Assembly (NCBI RefSeq): GCF_021026375.1
Contig: NZ_JAJNDB010000006.1
Coordinates: 372,001 to 436,000, forward strand
Length of the DNA: 64,000 bases
Source of the DNA: Actinomycetospora endophytica
GTDB lineage: Bacteria; Actinomycetota; Actinomycetes; Mycobacteriales; Pseudonocardiaceae
Direction: 5' to 3'
Numbering within the stretch: position 1 is the first letter of the stretch; every line of letters begins with the position of its first letter. Shown here piece after piece: positions 1 through 64,000 of this stretch. The notes below the pieces were generated by a model. It had not been told where the DNA came from, did not search any database, and saw only the letters and a list, made by a program, of their open reading frames with translations. A program made the position numbers and the translations under genes.

Positions 1-1
1 G

Positions 2-91
2 GTCAACATCGCGGTCAACGACATCCACATGCCGGGCGACGACGGCGACGACTCCGAGCCCGCGCCGGCTCCGTCCTCGCGCGTCGAGTGA
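2..91 (+). CDS. Asp23/Gls24 family protein, C-terminus only
   Basis: The window opens inside this gene; only the last 29 residues are present. They begin VNIAVNDIHMPG, which resembles the final beta-strand of Asp23/Gls24 envelope stress proteins, followed by an acidic, alanine/proline-rich tail ending SSRVE. Its stop overlaps the next start in a GTGA sequence (88-91), so it is the upstream member of a translationally coupled operon. The family call rests on this short segment plus the clear Asp23/AmaP neighbours downstream. Confidence 0.6.
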   Translation, partial: VNIAVNDIHMPGDDGDDSEPAPAPSSRVE

Positions 92-471
92 GCGGCCCCG
101 CGCCGGACGCTCCCGGGGCGATCCCCGCGTCGGCCCCGGGGGTGCGCGCCACCTCCCCGGGGGACGCGTCGTCCCCGGGCCGCGGGGCGCTGTCCGAGCG
201 CGTCGCCGACGCCCTGCTCGCGCACCCCGACGTGGTGCGGCTCTCCGGCGGCCGGTTCGGGTCGATCGCGACCTACCTGCCGGGGCGCCGTCTGATCGGG
301 GTCGCGCTCGGCGAGGGTGACGAGCCGGCGCGGATCGGCGTCGTCCTGCGCCTGGGCGCACCGGTGCCCGCGACCGCGGACGCCCTGCGCACCCTCGTCG
401 GCGCCGAGACCGGGGCCGAGCGGGTCGACGTCGTCGTCACCGACGTCGAGCCCGCCGGCCCGACGCCGTGA
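88..471 (+). CDS. Asp23-like small protein in envelope stress operon
   Basis: 127 residues starting with GTG in a GTGA overlap with the preceding stop. A disordered, Pro/Ala/Ser-rich N-terminus of about 35 residues precedes a compact alpha/beta region (about 36-122: LSERVADALLAHPDVVRL, then beta-rich segments and VDVVVTDVEP near the end). That order resembles the second half of Asp23/Gls24 proteins, which form assemblies tethered under the membrane by AmaP. It lies between a canonical Asp23 end and a DUF2273/Asp23/AmaP series, so a structural role at the cell envelope is likely. No catalytic motif is visible. The homology is inferred from pattern and context. Confidence 0.6.
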   Translation: MSGPAPDAPGAIPASAPGVRATSPGDASSPGRGALSERVADALLAHPDVVRLSGGRFGSIATYLPGRRLIGVALGEGDEPARIGVVLRLGAPVPATADALRTLVGAETGAERVDVVVTDVEPAGPTP

Positions 472-833
472 CCGCGGTGGACGACCGGGAGCACGGTCCG
501 GACACGGGCCCGGCGGCGGACCCGGCCGCCGCGCGCTTCCGGGCGTTCGCCCGGCGCCACCACCCGGACGTCGGTGGGGACCCGGAGACCTTCCGGCTCG
601 GTGTGGAGGCCTTCCGCGCCGGCCGGTCGCCCTTCGCCGCGGTGGGCGAGGTCGATCCGTCCGGAACCACGGAGGAGCCCGCGCCGCGGTGGACGGTCCC
701 CGACGACGACCCGCGCCTGGACGCGCCGGTCGTCGCGGTCTCCGGCCACGTCGTGCCCCGCACCCTCCGTGCGGGCCGTCGGTGGCTCGGCCGCGGCCCG
801 CTCCATCCCGTCCGTTCCCGCCGGGTGATCTGA
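468..833 (+). CDS. Hypothetical protein with partial J-domain-like HPD segment
   Basis: 121 residues, GTG start overlapping the previous stop (GTGA, 468-471). Residues 21-52 contain an amphipathic helix ending in HHPDVGGDPETF, with the H32-P33-D34 triplet, then a second helix; this matches helix II, the HPD loop and helix III of a DnaJ J-domain. Helix I and the rest of a full J-domain are absent. The C-terminal half is Pro/Arg-rich and unrecognised. The HPD triplet normally stimulates DnaK ATPase, so it could recruit Hsp70 to the Asp23 layer, but that is speculation. The coding call is supported by overlapping starts and operon position. Confidence 0.6.
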   Translation: MTAVDDREHGPDTGPAADPAAARFRAFARRHHPDVGGDPETFRLGVEAFRAGRSPFAAVGEVDPSGTTEEPAPRWTVPDDDPRLDAPVVAVSGHVVPRTLRAGRRWLGRGPLHPVRSRRVI

Positions 834-879
834 CCCGACGGCCCCGTCCCGCTTCTCGCTCTGCCTGGAGGTCCTTCCC

Positions 880-1059
880 ATGAGCGCAACCACGGCCGGT
901 CTGTTCGTCGGCCTCCTGCTCGGCATCGCCGCAGCAGTCGCCGGAGTCACCGGCTTCCTCATCGCCCTCCTCCTGGGGGTCATCGGCCTGATCGTCGGGC
1001 GGGTGCTCGACGGCGAGCTCGACCTCACCCAGTTCACCGGCCGCGGCCGCGACCGATGA
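880..1059 (+). CDS. DUF2273-type small membrane protein
   Basis: A 59-residue protein beginning MSATTAGLFVGLLLG. It is almost entirely two hydrophobic segments (about residues 7-22 and 24-41) followed by a short polar tail (DGELDLTQFTGRGRDR). Size, two-helix hairpin and position next to Asp23 genes fit the DUF2273 family, small integral membrane proteins that recur in Asp23/AmaP operons. A GGAGG sequence at 867-871 sits 8 nt before the ATG. The stop overlaps the next gene's ATG (ATGA, 1056-1059), so translation is coupled. The function is probably membrane anchoring or organisation of Asp23 proteins. Confidence 0.75.
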   Translation: MSATTAGLFVGLLLGIAAAVAGVTGFLIALLLGVIGLIVGRVLDGELDLTQFTGRGRDR

Positions 1060-1490
1060 GCGAACCCGCCAGCGACGCGACCACGCCGGTCCCGACCGCC
1101 ACCGGCGCTGCGACCGCCGCGGCGTCCGAGGACGAGGCGGGCGAGCGCGGCACCCTCGCGATCTCCTTCTCGGTGGTGCGCCGCATCGCCGAGCACGCCG
1201 CGGACACCACCGAGGGCACCGTCCGCACCGAGCGGCGCCTGGTCGGGGTCGGCCTCGGCGAGGCCGGGGCGACCGCCAAGGTCTCCGGCTACGGCGACCA
1301 GGTCGACCTGCGCCTCGAGGTGCCGCTGGCCTACCCCGCGCCGATCGCGCTCACCGTGGACGCGGTCCGCGGCAACGTCCGCGAGCGCGTCCAGACGCTC
1401 ACCGGCTACGCGGTGCGCGCGCTCGACGTCACCGTCTCGGCGCTCGCCGTCCCGGCCGGTCCCGCGGCCCCCACCCGACGGACGGAGTGA
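1056..1490 (+). CDS. Asp23/Gls24 family envelope stress protein
   Basis: 144 residues. After an acidic, low-complexity N-terminus (about 1-32) comes a typical Asp23/Gls24 core: GTLAISFSVVRRIAEHAA, a beta-rich middle, and VRERVQTLTGYAVRALDVTVSAL, the amphipathic helix and last strand of the family. Asp23 proteins are abundant cytosolic proteins bound to the membrane through AmaP and linked to cell-envelope stress. The ATG overlaps the DUF2273 stop, and the stop overlaps a GTG of the next gene. It is the best-preserved Asp23 copy in the window. Confidence 0.85.
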   Translation: MSEPASDATTPVPTATGAATAAASEDEAGERGTLAISFSVVRRIAEHAADTTEGTVRTERRLVGVGLGEAGATAKVSGYGDQVDLRLEVPLAYPAPIALTVDAVRGNVRERVQTLTGYAVRALDVTVSALAVPAGPAAPTRRTE

Positions 1491-1498
1491 GGTCTCCC

Positions 1499-2032
1499 AT
1501 GCGCTTCGTGCTGCGCCTGCTCTCCCCGGTGCTCGGCCTGCTGGTGGCAGCGGTCGGGCTCATCACGACGATCGAGGTCGTCACCGCGTGGGTCGCGCCC
1601 GCGTCCTCCCCGCTCGTCGTCCCGTGGCCGACCTGGCAGGCCGCCCTGCTCTCCTCGACGTGGTCCTCGCCGGTCGTGCGCGGCGTGGCCATCGGGGTCG
1701 GCGTGGTCGGGCTGCTCGTGCTGCTGGTGGCCCTCGTCGCCCGCCGCCACGACGTCCGTCTCACCGACCCGGTCCCCGAGGTCACGGTGACCACCTCGCC
1801 GCGATCGCTCGCCCGCGCCGTCGGGCACGAGGTCCGGTCGCACGCCGACGTGGTGTCCGCGTCGGTCGTCGCCTCGTCGAAGAAGGTCGTGATCAAGGCC
1901 GGGACCCTCGACGCCCCCGACGACGTCCGCGCCGGCGTCCGCGAACGGGTCGACGAGCTGCTCTCCCGCCTGCCGCTCGCGCGCCGCCCGCGCGTGTCGG
2001 TGTCCGTCGCCGCCACCAAGGGGGTCAAGTGA
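1499..2032 (+). CDS. DUF6286-type membrane protein
   Basis: 177 residues from the ATG at 1499; a GTG at 1487 overlapping the previous stop is an alternative, but GGAGTGAGG lies just upstream of the ATG. Two transmembrane helices (about residues 7-33 and 58-80) flank a short extracytoplasmic loop. They are followed by a cytosolic domain (about 90-177) with RSLARAVGHEVRSHADVVSASV, reminiscent of the fold repeated in AmaP and Asp23. Proteins of this architecture (DUF6286) accompany AmaP in actinobacterial Asp23 operons. No enzymatic residues are apparent; it likely helps scaffold the Asp23 layer at the membrane. Confidence 0.7.
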   Translation: MRFVLRLLSPVLGLLVAAVGLITTIEVVTAWVAPASSPLVVPWPTWQAALLSSTWSSPVVRGVAIGVGVVGLLVLLVALVARRHDVRLTDPVPEVTVTTSPRSLARAVGHEVRSHADVVSASVVASSKKVVIKAGTLDAPDDVRAGVRERVDELLSRLPLARRPRVSVSVAATKGVK

Positions 2033-2631
2033 GTCGCCGATCCCGCGCCGCGGTCGCCCGTTCCACCGCCGCCGACCGCAGCCTGGTCGTCCTGTCCGGG
2101 CTGGTCCTGCTCGCCGCCGGCGTGCTGGTGGTCCTGCTCGGGATGGGGATCTTCGGGGTCTACCGGGCGCAGCGCCCGCTGATCGACCCGGACGTCACCG
2201 CCTGGATCGCCGCCAACGCGAACCTCACCCGCTGGATCGCGATCGTCGGCGGGATCGTCCTGCTGGTGGTGGGCCTGACGTGGGCGATCCGCTCGCTGCG
2301 GCCCGAGGCGCGCCCGGACGTGCTGCTCTCCGAGACCCCGGGGCAACGTCTGACGGTCGAGCACTCCGCGATCGCCGAGGCGGTGCGCAACGACGCGGAG
2401 GCGATCGACGGCGTGAGCCGGGCGCGGGTGCGCCTGGTCGGGACCGAGCGGCGGCCCGCGCTGCGGATGACGCTGTGGCTCGTCGAGGACGCCGACGTGC
2501 GCGACGTGTGGGCCGAGGTCGACGGCCGGGTCCTCGCCCGGGCCCGGCAGGCGTTCGCGGTCGACGCGCTGCCCACCGCGGTGCGCATCGAGCTCGACGC
2601 CGCCGCCACGAAGACCCCGCGCGTGCTCTGA
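2029..2631 (+). CDS. amaP: AmaP, alkaline shock response membrane anchor
   Basis: 200 residues from a GTG overlapping the preceding stop (GTGA, 2029-2032). Two transmembrane helices (about residues 19-44 and 66-88) are joined by a short loop and followed by a cytosolic domain with an ISxARV-type core (IDGVSRARVRLVGTERRPALRMTLWLVED). This two-helix plus C-terminal domain layout is the AmaP family, which anchors Asp23 to the membrane. It ends the six-gene coupled operon that starts before the window. No separate promoter is seen inside the operon, so the whole set is probably one transcript. Confidence 0.8.
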   Translation: MSRRSRAAVARSTAADRSLVVLSGLVLLAAGVLVVLLGMGIFGVYRAQRPLIDPDVTAWIAANANLTRWIAIVGGIVLLVVGLTWAIRSLRPEARPDVLLSETPGQRLTVEHSAIAEAVRNDAEAIDGVSRARVRLVGTERRPALRMTLWLVEDADVRDVWAEVDGRVLARARQAFAVDALPTAVRIELDAAATKTPRVL

Positions 2632-2633
2632 GC

Positions 2634-2639
2634 CACACT
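2634..2639 (+). promoter_or_regulatory. Putative -10 box, leaderless ligase transcript
   Basis: CACACT lies 7 nt before the ligase GTG at 2647, the spacing expected if transcription starts at or near the start codon. No Shine-Dalgarno sequence is present. The assignment is by pattern only. Confidence 0.4.
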
Positions 2640-2646
2640 GGTCGGT

Positions 2647-3717
2647 GTGGACCTGCCCGTCATGCCGCCGGTGCTCCCGATGCTGGCCAAGCCCGTGAAG
2701 ACCATCCCGGACGGCCAGCGCTACGAACCCAAGTGGGACGGGTTCCGCGCGATCGTCTTCCGCGACGGCGACGAGATCGAGATCGGCAGCCGCAACACCA
2801 AGCCGATGACCCGCTACTTCCCCGAGGTCGTCGAGGCGCTGCGCGAGCACCTGCCGCCGCGCTGCGTGCTCGACGGCGAGATCATCGTCGCGGACCCCGA
2901 CGGCCGCGGGCTCGACTTCGAGGCCCTGCAGCAGCGGATCCACCCGGCCGTCTCCCGGGTGAACCTGCTCGCGAAGGAGACGCCGGCGAGCGTCGTCGCG
3001 TTCGACCTGCTCGCCCTCGGCGACGACGACCTCACCTCCCGGCCGTTCGCCGAGCGCCGCGCGGCGCTGGAGGACGCGCTGGGCCCGGCCGGGCGCGCCC
3101 CGGTGCACGTCACCCCGATGACCTCGGAGCTCGACGAGGCCCGGGAGTGGTTCGTGCGCTTCGAGGGCGCGGGGCTGGACGGGCTGATCGCCAAGAAGCC
3201 CGACCTGCTCTACCAGGCGGACAAGCGGGTCATGAGCAAGATCAAGCACGAGCGGACGGCCGACTGCGTCGTCGCGGGCTACCGGGTGCACAAGTCGGGA
3301 CCGGACGCGCTCGGGTCGCTGCTGCTCGGCCTGTACACCGCCGAGGGGTCGCTCGCGTCGGTCGGCGTGGTCGGGGCGTTCACCATGGCCCGGCGCAAGG
3401 AGCTGTTCGCCGAGCTGCAGCCGCTGGTGACGACGTTCGACGAGCACCCGTGGAACTGGGCCGCCCACGAGCAGGGCGACCGGACGCCGCGCAAGAACGA
3501 GACCAGCCGCTGGAACGCGGGCAAGGACCTCTCGTTCACCCCGCTGCGCCCCGAGCGGGTCGTCGAGGTCCGCTACGACTACCTCGAGGGCGAGCGCTTC
3601 CGGCACACCACCCAGTTCGTCCGCTGGCGGCCCGACCGGGACCCGGAGTCCTGCACGTACGACCAGCTCGAGCGCCCGGTGAGCTTCGACCTCGGCGAGA
3701 TCCTGCCGACGGCCTGA
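2647..3717 (+). CDS. ligC: ATP-dependent DNA ligase (LigC-like)
   Basis: 356 residues, the usual size of mycobacterial LigC. The nucleotidyltransferase motif I is EPK29WDGFR, with K29 the AMP-accepting lysine. Motif III (VLDGEI) and motif IV (EGLDGLIAKK-like: GAGLDGLIAKKPDLLYQ) follow, and a C-terminal OB-fold region begins near residue 210. The enzyme seals nicks using ATP; LigC-type enzymes work in gap and stationary-phase repair beside NHEJ and base excision repair. No Ku or LigD-like polymerase gene is adjacent here. The GTG start is preceded by a -10-like box at 2634, so the mRNA is probably leaderless. Confidence 0.85.
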   Translation: MDLPVMPPVLPMLAKPVKTIPDGQRYEPKWDGFRAIVFRDGDEIEIGSRNTKPMTRYFPEVVEALREHLPPRCVLDGEIIVADPDGRGLDFEALQQRIHPAVSRVNLLAKETPASVVAFDLLALGDDDLTSRPFAERRAALEDALGPAGRAPVHVTPMTSELDEAREWFVRFEGAGLDGLIAKKPDLLYQADKRVMSKIKHERTADCVVAGYRVHKSGPDALGSLLLGLYTAEGSLASVGVVGAFTMARRKELFAELQPLVTTFDEHPWNWAAHEQGDRTPRKNETSRWNAGKDLSFTPLRPERVVEVRYDYLEGERFRHTTQFVRWRPDRDPESCTYDQLERPVSFDLGEILPTA

Positions 3718-3825
3718 CCCGCGGCGCGGGGTCTCACCGGGGCGCGACCACCGGCGGGGCATCATGGGCCGGCCCCGACGATCACGAGAGGTCGCATCAT
3801 CCCCGCTCCGCGCATCAGCACCCGG

Positions 3826-5421
3826 GTGCTCGTCGCGGCCGCCGTGCTGGCCGCCCTCGGGCTCTTCGCGGGGTGCGCCGTCGGCCCCAGTCAGCGGCCC
3901 CCGGTGGCCACGGTGAACAGTGACGAGCCGGCCACCGAGGCCCCGGCCGAGCCCGCCCCGGAGGCACCACCGCCCGCGCTGCCGCCCCTGACGCCCTCGA
4001 ACCCGGCGCTCGACTTCACCGACTGCACCGGCCCGACGCTCGCCGGCCTCGGCGGCCGGGCCGCGCTCGGCGGCCGCGACGTACGGACCGGGTGCGCGAC
4101 GGTGCCGGTGGGCGGCGGGTTCGCGTCGGGGTCGGCGTCGGCCGCCGAGGTCGACGTCACCCGCGTCACCATCGGTCCCGCCCCGGCCGGCCCGACGGTG
4201 CCGATCGCCGTCCTCGGCGACCCGGGGCGGCGCACCGGCACCGAGGCGGCCGTCCGGCTGGCCGCGCAGGGCCCGGCCGACCTGCTGGCCGGGCGCACCC
4301 TCTACGGGATCGACGTCCGCGGGAGCTCGGGCACCGCGGTCGACTGCATCACCCCCACCACCCGGGCCGCCCTCGACGACGCCGACCCGACCGCCGCGGA
4401 TCCCGCCGCCCTCGGCCCGCTCTCGGCCGCCGCGGGCAGCGCCGCCAAGACCTGCTCGCAGCTGCTCGAGGACTCGGTCACCGACTTCTCCACCGCCACC
4501 GACGCCGACGACCTCGAGGCCGTCCGCCAGGCGCTCGGGGCCCCGCGGCTCAACGCGATCGGGCTGGGCGGCGGCGCGGCCACGCTCGCCGCCTGGGCGC
4601 AGTCGCACACCGGCGCGCAGGGCCGCCTCGTGCTCGACGCGCTGCCCGACCCCACCGCGGTGGACCCGGCCCGTTCCGACGCGCGCGCCGCCGCCGCCCG
4701 GTCGGCCCTCGACGCCTTCGCCACCCAGTGCGTGGCGGCCGGGAACTGCCCGCTCGGACCGGACCCGCGCGGCGCCGTCACCGACCTCGTCACGCGGCTG
4801 CGCGCGGCTCCCCTGCCCGCCTCACCGACCGCGACCGGACCCGTCCCCGGCCGCACCGTCACCGCCGGGACCCTCGTGACCGTCCTGGTCGACCGGCTCG
4901 CCGACCCGGAGTCCTGGCCCGCCCTCGAGTCCGCGCTCGCCACGGCCCGGGCGGGCGACCCCGCCGGGATCCTCGGGCTCGCGGAGGCCCGCGAGGGCAC
5001 CGGACCCGACGACGCCGGGTACGACCTCGGGCTGGTGCAGACCTGCAACGACGACCCCGCCCGCCAGACCGTCGACCAGGTCGGCGCGGCGGTGCGCCGG
5101 GCCGCGGCCGGCGACCCGGTGTTCGGCGGCTGGTTCGCGCAGCGGGCCCTGGAGTGCTCCTCGTGGCCGGTCCCCACCAGCGCCCCCGCCCCGCTCGCCG
5201 GCACCCCGACGCCCTCGCTGCTGCTCGGGACCGCCTCGGACCCGGCGGTGCCGCTGTCCGAGAGCCAGCGGGTGGCCGCGGGCATGCAGGGCTCGGTGCT
5301 GGTGTCCTGGCTGGGCGCCGGGCACGGGGCCTACCCGGCGACGCCGTGCATCTCCGGCGTGGTCGACGACTTCCTGGTCGGCGGCACGATCCCCCGGGAG
5401 GAGACGGTCTGCCCGCCGTGA
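3826..5421 (+). CDS. TAP-like alpha/beta-hydrolase-fold lipoprotein lacking nucleophile serine
   Basis: 531 residues from the first usual start codon (GTG). A lipobox (LFAGC) at the end of a hydrophobic stretch marks an exported lipoprotein, followed by a Pro/Ala-rich linker. The fold follows the secreted tripeptidyl-aminopeptidase-like family: oxyanion-region DVRGSSGT, the LEAVRQALG helix, and a C-terminal TAP domain with D472 (TASDPAVP) and H500 (GAGHGAYP). At the nucleophile elbow, where the family has G-x-S-x-G, this protein has G246-L-G248-G-G250, so the serine is replaced by glycine. It is therefore probably non-hydrolytic. The basic n-region of the signal peptide (PAPRISTR) lies upstream of the GTG, suggesting initiation at 3796 or 3799 on ATC after GAGAGG at 3786-3791. 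Confidence 0.75.
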   Translation: MLVAAAVLAALGLFAGCAVGPSQRPPVATVNSDEPATEAPAEPAPEAPPPALPPLTPSNPALDFTDCTGPTLAGLGGRAALGGRDVRTGCATVPVGGGFASGSASAAEVDVTRVTIGPAPAGPTVPIAVLGDPGRRTGTEAAVRLAAQGPADLLAGRTLYGIDVRGSSGTAVDCITPTTRAALDDADPTAADPAALGPLSAAAGSAAKTCSQLLEDSVTDFSTATDADDLEAVRQALGAPRLNAIGLGGGAATLAAWAQSHTGAQGRLVLDALPDPTAVDPARSDARAAAARSALDAFATQCVAAGNCPLGPDPRGAVTDLVTRLRAAPLPASPTATGPVPGRTVTAGTLVTVLVDRLADPESWPALESALATARAGDPAGILGLAEAREGTGPDDAGYDLGLVQTCNDDPARQTVDQVGAAVRRAAAGDPVFGGWFAQRALECSSWPVPTSAPAPLAGTPTPSLLLGTASDPAVPLSESQRVAAGMQGSVLVSWLGAGHGAYPATPCISGVVDDFLVGGTIPREETVCPP

Positions 5422-5457
5422 GGACGGCCGGTCCCGATCGGGTCGCACCGCGCGACA

Positions 5458-5469
5458 TGATGATCATCA
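5458..5469. promoter_or_regulatory. 12-bp perfect palindrome upstream of SDR gene
   Basis: TGATGATCATCA is a perfect palindrome about 25 bp upstream of the -10 box of the next gene, a position suited to an operator. Its core resembles the ends of the TGATCA repeat family found elsewhere in the window. Confidence 0.35.
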
Positions 5470-5494
5470 GCGTGCCGGGCGGCGGCACCGCCCG

Positions 5495-5500
5495 TACGCT
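5495..5500 (+). promoter_or_regulatory. Putative -10 box, leaderless SDR transcript
   Basis: TACGCT with exactly 6 nt to the GTG at 5507 and no Shine-Dalgarno sequence in between. The same arrangement precedes the genes at 8593, 27562 and 45332. Confidence 0.5.
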
Positions 5501-5506
5501 GCCCGC

Positions 5507-6484
5507 GTGCCGCTGCCGCGCCTGCTCGACGCCGCGCTCGACCGCCTCGTGGTCCCGGGCTACTCCCGCCTGGGCTTCCTCGCCCGGTCGGCGGGCTGGT
5601 CCCGCCTGCCCCGCGAGGCCCTGACGGGCCGGACGATCGCGGTCACCGGCTCCAGCGGGGGGCTCGGCGAGGCGACCGTGGCCGGGCTGGTCGAGCTCGG
5701 CGCCGCGGTCGAGATGCTGGTGCGCGACCGCGCCCGCGGCGAGGCCGCCCGGGACCGGGTGCTCGCGGCGCACCCGGACGCCCGCATCACGGTGGCGGTC
5801 TGCGACCTGGCCGACCTCGACGACGTCCGGCGCTACGCCTCCGACGCGCGGGACCGGCTGATCGCGCTGCACGGCCTGGTGCACAACGCGGGCGTGCTGC
5901 CCGAGGCCCGCACCGAGACCGCCGGGGGCCACGAGCTGTGCCTGGCCACCCACGTCCTCGGCCCGTTCCTGCTCACCCGCGAGCTGCTGCCGCTGCTGCG
6001 GGCCGGCTCGCCGCCCGACCGCCCCGGGAGCCCCGCGCGCGTGGTCTTCGTGTCCTCGGGCGGGATGTACACCGCCTCGCTGCGCACCGACGACCCGGAG
6101 TTCCGCGAGGGGAAGTTCTCGGGCGGGGCCGCGTACGCGCGCACCAAGCGGATGCAGGTGGTCCTGGCCGAACTGCTCGCCGACGACCTCGCGGGCGCGG
6201 GCGTCGCGGTTCACAGCATGCACCCGGGCTGGGCCGACACCCCCGGCGTCGCCGGGTCGCTGCCCGCGTTCCGCCGGATCACCGGGCCGCTGCTGCGCTC
6301 CGTCGACCAGGGGGCCGACACCGCCGTCTGGCTGCAGGCCGCCCGCGAGCCCGGCCAGTGCAGCGGGGTGTTCTGGCACGACCGGGTGCCCCGGCCGACC
6401 CACTACCTGCCCGGCGGCGAGGAGGCTCCCGAGGCGCGGGCGGGACTGTGGGCGCTGTGCGTCGACGCGGTCGGCCCGACCTGA
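5507..6484 (+). CDS. SDR-family oxidoreductase (DHRS12/retinol-dehydrogenase-like)
   Basis: 325 residues. The Rossmann signature TGSSGGLG sits near residues 48-55, NAG (VHNAGVL) near 128, a conserved VVFVSSGGMY serine segment near 184-190, and the YxxxK motif as YARTK near 214-218. All short-chain dehydrogenase catalytic elements are therefore present, with an NAD(P)-binding site. A C-terminal extension (WHDRVPRPTHYLPGG) resembles vertebrate DHRS12-like and bacterial relatives that act on lipids or retinoids; the substrate cannot be told. The gene is monocistronic, with a probable leaderless promoter and a palindrome just upstream. Confidence 0.85.
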   Translation: MPLPRLLDAALDRLVVPGYSRLGFLARSAGWSRLPREALTGRTIAVTGSSGGLGEATVAGLVELGAAVEMLVRDRARGEAARDRVLAAHPDARITVAVCDLADLDDVRRYASDARDRLIALHGLVHNAGVLPEARTETAGGHELCLATHVLGPFLLTRELLPLLRAGSPPDRPGSPARVVFVSSGGMYTASLRTDDPEFREGKFSGGAAYARTKRMQVVLAELLADDLAGAGVAVHSMHPGWADTPGVAGSLPAFRRITGPLLRSVDQGADTAVWLQAAREPGQCSGVFWHDRVPRPTHYLPGGEEAPEARAGLWALCVDAVGPT

Positions 6485-6658
6485 CACCCCTCCCGGCACC
6501 CCGGCCCGCTGACCTGGTCCGGGAGCGAACGACCCTCGTCCGGTACCTCTGATCGGGGTACGGTCCCGGGTCCGGATAACGCCGGACGGGCGCCGACCGA
6601 TGCGACGGGTGAACACCCCCGCGACGGCGCGGGGACCGGGTGCCTCGGGGGCGAGAAG

Positions 6659-7213
6659 ATGATGGGTCAGGAGACGGAGACCGCGGGCGGAGCCACGGCG
6701 GGCGGGCGGCCGGGACCGGCCGGGCCGGTCGCGCCGATGACCCCGCCCGGCGGACACCGCCCCCCGACGGGTGGCTTCCCCGCCGGCCCGCGATCGCCCT
6801 ACGCCCAGCACCCGTACGGCGGCCCGGCCCAGTACCCCGCCGCCCGGCCCTACCCCGGCCCGTACGTGCCCGGCCCGCGTCCCACCCCGACCGGCCCCCA
6901 CGGCGCGGTCAACGCGGGGCCCTACTCCTGGGACCCCGCGAACGACGTCGACGACCCGCGGCGCCCGGGCAATGCCGCGGCGGCCTCCTCGGTCATCCTC
7001 GGCCTGCTCGCGCTGCTGATCAGCTTCCGCCCGCTGGCGTTCGGCTCGATGGTCATGGCCTGGGACACCTACGTGGCCCTGGGCGTCGCGGTGGTGGCCC
7101 TCGTCGTCGGCGGGGTCGCCCTGCGCACCCCGGTCCGCCGCCCGGTCGCCGTCGTCGGGATGACCCTCTCGGTGCTGGCGCTGCTGGTCGTGGCGGTCCT
7201 GCCCACGATCTGA
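6659..7213 (+). CDS. Proline-rich membrane protein (DUF4190-like)
   Basis: 184 residues. The first 100 or so are disordered and rich in Pro, Gly and Tyr (PYAQHPYGGPAQYP, PYPGPYVPGP), then two to three transmembrane helices follow (about 108-125, 133-155 and 161-182). This layout of a cytosolic Pro/Gly-rich leader and short membrane domain is common in actinobacterial DUF4190-like proteins of unknown role. An ATG three bases later is equally possible. The 174-bp upstream region holds GTACC-N8-GGTAC and TCCGG-N6-CCGGA inverted repeats, one of which may terminate the preceding SDR transcript. Confidence 0.65.
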   Translation: MMGQETETAGGATAGGRPGPAGPVAPMTPPGGHRPPTGGFPAGPRSPYAQHPYGGPAQYPAARPYPGPYVPGPRPTPTGPHGAVNAGPYSWDPANDVDDPRRPGNAAAASSVILGLLALLISFRPLAFGSMVMAWDTYVALGVAVVALVVGGVALRTPVRRPVAVVGMTLSVLALLVVAVLPTI

Positions 7214-7235
7214 CCCCGGGCGCGCCCCCGCCGGC

Positions 7236-8186
7236 TCAGAACGTGATGACCAGCCGGCCGCGCACCCCGCCCGCCTCGAGCCGGGCGTGGGCCTCGCCCG
7301 CCCGGTCGGCCGGGATCGCGTCGGCGACCCGCAGCGTGATCTCGTCCTTCTCGGCCTGCTCGCGCAGCCGGTCGAGCGCTGCGTGGTTCTCGGCGTAGTC
7401 GCGGACCACGACCGGGTGCCAGGTGATGCCGCGCCCGCTGCCGCCGTCGGGACCCCGGTACCCGCGGACGGTCGCGACCCGGCCGCCGTCGGCGAGCGCC
7501 GGCACGAGCTCCTCCCCCTGGAGGCTGCCGTCGGCGATCCCCGCGACTCCCTCCGGGACGGCCTCGCGGATCCGGTCGGCGACGTCGTCGCCGCGACGCA
7601 CCACGACGTCCGCGCCCAGCCCGCGCACCAGGTCCTCGTCGGCCGCCGACGCGTCCGCGAGGACCCGCAGCCCGTCGGCGTGCGCGAGCTGCACCACGTA
7701 GCCGCCGAACGCCCCCGCCGCCCCGGTGACGGCGATCGTCGCGCCCGCGGGCAGGGCGAGGAGGTCCAGCGCCAGCCGCGCGGTGAGACCGTTCATCGGC
7801 AGGGTGGCCGCCTCGACGAGTGACGCCCCGGTGGGCGCGGCCGCGACCGACCCGGCCGGTAGCGCGATCCGCGAGGAGTACCCGCCGTGCGACCCGGACG
7901 GCACGACGATGCCCATGACGCGGTCGCCGACCGCCAGGCCCGAGCTCGCGGTGTCCTCGCCGAGCGCCGCGACCGTGCCGGCGACGTCCATGCCCGGCAC
8001 GTAGGGCGGCGGGAACCGGCGCAGGCTCTCCGCCCGTGCCCCGTTGCGGGTGTACGTGTCGGTGGGGCTGACCGCCGCGGCGGCGACGTCCACCAGCACC
8101 TGACCGGGCCCGGGAACCGGGTCGGGCAGCTCGACGACCTCGAGGGCCTCGGGCGCTCCGAACTCCGTCACTCCGACTGCGCGCAT
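7236..8186 (-). CDS. Zinc-free MDR-family quinone oxidoreductase-like protein
   Basis: 316 residues from the ATG at 8186 (MRAVGVTEFGAPEALEVVELP). It has the N-terminal GroES-like domain with PYVPGMDVAGTV, a nucleotide-binding Rossmann segment (GATIAVTGAAGAFGGYVVQLA, split here only for description) near residues 144-164, and C-terminal GGVRGRLVITF. The structural zinc cysteines of alcohol dehydrogenases are absent, which fits the NADPH:quinone oxidoreductase branch of the medium-chain family. It reduces quinones or enones in that family; substrate unknown. It is transcribed on its own, and its 3' end faces the DUF4190-like gene 22 bp away. Confidence 0.85.
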   Translation of the reverse strand: MRAVGVTEFGAPEALEVVELPDPVPGPGQVLVDVAAAAVSPTDTYTRNGARAESLRRFPPPYVPGMDVAGTVAALGEDTASSGLAVGDRVMGIVVPSGSHGGYSSRIALPAGSVAAAPTGASLVEAATLPMNGLTARLALDLLALPAGATIAVTGAAGAFGGYVVQLAHADGLRVLADASAADEDLVRGLGADVVVRRGDDVADRIREAVPEGVAGIADGSLQGEELVPALADGGRVATVRGYRGPDGGSGRGITWHPVVVRDYAENHAALDRLREQAEKDEITLRVADAIPADRAGEAHARLEAGGVRGRLVITF

Positions 8187-8331
8187 GCCGGGGGCAACGC
8201 CGCCACCCCGAGCCGATCTTCCCCGCCGTCGTGACCGTGCTCCCCGGACCGGGCGAACCTGGCATCCCGACCAGGTGAGTCGCCGGAGCGGCGCTGGGAG
8301 GGCGCAGGCGGGGGCTGTCACCGTCGCGCCC

Positions 8332-8535
8332 ATGTCGTCCGCGTCCTCCGCGCCGCCCCGCCCGACCTCGGTCACGCCGATCTTCGACGCGGTGGACCAG
8401 TGGTGGCGCGACGGCGGCGACGACCCGCTGCCGTGCACGATGCTGTCCTTCGCGGGCTCGACGCGCGACCCCCGGCGGCCGGTGCGGGTGCCCGCCTCCG
8501 CCGCCGGACCGCGGCATCTCCTCGGGCGCTCGTGA
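8332..8535 (+). CDS. Small hypothetical protein
   Basis: 67 residues from ATG 8332 (GTG 8275 in the same frame is an alternative). No membrane segment or known motif: SVTPIFDAVDQWWRDGGDDPLPCTML is followed by an Arg/Pro-rich tail. It lies divergent from the quinone oxidoreductase-like gene and just upstream of the TetR gene, with GGGAGG some 30 bp before the ATG. Coding status is likely but not certain because open frames are frequent at this GC content. Confidence 0.45.
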   Translation: MSSASSAPPRPTSVTPIFDAVDQWWRDGGDDPLPCTMLSFAGSTRDPRRPVRVPASAAGPRHLLGRS

Positions 8536-8563
8536 CCCCTCTGAGGCGGCGTGCGCCCCGACC

Positions 8564-8571
8564 ATGATCAT
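8564..8571. promoter_or_regulatory. ATGATCAT palindrome in tetR promoter
   Basis: An 8-bp perfect palindrome located between the expected -35 position and the TACGAT -10 box (8581-8586) of the TetR gene. A repressor bound here would block the promoter, so autoregulation is plausible. Confidence 0.3.
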
Positions 8572-8592
8572 CCGGAGTCGTACGATGTGGGG

Positions 8593-9318
8593 GTGACGCC
8601 CTCCGTCACGCCGCTCCCGGCGTCCGCGCTCCTGGCCCCGGTGTCGCGCTGGGCCGACGACGAGGTCCGGGAGCGCACCCGGCGGACCCGTCGGCGGCTG
8701 CTGCTCGCGGCGGCCGGGCTGTTCGACGAGGCCGGCTACCGCGGCGCCTCGCTCTCGGACATCCTCGCCGCCGCCGGGCTCACCAAGGGAGCGCTGTACT
8801 TCCACTTCCGCTCCAAGTACGCGCTCGCCGAGGCGCTGCTCACCGAGGTGGAGCGGTCGTGGGAGGCCGTCGTCCGCGAGATCGCCGGGCGGGGCCTCGA
8901 CCCGCTGTGGCGGCTGCTCGTGGAGACCGACTCCTACGTGGCGCGCTGGATGTACGACCCCGTCGTCCGCGGGGCCAGCCGGTCCCTGGACGACCCGGAA
9001 CTGCTCGCGCTGCGGACCCGCTGGTTCGGCGGCTGGGAGACCGCGACGATCGAGCGGCTCACCGAGGCGTCGGCGGCGGGCCTGCTCGCCGCCGAGGTCG
9101 ACCCGCGGCGGGCGGGTCGCGCGGTCGTCGCCGTGGCGACCGGCAACTACGCGCTCGCCGTCGGGCCGGACGACCTGTGGGCGCGGATGACCGAGTCGTG
9201 GGAGGGCCTGCTGCCGATCATGGCGCCGCAGGCGTGGCGGGAGGGGTGGGCGGCGTCGCCGTGGCGCGACCGGCCCGGGCCCGACCCGGAGGCCTACCGG
9301 CTCGCGCGCGAACCCTGA
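8593..9318 (+). CDS. TetR-family regulator, gamma-butyrolactone-receptor-like HTH
   Basis: 241 residues from GTG 8593, chosen because TACGAT (8581-8586) stands 6 nt before it, the spacing seen at other leaderless genes here. The DNA-binding domain is at about residues 18-64: RTRRRLLLAAAGLFDEAGY, then ILAAAGLTKGALYFHF and SKYALAEALL. The sequence TKGALYFHF is typical of TetR members, including butyrolactone receptors. The C-terminal ligand domain has several Trp residues and is not assigned. An ATGATCAT palindrome overlaps the promoter. The 3' end overlaps that of the convergent metal transporter by 25 bp. Confidence 0.85.
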   Translation: MTPSVTPLPASALLAPVSRWADDEVRERTRRTRRRLLLAAAGLFDEAGYRGASLSDILAAAGLTKGALYFHFRSKYALAEALLTEVERSWEAVVREIAGRGLDPLWRLLVETDSYVARWMYDPVVRGASRSLDDPELLALRTRWFGGWETATIERLTEASAAGLLAAEVDPRRAGRAVVAVATGNYALAVGPDDLWARMTESWEGLLPIMAPQAWREGWAASPWRDRPGPDPEAYRLAREP

Positions 9319-10355
9319 CCGCTGCGCCCGTCGTGCTCCGCCTGCCAGCGCGAGAGCGTGTCGCCGTAGCGCTCCAGCACGGCCTCCCGCACGTCCGGGT
9401 CGTTGCGCGGCACCGGCTCGATGAAGATCTCGTCGAGGTCGGGCAGGACCTCGCGCAACTCGTCGTCGAGGCGGACGCAGGCGCGCTCGAGGTCCGCCGC
9501 GGTGAGGGTGTCGACGAAGTCCACGCGGGCGCAGAGCAGGACCGAGTCGGTGCCGGTGACCATGGTCTGGATGTCGACGACCTGGTCGACCTCGGGCGCG
9601 TCGGCGATGTGGTCGAACGCGTCGTGGACCAGGTCCTGGCCGGCGGTCCGCCCGATGAGCAGCGAGCGGTTGGTCCGGCCGAGGATGAAGGCCACGAGTG
9701 CCAGCAGCACCCCGATGAGCAGGGACGCGATCCCGTCCCACACGCCCGACCCGGTGAGCTGGTGCAGCCCCACCCCGAGCGCGGCGAGGGCCAGGCCGAT
9801 CAGCGCCGCGGAGTCCTCGAAGAAGACGCTCTTCACCGTCGGGTCGTCGGACAGCCGCAGGTAGCGCATGAACGGGGTCCCGGCGGCCCGGCTCTCGCTG
9901 CGCACCTGCCGCAGGGCCTGCCGCCAGGACGTCCCCTCGATGAGCGCGGAGAGGGCGAGCACGCCGTAGGCGACCCAGGCCAGGGTCTGCTCGTTCTCGC
10001 CGGAGACGATCGACGCGACGCCCTCGTACACCGAGAACGTGGCCCCGGTGACGAACACCGAGACCGCGGCGATGAGCGCCCAGAAGAAGCGCTCCTTGCC
10101 GTAGCCGAACGGGTGGAACCGGTCCGCGGGCCGCGACGACCGGTTCAGCGCGGTGAGCAGCAGCCCCTCGGTGGCGGTGTCGGCGACCGAGTGCGCGGCC
10201 TCCGCGAGCATGGCCGACGAGCCGGTGAGCAGGCCCGCGACGAGCTTGAGCACGCCGACCCCGACGTTCGAGGCCAGCGCGAGCAGGACGGTGAGCGTGC
10301 TCCCGCCGCCCGCGTCGTCCGGCTCCTCGGCGGCGGCTCCGGCGTCCGCGGTCAC
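9294..10355 (-). CDS. Cation diffusion facilitator (CDF) family transporter
   Basis: 353 residues. Starts with GTG in a GTGA overlap with the upstream DUF2127 gene. The membrane domain has SSAMLAEAAHSVADTATEGLLL (first metal site, H-x3-D) and RFHPFGYGKERFFWALIAA, the two hallmark segments of CDF exporters. A second H/D site is expected in the FFEDSAALIGLALAALG helix, where E-D replaces the usual H-D. A cytosolic domain (about 245-353) includes VVDIQTMVTGTDSVLLCARVDF. It probably exports Zn2+, Fe2+ or Mn2+ against protons. The altered second half-site makes the metal uncertain. The gene overlaps the tetR 3' end by 25 bp. Confidence 0.85.
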   Translation of the reverse strand: MTADAGAAAEEPDDAGGGSTLTVLLALASNVGVGVLKLVAGLLTGSSAMLAEAAHSVADTATEGLLLTALNRSSRPADRFHPFGYGKERFFWALIAAVSVFVTGATFSVYEGVASIVSGENEQTLAWVAYGVLALSALIEGTSWRQALRQVRSESRAAGTPFMRYLRLSDDPTVKSVFFEDSAALIGLALAALGVGLHQLTGSGVWDGIASLLIGVLLALVAFILGRTNRSLLIGRTAGQDLVHDAFDHIADAPEVDQVVDIQTMVTGTDSVLLCARVDFVDTLTAADLERACVRLDDELREVLPDLDEIFIEPVPRNDPDVREAVLERYGDTLSRWQAEHDGRSGQGSRASR

Positions 10356-11278
10356 TGCGCGCCGGGTGCGGTGCGGACGAGGGCGTCCCAGCCCTGGTCG
10401 CGGGCCCGGGCGGCTTCCTCGGCGGCTCCTCCCCCGCGCAGCCCGAACAACCGCTTGGCGAACAGCAGGTACGCGACGACGGCGAGGTTGATGATCAGCG
10501 CGAGGATCTTGAAGACCGTGACCTTCCCGGTGAGCTCGTAGATCTCCGGGATCAGCAGCACCGCGGTGGCGACGAGCGTGAGGTACTCCGCCCAGCGCCG
10601 CGCACCCCACAGCCCGACGGCCTCCACGCCCTCCAGCAGCGCGTAGGCGGCGACGACGACGCCGATGAGCAGGACCGTCGTCGCGCTCGCCGAGAACGCC
10701 CGGGTGAGCTCACCGACCACCCCGTCGTCGCCGTCGCCGATGCCCACGGTGTCGCGCAGCGTCCCGAGCACCGCGAAGAACGGGGTGCGCAGCACGTCGC
10801 GGTCGGCCAGGAAGACGAACACCGCGGCCGCGACGAGCGCCAGGCCCACGAAGTGGATCACCCGGTCGATCGCGATGAGCCGCAGCACGAACCGGTCGCG
10901 CAGGGCCCGGCCCCGCAGCGGCAGCTCGACCTCGGCCCGGGCCGGCAGCCGGTCGCGGGTCGGGGCGGACGGGGCGGGCAGCGGGACCCAGGAGTCGCAG
11001 CGCAGGCAGCGGTGCCACCGCAGCGCCGTCGTCCCCTCCTCGTGGGCGTCCTCCCGGACGACGATCGCCGGGTCGAACCCGTCGTCGTCGGAGGAGAGGG
11101 TGGCCGCGTCGGTGCCGAGCAGCGCGTGCCCGCGCAGCCCGCAGGTGATCAGCTCGTAGTGGAACCGGGGACGGAAGCGGGCGGGCGCGACGGTCCCCGG
11201 CGGGCGGTCCGGGCCGCCCGGCGTGCCGTCGCGCGGGGCGTCGGTCCCCGGGTTCGTGGTCGGGGTCGTGCTCGTCAT
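10352..11278 (-). CDS. DUF2127-type membrane protein with N-terminal Cys pair
   Basis: 308 residues from ATG 11278. The N-terminal 40 residues are low complexity. A soluble part then contains RFHYELITCGLRGHALLGTDAA and a zinc-ribbon-like pair, HRCLRCDSW. The last 170 residues are four hydrophobic helices (starting IDRVIHFVGLALVAAAVFVF) that match the DUF2127 family of predicted integral membrane proteins. The stop overlaps the CDF transporter's GTG, so the two are coupled and may act together in metal handling; the Cys pair would fit, but the function is not known. Confidence 0.75.
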   Translation of the reverse strand: MTSTTPTTNPGTDAPRDGTPGGPDRPPGTVAPARFRPRFHYELITCGLRGHALLGTDAATLSSDDDGFDPAIVVREDAHEEGTTALRWHRCLRCDSWVPLPAPSAPTRDRLPARAEVELPLRGRALRDRFVLRLIAIDRVIHFVGLALVAAAVFVFLADRDVLRTPFFAVLGTLRDTVGIGDGDDGVVGELTRAFSASATTVLLIGVVVAAYALLEGVEAVGLWGARRWAEYLTLVATAVLLIPEIYELTGKVTVFKILALIINLAVVAYLLFAKRLFGLRGGGAAEEAARARDQGWDALVRTAPGAQ

Positions 11279-11386
11279 GGTGCCTCCTCCCGGTCCGGTG
11301 ATCGTACGAGCGTCCGGCCCGACGGCGTGCGGACCGGCCACCCCGAGTGGTGGACGTCGGCGACGACCGCCACGCTGGGGGCCGCC

Positions 11387-12772
11387 ATGACCACACCGCC
11401 CCGCATGCGCCCCGCTCCCCGTCTCCTCCTCGCCGGGATGGCGACGCTCCTGCTCCTCGCCGCCGCGTGCTCGTCGTCGGGCGACGGACCACCGGCCGCG
11501 AACGCCGGGACGACCTCGACCGCCGCCGCGTCCGGGGCCGACACCGCCGGCCTGGTGTCGACGCCGCTGCAGGTCGGGAACGGCCTCGGGGACGCGCCGC
11601 TGGACAGCCCGCGCTCGGTGATGGTGCCGGCCGGGTGGACCGCCTCGGTGTGGGCGCGGGTACCGAGCGCACGTCTCGAGGCGTGGGCCCCGGACGGTTC
11701 GCTGTTGGTCTCCCAGACCGGCAACGGCGACGTGGCGCGGCTGGTGCCGGGCGCGAACGGCGCGCCGCCCACGCAGACGACGCTGCTCTCCGGGCTCAAC
11801 CAGCCGCACGGGCTCGCGTTCGACGGCTCGACGCTCTACGTCGCGGAGAGCAACCAGGTGTCGGCCTACCGGTACGGCGGTGGTCAGGCGACCGCCCCGC
11901 GCGTCGTCGTCCCGAACCTGCCGGACGCCAAGGGCGCGGGCCTCGGCGGCGCCTACGCGCACGCGCTCAAGACGGTGATCGTCGGGCCGGACAAGTCGCT
12001 CTACATCTCGATCGGCTCCACTGCGAACATCTCGCCGCAGGACCGCGACGCGAACCCGCAGCGGGCGACGATCATGCGGGTCCCGCCGGGCGGCGGCGCG
12101 CCGGAGGTCTTCACCCGGGGCGTCCGCAACGGTACCGGCCTCGCCGTCGCCCCCGACGGGAAGATCTGGACCGCGGTGAACAACCGCGACAACATCCAGT
12201 TCCCGTACCACCAGCCCTACGGCGGGGACGGTGACGCGTTCGGCCAGGTGATCCCGGAGTACGTGAACGACCACCCGCCGGAGGAGCTGGCCGCGCTCAC
12301 CCCGGGCCGTGACCTCGGGTGGCCGTACTGCAACCCGGAGCCGGACACCCAGCCCGGCGCACCCCTGTCGCCGCTCAAGCACGCCGACCTGGCGTTCACC
12401 CGCGACGTGGAGACCAACGCCGACGGCTCGAAGCTCGACTGCTCGACGCTCGCCCCGATCGAGCAGACCTTCGGGGCGCACTCGGCGCCGCTGGGCCTGA
12501 CGTTCGCTAACCTCCCGGGGCTGGGCGAGGGCGCGGTCGCCGGGGTGCACGGCTCCTGGAACCGGACCTCGCCGCGGGCGCCGGAGGTGTCCTTCTTCAG
12601 CTGGGCGAACGGTCGGATGGGCGACCAGAAGACGATCGTCGGCGGCTTCCAGGCCCCCGACGGCTCCCGCTGGGGCCGCCCGGTCGCGGCGGTGCCCGGG
12701 CCGGACGGCGCGCTCTACGTGAGCGACGACCAGGCGAACGCGATCTACCGGGTGGCGCCGCCCGGGAAGTGA
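11387..12772 (+). CDS. PQQ-type sugar dehydrogenase (GSDH-fold) lipoprotein
   Basis: 461 residues. The signal peptide ends in the lipobox LLAAAC (Cys near 27), so the protein is lipid-anchored outside the membrane. The body is a beta-propeller of the glucose/sorbosone dehydrogenase family: LNQPHGLAFDGSTLYVAESNQV, GPDKSLYISIGS, FTRGVRNGTGLAVAPDGKIWTAV, GRDLGWPYCNPEPD, and AVAGVHGSWNR, which carry family Arg/His/Trp residues around the PQQ site. It likely oxidises aldose or alcohol groups, but many relatives have no proven substrate. The gene is divergent from the DUF2127/CDF pair, 109 bp apart, and ends at a large hairpin (12845-12892). Confidence 0.8.
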   Translation: MTTPPRMRPAPRLLLAGMATLLLLAAACSSSGDGPPAANAGTTSTAAASGADTAGLVSTPLQVGNGLGDAPLDSPRSVMVPAGWTASVWARVPSARLEAWAPDGSLLVSQTGNGDVARLVPGANGAPPTQTTLLSGLNQPHGLAFDGSTLYVAESNQVSAYRYGGGQATAPRVVVPNLPDAKGAGLGGAYAHALKTVIVGPDKSLYISIGSTANISPQDRDANPQRATIMRVPPGGGAPEVFTRGVRNGTGLAVAPDGKIWTAVNNRDNIQFPYHQPYGGDGDAFGQVIPEYVNDHPPEELAALTPGRDLGWPYCNPEPDTQPGAPLSPLKHADLAFTRDVETNADGSKLDCSTLAPIEQTFGAHSAPLGLTFANLPGLGEGAVAGVHGSWNRTSPRAPEVSFFSWANGRMGDQKTIVGGFQAPDGSRWGRPVAAVPGPDGALYVSDDQANAIYRVAPPGK

Positions 12773-12844
12773 TCGTTCCTCGGGTCCGCTGCTGGGGCTC
12801 ACCTCCCCGAGAGGCCCTCCCCGAGAGGCCCTCCCCCGAGACGC

Positions 12845-12892
12845 ACGAACGGGCGGTTCGTCACTCTTGATGGTGACGAACGCGCCGTTCGT
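12845..12892. terminator. Compound hairpin between convergent genes
   Basis: Two 20-bp arms (12845-12864 and 12873-12892) are inverted repeats with three mismatches. Each arm is itself a small palindrome of ACGAAC-N5-GTTCGT, and GTCAC/GTGAC form the inner stem. It lies between the dehydrogenase and glycerate kinase stops, where it could terminate both transcripts. Just upstream, CCCCGAGAGGCCCT is tandemly repeated. Confidence 0.6.
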
Positions 12893-12907
12893 CCGTTCCG
12901 GGGGCGA

Positions 12908-14029
12908 TCAGCTGGGTCGGTCCGGCAGCGGGACCGTCGCCGCGAGGCGCTCGAGGAGTTCCGCGGCGTGCTCCTGGCTGCGGCGCAGGTCGGGCTCGAG
13001 GTCGGCGAGGGCGGCCGCACCACCGATGCCGGCCGTCGCGAGCTCGTCCGGGCCCAGGGCGACGGAGCCGGCGAGGGCGAGCACCGGGACCCCGGCCGCA
13101 GCCGCCCGTGCGGCTACTCCCGCAGGCCCTTTGCCGCGCAGGGTCTGGGCGTCCAGGCGTCCCTCGCCGGTGACGACGAGGTCGGCGCCGGCGAGGCGGT
13201 CGTCGAACCCGAGGAGCTCTGCAACGAGGTCGAACCCCGGGCGCAGCCGCGCGTCGAGCAGGGTCAGCACCCCGTACCCGACCCCGCCGGCCGCCCCGGC
13301 GCCCGGTTCGTCCTCCCGGCCGGTGGTGCCGGTGGCGGTGCCGAGCACCCGCGCCCACGAGGCGAGGGCGGCGTCCAGGCGGGCGACGGCGTCGTCGTCG
13401 GCGCCCTTCTGCGGGCCGTAGACGGCGGCGGCGCCGTGCGGGCCGAGCAGCGGGTTGTCGACGTCGCAGGCGACCTCGACCGTGGTGCCGGGCGGGACGG
13501 CGAGGCCCGCGAGGTCGACGGTCGCGACGCTCGCGAGGGCTCCGCCGCCGACGCCGGGCGGCAGGACGGTGCCGTCGGCGGTGCGCAGCACGGCGCCGAG
13601 GGCCTGGGCCAGGCCGGCGCCGCCGTCGGTGGACGCGCTGCCGCCCAGCCCGAGCACGATCCGGTCCGCCCCGTCGTCGAGGGCCGCGCGCACGACCTCA
13701 CCGAGCCCGAGCGTGGTGGCGTCCTCGGCGCGCAGCACTCCGTCGGGCAGGCGCACGAGTCCGCAGACGTCGGCGAGCTCGACGACCGCGGTCTCCCCCG
13801 AGCGCGCCCACGCGGTGTCGACGGGGCGGCCGGTCGGGCCGCTCGCGGTGATCGGGCGTCGGGTGAACCCGGCGGCGACCGCGGCGTCGACGGTGCCGTC
13901 ACCGCCGTCGGCGATGGGGCACGTCTCGGTGTCGAGGCCGCGGCCGGCCAGGCCCCGCACGATCGCGGCGGCCACCTCGGCCGCCGTCAGCGAGCCCTTG
14001 AACTTGTCCGGAGCCACGAGGACGCGCAT
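12908..14029 (-). CDS. Glycerate kinase (GK type II, GlxK/GarK family)
   Basis: 373 residues from ATG 14029. The N-terminus MRVLVAPDKFKGSLTAAEVAAAI is the family signature, with ADGGDGTVDA, the LGGSASTDGGAGLAQALG phosphate-binding loop near 130-148, CDVDNPLLG, YGPQKGA and VVTGEGRLDAQTLRGKGP all present and in order. It phosphorylates D-glycerate (to 2-phosphoglycerate in this family), feeding glyoxylate or sugar-acid breakdown into glycolysis. It is monocistronic. A long 421-bp upstream region carries a strong terminator and a CRP-like site. Confidence 0.92.
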   Translation of the reverse strand: MRVLVAPDKFKGSLTAAEVAAAIVRGLAGRGLDTETCPIADGGDGTVDAAVAAGFTRRPITASGPTGRPVDTAWARSGETAVVELADVCGLVRLPDGVLRAEDATTLGLGEVVRAALDDGADRIVLGLGGSASTDGGAGLAQALGAVLRTADGTVLPPGVGGGALASVATVDLAGLAVPPGTTVEVACDVDNPLLGPHGAAAVYGPQKGADDDAVARLDAALASWARVLGTATGTTGREDEPGAGAAGGVGYGVLTLLDARLRPGFDLVAELLGFDDRLAGADLVVTGEGRLDAQTLRGKGPAGVAARAAAAGVPVLALAGSVALGPDELATAGIGGAAALADLEPDLRRSQEHAAELLERLAATVPLPDRPS

Positions 14030-14229
14030 GGCGCGGAGCGTGCCGGGGCGGCGACAGCGCGTCGAGCCCGGGACTCCGAGTGGTCGAGTGCTCACACTCC
14101 GGGCGGGCGCCGCGTGTCACACGTTAGGCTGACGACAGCGCCCGGTCCGGCCGCCGTCGGGGGACGGCCGGTTCGGGCGTTTCGTGTGTCTCGCGCATCC
14201 CGGGTCCGGAACCGGGGCCGGACATGAAG

Positions 14230-14271
14230 GAACCCGGGCCGTCAGGTCGGGGGTCTGACGGCACCGGGTTC
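14230..14271 (-). terminator. Strong intrinsic hairpin terminator
   Basis: Left arm GAACCCGGGCCGTCAG (14230-14245), 9-nt loop, right arm CTGACGGCACCGGGTTC (14255-14271); perfectly paired except one bulged base. There is no U-tract, as is usual in actinobacteria. It lies downstream of the CDP-alcohol transferase/sulfatase gene. Confidence 0.7.
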
Positions 14272-14317
14272 ATCGGGGATGTCGTCCGGGCCCCTCCTAG
14301 GCGTTATCTGATCCTAT

Positions 14318-14333
14318 TGTGACGCCGGTCACA
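14318..14333. promoter_or_regulatory. CRP-family consensus site (TGTGA-N6-TCACA)
   Basis: TGTGACGCCGGTCACA is a perfect match to the CRP/GlxR-type palindrome. It is about 290 bp upstream of glycerate kinase and 118 bp downstream of the 14451 stop. Which gene it controls, if any, is unclear because a terminator separates it from glycerate kinase. Confidence 0.45.
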
Positions 14334-14450
14334 CGTGCTCACGCGCTTCTCCGCGCCCTCCCCGACCAGGGGCACTGCACGCATGCGCGCCGGGCTCGGC
14401 GGCTGCCTGACGTACTCCTGATCAAGCCGCCGGCGGCCGAGCGCGAACGA

Positions 14451-16934
14451 TCACGGGCCGGAGAACGCCTGCAGGAAGCGGTCCCGGAACGCCTCCATCG
14501 GCCAGGTCGGGGCGGTCGGGGGCGGCCGGAGTCCGTCGGTCCAGCCCCAGCTCGCCGTCCGCGCGAGCACCGCAGGATCCCGGGAGATGATCGACATCGG
14601 CACGTCGCGCCCCGCACCGGGTCCGGTGACGAGCGGGGCGGGCTGGTGGTCGCCGACGGCGATCACGACGAGGTTCGGGTCGTTCGAGCGCTGCACCCAC
14701 GAGGTCAGGGCGTCCATCGTGTACGCGATCGACTGCGCGTACCCGGCGCGGGCCTGGGACTCCGCCGTGCTGCCGGGGGGTTCCGGCGGGTTGGGGAGCT
14801 GGCCGTCGAACACCGAGCCGTCGCCGAGCTGGTCCCACCCGATCATGTGCGGCAGCGGTTGCCAGGGCGCGTGGCTGGAGACGAGGTCGATCTCGGCCAT
14901 CATCGGCGGGCGGGGAGCGGGCTTGTCGAGCTCGAGCTGGTCGAAGCGGTCGAGCACGAACTGGTCGGGCATGGACGCCCAGCCGAACGACGGGCCGCGG
15001 TACCCGAGCTGGCGCACGTTGTACGCCCGGTCGTAGCCGTAGAAGGCGCCCTCGGGCCACGGGCGCGTGGTGCCCGGCTGCATCGCGACGGTGTCCCACC
15101 CGGCCCGGCGGAACGCGGCGGAGAGCGTGAACCGGGTGCTGGAGGTGAGCGTGAGGTAACGCTGCTCGTTGTCGACGTGGAGCCCGGAGAGCAGCGTCGC
15201 GTGCGCGAGCCAGCTCCCGCTGCCCACCACCGACGACGACAGGAACCCGCTGCGGGCGCCCCAGCCGGCAGCCGGGAGGTCCCGGTCGGCGCGGTCGAGC
15301 ACCGGGGTCACCGTCGGCGCCAGGCCGGGATCGGTGAGCGCCGCGCGGCCGTAGCTCTCGACGATCGCCAGGACGACGTCCTTGCCGCGCAGTGCGGTGA
15401 GCAGGTCGGGCGCGGGGACCCCGGACCACGCGTCGGCGCGGGACTGCGCGGCGAACGCGTCGGCGTCGCGCAGCGAGGTGAGGGTGATGTGGGCGCGGAC
15501 GGTCGCGCCCGCTGCCGTGCTGGCGGCCGCGAGCGGGACGCCCGGCGCGATCGTCGTCCCGGCCACCACCGCCACCAGCCACACCGCGCCGAGCACGCCG
15601 AGCGCCCGCAGCACGACCCGGCGGTGGACATCGGCCCGGGTCACGACACGGCGCGCGGCCAGGGCGGCTCCGCCGAGGAGCACGACGCCGAGCACGACGG
15701 CGGCGACGATCGCCCCGATCTCCGCCGCCCGACCGTAGGTGCTGGCGACGAACTCGACGCCGTCGGCGACGAGCGCCCGGTCGAGGACCGGGTCGAACGG
15801 GCGGGCGAGGACGGTCGCGAACCCGACGTCGAACGCGGTCAGCACCGCCCAGGCCCCCAGCAGCGCCCCCGCGACGAGGGCCACCGGGACGCGGACCCGG
15901 CGGGGCAGGAGCAGCAGCAGCGCGAGCCCGGCCACTCCCTCGATCGGCAGCCGCAGGTACACCTCGGGGATCACCGCGCCCGGGTCCTGCGGCGCCACCA
16001 GCACCGCACCGAGGACCAGCACGGCGACGACGGTGAGCGTGGCGCCGAGCGCCCGCCGCCATCCCGGTCGCGTCGGCCCGGCCGCACCCCGCTCGCCGTC
16101 GTCGTCGGGCGTCTCGCCGGCCGCACCGCGCTCGCCGTCCGAGTCACCCCCCGCACGAGGGGAACCCTCGTCCTCGTAGAACGACGCGATCCTCCCCTCG
16201 CGCGGCACCGCACCCGGACGATGCCGGGCCAGCCAGACCACCGAGACCCCGAACGACCACACCAGCGCGGCCAGGGCCACCGCGACGAGGACCGTCGAGG
16301 CCACGCGCGGCAGAACGTCAGCCGCCGCGACCACGAGCGCCACGCCCTGCACCGCCGCGACGACCTTCGCCGAGCGCCGGACCGGCAACGACCCCCGCAG
16401 CCACGGCAGCACCCAGCCGGCGGCGACGAAGGCGTAGCGCATCCCGCCGACCGCGAGGACCCAGACGCCCAGGTCGCCGGCGACCTGGACCGAGAGCACG
16501 GCCAGCAGCGCCGCGTCGAGCTCGGAGTCGAACCGTGCGCCGAGCTCGCTGACCGTCCGGGTCCGGCGGGCGACCTGCCCGTCGACCGCGTCGAGCAGCA
16601 GCGCGGCGACCGTCAGCGCGACCAGCGTCGTCGTCGGCGCCGGGCGGGAGCCCGCGATCTCCTGGACGACCAGCCCGGCGACCCCGCCGACCAGGACCGC
16701 CCGCAACGCCGTGACGCTGCCCGCGGGGCCGAGCGTCGACGCGCCCGCCTGCCGGGCCGCCCGGGTGACGAGCGCCGCGGTGAGCGCCAGGAACGTCCCG
16801 CCCCCGAGCCAGCCCGCGGTCCGCAGCCCGGCGAACACCGTGAGCAGCGCGAACAGGCCGACCGCGACGACGGCGGCCACGGCCACGGTCGCCACGACCG
16901 AGGGACGGACGAGCATCGCGGCGGGTCGGGGCAT
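14451..16934 (-). CDS. CDP-alcohol phosphotransferase fused to LtaS-like sulfatase/phosphotransferase
   Basis: 827 residues from ATG 16934 (ATG 16958 possible). Residues about 40-240 form a membrane CDP-alcohol phosphotransferase with the complete motif D115-x2-D118-G119-x2-A122-R123-x8-G132-x3-D136-x3-D140. These enzymes join a CDP-activated lipid to an alcohol such as inositol phosphate or glycerol phosphate. An acidic linker (about 250-290) with DGERGAAG repeated twice leads to five further transmembrane helices and an alkaline-phosphatase-fold domain (about 515-827): VESYGR with E526, a likely nucleophile in GSGSWLAHATLLSGLH, VSSHAPW, and GDHQPAP with D762/H763, as in LtaS-type lipid phosphotransferases. 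Both halves look catalytically intact. The fused pair suggests making and then modifying a phospho-head-group. It is divergent from the dehydrogenase-PTPS-GT-methyltransferase-flippase series. Confidence 0.82.
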   Translation of the reverse strand: MPRPAAMLVRPSVVATVAVAAVVAVGLFALLTVFAGLRTAGWLGGGTFLALTAALVTRAARQAGASTLGPAGSVTALRAVLVGGVAGLVVQEIAGSRPAPTTTLVALTVAALLLDAVDGQVARRTRTVSELGARFDSELDAALLAVLSVQVAGDLGVWVLAVGGMRYAFVAAGWVLPWLRGSLPVRRSAKVVAAVQGVALVVAAADVLPRVASTVLVAVALAALVWSFGVSVVWLARHRPGAVPREGRIASFYEDEGSPRAGGDSDGERGAAGETPDDDGERGAAGPTRPGWRRALGATLTVVAVLVLGAVLVAPQDPGAVIPEVYLRLPIEGVAGLALLLLLPRRVRVPVALVAGALLGAWAVLTAFDVGFATVLARPFDPVLDRALVADGVEFVASTYGRAAEIGAIVAAVVLGVVLLGGAALAARRVVTRADVHRRVVLRALGVLGAVWLVAVVAGTTIAPGVPLAAASTAAGATVRAHITLTSLRDADAFAAQSRADAWSGVPAPDLLTALRGKDVVLAIVESYGRAALTDPGLAPTVTPVLDRADRDLPAAGWGARSGFLSSSVVGSGSWLAHATLLSGLHVDNEQRYLTLTSSTRFTLSAAFRRAGWDTVAMQPGTTRPWPEGAFYGYDRAYNVRQLGYRGPSFGWASMPDQFVLDRFDQLELDKPAPRPPMMAEIDLVSSHAPWQPLPHMIGWDQLGDGSVFDGQLPNPPEPPGSTAESQARAGYAQSIAYTMDALTSWVQRSNDPNLVVIAVGDHQPAPLVTGPGAGRDVPMSIISRDPAVLARTASWGWTDGLRPPPTAPTWPMEAFRDRFLQAFSGP

Positions 16935-16976
16935 CCACCTATCGTCACCCGGACGCATGACGGATCGACACTCACC

Positions 16977-16991
16977 CCGCGCTCGGCGCGG
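16977..16991 (+). promoter_or_regulatory. Leader hairpin before dehydrogenase gene
   Basis: CCGCGC-TCG-GCGCGG is a perfect 6-bp stem with a 3-nt loop. It ends 6 nt before GGAGGAG (16998-17004), in a position where folding could affect access to that Shine-Dalgarno sequence. Confidence 0.4.
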
Positions 16992-17010
16992 CAACACGGA
17001 GGAGCTCACC

Positions 17011-17979
17011 CTGGATCGGACCGCGCTCGCCTACCGGGTCCTCGAGCCGGGACACGGCGCCGTCGTCGAGGTGGAGGTCCCCGAACCGGGACCCGACGAC
17101 GTCGTCGTCCGCACCCGGCACTCGGCCGTCAGCCGGGGCACCGAGCTGCTGGTGCTCCGCGGCGGGGTGCCGCCGAGCCAGTACGGGGTGATGCGGGCGC
17201 CGTTCCAGGTCGGCGAGTTCCCCGGACCGGTGACCTACGGCTACCTCGCGGTCGGCGCCGTCGAGCAGGGGCCGGCCGAGCTGCGCGGTCGCGACGTGTT
17301 CTGCCTCCACCCGCACCAGACCCGGTTCGTGGTCCCCACGTCGGCCGTCAGTCCGGTCCCGGACGACGTCCCGGCGACGCGGGCCGTGCTCGCGGGCACC
17401 GTCGAGACCGCGGTGAACGCGCTCTGGGACGCCGCGCCGCGGGTCGGTGACCGGATCGCGGTGGTGGGCGGCGGGATGGTCGGGTGCGCGGTGGCGGCAC
17501 TGCTCGCGCCGATGCCCGGGGTGCGGGTCGAGCTGGTCGACGTCGACCCGGCGCGGGCGGCGGTGGCGGACGCGCTCGGCGTCGGCTTCGCCCGGCCCGA
17601 CGACGCCGCGGGCGGCTGCGACCTGGTGGTCCACGCCAGCGCGACGGAGGCCGGGCTCGCCCGCTCGCTGGAGCTGCTCGGCGTCGAGGGCGAGGTGATC
17701 GAGCTGTCCTGGTACGGCGACCGCGCGCCGCGGGTGCCGCTCGGCGAGGGCTTCCATCCCGGTCGGCTCGCGATCCGGGGGAGTCAGGTGGGGCGGGTGT
17801 CGCCGGCGCGCCAGGCCCGTTGGACCTACGCCGACCGGATGGCGCTCGCTCTGCGGCTGCTCGCCGACGACCGGTTCGAGGCGCTGATCACCGAGGTGGT
17901 CGCGTTCGGGACGCTGCCGGAGACGATGACGCGGCTGGCGGCCGGTACGCCGGGCCTCGGTGTGCGCGTCGACTACTGA
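17011..17979 (+). CDS. MDR-family dehydrogenase without zinc-binding cysteines
   Basis: 322 residues if translation begins at CTG 17011, which follows GGAGGAG by 6 nt; the in-frame ATG at 16957 would add an Arg-rich 18-residue leader with no ribosome site of its own. The protein has the medium-chain dehydrogenase order: GroES-like start with RHSAVSRGTELLVL, substrate region, then GDRIAVVGGGMVGCAVAALLA, a GxGxxG cofactor site, and VELVDVDPARAAVADALG. Catalytic and structural zinc Cys are missing, and HPHQTRFVVP replaces the usual segment. It resembles BchC-like and threonine-dehydrogenase-like proteins. It heads the PTPS-GT-methyltransferase-flippase run and is probably its oxidoreductase. Confidence 0.75.
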   Translation: MDRTALAYRVLEPGHGAVVEVEVPEPGPDDVVVRTRHSAVSRGTELLVLRGGVPPSQYGVMRAPFQVGEFPGPVTYGYLAVGAVEQGPAELRGRDVFCLHPHQTRFVVPTSAVSPVPDDVPATRAVLAGTVETAVNALWDAAPRVGDRIAVVGGGMVGCAVAALLAPMPGVRVELVDVDPARAAVADALGVGFARPDDAAGGCDLVVHASATEAGLARSLELLGVEGEVIELSWYGDRAPRVPLGEGFHPGRLAIRGSQVGRVSPARQARWTYADRMALALRLLADDRFEALITEVVAFGTLPETMTRLAAGTPGLGVRVDY

Positions 17980-18000
17980 CGTCAACCAACGGAGTTGATC

Positions 18001-18399
18001 ATGTTCTCGGTGACCGTCCGCGACCACGTCATGGTCGCCCACAGCTTCACCGGCGCGGTGTTCGGACCGGCGCAGGCGCTGCACGGCGCCACGTTCGTCG
18101 TCGACGCCACGTTCCGCCGCCCCGAGCTGGACGGGGACAACATCGTCGTCGACATCGGTCTGGCGACGTCCGCGCTCGGTGCGGTGCTCGACGACCTGCG
18201 CTACCGGAACCTCGATGACGACCCCGCCTTCGCCGGCGTCAACACGACCACGGAGTTCCTCGCGCAGGTCGTGGCCGACCGGCTCGCGGCGCGCATCCAC
18301 GCCGGCGACCTCGGCGAGGGTGCCCGTGGGATCGCGGCGATCGCGGTGGAACTGCAGGAGTCGCACGTCGCGCGGGCCGGGTACGAGCGGGCCCTGTGA
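18001..18399 (+). CDS. 6-pyruvoyl-tetrahydropterin synthase / QueD-like protein with incomplete zinc site
   Basis: 132 residues; ATG 18001 follows CGGAG by 6 nt. Fold markers of the PTPS/QueD family are present: the first-strand His (VAHSF, H14), LHG (H28) before a beta-hairpin, a [24 protein letters not shown] segment equivalent to the D-F-x2-L helix, and [16 protein letters not shown] matching NPTAENLA with the catalytic Glu position. In the family H-x12-H-G-H binds Zn2+ and a Cys precedes it; here the third ligand is A30 and no Cys is present in the loop [10 protein letters not shown]. Activity on dihydroneopterin triphosphate is therefore doubtful. No queC, queE or folE gene is near. It lies 21 nt after the dehydrogenase, in the same operon. 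Confidence 0.75.
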
Positions 18400-18460
18400 C
18401 GTCAGCGATGCGGCACCGCTGTCGTCCAACGTCAGCAGCTCCACATCCTCGCGCGGGCCG

Positions 18461-19522
18461 ATGATCGTCCACGCCGTCCTCCCCGGCGACGTCCACACCG
18501 TCCCGAGTGGCGGCAACGTCTACGACCGGCGGGTGCTGCGCGGGCTCCGGGAACTCGGCATCGACGTCGTCGAGCACCTGCTGCCGGGCGCGTGGCCGCG
18601 CGGCGAGGCGGCCGCCGTCGCGAACGTCCTGGACGACGTTCCCGACGCCGGGTCGGTGCTGCTGGACGGCCTCGTCGCCTGCGGGGTGCCGGACGCGCTC
18701 GCACCGCACGCCGACCGGCTGCGGCTGGTGGTGCTCGTGCACCTGCCGCTGGCCGACGAGCACGGGCTCCCCGCGGCCACCGCCCGCGACCTCGACGCCC
18801 GCGAGCGCGCGGCCCTGGGATGCGCCACGACGGTGGTGACGACGAGCCGGTGGACCGCCGACCGGGTCGTCGCCAGCCACGGGCTCGACCCGGCCCGGGT
18901 GCTCGTCGCACCGCCCGGCGTCGATCCGGCGCGGGCCGCACGAGGCTCCGCCGTCACCGGGACCCCGCCGCGGCTGCTGTGCCTCGGCGCGCTCACCCCG
19001 ACCAAGGGCCAGGACGTGCTGATCGAGGCGCTGGCCCGTGTGGCCGACCGGTCGTGGACGTGCGTGCTCGCCGGACCGACGACCCGCGACCCCGGCTTCG
19101 TCGTGCGGCTCCGTCGGGCGATTGCGCACCACGGCCTCGCCGAGCGCGTCACGGCGCCCGGCACACTGACCGGCCGGGCCCTGGACGCGGCGTGGACGGC
19201 CACCGATCTGCTCGTGCTCCCCTCGCGGACGGAGACGTTCGGGATGGTCGTCACCGAGGCGCTGGCCCGCGGGATCCCGGTCGTGGCGAGCCGGGTCGGC
19301 GGGGTCTCCGAAGCGGTGGGCACGACGGGGCCGATGCCCGGAATCTGGGTACCGACTGAGAACGTTGGGGCGCTCGCCGCAGCACTGGTCAGGTGGCTGG
19401 AGGACCCGGTGCTGCGTTCCGGGTGGAAACTCTCAGCGCTCGGACGGCGAGGCACGCTGATGCCGTGGACCTCGACCTGTCACCGGATCGCGTGGACGTT
19501 CCGCTCCCCCGGGCCCGGCTGA
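18461..19522 (+). CDS. Glycosyltransferase family 4 protein
   Basis: 353 residues from ATG 18461. GT-B fold: the N-terminal half starts MIVHAVLPGDVHTVPSGGNVYDRRVLRGL, typical of acceptor-binding domains, and TTSRWTADRVVASHGLDPARVLVAPPGVDP links the halves. The donor domain has PRLLCLGALTPTKGQDVLIEAL and the E-x7-E region SRTETFGMVVTEALARGIPVVAS, with the two Glu residues that hold the nucleotide sugar. It probably transfers a sugar from a nucleoside diphosphate donor to a lipid or metabolite made by this locus. Its last 58 bp overlap the methyltransferase gene in a different frame. Confidence 0.88.
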   Translation: MIVHAVLPGDVHTVPSGGNVYDRRVLRGLRELGIDVVEHLLPGAWPRGEAAAVANVLDDVPDAGSVLLDGLVACGVPDALAPHADRLRLVVLVHLPLADEHGLPAATARDLDARERAALGCATTVVTTSRWTADRVVASHGLDPARVLVAPPGVDPARAARGSAVTGTPPRLLCLGALTPTKGQDVLIEALARVADRSWTCVLAGPTTRDPGFVVRLRRAIAHHGLAERVTAPGTLTGRALDAAWTATDLLVLPSRTETFGMVVTEALARGIPVVASRVGGVSEAVGTTGPMPGIWVPTENVGALAAALVRWLEDPVLRSGWKLSALGRRGTLMPWTSTCHRIAWTFRSPGPG

Positions 19523-20322
19523 GCGCACCCGGCTCGCCGGTCTGCACGCCGGACTGGCTCGGGCTGCGTGAGCCCGCCGACCACGCCGCCCGCGCGGGCG
19601 AGCTGGCCGACCGCCTGGCCGACCGGCTCGGAGCCTGGCCGGGTGCGCGCGACGTCGTGGTCCGCGACGTCGGGTGCGGCACCGGCTCGATGGGACGCTG
19701 GCTCGCGCCACGGCTGGCCCGGCCGCAGCGCTGGGTGCTCCAGGACCGCGACGCCGACCTCGCGCACCGGGCGGCCGCCGCGACGCCGGTCCCCGCCACG
19801 GCCCTCGTCGGGGACCTCGCCGACGACGACACGCTCGCCGGCACCGACGTCCTCGTCTGCTCGGCCCTGCTCGACCTGCTCACCGCGTCCGACGTCGAGG
19901 GCCTCGCCGCGCGCTGCGCCGAGGCCGGCTGCGCCGCGCTGCTGACGCTCTCCGTCACCGGCGTCGTCGCGCTCGACCCCGTCGACCCGCTCGACGACGA
20001 CATCGCGGCCGCGTTCGACGCCCACCAGCGCCGCGACGGCCGGCTCGGCCCGGACGCCCCCGACGTCGCCGAGGCCGCCTTCGCCCGGCACGGGTACGCG
20101 GTCCACCGCCGGCCGAGCCCCTGGCGCCTCGGGCCCGGGAACGCCGCCCTCGTCGAGGAGTGGCTGCGCGGCCGGATCGACGCGGCCTGCGCCCAGGACC
20201 CGGCGCTGCTCGCGGTCGCGGAGCCCTACCTGCGCCGCCGGCTCGAGACGCTGCGCGCCGGGAACCTCTACGGCGAGGTCGGCCACGCCGACCTGCTGGC
20301 CCTGCCCGGGACGGACCGGTGA
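19465..20322 (+). CDS. Class I SAM-dependent methyltransferase
   Basis: 285 residues from GTG 19465, in frame with the only plausible N-terminus (DLDLSPDRVDVPLPRARL). The SAM-binding motif I is VVVRDVGCGTGSMGRWLAPRL near residues 57-77, followed by WVLQDRDADLA (motif post-I) and GTDVLVCSALLDLLTASDV (motif II). The target is unknown; the C-terminal part (WLRGRIDAACAQDPALLAVAEPYLRRRL) is helical. The gene starts inside the glycosyltransferase and ends in a GTGA overlap with the flippase-like gene, so the three are tightly coupled and probably stoichiometric. Confidence 0.82.
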   Translation: MDLDLSPDRVDVPLPRARLSAPGSPVCTPDWLGLREPADHAARAGELADRLADRLGAWPGARDVVVRDVGCGTGSMGRWLAPRLARPQRWVLQDRDADLAHRAAAATPVPATALVGDLADDDTLAGTDVLVCSALLDLLTASDVEGLAARCAEAGCAALLTLSVTGVVALDPVDPLDDDIAAAFDAHQRRDGRLGPDAPDVAEAAFARHGYAVHRRPSPWRLGPGNAALVEEWLRGRIDAACAQDPALLAVAEPYLRRRLETLRAGNLYGEVGHADLLALPGTDR

Positions 20323-21269
20323 GGGCGCTCAAGCTCGTGCTCGGTGCCGCGGTGGTCGTCGCGGTGGTCGCGCGTCTCGGATCCGGGGCGGTGCTCGACG
20401 GGATCCGCGCGGTGTCGCCGGGAGCCGTGGTGCTCGCCCTGGTCCTCGGGGCGGTCACGACGGCGGCGTCCGCGGCGCGCTGGTGCCTGGTCGCCCGCGG
20501 AACGGGGCTCTCGATCGGCTTCGGCGGCGCGGTCGGCGACTGCTACCGCGCGCAGTTCCTGAACTCGGTGCTGCCCGCGGGCGTGCTCGGCGACGTGCAC
20601 CGGGCCGTGGACCACGGCCGGCGCAACGGCGACCTCGCCCGCGGCGTCCGTGCCGTGGTCCTCGAGCGGGTCGCGGGTCAGGTCGTCGTCGTGGTGGTCG
20701 GCGCGGCGGTGCTGCTCGCGGTCCCGAGCCCGGTGCGGGGCATGGTCGGCGGGCTCGGGCCGGCGGCTCTCGTGGCGGGCGGGCTGGGCCTCCTGGCGCT
20801 CGGCCTCGCGGCGGTCCCGCCCATCCGTCGCCGCCTGGCGCCGCTGGCCACCGCCACCCGCGACGGCCTGCTGACCGCCCGGACCGGTCCGGGCGTGCTC
20901 GGCCTCTCCCTGCTCGCGATGGCAGGTCACCTGGCACTGCTCGTGGTGGCCGCGCTCGCGGTCGGGGTGCAGGCGTCGCCCGGCGAGCTGCTCCCGCTGC
21001 TGGTACTGCCGCTGCTGGCGATGGGGGTGCCGCTGAACGTGGGCGGCTGGGGACCGCGGGAGGCGACGACGGCGGTGTCGTTCGGCGTCGCCGGCCTCGG
21101 CGCCCCGACCGGGTTGGCGACGGCCGTGGCCTTCGGGGTGCTCGCGCTGGTGTCGACGCTGCCCGGGCTCGGGGTGCTCCTGCTGCGCCGGACGGTCCAA
21201 CGACGGGCCGCCACCTCGCCGAACTCGCCGCGGTTCACATTTCGGGCACGCCGTCCGTCAGTAGCGTGA
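20319..21269 (+). CDS. Flippase-like membrane protein (LPG synthase TM region, UPF0104)
   Basis: 316 residues from a GTG overlapping the previous stop. It has seven to eight hydrophobic helices and the family segments GAVGDCYRAQFLNSVLPAGVLGDVHRA and VPLNVGGWGPREATTAVSFGVAGL, seen in the membrane domain of lysylphosphatidylglycerol synthase and related AglD-like proteins thought to flip or carry lipid-linked substrates. The aminoacyl-transfer domain of MprF is absent. In this operon it would move the product of the glycosyltransferase and methyltransferase across the membrane. This role is inference from context. Confidence 0.78.
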   Translation: MRALKLVLGAAVVVAVVARLGSGAVLDGIRAVSPGAVVLALVLGAVTTAASAARWCLVARGTGLSIGFGGAVGDCYRAQFLNSVLPAGVLGDVHRAVDHGRRNGDLARGVRAVVLERVAGQVVVVVVGAAVLLAVPSPVRGMVGGLGPAALVAGGLGLLALGLAAVPPIRRRLAPLATATRDGLLTARTGPGVLGLSLLAMAGHLALLVVAALAVGVQASPGELLPLLVLPLLAMGVPLNVGGWGPREATTAVSFGVAGLGAPTGLATAVAFGVLALVSTLPGLGVLLLRRTVQRRAATSPNSPRFTFRARRPSVA

Positions 21270-21871
21270 CGAGCGTGCTCATCCTCGTCCGCCACGGCCT
21301 GACGAGCGCCAACCAGCAGGGGCTCCTGCTCGGGCGAGCGGACCCGCCGTTGTGCGACGACGGCCGGGAGCAGGCCGAGGCGCTGGCCCGGACCCTCCCG
21401 GCGCCGACGCGGCTGATCAGCAGCCCCCTGGGCCGGGCCCGGGAGACCGCCGAGACGATCGCCGCCGTGTCCGGTGTCGGCGTCGAGATCGACGACCGGT
21501 GGATCGAGCTGGACTACGGCGACCTCGACGGCTGCCCCGCCTCCGCGCTCGACCCCGAGGGATGGCGGACCTGGCGCGACGACCCCACCTTCGTTCCCGC
21601 CGGCGGCGAGTCGATCGCGGCGGTCGGTGCCCGGGTCCGGGCGGCGTGCCGGGACCTGACGGGCGCGGCGGCGGCCGGCGACGTGATCGTCGTCAGCCAC
21701 GTCTCCCCGATCAAGGCCGCGACCGCGTGGGCGCTCGGGGCCGGCGACGAGGTGACCTGGCGGATGTGGGTGTCCGACGCCGCGGTGTGCCGGATCGACA
21801 CCTCCGGGTCGGCGCCCCGGCTGCTCGCGTTCAACGACGTCACCGCGCACGCCGCGGCGCCCGTGCCCTGA
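21266..21871 (+). CDS. Histidine phosphatase family (phosphoglycerate mutase-like)
   Basis: 201 residues from GTG 21266 (GTGA overlap with the flippase-like stop); GTG 21275 is an alternative. The phosphohistidine motif is VRHG (H10), with R-T-A-E-T-A-type ISSPLGRARETAETIAAV near 50-67, catalytic Glu in ELDYGDLDG, and the second His in VVSHVSPIKAATAWALG near 155. All active-site residues of the branch 1 superfamily are present. It could be a phosphatase acting on an intermediate of the upstream pathway, or a general cofactor phosphatase simply coupled to it. Confidence 0.85.
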   Translation: MTSVLILVRHGLTSANQQGLLLGRADPPLCDDGREQAEALARTLPAPTRLISSPLGRARETAETIAAVSGVGVEIDDRWIELDYGDLDGCPASALDPEGWRTWRDDPTFVPAGGESIAAVGARVRAACRDLTGAAAAGDVIVVSHVSPIKAATAWALGAGDEVTWRMWVSDAAVCRIDTSGSAPRLLAFNDVTAHAAAPVP

Positions 21872-21963
21872 ACTCGCCTCACGGCGCGCGGGTCGAGTGG
21901 GACCCCCACGGCTGCGGCGCCGACCGTGACAGTCCACTCGGCGGAGGCCCGGGCGCCGGGGTG

Positions 21964-22026
21964 TGATCACCGGGACGGTGTGGCTGCCGCCGGGCCCTGA
22001 CGACGACCATGAGGTCCCGGTGATCA
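21964..22026. repeat. Palindromic repeat copy, TGATCACCGGGAC arms
   Basis: 13-bp perfect arms TGATCACCGGGAC (21964-21976) and GTCCCGGTGATCA (22014-22026) enclose 37 bp containing GGTGTGGCTGCCG, a core shared with the copy at 57213-57278. Confidence 0.8.
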
Positions 22027-22054
22027 CCCGAGGACGGGGCCGGGGCACCCACCC

Positions 22055-22120
22055 GGTGACCAACGGGCCTGGGTTGCTGCCGCACCGATCGCCGACGACC
22101 ACCCAGGCCTGCTGATCATG
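22055..22120. repeat. Degenerate copy of 66-bp palindromic repeat
   Basis: ACCAACGGGCCTGGGTTGCTGCCG at the left and CCAGGCCTGCTGATCATG at the right parallel the 66-bp element at 57213-57278 (ATCAACGGGCCTG and GGCCCGTTGATCATG). Arms match at about 13 of 18 positions. Confidence 0.65.
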
Positions 22121-22141
22121 AACGGGAAGCCCGTGATCATG
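22117..22141. repeat. Minimal remnant of palindromic repeat
   Basis: CATGAACGGG-AAG-CCCGTGATCATG: the ends of the element with the central part missing and 2 nt lost from the left arm. It shares its first four bases with the end of the preceding copy. Confidence 0.55.
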
Positions 22142-22211
22142 CGGTGTCGCCCGGCCGGATGGAGCAGGATGCGGCCCGGACGCTGTGGCACGGGCGACGA
22201 GGAGGCGGCCG

Positions 22212-23186
22212 GTGAGGATCGCGATCACGGGCGGCGCGGGCTTCCTCGGCACCCTGCTCGCCCGCCACCTGCTCGCCGGACCGGTCGTCCTCGACGACAC
22301 CCCGCCCGCCGACGTCGACGAGCTGATCATCGCCGACCTCGCCGAACCCGCCCCCCGTCTCGCCGACGACCCCCGGGTCACCGCCCTCACGGGCGAGCTC
22401 GACCGGACCCTCGACCACCTCGGGGACGTCGACGCGATCTTCCACCTCGCCGGCGTGGTCAGCGGGGCCGCCGAGGCCGACTTCGACCTCGGCATGCGCA
22501 CCAACCTCGACGGCACCCGCGCGGTCCTCGAGCACGCCCGCCACCAGGCAGGACCGCCGCTCCTCGTCTTCACCAGCTCGCTGGCGGTGTTCGGAACCGA
22601 CCCCGCCGGACCGACACACCGCACCGTCGACGACGACACCCTGCCGCGTCCGCAGTCGAGCTACGGGGTGCAGAAGTTCATCGGCGAGCAGCTCGTCGCC
22701 GACTACACCCGCCGGGGCTTCGTCCGGGGCCGGTCGGTCCGGCTGATGACCGTCTCCGTCCGGCCGGGGCCACCGAACGCCGCCGCCTCCGGGTTCCTGT
22801 CCGGCATCCTCCGAGAGCCGCTGGCCGGTGAGCGTGCCGCGTGCCCGGTCCCGCCGGACACCCCGGTGGCGCTGTCCTCCCCGCGCCGCACGATCGAGGG
22901 CATCGTGCGCGCCGCCGCGGTCGGCGCGGAGGCCTGGGGCAGCCGCACCGCGATGAACCTGCCGTCGATCACCACGAGCCCGCGCGAGATGGTCGAGGCG
23001 CTCGACGGGGACGCCGCGAGGCTGGTCGACTGGACCGAGGACGCCACGGTGACCGCGATCGTCGGGAGCTGGCCCGCGCGCTTCGACACCGCGCGCGCCA
23101 CGGCGCTGGGACTGCGGCCGAACGGCTCCGTCGACGACCTGGTCCAGGAGTACCTCGCCGACCACACGCCCGACCACGCGCCCTGA
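22212..23186 (+). CDS. denD: NAD-dependent epimerase/dehydratase, D-erythronate dehydrogenase-like
   Basis: 324 residues; GTG 22212 is preceded by GAGGAGG at the right distance. Extended SDR fold: MRIAITGGAGFLGTLLARHLL at the N-terminus, HLAGVVSGAAEADFDLGMRTNLDGT, and YGVQK as the YxxxK active site (SSYGVQKFIGEQLV). The segment VSVRPGPPNAAASGFLSGILREPLAG is characteristic of the D-erythronate dehydrogenase group, which oxidises a C4 sugar acid at C2. No erythronate kinase or isomerase partner is next to it. The P450 starts 28 nt later, so the two may form an operon and the substrate may be different here. Confidence 0.75.
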   Translation: MRIAITGGAGFLGTLLARHLLAGPVVLDDTPPADVDELIIADLAEPAPRLADDPRVTALTGELDRTLDHLGDVDAIFHLAGVVSGAAEADFDLGMRTNLDGTRAVLEHARHQAGPPLLVFTSSLAVFGTDPAGPTHRTVDDDTLPRPQSSYGVQKFIGEQLVADYTRRGFVRGRSVRLMTVSVRPGPPNAAASGFLSGILREPLAGERAACPVPPDTPVALSSPRRTIEGIVRAAAVGAEAWGSRTAMNLPSITTSPREMVEALDGDAARLVDWTEDATVTAIVGSWPARFDTARATALGLRPNGSVDDLVQEYLADHTPDHAP

Positions 23187-23214
23187 CCGGAGCCACCACG
23201 AAGGGGTCTGCCGC

Positions 23215-24438
23215 ATGCCCGACCGGTACTGGGATCCCGAGGTCCCCGCGGACGACCACGACGACCTCGGCCACCTTCGCGAGCACTTCGACCCGCTCAG
23301 CCGCAGCCTGACCCGGGGCCGGTACACGCGGGTCTCCCGGACGATGGCCCGGGAGTGCCCGGTGATCCACAGCGACGGGTTCGGCGACGGCGTGTGGACG
23401 GTGTCCGGGTACGAGCAGCTCGTCGCGGTGCACCGCGACGAGGGCACGGCATACTCGAACTTCCCCGTGCTCCTGCAGAACTTCGGCCAGGTCCGGCCGA
23501 TGATCCCCATGGAGTCCGACCCGCCGCTGCACCGGCAGTACAAGCAGATCATCGCCGCGCCGCTCTCCCGCGGCGTGCAGACCGGACGCGAGCCCTACTA
23601 CCGCGACCTGGTGCGCCGCCACCTGCAGGCGTTCCTCGACGACGGGCACGCCGAGCTCTTCGAACAGCTCTGTACGCCGGTCACGGTGCACGCGCTGATG
23701 GACACCCTCGGCATCCCCGACGACGACCGCGAACGCCTCGCCGCCCTCGCCATCCGGCTGGTCCGTGGCGACGCCGAGGACGGCACCCCCGCCACCGAGA
23801 TCTACGAGTACTTCGCCGGCCTGGCGCAGGCCAAGCGGACCGAGCCGGGCCAGGACATCGTCTCGCTGCTGTGCACCGCCACGGTCGACGGCCGGCCGCT
23901 GACCGAGTCGGAGATCCTCGACTACTGCCTCATCCTGCTGCCGGCCGGCTTCGAGACCACGGCGAGCTCGATGAGCTTCATGTTCCTGATGCTGGCCGAG
24001 GACCCGGAGCTGCAGCAGACCCTGCGGGCCGAACCGGACCGCATCCCGGCCGCGCTCGAGGAGATGATGCGCTACGTGACCCCGACCCGGTCACACACCC
24101 GCACCGTCGTCGCCGACACCACCCTGGACGGACACGACCTGCGCGACGGCGACCGGGTGCACCTCAACTGGGTGGGGGCCAACCACGACCCGGCGGTGTT
24201 CGAGCGCCCCGACGAGCTCCGCATCGACCGGAGCCCGAACCGGCACATGAGCTACGGCTACGGCGCCCACACGTGCGTCGGGCTCCACATGGCCCGCGCC
24301 GAGATGAAGATCGCCTTCGAGGAGGTCCTCGCGGCGATGGCCGACATCCGCCTGACCGACCCGGAGGCCGTCGTCGAGGACGTCGGCACCACCTGGGCGA
24401 TCACCCACCTGCCGGTGACGTTCACCCGCCGGACCTGA
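23215..24438 (+). CDS. Cytochrome P450
   Basis: 407 residues, normal for bacterial P450s. The I-helix oxygen motif is A244-G-F-E-T-T249, the K-helix ExxR is E283-M-M-R286, and the heme loop is SYGYGAHTC354VGLHMAR with C354 as the iron ligand. A GAAGGGG ribosome site precedes the ATG. No ferredoxin or reductase gene is adjacent, so electrons must come from elsewhere. The HLRE-rich N-terminus and EEMMRYVTPTRSHTRTVVADTTL segment are typical of class I actinobacterial P450s; the substrate is not inferable. It is likely cotranscribed with the upstream dehydrogenase. Confidence 0.92.
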   Translation: MPDRYWDPEVPADDHDDLGHLREHFDPLSRSLTRGRYTRVSRTMARECPVIHSDGFGDGVWTVSGYEQLVAVHRDEGTAYSNFPVLLQNFGQVRPMIPMESDPPLHRQYKQIIAAPLSRGVQTGREPYYRDLVRRHLQAFLDDGHAELFEQLCTPVTVHALMDTLGIPDDDRERLAALAIRLVRGDAEDGTPATEIYEYFAGLAQAKRTEPGQDIVSLLCTATVDGRPLTESEILDYCLILLPAGFETTASSMSFMFLMLAEDPELQQTLRAEPDRIPAALEEMMRYVTPTRSHTRTVVADTTLDGHDLRDGDRVHLNWVGANHDPAVFERPDELRIDRSPNRHMSYGYGAHTCVGLHMARAEMKIAFEEVLAAMADIRLTDPEAVVEDVGTTWAITHLPVTFTRRT

Positions 24439-24505
24439 CGACGCGGCCCCGGAACAGGACCGTGCCGGGCGGCGTTGGTCCTCGGTCGAGGTGGAACGAG
24501 GAACG

Positions 24506-24973
24506 ATGAACGACGTCATGCGCTGCGTCGGGTGCGGCGAGGAGCTGCTGGCGGAACGGGCCGAGCTGGGGTACGAGTACTGCCTCGCGCCCGCCTGTCA
24601 GGGGCGGTACCGCCAGGGGCCGGCGGTCACCGCCGTCGGGGTGAACAAGAGCGGGGAGTCCTTCGTGGTGGCGGAGCCGGAGGACGTCCGACGGCGGGCG
24701 GAGGCCGGTGAGTTCGCCGCGAAGAACGCGGCGGTCCTGCCGACGCCCGCGAGCGGGGTGCCCCGTCAACGGACCCCGCAGCGGCGCCGGCCCAGCACGC
24801 CGCCGAAGCGCCCCTGGACCCCCGAGCAGGAGAACCTGGTGCGGATCTACCACGAGATGGGGCTCTCCCCGCGCGAGATCGTCGAGCGCTGCCGCACGGC
24901 AGCGCCCCGGCTCGGTGTCGACGAGCGCCTCGTCGTGCAGATCCTGTCGTCGCCCCGGCCGGCGAGACGCTGA
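24506..24973 (+). CDS. Zinc-ribbon/HTH-like small protein of unknown function
   Basis: 155 residues from ATG 24506, with GAGG just before it. The N-terminus has MRCVGCGEELLAERAELGYEYCLAPAC, four Cys in a ribbon-like arrangement (C-x2-C ... C-x4-C). After a basic Pro-rich linker (about 85-108), the C-terminal 45 residues (TPEQENLVRIYHEMGLSPREIVERCR) look like a helix-turn-helix. It could bind nucleic acid. The start of nhaA follows the stop within a few bases, so the two are probably one transcript. Confidence 0.65.
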   Translation: MNDVMRCVGCGEELLAERAELGYEYCLAPACQGRYRQGPAVTAVGVNKSGESFVVAEPEDVRRRAEAGEFAAKNAAVLPTPASGVPRQRTPQRRRPSTPPKRPWTPEQENLVRIYHEMGLSPREIVERCRTAAPRLGVDERLVVQILSSPRPARR

Positions 24974-24974
24974 C

Positions 24975-26834
24975 GTGGTGGCCGGCCAGACGATCTGGTC
25001 CCCGTCGGTGCGCCGGCGGATGCGCCACTGGGTGGCCGACGAGCGGGCCGGCGCGGTCGTGCTGCTCGCCGCCGCCGTCGCCGCCCTGCTCTGGGCCAAC
25101 GTCGCCCCGGCCTCCTACACCGGGCTCTGGAACACCGAGTTCTCGCTGCGGCTCGGCGACCACGAGGCGGGCGAGACCCTGCGGACCTGGGTCAACGCCG
25201 GGCTCATGACGCTGTTCTTCTTCGTCGTGGGCCTGGAGGCGCGCCGCGAGTTCGATCTCGGCGAGCTGCGGGAGCGGTTGCGCCTGGTGCTGCCCCTGGT
25301 GGCCGGGCTGGTCGGGATGACGGTCCCGGTGGTGCTCTACCTGACCATCACGGCGGGGACCCCGGCGGCGCACGGCTGGGGTGTCGTCATGTCGACGGAC
25401 ACCGCGCTCGCCCTCGGCCTGCTCGCGCTGGTGGGGGTGCGCTCGGCGGCGCTGCGCTCGTTCCTGGTCGCGGTGCTGGTGGTCGACGACCTGGCCGCGC
25501 TCGCGGTGATCGCGATCGTCTACACCGAGCACGTGGAGCTGCCGGCGCTGCTGGTGGCGGTGGCCTTCGTCGTCGCCACCTTCGTCGCGCGGCGGGTGCG
25601 GGTGCGCTCGGTACCGCTCTACGTGGCCCTCGGTCTCGGCGCCTGGGCGGCGCTGCTCGCCAGCGGGCTCGACCCCGTCGTCGCCGGCCTGGTCCTGGGG
25701 CTGCTGACGCTCGCCTACCCGGCCGCCCGCGACGATCTCGAGCGCGCCACCGACCTGGTGCGGGCGTTCAGGGAGCAGCCGACCGCGGAACTCGCCCGGA
25801 CGGCGCGGCTCGGGCTCGGCGCCGCGGTCTCGCCGAACGAGCGGCTGCAGCAGTCGGTGCTGCCGTGGGTGACGTTCGGCGTCGTCCCGCTGTTCGCGCT
25901 GGCCAACACCGGCATCCCGCTCGGCGGGGACGTCCTCGCCCGCGCGGTGACCTCGCCGATCACGCTCGCCGTGGTCATCGGCTACGGGCTGGGCAAGCCG
26001 CTGGGCATCGTCGGGACCTCGCTGCTGCTGACCGGCGCGAGCCGGGGCCGGTTGCGCCCGCCGGTCGGGTGGGCGGGGGTCACGGGTGCGGGGACCATCG
26101 CCGGGGTCGGGTTCACCGTCGCGCTGCTCATCGCCTCGCTCGCCTTCAACGGGCCGGACCTGGAGGAGGCCACCCTCGGGATCCTGGCGTCGGCGATCGT
26201 CGCGCCGGCCCTGACGTGGCTGGTCTTCCGGGTCCTGGCGTTCATGCCGGCGAGCCGCCGCGAGCGGGCCCTGCTCGGGTCCGCCCCGGTGCTCGTCGAC
26301 CTCGTCGACCCGGTGGACCCCGAGCGCGACCACATGCGCGGGCCGATCGAGGCCCCGGTGACCGTCGTCGAGTACGGCGACTTCGAGTGCCCCTTCTGCG
26401 GCCAGGCCGAGCCGACGGTCCGCGAGCTGCTCGCCGAGCGCGGCGACGTCCGCTACGTGTGGCGTCACCTGCCGCTGTCCGACGTCCACCCGCGCGCGAC
26501 GATCGCCGCGCAGGCCGCCGAGGCCGCCGCCCGCCAGGGCGCGTTCTGGCCGATGCACGACCTGCTGCTCGAGAACCAGGAGCACCTGCGCCCTCCAGAC
26601 CTCGACCGGCACGCGGCCACGCTCGGGCTCGACGTCGAGGTCTTCCGCCGGGACGTCCACGCACCCGACGCGGTCGAGCGGGTGGCCGAGGACCTCGATT
26701 CCGCCGACCGCAGCGACGTCGCCGGCACCCCGACCTTCTTCGTCAACGGCCGCCGGCACTTCGGCGCCTACGACCTGAAGTCCCTGCTTCACGACGTCGA
26801 CGTCGCCCGCACCCGCGCCGAGCTCGACGTCTGA
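24975..26834 (+). CDS. nhaA: Na+/H+ antiporter NhaA fused to DsbA-like thioredoxin domain
   Basis: 619 residues; GTG 24975 or the next codon GTG 24978. Residues about 20-425 are NhaA with its helices and the essential aspartate pair D171-D172 in VVDDLAAL, plus VVGLEARREFDLGEL and the ALANTGIPLGG region. Residues about 455-619 are a DsbA/thioredoxin-fold domain: VEYGDFEC472PFC475G and a cis-Pro loop in DVAGTPTFFVNGRRHFG. NhaA exchanges two protons for one Na+; the redox domain might tune activity or act on partners. The domain topology would need to be settled to know which side it works on. Such fusions are known in actinobacteria. Confidence 0.9.
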   Translation: MVAGQTIWSPSVRRRMRHWVADERAGAVVLLAAAVAALLWANVAPASYTGLWNTEFSLRLGDHEAGETLRTWVNAGLMTLFFFVVGLEARREFDLGELRERLRLVLPLVAGLVGMTVPVVLYLTITAGTPAAHGWGVVMSTDTALALGLLALVGVRSAALRSFLVAVLVVDDLAALAVIAIVYTEHVELPALLVAVAFVVATFVARRVRVRSVPLYVALGLGAWAALLASGLDPVVAGLVLGLLTLAYPAARDDLERATDLVRAFREQPTAELARTARLGLGAAVSPNERLQQSVLPWVTFGVVPLFALANTGIPLGGDVLARAVTSPITLAVVIGYGLGKPLGIVGTSLLLTGASRGRLRPPVGWAGVTGAGTIAGVGFTVALLIASLAFNGPDLEEATLGILASAIVAPALTWLVFRVLAFMPASRRERALLGSAPVLVDLVDPVDPERDHMRGPIEAPVTVVEYGDFECPFCGQAEPTVRELLAERGDVRYVWRHLPLSDVHPRATIAAQAAEAAARQGAFWPMHDLLLENQEHLRPPDLDRHAATLGLDVEVFRRDVHAPDAVERVAEDLDSADRSDVAGTPTFFVNGRRHFGAYDLKSLLHDVDVARTRAELDV

Positions 26835-27484
26835 CGCCGGGCGCGGATCAGCAGGATCCCCGCGAAGACGACCAGCCAGACGCTCCACAGCACGTAGCCG
26901 GCGAAGTTGGCGAGGTCCACGAGCGGGAAGTCGAGGGGCGAGAGCACCCCGAGCAGGATGAGCGCGGCGGCGACGGCCCCGAGCACGGTGAACGCGCGCC
27001 CCGCGAAGCGACCGCCGAGCGCGACGAGCACCAGCGCCGTCCACCCGGCCGTCAGCACGTAGCCGCCGGTCTCCCCGACGATCGTCCCCAGCACGCGGTT
27101 GGCGGTGGCGAAGGAGTCGACCGCCGAGGGGTCGCCGCCGGCGGCGGCCGCGGCCCAGCCGGGCACGAGCAGCGGCCATCGGAGCAGCCCGATCACCTGG
27201 ACGACCGCCGCGGCGATCCCGACGGGGACGGCCCAGCGCATCGCCCGGGCGTCCGAGAGCCGGCCGACCCCGATCGCGATCGGGGCCTGCAGCGCGGCAC
27301 CGAGCGCGAGCACCGCGAACCAGCCGGCGACGGTCACCTCGGCCGCCCCGAAGGTGGCCAGCACCTCGGCGGGCGGGTGCCCGAGCACGTCGGGGTAGTC
27401 GAACACGGCGCCGAGGACGGCGAAGGCGATGTTGACGAGCGCGGCGGCGACGATCATCGCGGCGGCGGTGGTCCGGGAGGTCAT
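26789..27484 (-). CDS. DUF4386-family membrane protein
   Basis: 231 residues. Six to seven hydrophobic helices starting TTAAAMIVAAALVNIAFAVLG; the PxxVLGHPPAEVLATFG stretch and central FATANRVLGTIVGETGGYVLTAGWTALV fit the DUF4386 family. No catalytic residues are known. It overlaps the nhaA 3' end by 46 bp (convergent) and is divergent from the SARP gene, whose 11-bp direct repeats lie 20-41 bp upstream of this start, so the regulator may control it. Confidence 0.75.
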   Translation of the reverse strand: MTSRTTAAAMIVAAALVNIAFAVLGAVFDYPDVLGHPPAEVLATFGAAEVTVAGWFAVLALGAALQAPIAIGVGRLSDARAMRWAVPVGIAAAVVQVIGLLRWPLLVPGWAAAAAGGDPSAVDSFATANRVLGTIVGETGGYVLTAGWTALVLVALGGRFAGRAFTVLGAVAAALILLGVLSPLDFPLVDLANFAGYVLWSVWLVVFAGILLIRARRQTSSSARVRATSTS

Positions 27485-27503
27485 GGGCCGTACGGTGCGC
27501 GGG

Positions 27504-27525
27504 ACCGCTGACGCACCGCTGACGG
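27504..27525. promoter_or_regulatory. SARP-type 11-bp tandem direct repeat
   Basis: ACCGCTGACGC (27504-27514) is followed at once by ACCGCTGACGG (27515-27525), an exact 11-bp period as in SARP/AfsR operators. It sits between the divergent DUF4386 and SARP genes, just upstream of where the SARP -35 box would be. Confidence 0.6.
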
Positions 27526-27549
27526 TGCCGTCCGCCCGCCCGACGCGCC

Positions 27550-27555
27550 TACGCT
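27550..27555 (+). promoter_or_regulatory. Putative -10 box, leaderless SARP transcript
   Basis: TACGCT, 6 nt before GTG 27562, without a Shine-Dalgarno sequence. Confidence 0.5.
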
Positions 27556-27561
27556 CGGCGG

Positions 27562-30291
27562 GTGCTGACCGTCGCGGTGCTCGGCCCCGTCGTGGTCCGG
27601 CGCGACGACGTCGAGGCGCGCGTGCCGCGGGGTCTCACCAGCGCGCTCCTGGTGCGCCTGGCCCTCGACGCCGGGCGCCCGGTCCGCGCCGAGCGGCTGC
27701 TCGCGGAGCTGTGGCCCGACGGGTCCGACGGGAGCCCCAACGCGCTGCAGGCGAAGGTCTCGCAGCTGCGCCGGGCGCTGGGCGACGCCGGGCTCGTGCG
27801 GGGGGACGGCACCGGCTACACGCTCGTCGTGGAGCCCACCGCGGTCGACGCCCTGGAGGCGCTGCGCCTCGCCGAGGCCGGCGCCCAGCGGCTCGCGGCG
27901 GGTGATCACGCCGCGGCCGCCACCGCGTGCGCCGCGGGGTCGGCGCTGTTCTCACCCGAGCTGCTCCCGGGTGCCGGAGCGTGGGCGCTGCCGTGGCGGA
28001 CCCGGCTCGACGAGGCCCGGTGGCAGCTGGCCGAGACCGGCGCGGCGGCGCGCCTGGCGCTCGGCGAGGCCGCCGAGCTCGTGGGCGAGCTGGAGACCCT
28101 GGTCGCCGAGGGACCGTTGCGCGAACGGGCGTGGACGCTGCTCGTCACGGCGCTCTACCGGTCGGGCCGGCAGGCCGACGCCCTCGCGACCCTGCGGCGG
28201 GCGACCCGGCTGCTCTCCGAGGAGCTCGGCGTCGACCCCGGTCCCGAGCTGGCCGAGCTCGGACGCCGGGTCCTGACCCAGGACGCCGACCTCGCCCCGG
28301 TCCCCCGGCGGCGCGGCAACCTCCCCGCCGCCCTCTCCCCGCTGGTCGGCCGGGACGCCGAGCTGGCCGCCCTCGTCGCGGCGCTGGACGACCACCGGCT
28401 GGTGACGGTGGTCGGCCCCGGCGGCGTCGGGAAGACCCGGCTGGCCGTCGAGGCGGCCCGGACGGCGGACGCGGCCTGGCTGGTCCGGCTGGAGGGCGTG
28501 ACGACGTCCGCCGGGATCACCGCCGCCGTCATCGACGCGGTCCCGGGGACGGCCGCCGCCGACCTGCCGGGCAGCCTGCGCGGCGCCGACCTGCTCCTCG
28601 TCCTCGACAACTGCGAGCACCTGGCCGAGGCCGTGGCCGCCGTCGTCGGGGAGCTCCTGGCCACCGCGGCCCGGGTCCGGGTCCTCGCGACGAGCCAGCG
28701 CCCGCTCGGGCTCGACGGCGAACGGGTCCACGCGCTCGAGCCCCTCGCCGACGACGACGCGATCGCGCTGTTCACGACGCGGGCCACCACCGACCGGCCC
28801 GCGAGCCCCCGTGACGTCACCCGGCTGTGCCGCGCCCTGGACGGGCTCCCGCTCGCCATCGAGCTCGCCGCCGCGCGCACCCGGGTGCTGAGCGTCGCCG
28901 AGATCGTCGAGCGCCTCGACGACCGGTTCGCGCTGCTCCGCGACCCCGCCTCCACGCGCCCCGACCGGCGTCGCACGCTCGAGGGCACGCTGGGGTGGAG
29001 CTACGACCTGCTCTCCCCCGACGACCGGAGCGGGCTGTGGGCGCTGGCGCCGTTCCCCGACGGGGCCGCCCCCGCCGCCGTCGAGCACGTGCTCGTCGGG
29101 CTCGGGCTCCCGGACGGCGCCGGCCTCGACGTCGTGACCCGGCTCGTCGACCGCTCGCTCGTCACCGTCGGCGCCGACCGGAACGGCAGCACCCGGTACC
29201 GGCTGCTCCACAGCGTCCGGGCCTTGGCCGCGGAACGGTCGGCGACGGCGGGCGCAGCGGGGACCGCCCTCGACGCGCTCGTCGACTGGGTCGCGGGATT
29301 CGCCCGCGACGTGGCCGCACAGGTCCGCGGGCCCGGGCAGGCGGGACGGGTGGCGGCCGTCGCCGCGGAGCGTGCCACCGTCGACACCGCGCTCACCCGC
29401 AGCGCCGACCACGACCCGACGACGGCGCTGCGGATCACCGTCGATCTCGGCTGGGCGTGGGTGCTGCTCGACGACCACGACGCCGCCGCCCGGTTGCGCC
29501 GCGCCCGCCGGTCCGCGCCCGAGGCCCCGGCCGACCTGCACCGTCGGGCGCTGCTGCTGGAGAGCTGGCTGGAGGCGATGTCGGGCGACCTGCGGGCCGC
29601 GCGGGACGCGTTCGACGCCGTCGACGCGGACGGCGACCCCGACGCCGCGCGGTGGTTCGAGGGCTTCCTGCTGCTCCAGGAAGGCCGGCTGGCCGCCGCG
29701 CTGGACGCGCTGGAGCGGTGTCGCCGCGCCTACACCGCGCGGGACCTCGCCTGGGAGGAGGGAGCGTCGGCGCTGCTCGCCGCGTTCGTCCTCGTCGCGC
29801 TCGGCGACACCACGGCCGCGCGGGCGGCCTGCGACGCCGCGATCCGGCTCGTCGGGCCGCTCGGGGACAGCTGGGGGCTGCTGCACGCCGAGGCCGCGCT
29901 CGGGCGGATCGCCGCGGCCGAGGGCAGGCACACCGACGCCGCCCGCCACCACGGCCACGCCGCGACGTCCGCGCGCCGGCTCGGCTTCCCGGGCGCGGCG
30001 GCCCAGCACCTCGCCCACCTCGGGCGGGCGCAGCACGCCGCGGGCGACCCCGACGCCGAGGCGACCCTGCGGCAGGCGGTGACGGAGGCGGAGGACGCCG
30101 CCGATCCCCGCCTGCTCGCCCAGATCCGGACGTGGCTCGCCGAGGCGGCGCTGGCCCGCGGCGATCGCGACGCCGCCCGGGCGCTCGTCGAGGTGGCCGA
30201 TGCGTGGTTCGCCGAGGCCGGGGCGGGCGAGGGTGCTGACGACGCCGCGCGCCTGCTCGCGAGCCTGCGGACCCCGTCCTCCACGCCCTAG
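27562..30291 (+). CDS. AfsR/SARP-family transcriptional regulator (BTAD, NB-ARC, TPR)
   Basis: 909 residues. Order of parts: OmpR-type winged helix (about 1-90, GSPNALQAKVSQLRRALG), bacterial transcriptional activation domain (about 95-240, ending SEELGVDPGPELAELGRRVL), NB-ARC ATPase (about 255-500) with Walker A GPGGVGKTRLA, Walker B-like LLLVLDNCEHLAEAV and ALDGLPLAIELAAART, then a helical TPR-like region (about 600-909). AfsR-type proteins activate target genes by binding direct repeats near -35 regions. An 11-bp tandem repeat lies in its own promoter region. No antibiotic biosynthetic cluster is adjacent. Its stop shares a CTAG with the convergent TetR gene. Confidence 0.92.
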   Translation: MLTVAVLGPVVVRRDDVEARVPRGLTSALLVRLALDAGRPVRAERLLAELWPDGSDGSPNALQAKVSQLRRALGDAGLVRGDGTGYTLVVEPTAVDALEALRLAEAGAQRLAAGDHAAAATACAAGSALFSPELLPGAGAWALPWRTRLDEARWQLAETGAAARLALGEAAELVGELETLVAEGPLRERAWTLLVTALYRSGRQADALATLRRATRLLSEELGVDPGPELAELGRRVLTQDADLAPVPRRRGNLPAALSPLVGRDAELAALVAALDDHRLVTVVGPGGVGKTRLAVEAARTADAAWLVRLEGVTTSAGITAAVIDAVPGTAAADLPGSLRGADLLLVLDNCEHLAEAVAAVVGELLATAARVRVLATSQRPLGLDGERVHALEPLADDDAIALFTTRATTDRPASPRDVTRLCRALDGLPLAIELAAARTRVLSVAEIVERLDDRFALLRDPASTRPDRRRTLEGTLGWSYDLLSPDDRSGLWALAPFPDGAAPAAVEHVLVGLGLPDGAGLDVVTRLVDRSLVTVGADRNGSTRYRLLHSVRALAAERSATAGAAGTALDALVDWVAGFARDVAAQVRGPGQAGRVAAVAAERATVDTALTRSADHDPTTALRITVDLGWAWVLLDDHDAAARLRRARRSAPEAPADLHRRALLLESWLEAMSGDLRAARDAFDAVDADGDPDAARWFEGFLLLQEGRLAAALDALERCRRAYTARDLAWEEGASALLAAFVLVALGDTTAARAACDAAIRLVGPLGDSWGLLHAEAALGRIAAAEGRHTDAARHHGHAATSARRLGFPGAAAQHLAHLGRAQHAAGDPDAEATLRQAVTEAEDAADPRLLAQIRTWLAEAALARGDRDAARALVEVADAWFAEAGAGEGADDAARLLASLRTPSSTP

Positions 30292-30866
30292 CCGCCGCCC
30301 AACGACGGCAGGACGTGGTCGACGACCGCGCCCGGCATCGCCGACGGGATCGCGTGGTGGGCGATGAGGCGCCGGTAGAAGAACGGGGCGGCGAGGAGGT
30401 CGACGACGAGCTCGGTGTCGGTGTCGGCGGGGAGCTCACCCCGGCCGACCGCGGTCGCCAGGAGCCGGAGCAGCGGTTCGCGACGGCGGCGGGTCAGCTC
30501 GGCGTGCAGGTCGGCCAGGGTGGGGTCCCGCTCGGCGGCGTCGGTGAACGCGGCCATCAGCGTCGGGAAGCGGGAGCCGGTCAGTCCGGTCGCGAGTCCG
30601 GTGAGCAGGGTGACCAGGTCGGCGCGGAGGTCGCCGGTGTCGAGGTCGGGCGACGGCCGGAACTCCGCGTCCATCGCGTCGACGAGCAGCGCCGACGGCG
30701 ACGACCAGTGCCGGTACAGCGTGGCCTTGCTCGCGCCGGCCCGCCGGGCGACGGACTCCATCGTGAACCCGGGCATGCCGACCTCGGTCAGCACCTCGAG
30801 CGCGGCCGACAGCACCCGCCGTCGGGCGTGCTGTCCCCGGCCTACCGCCGCACCCGTCGTCGTCAT
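30288..30866 (-). CDS. TetR-family regulator of divergent F420 enzyme
   Basis: 192 residues from ATG 30866, with GGAGGGA upstream (ATG 30872 is too close to that site). HTH at about residues 12-58: ARRRVLSAALEVLTEVG, then VARRAGASKATLYRHW and SPSALLVDAM. The C-terminal domain (LLTGLATGLTGSRFPTLMAAF, FFYRRLIAHHAIP) matches the TetR_C_33-like group. It is divergent from an F420-type oxidoreductase, and a long inverted repeat (30885-30932) fills the space between them, so it likely represses both. Confidence 0.88.
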   Translation of the reverse strand: MTTTGAAVGRGQHARRRVLSAALEVLTEVGMPGFTMESVARRAGASKATLYRHWSSPSALLVDAMDAEFRPSPDLDTGDLRADLVTLLTGLATGLTGSRFPTLMAAFTDAAERDPTLADLHAELTRRRREPLLRLLATAVGRGELPADTDTELVVDLLAAPFFYRRLIAHHAIPSAMPGAVVDHVLPSLGGG

Positions 30867-30884
30867 CCCCATTCCCTCCGCTCC

Positions 30885-30932
30885 ATCGAGACGCTAGCGT
30901 ATCGATAAATAGCGAAACGGAAGCGTCTCGAT
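30885..30932. promoter_or_regulatory. Inverted-repeat operator of TetR/F420 divergon
   Basis: Perfect 11-bp arms ATCGAGACGCT (30885-30895) and AGCGTCTCGAT (30922-30932) separated by 26 bp. The spacer is AT-rich for this genome and contains the palindrome TATCGATA (30900-30907), probably part of the promoters. Confidence 0.65.
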
Positions 30933-30947
30933 AGGACGGAGAAGGAC

Positions 30948-31409
30948 ATGACCCAGCCGAGGGCACGGACCCTGCCGGTGCAGAGCGCGGTCAACCGCCT
31001 CGTCCGCTTCCTGCTCCACGTCCCGCTGCTGAACCGGCTGGTCGGGGCGCGGCTGGTGGTGATCGAGGTCGTCGGGCGCCGCAGCGGCACGCGCTACGAG
31101 GTCCCGGTCGCCTACACCCGCGAGGGCGACGCCCTGCTCGTCGGCACCCCGTTCGCCTGGGGCCGCAACCTGCGCACGGGTGATCCGGTGACGATCCTGC
31201 TGCAGGGACGGCGCCGGACGGCCGACGTCACGGCGATCACCGACGAGCCGGGGGTCGTCGAGGCCTACGGGATCATGGCGCGCGACAACCGCCGGTTCGC
31301 CGACTTCAACCAGATCACGGTCGACGACGACGGCGAGCCGAGCGAGCAGGACCTCCACCTCGCCTGGGCCGGCGGTGCCCGGGCGTTCCGGCTCCGACCG
31401 AGAACGTGA
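30948..31409 (+). CDS. Deazaflavin (F420)-dependent nitroreductase-family protein
   Basis: 153 residues. Split beta-barrel protein of the Ddn family: VNRLVRFLLHVPLLNRLVGARLVVIEVVGRRSGTRYEVPVAY with the G-R-x-S-G-x-x-x-x-x-P-V signature, and PFAWGRNLRTGDPVTILLQGRRRTADVTAI. These proteins use F420H2 to reduce quinones or nitro compounds. It is in a divergon with TetR and is followed 22 nt later by an LLM-class F420 enzyme, giving an F420-centred pair likely induced by a hydrophobic ligand. Confidence 0.88.
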   Translation: MTQPRARTLPVQSAVNRLVRFLLHVPLLNRLVGARLVVIEVVGRRSGTRYEVPVAYTREGDALLVGTPFAWGRNLRTGDPVTILLQGRRRTADVTAITDEPGVVEAYGIMARDNRRFADFNQITVDDDGEPSEQDLHLAWAGGARAFRLRPRT

Positions 31410-31418
31410 CCACACCGG

Positions 31419-31424
31419 TAGCGT
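31419..31424 (+). promoter_or_regulatory. Putative -10 box before LLM gene
   Basis: TAGCGT, 7 nt before GTG 31432 with no Shine-Dalgarno sequence; suggests an internal leaderless promoter. Confidence 0.35.
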
Positions 31425-31431
31425 CCGCGAC

Positions 31432-32358
31432 GTGCGATGGTCGATCTCGATCCCCCAGCGCGACACCGACGGCTTCGACGCGCCCGGGCTGAAGGCCTAC
31501 CTCACCCGGGCCGAGGAGCTCGGGTTCGAGGCCGGCTGGACCCTGGAACAGGCGATCGGACCGACACCCCTGATCGCGCCGCTGGAGATGCTCGCCTACG
31601 CCGCGGCCTGCACCGAGCGGCTGCGTCTCGGGGTCGGGGTGCTGGTCAGCTCGCTGCACGACCCGCTGCAGCTCGCGGCGTCGATCACCGCGGTCGACCG
31701 GCTCAGTCACGGCAGGCTCGACGTCGGGGTCGCGCCCGGGGGCGGGTTCCGCCAGTTCGCGGCGTTCGGGGTCGAGCGCGAGACCTTCATCTCGCGGTTC
31801 ACCGAGGGCCTGGAGCTGATGAAGGCCGCCTGGTCCGACGCACCGCGCGTGCAGTTCGACGGACGGTTCCGGCAGGTCGACGACCTCCCCGTCGCGCCGA
31901 AGCCCGTGCAGCGCCCGCACCCGCCGATCTGGTTCGGCGCCAACGCCCCGAAGGCGCTGGCCCGCGCGGTCCGGCACGGCGACGCCTTCCTCGGCGCCGG
32001 CTCGTCGTCGACCGCGGCCTTCGCCGGGCAGGTGACCACGATCCGGCAGGAGCTCGAGCGCCAGGGCCGCGACCCGGCCGCCTACCCGATCGGCAAGCGG
32101 GTCTACCTCGCCGTCGACGACGACCCGGCGCGGGCGCGCGAGCGGGCGGTCGCCGGTCTGCGGCGGATCTACGGCGGGATGCCGGGCATCGAGGACGTCC
32201 CGGTCACCGGCACCCCCGACGACGTCGCCCGCGGCCTGGCCGAGGTCCGCGACGCGGGCGCCGAGACCATCCTGCTCAACCCGCTCGGCGCGGACGTCGC
32301 CGAGGACCGCGAGCAGATGGAGCGCCTCGTCGCCGACGTCCTGCCTCACGTCCGCTAA
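31432..32358 (+). CDS. LLM-class (luciferase-like) F420-dependent oxidoreductase
   Basis: 308 residues from GTG 31432 (MRWSISIPQRDTDGF). TIM-barrel of the luciferase-like family: RLRLGVGVLVSSLHDPLQLAASITAVDRLSHGRLDVGVAPGGG, with the conserved D-x-L-S-x-G-R segment, and PPIWFGANAPKALARAVRHGDAFLGAGSS. Substrate unknown; F420H2 is the likely hydride donor given the neighbouring Ddn-like gene. The stop is shared in a CTAA with the convergent ABC transporter stop. Confidence 0.88.
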   Translation: MRWSISIPQRDTDGFDAPGLKAYLTRAEELGFEAGWTLEQAIGPTPLIAPLEMLAYAAACTERLRLGVGVLVSSLHDPLQLAASITAVDRLSHGRLDVGVAPGGGFRQFAAFGVERETFISRFTEGLELMKAAWSDAPRVQFDGRFRQVDDLPVAPKPVQRPHPPIWFGANAPKALARAVRHGDAFLGAGSSSTAAFAGQVTTIRQELERQGRDPAAYPIGKRVYLAVDDDPARARERAVAGLRRIYGGMPGIEDVPVTGTPDDVARGLAEVRDAGAETILLNPLGADVAEDREQMERLVADVLPHVR

Positions 32359-34274
32359 GCCACCTCGGGCTGCGGCTCCTGGTGGATCACCTCGCCGTCG
32401 CGGAAGCGCACCCCGTCGGCGCAGCGGGCCTCGATCGCTCCGGCCCCGAACTGTTCGGCGTAGAGCTTCGCGTAGAGCCCGCCGCGAGCGAGCAGCTCGG
32501 CGTGCGTGCCGGACTCGACCAGCCGGCCGCCGTCGAGGGCGAAGATGACGTCCGCGGCGAGCACGGTGGACAGCCGGTGGGCGATCGCGATCGTGGTCCG
32601 CCCGTCCATCACGCTCTCCAGCGCGTGCTGGACCAGGCGCTCGCTGACGGTGTCCAGGGCCGAGGTCGCCTCGTCGAGGATGAGGACCTTGGGGTCGGCG
32701 AGGATCACCCGGGCGATGGCCAGCCGCTGCTTCTCGCCGCCGGAGAGCCGGTAGCCGCGCTCCCCGACGACCGTGTCGTAGCCCTGCTCGAAGCCCACGA
32801 TGCGGTCGTGGATGTTCGCCGCCCGCGCGGCCGCCACCAGCTCGTCGTCGGTCGCGTCGGGCGCGGCGTAGCGCAGGTTCTCGGCGATGGTGGCGTGGAA
32901 GAGGTAGGTGTCCTGGGTGACCATGCCGAGGACCTGCGCGATCGAGGTGAGGGCGAGGTCGCGGACGTCGTACCCGTCGAGACGGACTGCTCCGCGGTCG
33001 ACGTCGTAGAGGCGGGGCACCAGGTAGGAGAGGCTGGTCTTGCCGGCCCCGCTGGGCCCGACGACGGCGGCCAGCTGGCCGGGCTCGATCCGCAGCGACA
33101 GCTCGCGCAGCGCCCAGGTCGGCTCCCGGTCGTCCTCGGGACCCGGGGTGACGGACTCGTCCTCCTCGGCCGGCGGGTAGTGGAACCACACGTCGTCGAA
33201 CTCCACGGAGCCCCGGGCGTGCGCCGTGTCGAGGACCCGCGCGCCGGGCGGGTCGGTGATCGCCGGGACCAGGTCCAGGTAGGCGAAGATCCGGCCGAAC
33301 AGCGCGAGCGAGGTCTGCACGTCGAGCGAGACCCGCAGCAGGTTCACCGCGGGGAAGAGCAGCCGGCTCTGCAGCGTCGTGAACGCGACCAGGGTGCCCG
33401 CCGAGAGCACCGCGCCGCCGGTGCCGGTGCCCACGTACCCGGCGACCAGGTACACCGCGGCGGGCGTGATCGCGAAGAAGGCCTGCACCACGGCGAAGAA
33501 CGACTGCCCGGTCATGGTCTGCCGGACCTGCAGGTCGGTCTGGCGGGCGTTCTCGGTGCGGTAGCGGTCGATCTCGTGCTCCTGGCGTCCGAACACCTTC
33601 GCCAGCAGCACGCCCGACACCGACAGCGACTCCTGGGTGATCGCCGACATGTCCGAGAGCGACACCTGGGTGCTCGCCGCCACCCGTCGTCGCACCCGCC
33701 CGACGCGGATCTGCAGCAGCACGAACACCGGCATCAGCACGAACGCCACGAGCGAGAGCTGCCAGGACAGCACCAGCATCGCGATGACCGATGCCACCAC
33801 GGTGACGACGTTGGACAGGATCGACGACGCCGTCTCGGTCACCACCGACTGGACCCCGGCGACGTCGTTGTCCAGCCGCGACTGGATCACCCCGGTCTTC
33901 GTCGAGGTGAAGAACCCGAGGTGCATGCGCTGGAGGTGCGCGAAGAGCCGGTCCCGCAGCTCCTGCATGACGCGGTTGCCGAGCAGTGTCGTCAGGTAGG
34001 TCTGCCCGACCCCGATCAGCCCGGACACCAGGGCGATGACGACCATCCCCGCGACCAGGAGGCCGAGCAGGCCCAGGTTCGCCCCGCCGGGCGCGAACAG
34101 GGCGTCGTCGAACACCGCCTGGGTGAGGAACGGGTTGACGATGCCGAGCCCGGCGGTGACCAGGATGGCCAGGGCGATCAGCAGCAGCCGGGCGCGGTAG
34201 GGCGCGAAGAGCGCGACCACGCGGCGGACCAGCCCCTGCTCCCCGGCCGACTCCCGAGGTGCGGTGGTCACCAT
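32355..34274 (-). CDS. ABC exporter, fused permease and ATPase
   Basis: 639 residues. Type IV exporter half-transporter: six transmembrane helices (about 25-325) with the coupling regions typical of MsbA-like proteins, then an ATPase (about 380-600) with Walker A GPSGAGKTS, Q-loop VTQDTYLF, signature LSGGEKQR, Walker B KVLILDEATS and H-loop IAHRLST. It functions as a dimer exporting drugs or lipids. A divergent MarR gene 144 bp away is the obvious regulator, as in many multidrug exporters. Confidence 0.93.
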   Translation of the reverse strand: MVTTAPRESAGEQGLVRRVVALFAPYRARLLLIALAILVTAGLGIVNPFLTQAVFDDALFAPGGANLGLLGLLVAGMVVIALVSGLIGVGQTYLTTLLGNRVMQELRDRLFAHLQRMHLGFFTSTKTGVIQSRLDNDVAGVQSVVTETASSILSNVVTVVASVIAMLVLSWQLSLVAFVLMPVFVLLQIRVGRVRRRVAASTQVSLSDMSAITQESLSVSGVLLAKVFGRQEHEIDRYRTENARQTDLQVRQTMTGQSFFAVVQAFFAITPAAVYLVAGYVGTGTGGAVLSAGTLVAFTTLQSRLLFPAVNLLRVSLDVQTSLALFGRIFAYLDLVPAITDPPGARVLDTAHARGSVEFDDVWFHYPPAEEDESVTPGPEDDREPTWALRELSLRIEPGQLAAVVGPSGAGKTSLSYLVPRLYDVDRGAVRLDGYDVRDLALTSIAQVLGMVTQDTYLFHATIAENLRYAAPDATDDELVAAARAANIHDRIVGFEQGYDTVVGERGYRLSGGEKQRLAIARVILADPKVLILDEATSALDTVSERLVQHALESVMDGRTTIAIAHRLSTVLAADVIFALDGGRLVESGTHAELLARGGLYAKLYAEQFGAGAIEARCADGVRFRDGEVIHQEPQPEVA

Positions 34275-34370
34275 GGATCGCTCTCCCTCCGAGGCCCCGG
34301 CCGGACCGTGATCCAGCGTCCTCCCCCGGACCCACCCCTGCCAGCGCGCGCCACGACCCGGGGACGAGGG

Positions 34371-34403
34371 GGATAATCTGAGTCATCCGAGACGGTCTAC
34401 GCT
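34371..34403 (+). promoter_or_regulatory. marR/ABC divergent promoter region
   Basis: Contains GGATAATC (34371-34378), unusually AT-rich for this sequence and -10-like, and TACGCT (34398-34403) just before the MarR start. No clear inverted repeat is present. Confidence 0.35.
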
Positions 34404-34418
34404 GATATGGAGTCAGGC

Positions 34419-34892
34419 ATGACGATGTCGTCGTCGTCGCCGCGAGCGACCGACCGCCCCGGTGACGCGTCGCCGTTCGCCCTCGGCCTGCTGCTGCGGC
34501 GGGCTCACGACCACGCTGCGGGGGCGCTCGTCGAGGCGCTGCGGCCCCTCGGCCTGGAGCTGCGCCACTTCGCGGTGCTGATCGAGCTGCACCGGGCCGG
34601 CGCCACCAGCCAGCGTGACCTCGGCGCCGCGATCGGCATGGACAAGGCGATGATCGTGCGCGTCGTCGACGATCTGGAGAAGGCCGGCCTCGCCGTGCGC
34701 AAACCCGTGCCGGGCGACCGCCGGGTCCGTGAGGTCGAGATCACCGACCGTGGCGTGGAGGTCTTCGACGCCGCTCACGACAACGGCGCCCCGCTGTTCG
34801 ACCGGCTCGTCGCTCCCCTGGAGCCGGGCGAGTACGACCAGCTCATGGACCTCCTCACCCGGTTCACCTACCCGTCGGCCGGGACCGCCTGA
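34419..34892 (+). CDS. MarR-family regulator
   Basis: 157 residues from ATG 34419, placed 5 nt after GGAG; ATG 34407 is an alternative. Winged helix: FAVLIELHRAGATSQRDLGAAIGMDKAMIVRVVDDLEKAGLAVRKPVPGDRRVREVEITDRG, with the D-x-R wing (GDRRVREV). MarR proteins repress exporter genes until a ligand binds. It is divergent from the ABC exporter and overlaps the 3' end of the convergent FAD monooxygenase by 25 bp. Confidence 0.9.
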   Translation: MTMSSSSPRATDRPGDASPFALGLLLRRAHDHAAGALVEALRPLGLELRHFAVLIELHRAGATSQRDLGAAIGMDKAMIVRVVDDLEKAGLAVRKPVPGDRRVREVEITDRGVEVFDAAHDNGAPLFDRLVAPLEPGEYDQLMDLLTRFTYPSAGTA

Positions 34893-36130
34893 CGCGTCGC
34901 GGGGAACACCCTGCGCTTGATCGGGGGCACCGCCTCGCCGGCCGAGAGCAGGGCGCGGAACGCGAGGCGGGGCAACCGCCGGGTGGAGGCGGCGTTGCGG
35001 GCGTTGCGGGTCGAGACGGCGAGCGCCTCGTTCGCGTAGCCGCGCATCTGCTCCTCGTAGGTCCCGACCCGGGCGACGAGATCGTCGGGTCCGGGATCGG
35101 TGAGCGCCCGCCGGAGCGCGTCGGCGTCGCGCAGCGCGGTGTTGGCGCCGACGCCCGCCATCGGTGTCATGGAGTGGACGGCGTCCCCGAGCAGCGTGAC
35201 GGTCGATGCCGGCCAGACGCGCAACCGGCCCATGGTGCGCAGCGACACCGGGGCCACCGTGTCGGGCGCGCTGCCCGCCACCATCGCCGCCACGCGGGGA
35301 TCCCACCGGGCGACCCGGCGGCCGACCCAGTGCCGCAGCGCCTCGCCGTCGAGGGATTCGACGCCGTCCGGGTAGGCCGTGCGGGCAGCGGCATAGGCCC
35401 AGACCAGGACGTCGTCGCCCGCGACGGGCCGGCCGGCCCCGTTGCGGTCGGCCGCCGGCCACGCCGAGGCGAAGAGCCACCCGGGTGTCCCGGGCACCAC
35501 GTTGTTGACCGACCCGTCGGTCATGCCTGCCGGGAGCGCACGAGCCGCGGGGTGGTCCAGCGGGAGGCGGCCCGCGACGTTGAGGATGCCCAGCTCGTGA
35601 CGGACCAGATCGGGCAGGTACTGATGGCGCACCCGGGAATTGCTGCCGTCGGCGCCCACGAGCAGGTCGCCGTCGGTCCACGTGCCGTCGGCGAACCGGA
35701 CCCGCACCGTCCCGTCGGACCGACGCGCGAAGGACTCGAAGGTCTTCTCCCAGTGCAGGACCGCGTCGAGCCCGAGCCGCAGCGCGCTGTGGAGGACGTC
35801 CCGCCGGACGGCCCGGCGGTGGGCGACGGGGTCGACGTCCTCGGTCGGGGCGCTCTGCTCGAGGTCGGTGAGGACGGTCAGGCGGGCGTCGCGAAACCGG
35901 ACGACGTCCGGTGCGGGAACGGCCCCCTGGTCGAACAGCGCCCAGTTCCCGGCCGGGAGGCAGGCGTGCAGCGCTCGGTTGCCGTGGCGGTTGACGTGGA
36001 TGCCGTAGCTGGCCGGCTGGGGGCCGGAGCGAGAGCCGCGCTCGTACACCGCGACCTCGATGCCCGCCGACCGCAGACCGTGGGCCAGGGTCAGTCCGCC
36101 GAGGCCGGCGCCGATGACGACCACACGCAT
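34868..36130 (-). CDS. FAD-dependent monooxygenase (PHBH fold)
   Basis: 420 residues. N-terminal MRVVVIGAGLGGLTLAHGLRSAG with GxGxxG for FAD, DG motif GADGSNSRVRHQ near 163-173 and GD motif VTLLGDAVHSMTPMAGVGANTAL near 310-332, all as in class A flavoprotein monooxygenases. These hydroxylate aromatic or polyketide substrates using NAD(P)H and O2. The DUF3159 gene lies 36 nt upstream on the same strand, so the two form an operon with a GAATGA/TCATTC inverted repeat before it. The substrate is not known; no polyketide genes are near. Confidence 0.9.
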   Translation of the reverse strand: MRVVVIGAGLGGLTLAHGLRSAGIEVAVYERGSRSGPQPASYGIHVNRHGNRALHACLPAGNWALFDQGAVPAPDVVRFRDARLTVLTDLEQSAPTEDVDPVAHRRAVRRDVLHSALRLGLDAVLHWEKTFESFARRSDGTVRVRFADGTWTDGDLLVGADGSNSRVRHQYLPDLVRHELGILNVAGRLPLDHPAARALPAGMTDGSVNNVVPGTPGWLFASAWPAADRNGAGRPVAGDDVLVWAYAAARTAYPDGVESLDGEALRHWVGRRVARWDPRVAAMVAGSAPDTVAPVSLRTMGRLRVWPASTVTLLGDAVHSMTPMAGVGANTALRDADALRRALTDPGPDDLVARVGTYEEQMRGYANEALAVSTRNARNAASTRRLPRLAFRALLSAGEAVPPIKRRVFPATRQAVPADG

Positions 36131-36166
36131 GACTCTCTCCGAACGACGAGGGGGGCGGACGCGGAC

Positions 36167-36829
36167 TCAGGCGGGCCGCGGCAGCCGGCGGCGTACCGCG
36201 ACGACCGTTCCGGCGACCAGCGCGGCGAACACCGGGCCGGTCGCGACGTGGGCCACCGCCAGGACGGCGGTCTGGTCGGCCGCGTAGAAGACGGCCTGCA
36301 GAGCGAAGTTGACCAGGTTCACGGCGACGGCGATCACCGTCGTGACGTCGTAGACCCGGAGGAGGTCGCGACGCCGGGGCCAGTGCACCGGCCCGCCCGC
36401 GAGCCGGTTGAGCAGCAGACCGGTCACGGGCCGGCGGGCGACCAGGCTGCCGAGGCAGATCACCACGACCACCCCGGGCAGGGCGGCGGGCAGGAGGAAG
36501 AAGCCGCGCGCCTCGCCGGTGACCGCCGCGGCGACGGCGCAGACGACGACCACGCCCAGCCCGGCGAGGGCACCACCGAGGGGTTCGTGCCGCGCGAGCC
36601 GGTAGGCGAAGGCGCCGACGGCCGTCACGCCGGCTGCGATGACGGCGGCGGGGAGCTCCGTGAGCGCGCTCGTCACGACGAAGACGGCGGTCGGCGCGGC
36701 GGCGACCGCGATCCCCGACCACCCGCCGGACCGGGCCCACGCCGCCCGGAAGGTCTCGGAGAAGCCGCCGGGGACGACGGCCGTCGTCGCCGGGGTGTCG
36801 CTCTCGGACACGTCCGCCATATCGTTCAC
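36167..36829 (-). CDS. DUF3159-family membrane protein
   Basis: 220 residues from GTG 36829 (ATG 36820, MADVSESDTP, possible). Six transmembrane helices, with FSETFRAAWARSGGWSGIAVAAAPTAVFVV, LVARRPVTGLLLNRLAGGPVHW and VNFALQAVFYAADQTAVLAVAHVA typical of the DUF3159 family. Function unknown. First gene of a two-gene operon with the FAD monooxygenase; an inverted repeat lies 15 bp before the start. Confidence 0.82.
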   Translation of the reverse strand: MNDMADVSESDTPATTAVVPGGFSETFRAAWARSGGWSGIAVAAAPTAVFVVTSALTELPAAVIAAGVTAVGAFAYRLARHEPLGGALAGLGVVVVCAVAAAVTGEARGFFLLPAALPGVVVVICLGSLVARRPVTGLLLNRLAGGPVHWPRRRDLLRVYDVTTVIAVAVNLVNFALQAVFYAADQTAVLAVAHVATGPVFAALVAGTVVAVRRRLPRPA

Positions 36830-36843
36830 AGTAAGAGAGTATC

Positions 36844-36862
36844 GAATGAAACTATCTCATTC
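36844..36862. promoter_or_regulatory. GAATGA-N7-TCATTC operator-like repeat
   Basis: Inverted 6-bp arms in an AT-rich patch (36829-36867) immediately upstream of the DUF3159/monooxygenase operon; probable regulator site, regulator unknown. Confidence 0.45.
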
Positions 36863-36919
36863 AACTCCGTATGCGCGGTGCGCTCGACCTCGGCCCGATC
36901 ACGGGGAAGGGTGGGCCCG

Positions 36920-37717
36920 GTGCCCGAGCTGCCGGAGGCCGAGTCGGCCCGTGCGGTGATCGAGCGCTCCGCGCTGGGACGGCGGATCGTCGCGGTCGAC
37001 GACGGCGACGGCTACGTCTGCCGTCCGCACGCCCCGGGCGAGATCGCGGCCGCGCTGGTCGGTGAGGACCTGGCCGCGGCCCACCGCCGGGGCAAGACGC
37101 TGTGGTGCGACACCGCGACCGGCCCGGTGCTCGGGATCCATCTCGGCATGTCCGGCAAGATCGTGATCTCCGACGTGGACGGCACCGAGGTCGACGGCGG
37201 CGATTACTGGGAGTTCGGGCGCGCCCCTGGCGACTACCGCTGGTCGCGCTTCTCACTGACGTTCGACGACGGCGGGATGCTCCGGCTCGTCGACCCCCGC
37301 CGGCTCGGGCGCATCCGGCTCGACCCACCGCTCGACGGGCTCGGCCCCGACGCCGCCACGATCACCCCGAAGCAGTTCGCCACGGCGCTGGGGAGCGGCC
37401 GCGGCCCGGTCAAGGCGCGGCTGCTCGACCAGCACGCGCTGGCCGGGGTCGGGAACCTGCTCGCCGACGACATCCTCTGGCGCGCCCGGCTCGCCCCGGA
37501 CCGTCCGGTCGACGAGCTGACCGCGCCCGAACGGACGCGGCTGCAGCGGGCGCTGCGCGCGACGATCGGCGAGGCCCTGCGCGACGGCGGGGTCCACACC
37601 CTGCCGCTGGTGGCGCACCGCCACTTCGGCGGGCACTGCCCCCGCGACGGCACCGAGCTGCGCCGGGCCACCGTAGGCGGGCGCACCTCCTACTGGTGTC
37701 CGAAACACCAGCTCTGA
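36920..37717 (+). CDS. Fpg/Nei-family DNA glycosylase with variant zinc finger
   Basis: 265 residues from GTG 36920, giving the mature N-terminus PELPEAE in which Pro2 is the catalytic amine and Glu3 assists. LGIHLGMSGKI, the RLVDPRRLGRI segment and the H2TH region LLDQHALAGVGNLLADDILWRARLAPDRPV follow. The C-terminal finger is CPRDG ... WCPKHQ: the second and fourth Cys of the usual C4 finger are Asp and His. These enzymes excise oxidised bases and nick the strand by beta/delta elimination. The C-x2-D/C-x2-H form may be a lineage variant. The stop is one base from the convergent methyltransferase stop. Confidence 0.88.
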   Translation: MPELPEAESARAVIERSALGRRIVAVDDGDGYVCRPHAPGEIAAALVGEDLAAAHRRGKTLWCDTATGPVLGIHLGMSGKIVISDVDGTEVDGGDYWEFGRAPGDYRWSRFSLTFDDGGMLRLVDPRRLGRIRLDPPLDGLGPDAATITPKQFATALGSGRGPVKARLLDQHALAGVGNLLADDILWRARLAPDRPVDELTAPERTRLQRALRATIGEALRDGGVHTLPLVAHRHFGGHCPRDGTELRRATVGGRTSYWCPKHQL

Positions 37718-37718
37718 C

Positions 37719-38447
37719 TCAGTCCCGCGGGCGCACCGCGCGCTGGATGGTCCACGCGCCGGCGTGACCGCGGCCCTCGTCGACCTGGGCGACCTCGTCG
37801 AACCCGGCGTCGGCGATGAGCTCGCGGATCACCGCGCGGTCGTTGGGGACGATCCCGAGCGGCTCGGCGTCGTGCCCGTGGCCGTGGTCGTGACCGTGGT
37901 CGTGGCCCCGACGGCGGTGCGCGAACCGCAGCAGCGGCGTCAGCGGTCCGAACGGGCGCGGCGCGCCGTCGAAGTCGAGGACGGCCAGCACCCCGCCCGG
38001 CGCGAGCACCCGCCGCACCTCGGCCAGCATCGCCCGTTTCCCGTCCGCCGGGAGGTGGTGGAACATGAACGCCGAGACGACGCGGTCGACGCTGCCGTCG
38101 GCGTGCGGCAGCTCGTCGGCGTAGCCCTGCTCGAGCCGGATCGCCGGCAGCCGCCGCGTCTTGTGCCGCGCCCGGGCGAGCGCCCCCGCGTCGGGGTCGA
38201 GCCCGACGACGGCGGCCCCGGGCTCCGCCCGCGCGGCGGCCAGCAGCAGGTTGCCCGTGCCGCAGCCGATCTCGAGCACGGTCTGCCCGGCGGCGAGGCC
38301 GGCCGCCGCGACCAGGCGCTCGTGCGCGCGGCGGGCCCCGAGCAGGAGGCTCATCGCGTCGTAGAAGGCCAGCGGGCCGCCCTGCCCCATGGCCGGCACG
38401 AACGGGCGGGCCGGCCGGGCGTCGTGCCCCGCGTGCGGATCGGGCAT
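37719..38447 (-). CDS. SAM methyltransferase with histidine-rich insert
   Basis: 242 residues from ATG 38447. SAM motif TVLEIGCGTGNLLLAAA near 57-73, acidic VGLDPDAGALARAR, and VVSAFMFHHLPADGKRAMLAEVRRVLAPGGVLAVLDF as in UbiE/COQ5-like class I methyltransferases. A loop at about 177-192 reads HRRRGHDHGHDHGHGHD, a likely metal-binding insert; the N-terminus also has several His. It could be metal-regulated or a metal-related methyltransferase. Divergent from an AraC regulator, which may control it. Confidence 0.85.
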   Translation of the reverse strand: MPDPHAGHDARPARPFVPAMGQGGPLAFYDAMSLLLGARRAHERLVAAAGLAAGQTVLEIGCGTGNLLLAAARAEPGAAVVGLDPDAGALARARHKTRRLPAIRLEQGYADELPHADGSVDRVVSAFMFHHLPADGKRAMLAEVRRVLAPGGVLAVLDFDGAPRPFGPLTPLLRFAHRRRGHDHGHDHGHGHDAEPLGIVPNDRAVIRELIADAGFDEVAQVDEGRGHAGAWTIQRAVRPRD

Positions 38448-38540
38448 CGTCGTCGCTCCTCGGGTCGCGGTATCGGACGGTTCTCCGGTGCGGGGACTAC
38501 TCTCGATGGTGCCTGAGCTGGGAACAAGGGACAGAACGTC

Positions 38541-39467
38541 GTGACGACAGGACATTTCTCCGCCGCGGGACCGATCGTGCACCGGGACGTCGACGGCGTA
38601 CCGCTGGTGGGCTACACCCGCAGTCCCGGGGCGCCGGCAGTCACCGTCGCGCGCTGGACGAGCGCGTCACCGCCCGGCCTCGGCGACCGGGAGCACGCGC
38701 ACGACTTCCTCGTCCTGCTCTACGTCGAGCACCGCGCCGGGCCGATGACGGTGGACGGGCGCACCTGGCACCTCGACACCGGGGACGTGCTCGTCATCGC
38801 GCCCGGCGCCGTCGTCACCCCGAGCGAGGGGAGCCCGGCCGAGGACCGCGTCGTCTGGGCGGTGTTCTTCCCGCCCGACCTCGTCGACCCGGACGCGCCG
38901 TCCTCCCCCGCCGCGTGGCGCGCGCACCCGCTGCTCTACCCCTTCACCCGCCTCCGGCATCCCTCCGGGCGGCGCCTGCACGTGGTGCCCGAGCAGCGCG
39001 CGGCGTGGCTCGCCGACCTGACCGCGCTGGCCGACGAGCTCGGCACCCGCCGCGACGGCTACGCCGAGGCGGCCCGGGCCCACGTGACGCTGCTCCTCGT
39101 GCGGCTCGCGCGGCTGGACACCGACGTGCCCGACGACCTGCGCCGTCACGACGAGCCGCTGCTCGCGGCGACGTTCGACGAGATCGAGGCCCGGTTCCGC
39201 GTCCCGGTCTCGACGCGTGACGTCGCGGCCGTCGTCGGGGTGTCACCCGGGCACCTGACCACCGTCCTGCGGCGCGGGACCGGGCGCACCGTCGGGCAGT
39301 GGCTGACCGAGCGGCGCCTGCAGGAGGCCCGGCGGCTGCTCGCGACGAGCGACCTCACCGTCGCCGCGGTCGCCGGCCGCGTCGGCTATCCCGATCCCGG
39401 CTACTTCGTGCGCCGGTTCCGCGCCGCGCACGGGCTCACCCCGCAGGAGTGGCGGCGGGCCGGCTGA
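38541..39467 (+). CDS. AraC-family regulator with cupin-type sensor domain
   Basis: 308 residues. N-terminal AraC ligand domain with a cupin-like EHAHDFLVLLYVEHRAGPMTVDGRTWHLDTGDVLVIAPGAV (two His near 52-54). C-terminal double HTH at about 205-305: VSTRDVAAVVGVSPGHLTTVLRRGTGRTVGQWLTERRLQEARRLLATSDLTVAAVAGRVGYPDPGYFVRRFRAAHGLTPQEWRR. The ligand is unknown. It lies divergent from the methyltransferase gene (93 bp), and a TACTCT at 38498-38503 could be a -10 box. Confidence 0.92.
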   Translation: MTTGHFSAAGPIVHRDVDGVPLVGYTRSPGAPAVTVARWTSASPPGLGDREHAHDFLVLLYVEHRAGPMTVDGRTWHLDTGDVLVIAPGAVVTPSEGSPAEDRVVWAVFFPPDLVDPDAPSSPAAWRAHPLLYPFTRLRHPSGRRLHVVPEQRAAWLADLTALADELGTRRDGYAEAARAHVTLLLVRLARLDTDVPDDLRRHDEPLLAATFDEIEARFRVPVSTRDVAAVVGVSPGHLTTVLRRGTGRTVGQWLTERRLQEARRLLATSDLTVAAVAGRVGYPDPGYFVRRFRAAHGLTPQEWRRAG

Positions 39468-39491
39468 GCTGTTCGGGCGGGCCGGCCCGAG

Positions 39492-39558
39492 CATGATCAC
39501 CGGGATGACGAGCTCCTGGACGCCTGGCGCCCGGAATCTCCTCATCCCGGTGATCATG
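39492..39558. repeat. 67-bp palindromic repeat, copy A
   Basis: Ends CATGATCACCGGGATGA (left) and TCATCCCGGTGATCATG (right) are perfect 17-bp inverted arms. Same 67-bp length and shared internal TGGACGCC with copy B at 57090-57156. Confidence 0.85.
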
Positions 39559-39573
39559 GACGCGGATGACGCG

Positions 39574-40644
39574 TCAGACCGCCGACTCCGGGGTCTTCGT
39601 CCGCTCCGGGATCGGCGCCGACGCGCGGTCGACGAGCTCGCGCAGCGTCGCGAAGCGCGCCGTGATCTCCCGCTGGTGCTGCTCGAGCGCCTCGGTCGCC
39701 GCGGTGGTGGCGGCCAGGCGCGTGGCGGCGGCCTCCTGGGCCTCCCGCCCGGTCCGCTCGAGGTCCTGACGGTCCTTCTCGACGACCTCGAGCGCCGCGG
39801 CCGCCTCGTCACGACGCGCGGTCAGGGCCACCTCGAAGTCGTGCTCGGTCTGGGCGCGGCGGCTCTGCGACGCCTCGTCGAGCCGGATCCGCTCGGCGTG
39901 CGCGTCCTTGGTGAGCCGCTCGGCCTCCGCCTCGGCGGTGCTGACGAGCTCCCGCGCCTGCGCCTCGGCGGCCTCCATCCGTCGGGCCGCCTCGGCCCGC
40001 GCGTCCTCGGCCTCGCGGCGGAGCTTGCCCGCCTGCCGCTCGGCCTCGACGACGGTCGCGGTCGCCTGCTCCGACGCCTCCGCGAGCCGGGCCCGGGCGG
40101 CGCCGTCGGTCTGCTCGGCGAGGGCCCGGGCGCGCCCGGTCGCGTCGTCGTGGATCGCCCGGGCCTGGGTGCGCCCCTGCTCGACGGTCGCGGTCGCCGA
40201 TGCGTGGGCGTGGGCGCGGACCTCGGACGCCTCCTCCTGGGCGAGCTCGAGCATGTGGCGCAGCCGCGCCGAGAGGTTGCGGCCGTCGATCGGGGCGGAC
40301 GCGAGGTCGCGCAGCTCCTGCTGGAGCTCGGCCACCTGCTCGCGGGCCCGCAGCTCGTTGCGGGCCAGCTCGTCGCGATCGGTGACGACCACCGAGTAGT
40401 CGGCCGCCGCCCGGTCGAACGCCGCCTCGACCTCGCGGGGGTCGTAGCCCCGGCGGGTCACGGTGAAGCCCGCGCCCCACCACGACCGCGCGTCGGTCGT
40501 GACGGATTCCGGGGTCCGGGGAGCGGGGACCGCCGGCGTCGCGGTCTCAGCGCTACCAGCACTTTCCGCCGGGTTCGTGGAATTCTGCCCGATTCGCTTC
40601 GGGACGATGATGGCCGGCGACCGACGGGTTTCTGTCTCAGCCAC
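39574..40644 (-). CDS. DivIVA-like coiled-coil protein
   Basis: 356 residues from GTG 40644, preceded on its strand by AAGGAGA. After a disordered N-terminus, residues about 60-110 contain FTVTRRGYDPREVEAAFDRAAADYS, matching the DivIVA membrane-binding domain of Wag31-like proteins, followed by a coiled coil of about 220 residues dominated by Ala, Glu and Arg. Coiled-coil DivIVA relatives (Scy/FilP-like) organise polar growth in actinobacteria. No partner genes are adjacent. The start region is notably richer in A/T than most of the window. Confidence 0.8.
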   Translation of the reverse strand: MAETETRRSPAIIVPKRIGQNSTNPAESAGSAETATPAVPAPRTPESVTTDARSWWGAGFTVTRRGYDPREVEAAFDRAAADYSVVVTDRDELARNELRAREQVAELQQELRDLASAPIDGRNLSARLRHMLELAQEEASEVRAHAHASATATVEQGRTQARAIHDDATGRARALAEQTDGAARARLAEASEQATATVVEAERQAGKLRREAEDARAEAARRMEAAEAQARELVSTAEAEAERLTKDAHAERIRLDEASQSRRAQTEHDFEVALTARRDEAAAALEVVEKDRQDLERTGREAQEAAATRLAATTAATEALEQHQREITARFATLRELVDRASAPIPERTKTPESAV

Positions 40645-40828
40645 TACTGGTTTCTCCTTGGTCCCTATGTGCCTGACCGTGGCGGTCCGAACGATGATGG
40701 CCGCAACGCAGTGAGGGGGACGTGGAGCCGGGCCCCGGGTTCGTCGGCGCCGCAGTTTGTGATCACGCTGTGACCGGCGAGGCGGACCCGCTGGTCCGTC
40801 CGCCGCACCGGCCCCCCGGACCGGGACC

Positions 40829-41386
40829 TCAGCCCTGCCGGACCGCGTACCGGGCGGCGACGACACCCAGGTCGAGCGGGGTGATCGCCACCGGCTCGAG
40901 CACCGTCCCGGGCGGGACCGCGTCGTAGAAGTTCACGCCCCGGCCCATCACCACGGGGTTGATCAACAGCCGGAGCTCGTCCACCAGGCCGGCCGCGAGG
41001 AGCTGCCCGGCGAGGTGGGCACTTCCGTCGACGTAGAGCAGGTCGTCGGATTCGTTCTTCAGCGTCGCGACGGCGGTGACGGCGTCACCCGGGAGGACCT
41101 CGGCGTTGATCCAGGTCGGATTCGTCATCGAATGCGACGCGACGTATTTCTTCATGCCGTTGATCCGGTCCGCGACACCCATCTCGTTGTTCTGCAGAAC
41201 CGACCAGTACGGCGCGAGGGTCTCGTAGGTGCGCCGGCCCATCACCATCGCGTCGGCCTCGGCGAGGTCCGCGGTGATCCGGGCGCCCCGGGCGTCGGAG
41301 TGGAACGGCGCGAACCACGTCGCCATCGACTCCGACTCCACGACGCCGTCCAGCGACATCCACTGCTTCACGACCACGGTGCCCAT
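40829..41386 (-). CDS. RibD C-terminal/dihydrofolate-reductase-fold protein
   Basis: 185 residues from ATG 41386, with AGGAGG upstream. MGTVVVKQWMSLDGVVESE, MGRRTYETLAPYW, DDLLYVDGSAHLAGQLLAAGLVDELRLLINPVVMGRGVNFY are the family's sequential segments (NADPH site and C-terminal strand). Members are common in actinobacteria and are probably NADPH-dependent reductases of unknown substrate, not folate enzymes. Here it is monocistronic. Confidence 0.88.
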   Translation of the reverse strand: MGTVVVKQWMSLDGVVESESMATWFAPFHSDARGARITADLAEADAMVMGRRTYETLAPYWSVLQNNEMGVADRINGMKKYVASHSMTNPTWINAEVLPGDAVTAVATLKNESDDLLYVDGSAHLAGQLLAAGLVDELRLLINPVVMGRGVNFYDAVPPGTVLEPVAITPLDLGVVAARYAVRQG

Positions 41387-41504
41387 GCGGCTCTCCTCCT
41401 CGGTGTCGCCGCACCCGCGGTGCGGTTCGACCGGGGGTCGGAGCCAGACCGGCCGCGATGACACCGAAGCCAGCCCGGGCGGCGAGATCACCCGACCGGA
41501 CCAG

Positions 41505-41891
41505 TCAGTAGCCGTCGAGGAACAGGCAGAACACCCCGCCCCAGGGGTCGCGCATGATCACGACCCCTTCGGCCGGCTGGTGGTCGTCCCGACACGCGCC
41601 CAGTGCCAGCGCCCGCGCCACCTCGGCGTCGAGGTCGTCGACCAGGACGTCGAGGTGCGCCTGCAACTGCTGGGCGCCCGGCTGTGGCGGCCACGTCGGG
41701 GCGATGAACCCGGACTCGCGCTGGAAGCTCAGTCCCGGACGTTCCCGGCCCGGGTCGCGCAGCCGGATGAAGTCGGGGTCGTCGCCCTCGACGGTCAGCC
41801 ACCCCAGGAGCTCGCGGTAGAAGGCCGCCGTCCCCGCGGGGTCCGGGGTACCGATCACGACGGCGCCGAAAGACCTGGCCACGCCCGCCAT
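41505..41891 (-). CDS. VOC-family (glyoxalase/bleomycin resistance-like) protein
   Basis: 128 residues. Two beta-alpha-beta-beta-beta modules: FGAVVIGTPDPAGTAAFYRELLGW at the start and HLDVLVDDLDAEVARALALGA in the second half, ending VIMRDPWGGVFCLFLDGY with a possible Glu/His metal set (LQAHLD). Such proteins range from dioxygenases to antibiotic binding; no assignment is possible from sequence alone. An internal GTG at 41882 is an alternative start. Confidence 0.82.
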   Translation of the reverse strand: MAGVARSFGAVVIGTPDPAGTAAFYRELLGWLTVEGDDPDFIRLRDPGRERPGLSFQRESGFIAPTWPPQPGAQQLQAHLDVLVDDLDAEVARALALGACRDDHQPAEGVVIMRDPWGGVFCLFLDGY

Positions 41892-41917
41892 CCTCGCCGA
41901 TGGCGGGAGCGGGACCG

Positions 41918-42754
41918 TCAGCCCTGCGCGAGGTGCGCGACGTGCTGCCAGGAGCGCCAGGTGTCGAGCCGCGACGAGTAGTCGGCCTCGGCGATCTGCA
42001 GCGGGGCGTCGCCGAAGAAGACCCGCAGCGGCGGCTCCGCCGCGTCGACGATCTCCATCACGGCCTTGGCGCTCGCGTTCGGGTCGCCCGGGGACGACAC
42101 CCGCGCCTTCCGGGACTCGGCCGCCGCGTCACGGACGCCGTCGTAGGCCGGCAGCGACCTGGCGTGCTTCGCGGAGGACCCGCCCCAGTCGGTGGAGAAG
42201 CCACCCGGCTCGATGATCGTGACGTGGATGCCGAAGGCGGCGACCTCCTGGGCCAGCGCCTGGCTGAAGCCCTCGAGGGCCCACTTCGAGGCGTTGTAGG
42301 CGCCGATGTTCTGGAAGGCCGAGATGCCGCCGATCGACGACACCTGGAGCAGGTGGCCCGAGCCCTGCTCCCGCATGATCGGCAGCGCGGCCTGGGTGAC
42401 CCAGAAGGCCCCGAAGACGTTGGTCTCGATCTGCGCGCGGAACTCGTCCTCGCTGATCTCCTCGATCATGCCGAACTGCCCGTAGCCGGCGTTGTTGACG
42501 ACGATGTCGAGCCGGCCGAAGTGCCGGCGGGCCCGCTCGACGGCGGCGAAGCAGGCCGCGCGGTCGGTGACGTCGAGGGTCAGCGCCAGCACGCGGTCGC
42601 CGTACTCGGCGACGAGGTCGTCGAGCGAGGCCGCGTCGCGGGCGGTGGCGGCGACGGAGTCGCCCCGCTGGAGGGCGGCGATCGCCCATTCGCGGCCGAA
42701 ACCACGGGACGTGCCGGTGATGAACCAGATCCTGGCGGCGTTCGCTGTGCTCAC
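41918..42754 (-). CDS. SDR-family oxidoreductase (classical)
   Basis: 278 residues. TGTSRGFG (about 14-21) is the NAD(P) loop, NNAG (VVNNAGYG) the stabilising motif near 88, SSIGG the serine region and YNASK near 153-157 the catalytic pair. The IEPGGFSTDWGG segment is typical of this clade. Substrate unknown. An 18-bp perfect palindrome lies 17 bp upstream of the GTG start (42771-42788), so a dimeric repressor probably regulates it. Confidence 0.9.
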   Translation of the reverse strand: MSTANAARIWFITGTSRGFGREWAIAALQRGDSVAATARDAASLDDLVAEYGDRVLALTLDVTDRAACFAAVERARRHFGRLDIVVNNAGYGQFGMIEEISEDEFRAQIETNVFGAFWVTQAALPIMREQGSGHLLQVSSIGGISAFQNIGAYNASKWALEGFSQALAQEVAAFGIHVTIIEPGGFSTDWGGSSAKHARSLPAYDGVRDAAAESRKARVSSPGDPNASAKAVMEIVDAAEPPLRVFFGDAPLQIAEADYSSRLDTWRSWQHVAHLAQG

Positions 42755-42770
42755 GCCCTCGACGCTAGGT

Positions 42771-42788
42771 GTTCGAGCGCGCTCGAAC
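42771..42788. promoter_or_regulatory. 18-bp perfect palindrome, TetR-type operator
   Basis: GTTCGAGCGCGCTCGAAC reads identically on both strands and is placed between the SDR gene and the small anchored protein. Confidence 0.65.
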
Positions 42789-42878
42789 GCAAGTGATCAC
42801 AGCCCACCCACACAGTGCACCGAGCCACGCCCCACCGAACGGCTCGACGATCGTCCGAGACCCCAGGGAGGCCAGCAC

Positions 42879-43250
42879 ATGGACACCAGCCCGCGCCACG
42901 ACGACCAGCCGACCGGACGGCCGGGGCAGTGGTTGCCGCCGCGGCGGCGTCGGACCGCGATCGTCGGCACCGTCGCGGGCCTCGTCGCGATCGGCAGCGC
43001 GGGCGGCATCATGGCGGGCCTGGAGCGGCCGGCCCCGCCGACGATCAGCGCATCGGCCGCACCCCGGCCCGCCCACGGTGGACCCGGGGATCACCGCGCC
43101 CGCAACGTCGTCGACGACGTCGTGCTCGGCGTGCCCGCCTCCAGCACCACCCCGACCGTCGCCGGCGGACGGAGCCGCTCCGACGTCGTCGTCCCCGGGG
43201 CCGCGCCGTTCCCGCACACGGCGAGCCCGATCACGGCCGTCTTCACCTGA
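42879..43250 (+). CDS. Small single-TM or secreted protein of unknown function
   Basis: 123 residues; AGGGAGG (42865-42871) precedes the ATG. Basic N-terminus, one hydrophobic segment (about 27-45, AIVGTVAGLVAIGSAGGIMAG), then a polar, low-complexity exported part. No family recognised. It ends inside the first copy of a tandem 15-bp repeat that also carries the stop of the convergent SMP-30 gene. Confidence 0.55.
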   Translation: MDTSPRHDDQPTGRPGQWLPPRRRRTAIVGTVAGLVAIGSAGGIMAGLERPAPPTISASAAPRPAHGGPGDHRARNVVDDVVLGVPASSTTPTVAGGRSRSDVVVPGAAPFPHTASPITAVFT

Positions 43251-43270
43251 CCGACCTTCACCTGACCGAC
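43241..43270. repeat. 15-bp tandem direct duplication at stop codons
   Basis: CTTCACCTGACCGAC at 43241-43255 and again at 43256-43270. The first copy supplies the TGA of the plus-strand gene and the second copy supplies the TCA (TGA) of the minus-strand gene. Confidence 0.8.
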
Positions 43271-44148
43271 GGGGTCCACGCCGGCACCGGCGCCTCGGTG
43301 ACCAGGACCCGGGCGGACCGACGCGACAGCACCGCCTGCAGCTGGTCGACGCCCTCGAAGTCGTTGCAGAGCAGGAACAGCGAGCGCCCGTCCGGGCCGC
43401 CGAGCCCGCACGCGAAGCACGGCTGGTCGACCTCGATCCGGTGGGTGATCTCGCCGCCCTCCAGCACCCGCACGCAGGCACCCGACGGCGCGCTCGGGCG
43501 GCCGGTGTGGGCCGCGGTGTCGGCCGCCTGCGCCCAGATCCCGCCCTCGGCGTCGATGCAGATCCCGTCCGGCGCGAGGCCGTCCGCCCAGACGCGACGG
43601 TTCGTCAGGCTCCCGTCGTCGGCGATGTCGAACGCGGTCAGCCGGCTCGCGAAGGACTCGGCGACGACGAGCGTGCGGCCGTCGGGGGTGACGACCATGC
43701 CGTTCGGGAACTGGATGTCCTCCCCGACCCGGCCCGAAGAGCCGTCGGGAGCGACGAGGTCGATCCAGCCCGGCTCCGGGGTGCCGCCGCCCAGGAAGTC
43801 GAAGTCGAACCCGTCGACGAACACGTGCCCGGTCGGGTCGACGACGACCTCGTTGGCCGCCTGCTCCCGCAGCGTCACCTCGGTGCCGTCGGCCTCGGTC
43901 CGGGTGACGGACGCGCCGGTGGTGATCCGGCGCCCGTCGGGCAGCCAGTCGAACGCCCAGCCCATCCGCGGCGGACCGGGCGCGATCACCTCGGACCGTC
44001 CGTCGAGGTCCACCGCCACGACCTCGCCGATCCCCCAGTGCGCGAACCACAGCCGGCCCTCGTGCCAGCGTGCGCCCTCCACCATCGTCAGCCCGGTCAG
44101 CAGCGTCCGGGCGGGCGGCAGGGACGGCACCGCACTCGTCGTCGTCAT
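43258..44148 (-). CDS. SMP-30/gluconolactonase-like protein
   Basis: 296 residues from ATG 44148, with GGAGG 8 nt upstream. Six-bladed propeller of the SMP-30 family: EGARWHEGRLWFAHWGIGEV (metal Glu), PNGMVVTPDGRTLVVAESFASRLTAFDI (Asn and Asp metal ligands) and DGICIDAEGGIWAQAA. Such enzymes hydrolyse sugar lactones using Ca2+ or Zn2+. A CRP-like site in the upstream region and a divergent EamA exporter suggest a metabolite uptake/breakdown link, though no sugar pathway genes are nearby. Confidence 0.88.
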   Translation of the reverse strand: MTTTSAVPSLPPARTLLTGLTMVEGARWHEGRLWFAHWGIGEVVAVDLDGRSEVIAPGPPRMGWAFDWLPDGRRITTGASVTRTEADGTEVTLREQAANEVVVDPTGHVFVDGFDFDFLGGGTPEPGWIDLVAPDGSSGRVGEDIQFPNGMVVTPDGRTLVVAESFASRLTAFDIADDGSLTNRRVWADGLAPDGICIDAEGGIWAQAADTAAHTGRPSAPSGACVRVLEGGEITHRIEVDQPCFACGLGGPDGRSLFLLCNDFEGVDQLQAVLSRRSARVLVTEAPVPAWTPSVR

Positions 44149-44242
44149 TCCGATGACCTCCGATCGCCCCGGCGACCGCGGGTGGCGGCCGCTCCGCCCC
44201 TCCACGCAGCACCCCCACCGTCATCGACAGCCGCCGCCGAGA

Positions 44243-44258
44243 AGTGACCCACATCACT
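44243..44258. promoter_or_regulatory. CRP-like site AGTGA-N6-TCACT
   Basis: AGTGA (44243-44247), CCCACA, TCACT (44254-44258). Lies between the divergent SMP-30 and EamA genes, 36 bp before the EamA start. Confidence 0.5.
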
Positions 44259-44293
44259 CTGCCGAGCGCTATGGGCCTGCTCTGATCACCGGA

Positions 44294-45256
44294 GTGGACC
44301 ACGCCGATCGACGACCGTCCCGCACCGCGCCCGGGCTCGCGATCGCGCTGCTCTCGGGGCTGGCGTTCGGGCTGGCCGGCCCGTTCGCGGCCTCGCTCCT
44401 GGCCACCGGCTGGTCACCGCCCGCAGTGGCGCTGGGCCGGTTGGCGGGCGCGGCGGTCCTGCTGGCGGTACCGCTGGTGATCGTCCTGGCCCGCGGGTGG
44501 CGGCCCCGCGCCGGCCAGCTGCGTCCGGTCGTCGTCTACGGGCTGGTCCCGCTGGCCGGGGCGCAGGTCTGCTACTTCAGCGCCGTCGGCCACCTCTCGG
44601 TCGGCGTCGCGCTGCTCATCGAGTACACCGCGCCGGTGCTGCTGCTCGGGTGGACGTGGGCGCGATCCGGGACGCGGCCCCGCCCGGCGACGCTGCTGGG
44701 CGCGGCCGCCGCCGTCGCCGGGCTGGTGCTGGTCCTCGACGTCGGGCGTGGTGCCGCGGTCGACGTCGTCGGCGTGCTGTGGGGGCTGGGGGCCGCGGTG
44801 TGCCTGGCCGCGTACTTCCGGCTCTCGGCCGGGGCCGGCTCCGGCGACGACGGCACCGGCCCGCCGGCGCTAGTGCTGACCGCGGGCGGCGCGGTCGTGG
44901 GCAGCGCCGTCGTCGCGCTCGTCGGCGTCGTGGGCCTGCTGCCGCTGACCGCGACGACGACACCGATCGTGCTCGGCGGTGCGACGGTGCCGTGGTGGGT
45001 CGGCGTGGTGCTGGTGGCGGCGCTGTCGACGGCGCTGGCCTATCTCACCGGGATCGCCGCGGTCGGGCGGCTCGGATCCCGGCTGGCGTCGTTCGTCGGG
45101 CTCAGCGAGGTGCTCTTCGCCGTGCTCGGTGCGTGGTGGCTCGTGGCGCAGCGCCCCACGACGGTGCAGGTCGCCGGCGGCGTGCTCGTGGTCGGCGCGA
45201 TCGCGCTGATCCGCTGGTCCGAGCCGCCCGGGGACCCCGTTCCCGTCGCGGAATGA
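44294..45256 (+). CDS. EamA/DMT-family exporter
   Basis: 320 residues from GTG 44294. Ten hydrophobic helices in two repeated halves, each with the EamA pattern: LAIALLSGLAFGLAGPFAASLL and GVLWGLGAAVCLAAYFRL, ending LSEVLFAVLGAWWLVAQRPTTVQVAGGVLVVGAIAL. DMT proteins export amino acids, sugars or drugs by proton exchange. It faces the SMP-30 gene across a CRP-like site. Confidence 0.88.
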   Translation: MDHADRRPSRTAPGLAIALLSGLAFGLAGPFAASLLATGWSPPAVALGRLAGAAVLLAVPLVIVLARGWRPRAGQLRPVVVYGLVPLAGAQVCYFSAVGHLSVGVALLIEYTAPVLLLGWTWARSGTRPRPATLLGAAAAVAGLVLVLDVGRGAAVDVVGVLWGLGAAVCLAAYFRLSAGAGSGDDGTGPPALVLTAGGAVVGSAVVALVGVVGLLPLTATTTPIVLGGATVPWWVGVVLVAALSTALAYLTGIAAVGRLGSRLASFVGLSEVLFAVLGAWWLVAQRPTTVQVAGGVLVVGAIALIRWSEPPGDPVPVAE

Positions 45257-45319
45257 CCCCCCGCCGTCGTCGTACACGATTAGCCCGAAGCGATCACGCG
45301 CCGTGGCGCCACTGCTCCG

Positions 45320-45325
45320 TACGAT
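45320..45325 (+). promoter_or_regulatory. Putative -10 box, leaderless LAL transcript
   Basis: TACGAT, 6 nt before GTG 45332, no Shine-Dalgarno sequence. Confidence 0.5.
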
Positions 45326-45331
45326 CGATCC

Positions 45332-48031
45332 GTGGCGACCACCACGGACACCGTGCACCCCGACGCTCTCGGGGACCTGCGGGACTCGGTGGACGCGATG
45401 GCCGACGGTCGCGCGCCGCAGCAGGTCCTGCTGCTGACCGGGGCACCCGGCGCCGGCAAGTCGACCGCGCTCGACCGGGTGGGCCGGATGCTGGGCGAGC
45501 GCGGGGTGCGGGTCTACCGCGTGGTCGCCGACGAGATCGGGCGCCGCCGTCCGTTCGGGCTGATGTCGACGCTGCTCGGACTGGAGGAGCACTACCCGCC
45601 GCTCGCCGAGACCCCGGACCTCGTGCTGGAGGCCGTCGAGAAGCGGTGCGCCGACGGTCCGGTGGCGCTGTGCGCCGACGACGTGCACCACGCCGACGCG
45701 GACTCGCTCGCCCTGCTCGGCCGGCTGGCGGGCACCGTCCGTGACCTCCCGCTGTCGCTGGTGCTCGCGCGGCGGGCGCTGCCGGTGCGCGAGTCCCTCG
45801 ACGCACTCGCCGCGCGACCCGACGTGCGGACCCTCGAGATCGCCGGGCTGGGGCCGGGCGGGCTCGACGAGCTCGTCCGCGAGCGGCTCGGCGCACCACC
45901 CGGGGCGCGGCTGCGCGAACTGCTCGCGGTGACGGGCGGGAACCCGTTCCACGCCGGCGTCCTGCTCGACGACCTGCGCCGCCAGGACCGGCTGGCGGTC
46001 GTCGACGGCGAGACCGTCGTGCGGGGCGACGGCCGGGACGTGCCGACCTCGGTCCAGGCGAGCGTGCGGGCACACCTCGCCCTGCTCGAGGCGCCGGCCC
46101 GGGATCTGCTGCGGCTGCTGGCCGTCTGGGGTCGCCCGTCGACGGTGGAGCAGCTCGCCGCGGTGGGCGGGACCTCGGCCCTCGCGCTGGTCGGCGCGGT
46201 CGAGGCCGCCGTCTCGGCCGGCATCGCGGGCTGGAACGCCGACGACGAGCTCGCGTTCCGGCACGACCTCTTCCGCGACGTGATCTACGCCGACCTCGCG
46301 CCGCCGCTGCGCCGGCTCCTGCACGAGGCGTGCGCGTCCCGGCTGCGCGCGACCGGCGGCATCGCCACGCAGATCCTCCAGCACGACACCGACGCCGCCG
46401 AGCCGATCCCGCCCGCCGAGGCGCTGCGCATCGCCGCGTCGGACCTCGCGCACGCGCCCGCCCAGGCCGCCGACGTGCTCGCGGGAGCGGCCCAGCGCTG
46501 CGGGGACGGGCCGGAGGCCGACGCCATCGCCCTGGCCCGCGCCGGTGCCCTCGCCGCGGCCGGACAGATCGCCGAGGCCGAACGCGTCGCGCGGGAGCGG
46601 CTGCACGCCGACGGCGACCGCGCGGCGCGCTACGACCTGACCCGCGTCGCGTTGCACGCGATGGTGAGCAGCGCCCACGTCGGCGCGGCGCTGGCGACGA
46701 TCGACGACTACCTCGCCGGGGATCCGCCGGAGTCGGAGCGCACGACGCTGCGGCACCTGCGGCGCTGGGTCGAGGTGCTCGAGGGGCGCGGACCCGTCGT
46801 CCGGACCATGCCGTCGGGGCCGCGCAGCGGGGCCGCGCTGGTCCCCGCCGCCATGGACCTCTTCCTGGCCGGCCGCTGCGAGAGCGCGCTGGAGCTGGCG
46901 GTGGAGGCCCGCGACGCCCGCGAGGCCGGCGGCTCGCCCCCCTGGGCGGACGGCGCCACCGCACCGATCTGGCCCGCCTGGTTCGCGCTCTACGCCCGGG
47001 GCCCGGAGGCCGCCCGCGCGGAGTCGGTGGAGGCCCGGCGGCGCGCCCAGGAGCGCGGGCAGGGATGGCTCGGTCCGCTGCACCTGTTCGTCGCCGGCGA
47101 GATCGACCGGGTCGCGGGGCGGTGGGACGACACCCTCGCCGAGCTCGACACCGGACTCGAGGCCGCGGCACTCACCGGCAGCGGCTGGCTGTCCCGCGCC
47201 ACCGCCGGCGTCCTCCAGACCCGCATCCGCCGCGGCGAGCTCGACGGCCTCGAGACCGCGCAGGAACGCTGGCGGCTCCGCGGCCTGCCCGAGCAGTTCG
47301 GGCTGCCGATGACGGCGCTGACGACGATCCTGCTGGCCGAGGCCCGCGGCAGGCAGAGCGAGGTCGTCGACCTCGCCCGGACGAGCTGGACCACCACCCT
47401 CGACGGCGGGCGGCTGCTGTGGGCGCTGCTCGCCGGTCCGGACATCGCCCGGCTCGCGCTCGACGTCGGCGACGCGGCCCTGCTGCGGCAGGTGGCGACG
47501 GACACCGCCGCGGTGCCGGTGGACGAGGCGGTCGCGCTGGCACCCGCGGTCGACCTCGTCGCGGCCGTCGCGGACGCCGACCCGGACCTCGCCGCGGCCG
47601 CCGCCGCGGCCTTCGACCACCGGGGTCACGCCGCGGGCGCGCTCAGCGCGTGGGAGGAGGCCGCCGTCGCCGCCGCGACGCGGGGCGACGGGGACCGGGC
47701 GCGCACCCACGCCCGCCGCTGCACCGAGCTGGCCGCGTCGCTCGGGGCCGCCGGAACCGTCCGCCGGCTCACCGCCCGGCTCCGTGCCCACGACGTCCGG
47801 CTGGGCGTGTCCGGCTCCCGCCGCCGGCCGGCCACCGGGTGGCAGAGCCTCACCCCCACCGAGCGGCAGGTCGCCGAGCTCGTCGGGAAGGGCCTGACCA
47901 GCCCGCAGATCGGTTCGCAGCTGTTCATCTCGCCGCGGACCGTGCAGACCCACATCTCCCACAGCCTGCGCAAGCTGGATCTCCGCTCGCGGGTCGAGCT
48001 CGCGACCACGGTCGCCCGGCACACCTCCTGA
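45332..48031 (+). CDS. LAL-type LuxR-family regulator (large ATP-binding)
   Basis: 899 residues. N-terminal AAA/STAND ATPase with Walker A GAPGAGKST (37-45) and Walker B-like VALCADDVHHADADS; a long helical, TPR-like middle; C-terminal LuxR HTH (about 835-895: LTPTERQVAELVGKGLTSPQIGSQLFISPRTVQTHISHSLRKL). LAL proteins are ligand-responsive activators. The MFS transporter starts within its stop codon (TGATG), so the regulator and exporter are translationally linked; the regulator may sense the transported compound. Confidence 0.93.
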   Translation: MATTTDTVHPDALGDLRDSVDAMADGRAPQQVLLLTGAPGAGKSTALDRVGRMLGERGVRVYRVVADEIGRRRPFGLMSTLLGLEEHYPPLAETPDLVLEAVEKRCADGPVALCADDVHHADADSLALLGRLAGTVRDLPLSLVLARRALPVRESLDALAARPDVRTLEIAGLGPGGLDELVRERLGAPPGARLRELLAVTGGNPFHAGVLLDDLRRQDRLAVVDGETVVRGDGRDVPTSVQASVRAHLALLEAPARDLLRLLAVWGRPSTVEQLAAVGGTSALALVGAVEAAVSAGIAGWNADDELAFRHDLFRDVIYADLAPPLRRLLHEACASRLRATGGIATQILQHDTDAAEPIPPAEALRIAASDLAHAPAQAADVLAGAAQRCGDGPEADAIALARAGALAAAGQIAEAERVARERLHADGDRAARYDLTRVALHAMVSSAHVGAALATIDDYLAGDPPESERTTLRHLRRWVEVLEGRGPVVRTMPSGPRSGAALVPAAMDLFLAGRCESALELAVEARDAREAGGSPPWADGATAPIWPAWFALYARGPEAARAESVEARRRAQERGQGWLGPLHLFVAGEIDRVAGRWDDTLAELDTGLEAAALTGSGWLSRATAGVLQTRIRRGELDGLETAQERWRLRGLPEQFGLPMTALTTILLAEARGRQSEVVDLARTSWTTTLDGGRLLWALLAGPDIARLALDVGDAALLRQVATDTAAVPVDEAVALAPAVDLVAAVADADPDLAAAAAAAFDHRGHAAGALSAWEEAAVAAATRGDGDRARTHARRCTELAASLGAAGTVRRLTARLRAHDVRLGVSGSRRRPATGWQSLTPTERQVAELVGKGLTSPQIGSQLFISPRTVQTHISHSLRKLDLRSRVELATTVARHTS

Positions 48032-49335
48032 TGCCGGCGGCCCCGGCCGACGACCCCCGACCCGCCCGGGCCGCCGCCCGCGCCGGGGTGCTGGCGTTCT
48101 TCGTCGACCAGTTCGACATCTACCTGCCGGTGCTGGTGCTCGCGCCCGTGACGGCGTACTTCCAGCCGCACGGACTCTCCGCCGGCACGGCGGGGGTGCT
48201 CGCGGCGGCGGTGTTCGCCTCGACGCTGATCACCCGGCCGCTGGGGGCCGCGGTGTTCGGGATGCTCGCCGACACGACCGGCCGGAAACGGGCGACGCTG
48301 ATCGCGATCGCCGGGTCGGGCGTGGTCACGCTGCTCATCGCGGCGATCCCGGGAGCGTCGTCGATCGGGATCTGGTCGGTCGTCGCGCTGATCGGACTGC
48401 GCGCCGTCAACGGCGTGTTCCTCGGCGGGGAGTACACCGCGGCCATCCCGCTCGCCCTGGAGTGGAGCCCACCCCGACGACGGGGGCTGCTCGCCGGGAC
48501 GATGCTCGCCGCCTCGCCCGCGGCCTACGCCGTGCTCGCCGCGCTGACCCTCGTGCTGCTGCGGACCCTGCCGTCGGCCGAGGCCTACACGCAGTGGGGG
48601 TGGCGCGTCCCGTTCCTGATCGGCGGGCTCCTGACGATCCCGATCTTCCTGCACTTCCGGCGGACCGTGGCGGAGTCGCCGACCCCGCGCACCCGGACGG
48701 GCTCCCGGTCGACGCTGGTCGCGCTCGTCGCCGGGCCACAGCGCGGCCTGCTGCTCGGGGCGTTCGTGCTGATGACCGGAGTGTGGCTGGCCAACAACAT
48801 GACCAGCGCCGTCCTGCCCGGGCTGCTCCGCGAGCACGTCGGGCTCTCCGCCACCGGCGCGTCGGTGACGATGATGATCGAGTCGTTGGCGCTCGTCGTC
48901 GCGTTCCCGCTGTTCGGCGCGCTCTCGCAGCGGACCGGGCGCCGACGCTTCTACCTCGGCTACGCGCCGGGCATCGCGATCCTGGGCGGCGCGGCGTACA
49001 CGGCCGTCATGACGGTCACCGACAGCGGGCTCGGCGTGACGATCCTGCTCACCGTGCTCGTCGGGCTCACGACCGTCGGCACGTTCGGCCCGGTCGCGGC
49101 GTACCTGACCGAGCTCTTCCCCGCTCCGGTGCGGGCGACGGGCTTCGGCGTCGGCTACAGCCTCGCCCTGGTGATCCCGGCGTTCTACGCGTTCTACCTC
49201 GCCGGGCTCGGCACCGTCGTGCCGTCGTTCCTCGCGCCGGTCGGGCTGCTCGTCGTCGCCGGGGTGCTCGTGGCCGTCGGGGCGGCCGTCGGACCGGAGA
49301 CCCGTGACGTCGACATGACCCACGGCGCCGGCTGA
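48031..49335 (+). CDS. MFS transporter (metabolite:H+ symporter-like)
   Basis: 434 residues; ATG 48031 overlaps the upstream stop by one base. Twelve transmembrane segments. GMLADTTGRKRATL is the loop 2-3 MFS motif (G-x3-D-x2-G-R-x). LIGLRAVNGVFLGGEYTAAIPLALEWSPPRRRGL and ALSQRTGRRRF fit the MHS group. Substrate unknown. Operon with the LAL regulator. Confidence 0.9.
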   Translation: MPAAPADDPRPARAAARAGVLAFFVDQFDIYLPVLVLAPVTAYFQPHGLSAGTAGVLAAAVFASTLITRPLGAAVFGMLADTTGRKRATLIAIAGSGVVTLLIAAIPGASSIGIWSVVALIGLRAVNGVFLGGEYTAAIPLALEWSPPRRRGLLAGTMLAASPAAYAVLAALTLVLLRTLPSAEAYTQWGWRVPFLIGGLLTIPIFLHFRRTVAESPTPRTRTGSRSTLVALVAGPQRGLLLGAFVLMTGVWLANNMTSAVLPGLLREHVGLSATGASVTMMIESLALVVAFPLFGALSQRTGRRRFYLGYAPGIAILGGAAYTAVMTVTDSGLGVTILLTVLVGLTTVGTFGPVAAYLTELFPAPVRATGFGVGYSLALVIPAFYAFYLAGLGTVVPSFLAPVGLLVVAGVLVAVGAAVGPETRDVDMTHGAG

Positions 49336-49374
49336 CCACCCGGACGGCCCACCGCCCGATCTACGGAGCGTCAG

Positions 49375-49398
49375 CATCCGCGAGGTGGCGGATGTTTC
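49375..49398 (+). promoter_or_regulatory. CATCCGC-N6-GCGGATG palindrome with GTGGCGGATGTTTC motif
   Basis: Perfect 7-bp arms overlap a sequence (GTGGCGGATGTTTC, 49385-49398) that recurs before the genes at 54414 and 56942. It is 60 bp before the DUF6790 gene. Confidence 0.4.
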
Positions 49399-49457
49399 GC
49401 CCCCGGCGCCGAGCGATCGTCGTGGTGTCCCTCTCCCGAGGCCCCCGGAGGCCCCAC

Positions 49458-50033
49458 ATGATCGCCAAGACCATCGAGTTCCTGCTGGTCAACTTCACCC
49501 TCACCTTGTTCGTGGTCGGCCTGATCGCGTCCGGGGTCCGGATCGCCCGGAACCGGCACGAGCGGCCGCCGGGCCTGGTGTCGGGAGCGCTGCTCGACTG
49601 GTTCCTGTTCTTCAGCATCGGGGTCGCCTACACCTGGAACTTCGTCGTCCACAGCGTGTTCGGCGACTTCTCCGCGAAGGTCATCGGCTGGCCGCAGAGC
49701 CCGTTCCAGCTCGAGGTCGCGTTCGCCAGCCTGGGCTTCGCGCTCATCGGCTTCCTGGCCTTCTCGCGGCGCGCCGATCTGCGCGTGAAGCTCGCGGCCG
49801 TGCTGGGCGTGACGGCATTCCTGTGGGGCGCCGCGGGCGGGCACGTCTACCAGCTGCTGGCGCACGGCAACCACGCCGCGGGCAACTCCGGGGTCATCCT
49901 CTGGACCGACATCCTGCTCCCGGTCTTCGGTCTGGCCGCGGTCTACGCCCACCACCGTGCCCTGGCGCGCCGGGCCGAGGGCGAGCGGAGCACGCCGGTC
50001 GTGGCCGAGCCGCGCGCGACGATCCCGGGCTGA
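49458..50033 (+). CDS. DUF6790-family membrane protein
   Basis: 191 residues from ATG 49458 (GGAGG just before). Five transmembrane helices with LVNFTLTLFVVGLIA, FFSIGVAYTWNFVVHSVFGDFSAKVIGWPQSPFQLEVAFASLGFALIGFLAF and LWGAAGGHVYQLLAHGNHAAGNSGVILWTDILLP, several His/Tyr residues conserved in DUF6790. No known function. Upstream there is a CATCCGC/GCGGATG palindrome. Confidence 0.78.
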   Translation: MIAKTIEFLLVNFTLTLFVVGLIASGVRIARNRHERPPGLVSGALLDWFLFFSIGVAYTWNFVVHSVFGDFSAKVIGWPQSPFQLEVAFASLGFALIGFLAFSRRADLRVKLAAVLGVTAFLWGAAGGHVYQLLAHGNHAAGNSGVILWTDILLPVFGLAAVYAHHRALARRAEGERSTPVVAEPRATIPG

Positions 50034-50062
50034 GCGCAGCCGACCCCCGCCGAGGGCTTGCC

Positions 50063-50076
50063 GTGATCTAGGTCAC
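50063..50076. promoter_or_regulatory. CRP-like site GTGA-N6-TCAC
   Basis: GTGATCTAGGTCAC, 59-72 bp before the EF-G paralogue's start. The TCTAGG core is itself almost a palindrome. Confidence 0.5.
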
Positions 50077-50134
50077 TGTCTAGAACTGGGCACGACGGCG
50101 CGGCCTCAGGACTTCGTGCCGGTGAGGCGACGAG

Positions 50135-52270
50135 GTGATCGTCATGAGTGGTCGGACGGCGGGCGAGACGGCCCGGAGAGCACGCGGCCCGCGGGCGGGG
50201 ACCGATCTGGCACCCGACGATCCGGGCGGCCTCCGCTCGGTCGCGGTGGTCGGGCCGATGTCGGCAGGCAAGACGACGCTCGTCGAGGAGCTGCTCGCCC
50301 GGTCCGGGGCGATCTCCCGCGCGGGCACGGTGGCGGCGGGGACCACCGTCACCGACCACGACGTCGACGCGCGGCGCCAGCAGCACTCGGTGTCGGTGGC
50401 CGTCGCCTCGCTCCCCCACCGCGGGATCAAGGTCAACCTCGTCGACACCCCCGGCTGCCCGGACTTCCTGGCCGAGGTCCGGGCGGGGCTGCGGGCCGCG
50501 GACGCCGTGCTGTTCGTCGTCGGCACGGCGGACGCCGCCGAGGGGGCCGCCGCGCCGACGTCCGGGCTGCTCGCCGAGTGCCGCCGCGCGGGCCTCCCCG
50601 CGGTGCTGGTCCTCAGCCGCCTCGACCACGCCCGCGCCGACGAGACGGCCGCGCTCGCGGCGTGCCGGGAGGCGGTCACCGCGGCCGAGGCCGGCGAGGT
50701 GCTGGTGCCGGTGACCCGGACCGAGCGCGCGAGCGACGGCACGCTGTCGGTGCACCCGCTGCTCGGCGCCGACGACCCGGACCCGACGGCCGACGACCCG
50801 GACGAGGCCCGGCGCAGCCTCGTCGAGACCCTCATCGAGCAGAGCGAGGACGAGGCGCTGCTCGAGCGCTGGATCGGCGGCGAGCCGGTCCCGATGGCGG
50901 CGCTGCGCGAGGTGCTCGCCGCGGCCGTGGCCGGGCGGACCGTCGTCCCGGTGGCCGGGGTGTGCGCCCCCGCCGGCGCCGGGCTCGACGCGCTGCTCGA
51001 CCTGGTGGTCGACGCCGTCCCGCCCGCGACCGCCCACCAGCCGCTGGCCGCCCACGCTCCCGACGGCGCCCGGCATGAGCCGGTCACCCCCGACCCGCAG
51101 GGACCCGTCGTCGCCGAGGTCGTCCACACCGGCACCGACAGCCAGGGCAGCCGGGTGTCGCTGGTCCGCGTGTTCTCCGGGTGCCTGACCCCGGACACCG
51201 CGCTGACCGTCTGCGGCGACCCGCTCCGGATCCCGTCACCGCGCGACGGCGGTGACCCGACCGGCAACGCACCGCTGCGGGTGTCCCGGATCCATGCGCC
51301 GCTCGGGGCCACCATGCGGGAGGTGCCGTGGTGCGTCGCGGGCGACCTCTGCGCCCTGACCCGGCTCGGCGCCGGGACCACCGGGGACACGCTCTGCGAG
51401 GTCGAGGACCCGATCGGGATCGACGGCTGGGAACTGCCCGAGCCGCTCCTGCCGGTGGCGCTGATCGCCGACCGCAGCGCCCAGGACGCCGTCGCCCGCG
51501 GGCTCGCGCGCCTGGCCGCCAGCGAGACCACGCTGCGCGTCGAGCGCAACGAGGACACCCACCAGATCGTGCTGTGGTGCACGGGCGAGGCGCACGCCGA
51601 CGTCGTGCTCGCGCGACTGCGCGCCGCGGGCGCGACGTTCGAGGTCACCGAGGTGGCGGTCCCCGAGCGCGAGACCGTGCTCGGGTCGGCGGTGGGTCTG
51701 GGCCGGCACGTCAAGCAGTCCGGCGGGCACGGGCAGTTCGCCGTCTGCCGGATCGAGATCGAACCGCTGCCGCGGGGGTCGGGCGTCGAGTTCGTCGACC
51801 GCATCGTCGGCGGAGCGATCCCACGCGCCTACATCCCCGGCGTGGAGAAGGGCGTCCGGGCGCAGTTGGAGCACGGCGTGACGCCGGGCCGCCCGGTCGT
51901 CGACGTCCGGGTGACCCTGGTCGACGGGAAGGCCCACAGCGTCGACTCGTCCGACCAGGCGTTCCAGACCGCCGGGTCGCTGGCCGTCCGGGAGGCCGTC
52001 GCGGCGGCGGGCACCGTCGTCATGGAACGGCTCTACGAGGTCGAGGTCGCCGTCGACGACGGGCTGCTCGGTGCGGTCCTCGGGGACCTCGCGGCCCGGC
52101 ACGGGCGGGTGGTCGGCACCGAGCCGGACGGGACCGGGCGGACCGGGGTGCGCGCCGAGGTGCCGGAGACCGCGCTGCTGCGCTACGCCGTGGATCTGCG
52201 TGCTCTGACGGCCGGGACGGCGACGTTCACCCGCCGGTTCAGCCGCTACGAACCGGCGGTGAGCACCTGA
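50135..52270 (+). CDS. EF-G-like translation-factor GTPase (FusA2-type paralogue)
   Basis: 711 residues, about EF-G length; GTG 50135 or ATG 50144. The G-domain has G1 VGPMSAGKTT (K46-T47), G3 VDTPGCPDF and domains II-V in normal order, with RNEDTHQIVLWCTGEAHADVVLARL in domain III and HVKQSGGHGQFAVCRIEIEPLP in IV. The G4 motif NKxD is SRLD, and G1 lacks the usual GHVDHGK form. This degenerate EF-G-like subfamily is widespread in actinobacteria and may be a stress-time ribosome factor, not the main translocase. CRP-like site upstream. Confidence 0.88.
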   Translation: MIVMSGRTAGETARRARGPRAGTDLAPDDPGGLRSVAVVGPMSAGKTTLVEELLARSGAISRAGTVAAGTTVTDHDVDARRQQHSVSVAVASLPHRGIKVNLVDTPGCPDFLAEVRAGLRAADAVLFVVGTADAAEGAAAPTSGLLAECRRAGLPAVLVLSRLDHARADETAALAACREAVTAAEAGEVLVPVTRTERASDGTLSVHPLLGADDPDPTADDPDEARRSLVETLIEQSEDEALLERWIGGEPVPMAALREVLAAAVAGRTVVPVAGVCAPAGAGLDALLDLVVDAVPPATAHQPLAAHAPDGARHEPVTPDPQGPVVAEVVHTGTDSQGSRVSLVRVFSGCLTPDTALTVCGDPLRIPSPRDGGDPTGNAPLRVSRIHAPLGATMREVPWCVAGDLCALTRLGAGTTGDTLCEVEDPIGIDGWELPEPLLPVALIADRSAQDAVARGLARLAASETTLRVERNEDTHQIVLWCTGEAHADVVLARLRAAGATFEVTEVAVPERETVLGSAVGLGRHVKQSGGHGQFAVCRIEIEPLPRGSGVEFVDRIVGGAIPRAYIPGVEKGVRAQLEHGVTPGRPVVDVRVTLVDGKAHSVDSSDQAFQTAGSLAVREAVAAAGTVVMERLYEVEVAVDDGLLGAVLGDLAARHGRVVGTEPDGTGRTGVRAEVPETALLRYAVDLRALTAGTATFTRRFSRYEPAVST

Positions 52271-52279
52271 CCCTCGTTC

Positions 52280-52332
52280 TGAGCGAAGGGCACCTTCGGT
52301 CGATCTAGTCGCTCGAAGGTGCCCTTCACTCA
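52280..52332. terminator. REP-like hairpin 1
   Basis: Arms TGAGCGAAGGGCACCTTCG (52280-52298) and CGAAGGTGCCCTTCACTCA (52314-52332), one mismatch in 19. Between convergent genes, so likely also a terminator; sequence family shared with the neighbour at 52355-52408. Confidence 0.75.
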
Positions 52333-52354
52333 GTGCACTGCAGGGGTCGGCGTT

Positions 52355-52408
52355 CCGGCGAAGGGCGCCCCTGGCCGATCTATTCGACCGAAGGGGCCCT
52401 TCGCTCGG
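52355..52408. terminator. REP-like hairpin 2
   Basis: CGGCGAAGGGCGCCCCT (52356-52372) pairs imperfectly with AAGGGGCCCTTCGCTCG (52391-52407). The loop GATCTAT resembles the GATCTAG of hairpin 1, so the two are probably copies of one element. Confidence 0.65.
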
Positions 52409-52417
52409 AACGAAGCC

Positions 52418-52969
52418 TCAGAGCACGCTGCCGAGCAGCCCGGCGTTCCCGCCGGAGCCGCCGACACCGGTGCCGCCGATGCCGCCGGAGGCGTCGGCGT
52501 CACCACCGTGCGACGACACCTTGCTCGGCGCCGAGTGGCCCAGCAGCCCGAGGTTGCTGCCGGACAGGACGTTCACGCCGCCCTGCCCGCCGAGGGCCGT
52601 GCCGCCGTTGCCACCGTTGCCACCGCCGTTGCCGCCGGAACCGGCGTTCCCGCCGGTGAGGCCGGCGACCGTCGTCGTCACGTCGGAGACCGGCGACTTG
52701 CCGTGGCCCTTGTCGCCCTTGCCGTCCTTGTCCTTCTTGCCGTCCTGGTCGTGGTGACCGGAGCTGGCCGAGGAGACGGAGTCCTGGCCGTGGTCGCCGG
52801 AGGAGGGAGCCTCCCCGGCCATCGCGGACCCGGCCGCGGCGATCAGCCCGACTCCGGCGATGCCGGCGACGGCGACGGCCCGGCCGCCACGGCCGACCCG
52901 GCGGTCACCGGTCGGCTGCGAGTCCGCCTGGGACTCGAGACCGTGGACGGTGCTCGTGTGCTTACCCAT
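52418..52969 (-). CDS. Glycine-rich secreted protein
   Basis: 183 residues; GGGGGAAAG precedes the ATG. A twin-basic start and hydrophobic segment ending AAAGSAMAGEA (about 32-53) form a Sec-type signal peptide with an AMA cleavage site. The exported chain has a charged KKDKDGKGDK tract and then glycine/asparagine-rich repeats (GGNGGGNGGNGGTALGGQGG). No enzyme domain. Likely a surface or matrix protein; comparable Gly-rich proteins are common in actinobacterial envelopes. Confidence 0.72.
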   Translation of the reverse strand: MGKHTSTVHGLESQADSQPTGDRRVGRGGRAVAVAGIAGVGLIAAAGSAMAGEAPSSGDHGQDSVSSASSGHHDQDGKKDKDGKGDKGHGKSPVSDVTTTVAGLTGGNAGSGGNGGGNGGNGGTALGGQGGVNVLSGSNLGLLGHSAPSKVSSHGGDADASGGIGGTGVGGSGGNAGLLGSVL

Positions 52970-53124
52970 GATCTTTCCCCCTAGGGAGCGTCCGGAACGG
53001 CACGTCCTGTGCGCCGAACGCGGCGGGTGTTCCCCTGGATGCGGCGATCCGTAACCTCATCGAGATCGATCCGTGTTCGGAGCGCAATATTCGGTCGGAA
53101 GATCCCTGCTCATCCGGGGGTCCG

Positions 53125-54414
53125 TCACCGCTCGGTGTGACCGATCTGCTCGTCCAGCCAGTCGAGCATGCGTTGCTCGGTGAGCTCCCGGGCCAACGGC
53201 TGGCAGTGGTGGCTCGCGCCCTCGGCCTGGCTGAAGCGCTGCAGCGTCGCGCCCGGGACGAGGGAGGCGAGCTCGGCGGCCTGCCCGCCGAAGAACTGGT
53301 CGCCGTCGGCGTCGATCACGTAGAGCGGGGTGGTGATCTGCCCGGCGACGTCGGTGACGTCGTACTTCGTCACCTCGTCGAGCACGGCCGAGTAGCCGGA
53401 GAGCCCGTAGGGGCGGGTACGGAACTTCCACCCGGTGCGGACGGCCTTCGTCCCCGGCAGGTGCATGAGCATCGACATCTCCTTGTCGAAGTGCTCCTTC
53501 TCGCCGCGCCGGTACGCCTCCAGCGGTCGGTGCGGCATGTTCTCGGTCCACGTGCGGGAGACGTCGACGACGCCGCCGTCGACGATCGCGGCGGCGAACC
53601 GGTGCTCGAACGCGAGCGCCCGGGGCACCCAGTAGCCCGCCTGGCTGACGCCGTAGACGGTGAGCGTGGCGGGGTCGACGTCCGGGAGCGCCAGCACGGT
53701 GTCCACGACCGGGGTGAGGACCTTCTCCCAGTCGTACCGGAACGGGATGCCGCGCTCGAAGAGCATCGACTGCTGCCCCGGCCCCTCGTAGAGCACGACG
53801 GCGTACCCGCGCTCGAGCGCCCCCTCCGCCCCCTCGCTCCAGACCCCGGTGATCGGTTCGTCGCTGCCGAGGGTCATCACCAGCGTCGGCCGCGTCGCGC
53901 CGCTGGTGTCCGGCCGGAGGATCCAGCCCGGCAGGGTGGAGCCCTCGTAGGGGATCTCGAGGCGCTCGACCGGCCAGCGGGTGGTCGCGAGGAACCCCTC
54001 CCACGCGGCGCGGTGGGCCCGGAAGGTGGGCAGCAGCTGCTCGTCGGTGTCCAGGCCGTTGATGGCGTTGACCGCGACCGCGTAGTAGTTCGCGGCCCGC
54101 AGGTAGGCGCGGGAGGCGCTGGAGCGGTGGCCGCGCTGCGCGCAGGTCGCGGCGATCGCGGCCGTCCGCTCCCCCAGCGCCTTCCAGGCCGCGAACCAGC
54201 CCTCGTCGTCCTTGGGCCGGACCGCCGCGATCGTCGCGAGCACCTCGCCGATGTCGGCGCCGCCGCGGGTCGCCTTGCCCAGCAGGGTGCGCACGACGAA
54301 GTCCCAGGCGGGCTGGTCGTAGAAGCCGGCGGTGTAGACCTCGTGGGAGGTCGTGCCCTTGTGGTCGAGCTGGTCCACCGTCAGGGCGGGGTCCGGAGTG
54401 TGCTGCGTGGTCAT
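53125..54414 (-). CDS. Alpha/beta hydrolase (FrsA/DUF1100-like)
   Basis: 429 residues from ATG 54414. Helical N-terminal cap (about 1-140) then an alpha/beta-hydrolase core with nucleophile elbow GVSQAGYW, acid in YVIDADGDQFF and His in EGASHHCQPLARE; all three residues are present. The arrangement is like 2,6-dihydroxypseudooxynicotine hydrolase and FrsA relatives that cleave C-C or ester bonds. Substrate unknown. A motif ATGGCGGATGTCCC lies 29 bp upstream on its strand. Confidence 0.85.
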   Translation of the reverse strand: MTTQHTPDPALTVDQLDHKGTTSHEVYTAGFYDQPAWDFVVRTLLGKATRGGADIGEVLATIAAVRPKDDEGWFAAWKALGERTAAIAATCAQRGHRSSASRAYLRAANYYAVAVNAINGLDTDEQLLPTFRAHRAAWEGFLATTRWPVERLEIPYEGSTLPGWILRPDTSGATRPTLVMTLGSDEPITGVWSEGAEGALERGYAVVLYEGPGQQSMLFERGIPFRYDWEKVLTPVVDTVLALPDVDPATLTVYGVSQAGYWVPRALAFEHRFAAAIVDGGVVDVSRTWTENMPHRPLEAYRRGEKEHFDKEMSMLMHLPGTKAVRTGWKFRTRPYGLSGYSAVLDEVTKYDVTDVAGQITTPLYVIDADGDQFFGGQAAELASLVPGATLQRFSQAEGASHHCQPLARELTEQRMLDWLDEQIGHTER

Positions 54415-54442
54415 ACGACGACGGTGGCCCCGGACGGCGGCC

Positions 54443-54456
54443 GGGACATCCGCCAT
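54443..54456 (-). promoter_or_regulatory. ATGGCGGATGTCCC motif
   Basis: Read on the minus strand, ATGGCGGATGTCCC. Shares RTGGCSGATGTYYC with 49385-49398 and 56971-56984, each upstream of a gene. Possible operator or promoter element. Confidence 0.3.
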
Positions 54457-54470
54457 CTGACGGCCTCCGA

Positions 54471-55889
54471 TCAGCGGGGGCTCGGCGCTCCGGTGTGGCT
54501 GAAGGAGCTGTCGCTCGCGTCGTGCAGGGGCCCGTGCTGCCGGTCGAGGCGGGCCAGCACCCGGCGCAGGTCGGCGAGGAGCTGGTCGGCGAGGCTGTGG
54601 GTGAACCCGTTGCGGATCACGAAGCGCAGGACGGCGAGGTCGGTGCGCTCGGCCGGGAAGGTGTAGGCGGGCACCTGCCAGCCGTGCTCGCGCAGGCCGG
54701 CCGAGACGTCGAAGACCGAGTAGTGGGTGATCGCGGGGTCGAGGGTCGCGGCGAACACCGGGAGCTCGTCGCCGCGGGTCAGCAGCCGGAACGGGCCGAG
54801 CGCTCCGAGCTGAGTGGCCAGCCGGGTGGCGACGTCACGGCAGTGCTGCTGCACGCGGGTGTAGCCGTCCCGGCCCAGCCGCAGGAACTGGTAGTACTGC
54901 GCGGCCACGTGGGCACCCGGGCGCGAGAAGTTCAGGGTGAAGGTCGCGAGCTCGTCACCGAGGTAGTTCACCCGGTAGATCAGGTCCTCGGGCAGCGCCG
55001 CGGTGTCGCGCCAGGCGACCCAGCCGAGACCGGGGTAGACGAGCCCGTACTTGTGGCCCGACGTGTTGATCGACGCGACCCGCGGCAGGCGGAAGTCCCA
55101 GACCAGCTCCTCGTCGAGGAACGGCGCGACCATCGCCCCGGAGGCCCCGTCGACGTGGACCGGCACGTCCGGCCCGCCGCCGGCGGCGAGGTCGTCGAGC
55201 GCGGCGCAGATGTCCGCGACCGGCTCGTAGCTGCCGTCGAAGGTCGACCCGAGGACGGCGACGACGCCGATGGTGTCCTCGTCGACGCGCGCGAGCGCCT
55301 GCTCGGCGTCGAGGTGGAACCGGTCGCCCCGCATCGGCACCACGCGCGGCTCGACCTCGAAGTAGTTGGCGAACTTGTCCCAGCAGACCTGGACGTCCGC
55401 GCCCATGACGATGTTCGGGCGCCGTCCCGACGACGGCCCGACCCGCGCGCTCCAGCGGCGCTTGAACGCGAGCCCGGCGAGCATGCAGGCCTCGCTCGAC
55501 CCAGCGGTGGAGCAGCCCGGAGCGGTCAGCGGATCCGGCGCGTGCCACAGGTCGGCGAGCATCCGGGAGCAGCGCCGCTCGAGCTCGGCGGTCCGCGGGT
55601 ACTCGTCCTTGTCGATCATGTTCTTGTCGGCGGTCTGCGCCATGAGCGCCGCGGCGTGCGGCTCCATCCACGTCGTGACGAAGGTGGCGAGGTTGAGCCG
55701 CGCGTTGCCGTCGAGCATGAGCTCGTCGTGCACCAGCTGGTGCGCGAGCTCCGGGGCGAGCTCGTGCTCGGGGAGCACCGTGGCGGGCATCATCCCGGGC
55801 TCGGCGGTGAAGGTCGGGACGACGGCGGCGTCGAGACCGCTGCCGGGGAAGAGGTGCGACGACGGCGACGCGGGCTGCTCGGGAGGCAT
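54471..55889 (-). CDS. gadB: Glutamate decarboxylase
   Basis: 472 residues, the usual bacterial GAD size. PLP-dependent fold: HVDGASGAMVAPF (D247 contacts the cofactor nitrogen) and SINTSGHK280YGLVYPG (K280 forms the Schiff base), plus LNLATFVTTWMEP and CSTAGSSEACMLAGLAFKRRW. The enzyme converts glutamate to GABA and CO2, consuming a proton, and usually serves acid resistance. No antiporter GadC is adjacent. The ATG has GGGAGG on the opposite strand pattern before it in the leader. A small divergent gene begins 94 bp away. Confidence 0.93.
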   Translation of the reverse strand: MPPEQPASPSSHLFPGSGLDAAVVPTFTAEPGMMPATVLPEHELAPELAHQLVHDELMLDGNARLNLATFVTTWMEPHAAALMAQTADKNMIDKDEYPRTAELERRCSRMLADLWHAPDPLTAPGCSTAGSSEACMLAGLAFKRRWSARVGPSSGRRPNIVMGADVQVCWDKFANYFEVEPRVVPMRGDRFHLDAEQALARVDEDTIGVVAVLGSTFDGSYEPVADICAALDDLAAGGGPDVPVHVDGASGAMVAPFLDEELVWDFRLPRVASINTSGHKYGLVYPGLGWVAWRDTAALPEDLIYRVNYLGDELATFTLNFSRPGAHVAAQYYQFLRLGRDGYTRVQQHCRDVATRLATQLGALGPFRLLTRGDELPVFAATLDPAITHYSVFDVSAGLREHGWQVPAYTFPAERTDLAVLRFVIRNGFTHSLADQLLADLRRVLARLDRQHGPLHDASDSSFSHTGAPSPR

Positions 55890-55982
55890 ACCGGCATCGT
55901 CGTGCACTCCTGGCCCGACCGGGCAGACTCGGCACCGCAGATCCCGACCACCGACGTACAGCAGCGTCAGCAGAGGAGCGAG

Positions 55983-56297
55983 ATGTACCTGGCGATCGCC
56001 GACGACGGCGTCACCCTCCACCAGCCCGAGGTCGTCACCGACCTCTACGCCTCCTACCACCAGCGGCTCACGGCGAACCGGCTCGCCGCGGTCCTGGCCG
56101 AGCACGACGCGGGCGAGCTGCTCGAGGGCGCCTCCCACCTGATGATCCCGGTCGCGACGCTGCGCCGGCTCGCCGAAGGCCGGGTCCCCGAGGGCTGGGA
56201 CGCCGACTTCGACGGCATGATCGACTACGCCCGCGAGAAGGGCTGGCTCAGCGACGACGGCGAGTCGGTGCGTGCCCACCTCGAGCGGGAGCGGTGA
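55983..56297 (+). CDS. Small hypothetical protein divergent from glutamate decarboxylase
   Basis: 104 residues; GAGGAG lies a few bases before the ATG. MYLAIADDGVTLHQPEVVTDLYASYHQRLTANRLAAVLAEHD has no recognised domain, and the rest (MIPVATLRRLAEGRVPEGWDADFDGMIDYAREKGWL) is helical and acidic. Head-to-head with gadB, so possibly coexpressed. The coding call rests on ribosome site, codon pattern and a compact, non-repetitive protein. Confidence 0.6.
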   Translation: MYLAIADDGVTLHQPEVVTDLYASYHQRLTANRLAAVLAEHDAGELLEGASHLMIPVATLRRLAEGRVPEGWDADFDGMIDYAREKGWLSDDGESVRAHLERER

Positions 56298-56315
56298 CAC
56301 CGGCCCCGCGCGGGG

Positions 56316-56942
56316 TCACCGGGGACTGGACTGCCGCGCGGGGGCCGGGGTCGACGACCCGGCCGCGGCGCTGACGCGCTGCGTGTAGCGCGCGGCCCAC
56401 CAGACCAGCAGCGCCGGGACGACCCAGTTGAAGACCAGGTCGACGGGGCGGTGCAGCAGCCCGGCGCCGGGGTCGGGGACCTCGAACGTGCCGGCGATCG
56501 CGTGGCCGAGCGCCATCACCGCGACGACACCGCCCCACGCCGCGCTGATGCGCCGATTGACCGCACGGAACTCCGGGGTGTGCCAGTACTGCCGCGGCAC
56601 GCTCTCCCGGGCGTACTGCTCGGTGAACGGCATGATCGGCAGCAGGGCGAAGATGATCAGGGCCAGCACCAGCGCCGCGATCGCGCGCCCGTAGCTCGCG
56701 AGCACCGCGTCCAGGACCGGCGCGGTGAGCGCGACGACGGCGAACGCGAGGAACACCGCGGCGCCGGCCAATTCGAGCAGCTTCGGCGACTCCCCGCGGA
56801 CCACCGACCGGATGACCAGGCCGAGCGCGACGAGGAACGCCAGCACGGCGGCGACCCCGACCGCTCCGGGACCCACGCGCGTGGCCACCAACGAGAACAC
56901 GATCCAGGGCACGAAGCCCACGAGCACCTTCGTCATCGACAT
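56316..56942 (-). CDS. Hypothetical membrane protein (six to seven TM)
   Basis: 208 residues from ATG 56942. Helices at about 4-22, 24-44, 56-75, 83-105, 131-150 and 163-180, with VRQY-like motifs (YARESVPRQYWHTPEFRAVNRRISAAWG) between. No known family is certain; the N-terminal VLVGFVPWIVFSLVATRVG recurs in uncharacterised actinobacterial proteins. The upstream ATGGCCGATGTTTC (56971-56984) may be its promoter element. Confidence 0.65.
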   Translation of the reverse strand: MSMTKVLVGFVPWIVFSLVATRVGPGAVGVAAVLAFLVALGLVIRSVVRGESPKLLELAGAAVFLAFAVVALTAPVLDAVLASYGRAIAALVLALIIFALLPIMPFTEQYARESVPRQYWHTPEFRAVNRRISAAWGGVVAVMALGHAIAGTFEVPDPGAGLLHRPVDLVFNWVVPALLVWWAARYTQRVSAAAGSSTPAPARQSSPR

Positions 56943-56970
56943 GGGTTCAGCGTCGTGGGCCCGGCACGGT

Positions 56971-56984
56971 GAAACATCGGCCAT
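56971..56984 (-). promoter_or_regulatory. ATGGCCGATGTTTC motif
   Basis: Minus-strand copy of the RTGGCSGATGTYYC motif, 29 bp before the membrane protein gene. Confidence 0.3.
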
Positions 56985-57089
56985 CACGCTGAGATGTGAG
57001 CGTCGCTTCGCGGGCGCGGCGATCCCCCGGATGCCGCAATGCCTCGCGACGCAGCGTCAGTGTCGGCCGCCCGTGGGGCCCTGACCGGC

Positions 57090-57156
57090 CATGATCACCA
57101 GGATGACGAGGATCTGGACGCCCAGCCCTCAGATTCTCGTCATCCCGGCGATCATG
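57090..57156. repeat. 67-bp palindromic repeat, copy B
   Basis: CATGATCACCAGGATGACGA left and TCGTCATCCCGGCGATCATG right form near-perfect arms. Identical length to copy A at 39492-39558 and about three-quarters identical overall, including TGGACGCC in the centre. Confidence 0.85.
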
Positions 57157-57212
57157 AGAACTGCGGCGGCCGCTGGGCAGTCACCCCGACTCGCCGGGCG
57201 TCGGCCGCTGCG

Positions 57213-57278
57213 CATGATCAACGGGCCTGTGTGGCTGCCGGCGGGGGCTGCGGGAGCCGTACAGGCCCGTTGATCATG
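57213..57278. repeat. 66-bp palindromic repeat, copy C
   Basis: CATGATCAACGGGCCTGT (left) and ACAGGCCCGTTGATCATG (right) are perfect 18-bp arms. Central GTGTGGCTGCCG is shared with the copy at 21964-22026. Confidence 0.85.
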
Positions 57279-57293
57279 CGAACAGCCGGGCAG

Positions 57294-57944
57294 CTACGAG
57301 GCCGGCGCGTCCCCGTCGGACTTCCCACCCGGCGGATGCGGCGCCTCGAGCCGGAAACGGACCCCGAGCAGGCGGATCGCCAGGCAGACTCCGGCGCCCA
57401 CCAGCGCCCAGACCAGCCCACCGAGCCCGAACCGGGCCGGCACCACGACGATCGCCGCGCCGACCAGCGCCGGGATCGCGTACAGCTCGCTGCGTAGCAC
57501 CGTCGGGATGCGGCGGACGAGCACGTCCCGGATGGTGCCGCCGCCCACCGCGGTGATCGCGCCGAGCAGGATCGACTGGCCGACCCCGGCGCCCAGGGCG
57601 AGTGCCTTGCCCGCCCCGGTCACCGCGAACAGGCTCAGCCCGAGCGCGTCGAACACCGTGATCGGGGTGGCGAGCCGCTCGAGCTGCCGGCTCAGACCGA
57701 ACGCCACGAGCCCACCGACCGCGGCGACCACCAGGTAGCGCCAGTCGCTGAAGGTCGACGGGGGCAGCGCCCCGAGCAGCACGTCCCGCAGGATGCCACC
57801 GCCCAGCGCGGTGATCATGCCCAGCGTGATGACGCCGACGATGTCCAGCCGCGCGGCCCGCACCGCGGTCAGCGCCCCGTTGAGCGCGAAGGCGAACGTG
57901 CCCGCGAGGTCGAGCACGAGAGCCGTCGCCGATGCCGTGGTCAC
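57294..57944 (-). CDS. TRIC/UPF0126-family membrane protein
   Basis: 216 residues from GTG 57944. Seven helices in two repeated halves, each with a glycine motif: LGMITALGGGILRDVLLGALP and LLGAITAVGGGTIRDVLVRRIP, the diagnostic UPF0126/TRIC pattern. These are trimeric cation channels in solved bacterial structures. Starts 7 nt after the M20 gene's stop, so the two are one operon. Confidence 0.9.
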   Translation of the reverse strand: MTTASATALVLDLAGTFAFALNGALTAVRAARLDIVGVITLGMITALGGGILRDVLLGALPPSTFSDWRYLVVAAVGGLVAFGLSRQLERLATPITVFDALGLSLFAVTGAGKALALGAGVGQSILLGAITAVGGGTIRDVLVRRIPTVLRSELYAIPALVGAAIVVVPARFGLGGLVWALVGAGVCLAIRLLGVRFRLEAPHPPGGKSDGDAPAS

Positions 57945-57951
57945 GCGGTGA

Positions 57952-59214
57952 TCAGCCCGACGCCAGCCAGGCACCCGCCGCGGTCACGAGGGTCTCGATG
58001 CCGGTGCGCACCGTCGGATCCAGGACCGGCGCGAACTGCGGGCTGTGGTTGGTGGGCAGCTCGGCGAGGCGACCGGCGCGCGCCAGGCCGTCATAGGTGT
58101 CCCGGTCGACGCCGCCGACGAACCAGAACACCGACGGCGCGCCCCAGGACCGGCCGAGCACCCCGTAGTCCTCGCTGGCCGACGTCGGGCCCATCGGTTG
58201 CACCTGCTCCGCCTCGAAGTGCCCACGGAACGCCGCCAGCACCCGGTCGGTCGCGGCCGGGTCGTTGTCGGTGACCTGGTAGGTCTCGACCGGCGTGATC
58301 TCCGGGGCCCGCGGTGCGCCGGCCGCGTGCGCCTCCGCGGCGACGATCCGCCGGATCGCGTCCTGGGCCCGGGCGCGCACCGCCTCGTCGTAGCAGCGCA
58401 GGTTGAGCCCGATCGTCGCCTCGTCGGGGATGACGTTCTCCTTGCTGCCCGCCCGGAGCATCCCGACGGTGAGCACCGCGGGCTCGTTCATGCCCAGTTC
58501 CCGGGACACGACGGTCTGCAGGCGCAGCACGGTCGACGCGGCCATCACCACCGGGTCGACGGCGGCCTCGGGCATCGAGCCGTGGGCGCCGCGGCCGAAC
58601 AACCGGATGCGCCACACGTCGGACGCCGAGGTGACGGTGCCGGGCCGGGTGCTGACGACCCCGGCGGGCGCCGGCATGACGTGCTGCCCGAGCACGACGT
58701 CGGGGCTCGGGAACCGTCCGACCAGCCCGTCGTCGACCATCCCCTGCGCGCCGCCCCCGGTCTCCTCGGACGGCTGGAAGAGCGCGACCAGGGTTCCCGA
58801 CCAGGTGTCGCGGTGGGCCCCGAACAGCGCCGACGCGGCCGCCAGCCAGGCCACGTGCATGTCGTGGCCGCACGCGTGCGCGACCGGGACCTCGTGCCCG
58901 TCGTCGTCGGTGGCGGTGACGGTGCTCGCGTAGGGCAGACCGGTGTCCTCCCGCACCGGGAGGGCGTCCATGTCGGCGCGGAGCGCGACGGTCGGGCCGT
59001 CGCCGTTGCGCAGCACGCCGACCACGCCCGTCCCGCCGACGCCGGTGGTCACCTCGAACCCGGCGTCGGCGAGGCGGGCCGCCGCGCGCTCCGCGGTCCG
59101 GTGCTCCTGCATCGACAGCTCGGGGTGGGCGTGGAGGTCGGTGTAGAACTCCTGCGCCTCCGGCACCAGCGCGTCCACCGCGCCCAGCAACGTCTGCATC
59201 CGATCGTCCGGCAT
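57952..59214 (-). CDS. M20-family amidohydrolase (hippurate/IAA-amino-acid hydrolase-like)
   Basis: 420 residues; AGGAGG lies 6 nt before the ATG. Dinuclear-metal peptidase fold: YTDLHAHPELSMQEHRTAE, VALRADMDALPVRED, HACGHDMHVAWL, FQPSEETGGGAQGM and GQHVMP, giving the Cys/His/Glu metal set of the IAA-conjugate hydrolase branch. Cleaves N-acyl amino acids. Expressed with the TRIC-like protein. Confidence 0.92.
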   Translation of the reverse strand: MPDDRMQTLLGAVDALVPEAQEFYTDLHAHPELSMQEHRTAERAAARLADAGFEVTTGVGGTGVVGVLRNGDGPTVALRADMDALPVREDTGLPYASTVTATDDDGHEVPVAHACGHDMHVAWLAAASALFGAHRDTWSGTLVALFQPSEETGGGAQGMVDDGLVGRFPSPDVVLGQHVMPAPAGVVSTRPGTVTSASDVWRIRLFGRGAHGSMPEAAVDPVVMAASTVLRLQTVVSRELGMNEPAVLTVGMLRAGSKENVIPDEATIGLNLRCYDEAVRARAQDAIRRIVAAEAHAAGAPRAPEITPVETYQVTDNDPAATDRVLAAFRGHFEAEQVQPMGPTSASEDYGVLGRSWGAPSVFWFVGGVDRDTYDGLARAGRLAELPTNHSPQFAPVLDPTVRTGIETLVTAAGAWLASG

Positions 59215-59288
59215 CGACCCTCCTCGCGACGACGCCGACGATGGTCCTCGTCGGCGGCGCGATCAAGCGGGGGATCGGCCGCGCCGGG

Positions 59289-59801
59289 TCACCAGGTCTC
59301 GCGGGCCGGCACCGTCCCGGCGTTGATCTGCCCGGAAAGGTTCGAGCACCAGATCGAGACGCCGACGACCGCCGCCAGCCAGATGAAGAAGCTGATCGGG
59401 AAGATGAACATCAGGATGAATCCCACGACGAGGTGGGCGCCCATCAGGACGAGCCCGGTGCCCATGCGGTCCAGGTAGAGGTGGCCCGCGCCGATCCAGA
59501 GGATGGTCAGCAGGACCGCGATGCCGGCCGACTTCGGGGCGCGCACCGCGTACGGGTTCGGCTGGTACGGCGCCGGCGGGTAGGCCATCGGCTGGTACGG
59601 GACGGCCTGGAACGGGGCCGGCTGGTAGAAGCCCGGCTGGTACGGCGCCTGCGGGTACTGGGCCTGCTGGAACGGCATCCCCTGCGGGGCCGCGTACTGC
59701 GGGCCGGCCGCCGGCGTCGTCGTGCACCGGGGGCAGGGCGCGCCCGCGACGGGCAGGACGGTCGCGCAGGTGGGGCAGGTCGCCCCGGTGGACTCGGTCA
59801 T
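59289..59801 (-). CDS. TM2-domain protein with zinc-ribbon N-terminus
   Basis: 170 residues. N-terminal CPTCATVLPVAGAPCPRC, a four-Cys ribbon. Then a Pro/Tyr/Gln-rich repeat region (QYPQAPYQPGFYQPAPFQAVPYQPMAYPP). C-terminal TM2 domain (about 90-170) with the LLTILWIGAGHLYLDRMGTGLVLMG pattern. Function of TM2 proteins is unclear. Confidence 0.82.
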   Translation of the reverse strand: MTESTGATCPTCATVLPVAGAPCPRCTTTPAAGPQYAAPQGMPFQQAQYPQAPYQPGFYQPAPFQAVPYQPMAYPPAPYQPNPYAVRAPKSAGIAVLLTILWIGAGHLYLDRMGTGLVLMGAHLVVGFILMFIFPISFFIWLAAVVGVSIWCSNLSGQINAGTVPARETW

Positions 59802-59901
59802 GGCTTCCCCCGACGGTCAGGACCTCTGCCGAACGGGCGGAGGCGGTACGCCCTGTGCATCGTGCGACAGCGGATCTCGTTACGTCCCGTTCGTGGCCAG
59901 A

Positions 59902-60345
59902 TCAGCCGGGGCGCCCGTCGGCGAACTCGGTCATCAGTCCGTCGAAGGCCGGGCGGTTGGTCTCCCGCAACCACCCGAGCAGCGTCCGCGCACGGTCGAC
60001 GTCGTCGTCGCTCGTCCGTTGCTTGACGTCCGCGATCTCGCGCTGCATCTCGCGGAAGGCCTCGATCCGGGGATCGGCGTCGTCCGGGTCGACGTGATCG
60101 ATGACGGCGTCGAGGGCCCCGGCCATCCGTCCCAGCTGACGTCCGTAGCTGTGTGTCTCGAGGATGGCCTCCTCGGTCCGGGGCGACGACGAGTTGGCCT
60201 CGTTGATCGTCAGCGTCGGCCCGAAGCTCCAGCCCGGCAGGATCGGCTGGGTCAGGACGCCCGGGGCCCAGCGCCCGGGAAGCAGCCGGTCGAGCCAGGC
60301 GCGCGCCCAGTCCTCCCCCGGCCAGGACGATCGATCGGTCGACAT
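59902..60345 (-). CDS. Conserved hypothetical protein
   Basis: 147 residues from ATG 60345. Contains WSFGPTLTINEANSSSPRTEEAILETHSYGRQLGRMAGALDAVI, a pattern I recognise from uncharacterised actinobacterial proteins in which SYGRQLGR is nearly invariant. No catalytic motif. It ends next to the TM2 gene and follows the broken acyl-CoA synthetase on the same strand. Confidence 0.65.
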   Translation of the reverse strand: MSTDRSSWPGEDWARAWLDRLLPGRWAPGVLTQPILPGWSFGPTLTINEANSSSPRTEEAILETHSYGRQLGRMAGALDAVIDHVDPDDADPRIEAFREMQREIADVKQRTSDDDVDRARTLLGWLRETNRPAFDGLMTEFADGRPG

Positions 60346-60488
60346 CCGCGCATCACCCCTCCCCCGATGTCCCCGACTCTCGCCGCGGACGGGCCGGAGC
60401 ACGAACCGCCGTTCGGACGCAACACTCGGGGCGACGACGACGGCGCGCGGAGTGCGCACCGGTCCTGGAGCCGACCCCGCCGGTCCGC

Positions 60489-60865
60489 TCAGGGCGCGTC
60501 GCCCGCGAGCCCCGCGTAGGTGTCCCGCAGCTCCCGCTTGAGGATCTTCCCGCTGGGATTCTTCGGCAACTCCTCGACCAGCACGACGTACTTCGGCGAC
60601 TGGCGACGACGAACGCGTACGAGTTGCGCGAGTGGATCGCCACCCGCTGGTTCCGGACCACGCCGCGCCGCGCCAGCGACTGAGCCACCCGGTTGGCGTC
60701 GGCGTCGAGCTCGGCGAAGGTCCGGCGCGTGTCGCGGTGCACGACGGCGAGCTTCGGGCCGTACTTCAGCGCGGTGCGGGCCAGCAGCGAGCCGATGCTC
60801 TGCCGCCGGGCCCGGACGACGTCCTCGGACAGCGGCGGGAGGTACCGATCGAGGTCGTCGTCCAT
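60489..60865 (-). pseudogene. Acyl-CoA synthetase remnant with internal deletion and frameshift
   Basis: The minus strand starts MDDDLDRYLPPLSEDVVRA from ATG 60865 with GAGGAG upstream and runs through LLARTALKYGPKLAVVHRDTRRTFAELDADANRVAQSLARRGV to NSYAFVVAS, the first 90 residues of an AMP-forming acyl-CoA synthetase. At about 60600 the sequence jumps in another frame to SPKYVVLVEELPKNPSGKILKRELRDTYAGLAGDAP, the last 36 residues, including the catalytic Lys of the C-terminal domain (GKILKREL). About 400 residues are missing, so it cannot be functional. Confidence 0.85.
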
Positions 60866-60950
60866 GGGCTGCTCCTCGCCGGGGCGCTCGGGGCGAACGC
60901 CGTCCCACCGAGCTTGCCCCGACTCGCGGGCCGGGACGAGAGCATCGGGC

Positions 60951-62165
60951 TCAGCGCAGCGCTGCCAGGAGCGCGTCCCGGTGCTCGGGCGCGGCGATCG
61001 CGGCGAGCCTCGTCCCGCGCTCGGACAGCGGGCACGCCCGCAGCCACGCGACGCCGTGCTCGGTGACGACGACGTCGACGTCCGCCCGCGCCGTCGTCAC
61101 CGGTCCGCGCAGCGCCGGGACGACGGTCGACGCGCCGCCCGCCGTGGAGCGCAGGGCGATGATCGAGCAGGCACCGGTCCGCGCCGCCGCACCCGAGAAG
61201 TCCGCCTGCCCGCCGACGCCGCCCAGACAGCGGCCCCGGGCGACCTCCGCACCCGTCTGCCCGGTGAGGTCGACCTCGAGTGCGGAGTTGATCGCGACGA
61301 GCCGGGACAGGCGGGCGAGCACCGCGGGGGCGTGCGTGTAGCTCGCGGGACGGAACCGCACGGGCATCTCCGGCAGGCGCGCGTAGAGACCGCCACTGCC
61401 GAGGGCGGCGCCGGCGACGACCACGCCCGGGTCGATCTCCTTGTGGGCGCCGGTGACGACACCGGCCTCCACCAGCCGCGCCACGCCGTCGCTGACCATC
61501 CCGGAGTGGACGCCGAGGTCGCGGTGCCCGGCGAGCCCATCGAGGATCGCCGACGGCAGCGCACCCACCCCGATCTGGACGGTGTCGCCGTCGCGGACCA
61601 GTCCCGCGACGTGCGCCGCGATCGCCCGGTCGACGGCGTTCGGCCCCTGGTCGGGCGCCTCGGGCAGCGCCCGGTCGGTCTCGACGACGGCGGCGAAGTC
61701 GCCGAGCGCGACCGTGTCGGCGCCCGCGACGGCCGGCATCCGGTGGTTGATCTCCGCGATCAGGGTCCGGCTGTACCGCACGGCGTCGCCGGCGTAGTCG
61801 ACGCCGATCCCGAGCGAGCACCGGCCGTCGGGGCCGGGCGGTGCGACCTGGACCAGCCCGACGTCGCCGGGCAGCCGTCCCTCGGCGAAGAGCCGGGGCA
61901 GCACCGAGTAGTGCGCGGGCACGATCTCGAGCCGTCCCGCCGCGCTCGCCGCCCGGAGCTCGCCCATCGCCCCGTAGGACGTGAGCGTGAGCTGAGGCGG
62001 CAGGTCACGGAGCCGGGGGTTGAACGTCAGCCCGCAGAAGGCGCGGACCGGCCCGAGGTCGCCGACCTGGTCGAGCAGTGCGTCCACCAACGGGGTCGCC
62101 TCGGCCCCCGCCTGGCTCCACCAGACGCCGTCCCCGGGCCGCAGGTGCGGGCGCAGGTCGAGCAT
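60951..62165 (-). CDS. Acetyl-CoA hydrolase/transferase (4-hydroxybutyrate CoA-transferase-like)
   Basis: 404 residues from ATG 62165, chosen for GGAG 6 nt before it (ATG 62183 lacks one). It has GDTVQIGVGALPSAILDGLAGHRDLGVHSGMVSDG, the CoA-binding segment, and VAINSALEVDLTGQ with the catalytic glutamate (SALEVD), then GGVGGQADF and VVTEHGVAWLR at the C-terminus. Transfers CoA between an acyl-CoA and a carboxylate, or hydrolyses it. It is the only intact gene between two decayed ones, and could still serve another route. Confidence 0.88.
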   Translation of the reverse strand: MLDLRPHLRPGDGVWWSQAGAEATPLVDALLDQVGDLGPVRAFCGLTFNPRLRDLPPQLTLTSYGAMGELRAASAAGRLEIVPAHYSVLPRLFAEGRLPGDVGLVQVAPPGPDGRCSLGIGVDYAGDAVRYSRTLIAEINHRMPAVAGADTVALGDFAAVVETDRALPEAPDQGPNAVDRAIAAHVAGLVRDGDTVQIGVGALPSAILDGLAGHRDLGVHSGMVSDGVARLVEAGVVTGAHKEIDPGVVVAGAALGSGGLYARLPEMPVRFRPASYTHAPAVLARLSRLVAINSALEVDLTGQTGAEVARGRCLGGVGGQADFSGAAARTGACSIIALRSTAGGASTVVPALRGPVTTARADVDVVVTEHGVAWLRACPLSERGTRLAAIAAPEHRDALLAALR

Positions 62166-62264
62166 CAGCGGCTCCGGAGGCATCGGGGCGGGACGGTCGG
62201 CCGCGAGATTAGGTCTGACCTTTCGTCCGGGCGAACCGGAGCCACCCGCATGCGCCGGGGTCGG

Positions 62265-62668
62265 CTAGTGGGCCGCGATGGCCGGGCTCTGGGCGCGCAT
62301 GCCGTAGAAGACGCCGTCGAGGTTGACGTCGATGACCGAGCACCAGGCCTCCGTCGGGTACTCGCCGACCGGCAGGTCCGGTCCGCCGATGCCGGCGTTG
62401 TCGACGGCGATGCGCAGCGGGGCCAGCGCCTCGGCGGCCTCGACCGCGGCCACCGCGACATCCTCGTCGGCGGCGTCCCCGACGAAGGCGGCGGCGGTCC
62501 CGCCGGCGTCCACGACCTCCTGCACGACCTTGTCGGCCGCGTCGCTCGTGAGGTCGTGGACGAGCACGGCCGCCCCGTTCGCGGCCGGCAGCAGCGCCAC
62601 CGCCCGCCGCCCGATCCCCGACCCTGCTCCGGTGACGATGGCCGAACGGTCCGCGACGTCGTGGGTGG
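62265..62668 (-). pseudogene. Truncated SDR without start codon or catalytic Tyr
   Basis: The frame reads DVADRSAIVTGAGSGIGRRAVALLPAANGAAVLVHDL through VDNAGIGGPDLPVGEYP and IDVNLDGVFYGMRAQSPAIAAH, then TAG at 62265. It has the NAD(P) loop and NAG motif but ends before the YxxxK site, about 130 residues short. No ATG, GTG or TTG is in frame before GAGSGIG, only CTG. The next 80 bp downstream do not continue in any frame. Its operator-like site at 62720-62743 is still there. Confidence 0.75.
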
Positions 62669-62719
62669 CCAGAGGCTCTCCGATCCCGATCGGTCGGAGT
62701 TCCGCCGGCCCGATGTGCC

Positions 62720-62743
62720 TGACAGTTGATGCAACAACTATCA
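62720..62743. promoter_or_regulatory. Inverted repeat TGACAGTTG-N6-CAACTATCA
   Basis: Arms match in eight of nine positions (62720-62728 and 62735-62743). Upstream of the broken SDR, so probably the old operator of the CoA/SDR/synthetase module. Confidence 0.55.
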
Positions 62744-62795
62744 GCGGCGCCCGATGGCGGCGCCGGCCATGATCCAGATCACGGCTCTCCGGGGG

Positions 62796-63923
62796 TCAGC
62801 CGCGGACGAGCGCCGCCCCCTCGGCCATCGCCCGGAGCTTCATCTCGGCGACCTGCGCGCCGACGCGGCCGAAGCCGACGAACGTCCCGAAGCCGCAGTC
62901 GGTGCTCGCGATGACGCGCTCGGGGCCGACGATCGACGCGTAGCGCTCGAGGCGCTGGGCGATGAGCCGCGGGTGCTCGACGATGTTGTTGAGAGTGTCG
63001 ACGACGCCGGGCACGAGGACCTTGTCGGCCGGGATCGCGATGGCTCCGAGATCGGCCCACTCGTGCTCGTGGCGGGGGTTGGCCCCCTCGAACGAGATCA
63101 TCGTCGGGCGGGCGGCGAGCACCGGCGGGAGCAGTTCGGCCAGCGGGGCGTCGAGGTGGTGCGGCCCCTCGTAGTTGCCCCAGCACATGTGCAGGCGCAC
63201 CCGCGACGGGTCGATCCCCGCCAGTGCCCGGTCGATCGCGGCGACGTGGCGCTCCGCGAACCCGACCAGCCCTCGCCGTCGCACCTCGTCGCGGCACCAG
63301 AACTCGGTGTGGGCGGCCATCGGGATGTCGGGACAGTCGAGCTGGAGCAGCAGGCCGGCGTCGACGATCGCGCGGTACTCGACGGCCATGGCGTCGGCGA
63401 GGGCGTCGAGGTAGCTGTCGTAGTCCGGGTAGTGCAGGTTCGGGCTGCCGGTCGCGATGCAGCCGGGTGAGGCAGCCGGGACGAACGCGTCGCGGTGCCC
63501 GGTCTTGTCGAGCGCGAGGCGCAGGGTGTCGATGTCGCGCTGCACGGCGGTGTCGCCGATGTAGCTGACCGGTCCCTCGCAGTTCGCCGGCATGATGTGC
63601 GCGCCGGCCTCCCCGCCGTACTGCGCGATCGCCAGTTCGGGCGCGGCCGCGAGGTCGTCGATGCTCCACGGCGGGGCCTGCCCGCCGAACCCGTCGAGGC
63701 GCTCGCGGACGTAGTTGACGAAGCCGGGCTTGCCCATCTCGCCGTCGGAGACGATGTCGATGCCCGCGCCGTGCTGCATGGCGACGACGTCGTGCACGGC
63801 GTCGGTGACGGCGGCCTCGAGCTCGGCCTCGTCACCCTTGCCCTCCTGGTGGAGGTACATCAGCCGGGTCAGCGCCTCGGGGCGGGGCAGGCTCCCCACG
63901 TGGGTGGTGCGCACGGTCGTCAT
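62796..63923 (-). CDS. Cobalamin-independent methionine synthase II/epoxyalkane transferase-like protein
   Basis: 375 residues, the length of the short MetE-like group. TTHVGSLPRP at the start, IVSDGEMGKPGFVNYVRERL, LHMCWGNYEGPHHLDAPL, and STDCGFGTFVGFGRVGAQ at the end give the His and two Cys residues expected to bind zinc that activates a thiol. It is too short for true MetE and lacks its N-terminal domain. Relatives transfer alkyl groups to thiols (EaCoMT-type). Substrate unknown. Confidence 0.85.
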   Translation of the reverse strand: MTTVRTTHVGSLPRPEALTRLMYLHQEGKGDEAELEAAVTDAVHDVVAMQHGAGIDIVSDGEMGKPGFVNYVRERLDGFGGQAPPWSIDDLAAAPELAIAQYGGEAGAHIMPANCEGPVSYIGDTAVQRDIDTLRLALDKTGHRDAFVPAASPGCIATGSPNLHYPDYDSYLDALADAMAVEYRAIVDAGLLLQLDCPDIPMAAHTEFWCRDEVRRRGLVGFAERHVAAIDRALAGIDPSRVRLHMCWGNYEGPHHLDAPLAELLPPVLAARPTMISFEGANPRHEHEWADLGAIAIPADKVLVPGVVDTLNNIVEHPRLIAQRLERYASIVGPERVIASTDCGFGTFVGFGRVGAQVAEMKLRAMAEGAALVRG

Positions 63924-63951
63924 CGGGGCTGTCCTCCGGGGGACGGATGGG

Positions 63952-64000
63952 TCAGGGGGCCGTGGCCTCGTCGAACGTCGAGGGGCTGAAGCCCTCGAGC
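63952..64000 (-). CDS. Unidentified protein, C-terminal fragment
   Basis: The minus-strand frame LEGFSPSTFDEATAP ends at TGA 63954-63952, 28 bp from the methionine-synthase-like start; the rest is outside the window. Too short to identify; probably the gene before it in the same operon. Confidence 0.4.
   Translation of the reverse strand, partial: LEGFSPSTFDEATAP

Follow-up and report, generated by a model that had tools for sequence, protein, structure and literature searches.

A gene cluster conserved in actinomycetes, one version of which lies in a 64,000-nucleotide stretch of Actinomycetospora endophytica DNA (hereafter the window), on balance appears to take a pyrimidine of the early riboflavin type and turn it into a product that carries sugar. 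The reading draws on the gene content of the locus, its recurrence in relatives, the coupling of one cyclohydrolase residue to one neighbouring gene, the loss of catalytic residues from a PTPS-like protein, and protein folds, all of which are observed. The product would probably bear a sugar and is possibly membrane-linked.

Gene content of the window locus

The seven genes at 14451-21871, already recognized as a set in a first-pass annotation, were all confirmed as open reading frames and assigned to families by profile search (Table 1).

Table 1. Genes and domains of the window locus
Feature	Position	Strand	Profile match
FUS, CDP-alcohol phosphotransferase / LtaS-like alkaline-phosphatase-superfamily fusion	14451..16934	-	PF01066 + PF00884
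CDP-alcohol phosphotransferase domain of FUS	16257..16715	-	PF01066
LtaS/GacH-like extracytoplasmic catalytic domain of FUS	14637..15377	-	
ADH, divergent MDR-type dehydrogenase	16957..17979	+	PF00107, below cut-off in window copy
PTPS-like T-fold protein, SCO6650 type	18001..18399	+	PF01242, 70.1 bits
GT4 glycosyltransferase	18461..19522	+	PF00534, 108 bits
Class I SAM methyltransferase (MT), start uncertain	19393..20322	+	PF13649, 28.5 bits (cut-off 27)
LPG_synthase_TM / flippase-like membrane protein	20319..21269	+	PF03706, 98.4 bits
Histidine phosphatase	21266..21871	+	PF00300, 158.7 bits

For FUS, the ATG at 16934 was chosen as the start, with the GTG at 17009 as the alternative. In the 852-residue frame, PF01066 covers residues 99-251 (44.9 bits) and PF00884 residues 545-791 (29.4 bits), both exceeding the cut-off. 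The window ADH reaches 17.2 bits against the PF00107 cut-off of 31.8, the copy of a deep relative (L203) passes with 64.9 bits, and the window protein is without the usual catalytic-zinc motifs. GTGA overlaps link MT to the flippase-like gene (20319-20322) and the latter to the phosphatase (21266-21269), and GT4 and MT overlap by at most 130 nt if the first GTG is the MT start. Assignment of GT4 as an MSMEG_0565-type or mycothiol glycosyltransferase was rejected because the model scores lie far under cut-off. The models nearest to the phosphatase are those for alpha-ribazole phosphatase and for RNase H/acid phosphatase, but it reaches the cut-off of neither.

The motif D..DG..AR.{7-9}G...D...D is present in 143 of the 144 loci with a CDP-alcohol phosphotransferase domain, the window included. 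In the second half of FUS, a helical, membrane-like region precedes a catalytic fold of the alkaline-phosphatase superfamily that resembles LtaS and GacH; the LtaS-like call made earlier holds at the level of the fold. Its identity to LtaS, GacH or EptC-MCR is 10-16%, and the window enzyme differs from these in being fused to a CDP-alcohol phosphotransferase, an arrangement that recurs as one ORF in 20 of the 49 loci holding the second half.

A PTPS-like protein without the PTPS catalytic residues

Like PTPS and QueD, the window protein belongs to the PF01242 family and retains two of three zinc-binding His residues and the pterin-anchoring C-terminal Glu, which is kept in 161/161 aligned Actinomycetia rows. 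Unlike them, it has Ala at the catalytic Cys position, Arg-Tyr in place of the catalytic Asp-His, and Ala for the third zinc-binding His, which is replaced in Actinomycetia. Of the 163 aligned Actinomycetia rows, 162 carry Ala at the catalytic Cys position, as do 9 of 10 deep core rows, and all ten non-core relatives (defined below) carry Cys. That the gene is a plain QueD/6-carboxytetrahydropterin gene whose neighbours have nothing to do with it, as the PF01242 match might suggest, is almost inconceivable: since the catalytic Cys and Asp-His are absent, and the third zinc-binding His as well, ordinary QueD is ruled out on the defining residues, the QueD model TIGR03367 scores 29 bits against a cut-off of 89, and the neighbours are conserved across loci.

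Recurrence in actinomycetes

Around the same PTPS-like protein, 162 distinct actinomycete loci were compared, with some counts made over 164 loci. ADH is found in 158 of the 162, GT4 in 156, the flippase-like gene in 146, the CDP-alcohol transferase in 142 and MT in 133, and in the window, too, the PTPS orthologue is flanked by ADH and GT4. Genome-wide, at E<=1e-30, ADH gave a single match, adjoining PTPS, in 10/10 genomes with the PTPS clade and zero matches in 30/30 genomes without it; the clade itself occurs in 130 of the 397 genomes sampled from the window's order, a third. Because the same genes recur across 162 distinct loci, the grouping is beyond chance and the locus is a real conserved cluster. 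The homologues, for which scattering in related genomes had been named beforehand as the contrary outcome, recur together.

As background, 20 loci with weak PTPS-family matches (L012-L031) were chosen, of which 18 have ADH and RibD_C profile matches and 17 have GT4 beside PTPS. Larger stretches from 20 such weak-PTPS genomes comprised ten loci with the core and ten without ADH and GT4, the latter forming the comparison set for PTPS residues (non-core relatives). In the ten deep core loci, RibD_C, ADH, PTPS and GT4 all stand together, and the flippase, CDP-alcohol transferase and locus MT gave zero HMM matches; in L203 a different methyltransferase-fold ORF follows GT4. In three non-core loci (L212, L216, L217), a cyclohydrolase and a weak match to RibD_C still lie 5-7 kb from PTPS, and the mere proximity of a PTPS-family gene to genes of the riboflavin type is therefore not diagnostic. 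Three recurrent ORFs in L163, L151 and L153 had no Pfam match and were left out as possible antisense frames.

The window PTPS, which is 71-86% identical to the best 80 of 581 confirmed loci, matches 3D7J (E 4e-61, residues 3-134), the solved structure of the PTPS homologue SCO6650, and the locus corresponds to the Streptomyces cluster that holds this gene. The earlier remark that no named pathway has this set is qualified to that extent. Most Streptomyces loci share the gene order of the window, namely CDP-alcohol transferase on the opposite strand, ADH, PTPS, GT4, MT and flippase. Compared with the S. coelicolor region SCO6648-SCO6655, where gene numbers other than SCO6650 and SCO6655 were assigned from gene order, the window has the PTPS orthologue but neither the creatininase nor the cyclohydrolase; its CDP-alcohol transferase is fused to the LtaS-like half, and a histidine phosphatase follows the flippase. 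SCO6655 is a GTP cyclohydrolase II according to PMC2853524. In the open-licence literature, no mention of SCO6650 was found, nor anything on a cyclohydrolase, a creatininase and a glycosyltransferase combined in actinobacteria.

Probable precursor supply in relatives

Many relatives add genes that the window locus does not have: GTP cyclohydrolase II (GCH2) in 118 of 162 distinct loci, a creatininase-like hydrolase in 93 and a RibD-type reductase in 61. These additions strengthen the earlier suggestion of a precursor from a pterin-like reaction. Neither cyclohydrolase nor creatininase is present in 40 of 164 loci, and the pair is therefore not universal to the group.

A Met/Tyr switch residue reportedly affects the cyclohydrolase product (Spoonamore et al. 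2006). A cyclohydrolase could be read in 118 distinct loci. The residue is other than Tyr in 91 of them, and a creatininase-like gene accompanies the non-Tyr type in 91/91 loci (in one, L192, about 13 kb from PTPS) and the Tyr type in 0/27. The same holds largely at the level of whole genomes, with creatininase matches of 273-350 bits in 9/9 of the non-Tyr type and no match above 106 bits in 21 of 23 of the Tyr type; the Tyr-type genomes G414 and G469 have a creatininase-clade gene or fragments elsewhere. Trees were quick LG+G4 builds in which long branches meet and deep forks are weak; in them, non-Tyr cyclohydrolases form one clade (support 94), and Tyr cyclohydrolases fall into two or more distinct lineages with good support. 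One is a 19-row clade including one reference (support 99), another is L052/L054 (support 100), and the placement of L176 and L181 is unsure. With two or more Tyr lineages, inheritance of the coupling as a single block is unlikely. On the locus tree, four coupled changes could be counted, with two pairs on starred branches, too few for an independent-pairs sign test (p 0.5). The coupling suggests that both cyclohydrolase versions probably supply the riboflavin-type pyrimidine DARoPP (2,5-diamino-6-ribosylamino-4(3H)-pyrimidinone 5'-phosphate), and that the creatininase-like protein is a predicted deformylase of FAPy/AFRPP.

The latter protein has conserved metal-binding motifs in 92 of 94 loci. 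A precedent is BrbF, a creatininase-family formamidase that converts AFRPP to DARoPP in Sinorhizobium (PMC9478397). The relatives' loci resemble the BrbF/ArfB system with its FAPy-forming cyclohydrolase in pairing a creatininase-family protein with a non-Tyr cyclohydrolase, and by analogy the same reaction is proposed. They differ in that the protein falls below the ArfB cut-off (L034 protein against NF033501, 35.4 bits, cut-off 180), is coupled to glycosyltransferase and PTPS-like genes, and is absent from the window locus.

Five reductase candidates were scanned with TIGR00227 (cut-off 150.15) for likeness to the archaeal-type DARoPP reductase and the RibD C-terminal domain: L203 (192.8), L054 (187.1) and L052 (172.0) pass, and L195 (122.8) and L116 (120.1) fail. 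L195 and L054 have a RibD_C Pfam match, and L052 and L054 encode GCH2-RibD_C fusions. Unlike RibD, the locus proteins scanned gave no deaminase-domain match and adjoin PTPS, ADH and GT4. RibD_C was not found within the stretch in 76 of the 91 distinct non-Tyr loci.

In the genome from which the window comes, there is neither a cyclohydrolase at the locus nor a gene of the creatininase clade nor a dedicated RibD_C; elsewhere it encodes one RibBA-like cyclohydrolase of the Tyr type, a label given outside the locus by frame length and score, and a creatininase relative at 74 bits. Two genes of this genome were rejected as locus members: the reductase-deaminase RibD-like gene L199, away from the locus, and a RibD_C relative (C14:369668) that lies beyond the window, some 20 kb upstream of PTPS. 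As the window locus is without the supply genes of its relatives, the precursor of the window copy is judged from relatives. Among 164 loci, a phosphatase at this place is found only in the window, three further loci of its genus (L032, L040, L119) and two of Pseudonocardia (L054, L055). In L054 it accompanies the GCH2-RibD_C fusion, and the other five have no cyclohydrolase, creatininase or RibD_C. A match in L069, included in raw tallies, was rejected as a locus phosphatase (9.7 kb off, opposite strand, 32% identity). In 16 further loci, none of these four genes was found in the fetched stretch, several of these stretches being short.

Proposed pathway and alternatives

The reactions, their order and the product are what we infer from these genes. 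In many relatives, the locus GCH2 would open GTP: the Tyr type would yield DARoPP directly, and the non-Tyr type would stop at the formylated pyrimidine (FAPy/AFRPP), from which the creatininase-like enzyme would remove formate. Where present, the RibD-type reductase would give the ribityl form. Conversion of the pyrimidine may then fall to the divergent ADH and the PTPS-like T-fold protein, the latter working without Cys/His catalysis; GT4 would add a sugar and MT would methylate. Membrane steps in Actinomycetia may involve the CDP-alcohol transferase, the flippase-like protein and, in many cases, an LtaS/GacH-like phospho-alcohol transferase, acting on the product or on the lipid that carries it. 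The window genus would draw on housekeeping RibBA/RibD for its precursor, and its histidine phosphatase may remove the 5'-phosphate.

The membrane genes could instead define a glycolipid or phospholipid head-group pathway that recruited the PTPS-like protein and ADH for non-pyrimidine chemistry, the cyclohydrolase and creatininase serving a separate need. The prevalence of the CDP-alcohol transferase and flippase-like genes (142 and 146 of 162 loci), the fusion to an LtaS/GacH-fold enzyme in 20 loci, the lost PTPS catalytic residues and the persistence of these genes in the window genus without cyclohydrolase or reductase all fit such a pathway. We nevertheless consider it unlikely, because the ten deep loci keep RibD_C, ADH, PTPS and GT4 without lipid-gene matches, the cyclohydrolase type is coupled to creatininase presence inside the locus, GCH2-RibD_C fusions occur there, and the pterin-anchoring Glu is invariant in the aligned Actinomycetia rows. 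The same deep loci weigh against the modified glycolipid with an exported head group that the first-pass annotation had envisaged, and no computational result points to a lipid product; of that reading, the clustering and the LtaS-like fold stand, and the pterin-like precursor is strengthened.

A different possibility is that the window genus retained the locus and switched precursor, with the phosphatase as a new supply step, so that the relatives' pyrimidine chemistry would not apply to it. The four sampled loci of the genus and L055, with a phosphatase and no supply genes, agree with this; L054, which combines the phosphatase with the fusion, does not, the window PTPS shares the subfamily residues and high identity with its relatives, and the housekeeping Tyr-type enzyme could supply DARoPP, which makes a switch quite improbable. 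A second, dedicated route to riboflavin or secreted flavin, as proposed for Sinorhizobium, would explain the early riboflavin steps among the cluster genes and has the BrbF precedent (PMC9478397). Moreover, a search of 22 Tyr-type genomes found no cyclohydrolase besides the locus copy in three (G803, G957, G1003), where that copy may also serve riboflavin. Against this route, a further cyclohydrolase exists in the other 19, lumazine and riboflavin synthases are absent from the recurrent families identified in a non-exhaustive scan, and the near-invariant genes are GT4, the PTPS-like gene and ADH; we regard it as very improbable.

Implications

The cyclohydrolase and PTPS homologues encoded by the Streptomyces version of the cluster are not known to have an assigned physiological role. 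If the diversion of a riboflavin-type pyrimidine is extended to all the membrane genes, the cluster might make an envelope molecule of a new class, in which a ribityl-pyrimidine or pteridine derived from guanine is glycosylated, methylated, joined to lipid by the CDP-alcohol transferase, flipped, and moved on by the fused LtaS-like enzyme. Its supply module, which exists in a one-step form (Tyr cyclohydrolase) and in one with two steps (non-Tyr cyclohydrolase plus formamidase), would have been swapped several times from one form to the other and dropped in the window genus; we put this forward as speculation and hold it doubtful. The comparison frames the Streptomyces homologues as a putative DARoPP supply module feeding a glycosyltransferase-centred pathway, and the residue/gene coupling predicts a function for an uncharacterised creatininase-family protein. 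In addition, the AFRPP-making enzyme of the Sinorhizobium BrbF system is still missing according to PMC9478397, and the non-Tyr locus cyclohydrolase is a candidate for the kind of enzyme that would fill this place.

Conservation of the gene set

The seven ORFs of the locus all lie in the window where the first-pass annotation had put them. GTGA overlaps occur at two junctions, methyltransferase (MT)/flippase-like and flippase-like/histidine phosphatase, and in the divergently placed fusion gene the CDP-alcohol transferase (PF01066) and LtaS-like (PF00884) halves share one frame. The MDR-type dehydrogenase (ADH) is matched weakly by zinc dehydrogenase models in the window copy and better in a deep relative; S[AG][VI]S[RKP]GTE is read in 140/160 ADH rows, at the place where zinc-type enzymes have Cys/His ligands. 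The PTPS homologue is the orthologue of SCO6650 from Streptomyces coelicolor (PDB 3D7J; E 4e-61).

Scanning a single genome per species gave at least 597 stretches, at least 581 of them confirmed, and the best 80 of the confirmed provided a first set of loci, skewed towards Streptomyces and towards close relatives. Locus counts represent non-independent events. A second set of 83 loci from whole genomes was picked by hand for spread among the matches. HMMs built from the first set, except that for the RibD-type reductase (RibD_C), which drew mostly on second-set sequences, were applied to all 164 loci, window included; two duplicate pairs leave 162 distinct loci. Among these, PTPS was detected in 162, ADH in 158, GT4 in 156, the flippase-like gene in 146, CDP-alcohol transferase in 142, MT in 133 and the LtaS-like half in 49, together with the supply-type genes GTP cyclohydrolase II (GCH2; 118), creatininase-like (93) and RibD_C (61). 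The PTPS clade (E<=1e-15) is present in 130/397 genomes of the window's order and 57/394 of the class, and ADH was found in 10/10 genomes with this clade and 0/30 without. The first-pass annotation had held that homologues scattered in related genomes would make the grouping chance; since the genes recur across 162 loci and ADH tracks PTPS, that objection fails.

Age of the core and PTPS residues

Twenty further PTPS-family loci were sampled from other families of the phylum. RibD_C, ADH, PTPS and GT4 occur together in ten, and ADH and GT4 are missing from the other ten; the core is the older part. PTPS residues divide almost along this line, L219 being the odd row among the deep core loci. 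The Cys site holds Cys in 10/10 loci without the core and Ala in 9/10 deep core loci and 162/163 aligned Actinomycetia rows, while the catalytic His is His in 10/10 without the core and Tyr in 9/10 deep core loci and 160/164 Actinomycetia rows. Judged by these residues, the locus protein is a subfamily of its own. The third zinc-binding His is retained in 10/10 of each deep group and replaced in Actinomycetia rows (Ala 162, Val 1; n=163), so loss of the zinc ligand was probably a later event.

Coupling of cyclohydrolase type and creatininase

The cyclohydrolase position read is the one that holds Tyr in E. coli-type enzymes and Met in SCO6655, reportedly the switch site of Spoonamore et al. 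2006. It was legible in 120/121 loci (M 59, H 26, L 5, Q 2, Y 28). A creatininase-like gene lies within the stretch in all 92 non-Tyr loci except L192, where it is ~13 kb from PTPS, and in 0/28 fetched Tyr stretches; with duplicates removed and L192 counted, the figures are 91/91 and 0/27. Because some stretches are short (e.g. L115), whole genomes were checked: 9/9 non-Tyr genomes have a creatininase match of 273–350 bits, and 21/23 Tyr-type genomes have none above 106 bits. The Tyr-type genome G414 has a 252-bit match on a 6.3 kb contig (assembly contamination 4%), and G469, whose locus cyclohydrolase is Tyr-type, has two partial creatininase-clade ORFs ~29 kb apart, which look like a decayed or misassembled copy.

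On the locus tree, switch residue and creatininase presence change four times, together, and as only two pairs fall on starred branches a sign test is without power. Stronger support for the coupling than this count comes from the cyclohydrolases themselves, the non-Tyr enzymes being one clade (support 94) and the Tyr enzymes splitting into two or more distinct lineages with good support (99, 100), with L176 and L181 unsure. A Sinorhizobium creatininase-family formamidase is known to convert AFRPP to DARoPP (PMC9478397). A non-Tyr cyclohydrolase with a creatininase-like protein would then give the same output as a Tyr cyclohydrolase, with DARoPP as the predicted entry metabolite.

Neighbouring genes and expression

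Features next to the locus, and cyclohydrolase, reductase and creatininase-type genes in other genomes
Feature	Location	Strand	Basis or genome
NAD-dependent SDR	window 22185-23186	+	NF043036 (D-erythronate dehydrogenase), 342.9 vs cut-off 325
Candidate cytochrome P450-like ORF	window 23215-24438	+	reading of translation
Candidate NhaA-type Na+/H+ antiporter with thioredoxin/DsbA-like domain, long ORF	window ~24708-26834	+	appearance of translation
Second GCH2 (Tyr-type) and RibD-like gene	L226 6062-6988 and 15371-16570		G647, window's genus
Further GCH2 and RibD_C reductase, side by side	L200 5891-6661 and 7198-8445		G992, group f5 g8, presumably Streptomyces
Partial creatininase-clade ORFs	L224 9732-10445; L225 6544-6924	opposite	G469

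The SDR gene, directly downstream of the locus and without a match among the 80 named loci, adjoins the candidate P450 ORF. The G647 pair, ~8 kb apart and away from the PTPS locus, possibly belongs to another pathway on the same precursor; the G992 pair is likewise outside the PTPS locus. Within the fetched stretches, an MFS efflux gene is common to eight loci, from Nocardiopsis (L101) and group g344, and a PF04672 S-adenosyl methyltransferase to seven, hinting at small-molecule export (L101, L169, L172, L183, L185 and a few more).

By gene order, SCO6652 would be the MT gene. PMC3610822 places it among 53 strongly regulated conserved S. coelicolor genes, with log2 values of 0.8, 4.3 and 4.1 for second versus first mycelium at 24, 48 and 72 h, and PMC2853524 includes SCO6655 among genes listed as anticorrelated in the metabolic switch; both are weak hints to physiology.

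Supply genes and the window's genus

GCH2 (220 bits to RibBA 4i14) and a creatininase-family gene occur at loci of Streptomyces, Amycolatopsis, Actinomadura and others, and RibD_C at those of Micromonospora and others. By cyclohydrolase type, RibD_C lies within the stretch in 15/91 distinct non-Tyr versus 26/27 Tyr loci. A GCH2-RibD_C fusion is found in L052 and L054, the latter together with a histidine phosphatase. In 19 of the 164 loci the stretch contains RibD_C but no cyclohydrolase or creatininase gene, and in 16 it lacks all three as well as the phosphatase. The four sampled loci of the window's genus (the window, L032, L040, L119) have no GCH2, creatininase-like or RibD_C gene at the locus; all have the histidine phosphatase, as does L055, and the window locus clusters with the Actinomycetospora loci L032 and L040 in the tree. 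The window's genome has a single GCH2 at E<=1e-5, RibBA-like in length and with Tyr at the switch residue.

The window locus is a variant without supply genes, its fusion recurrent rather than unique. The cluster is real, conserved and partly known, and a pyrimidine- or pterin-type precursor is the best-supported link for it.
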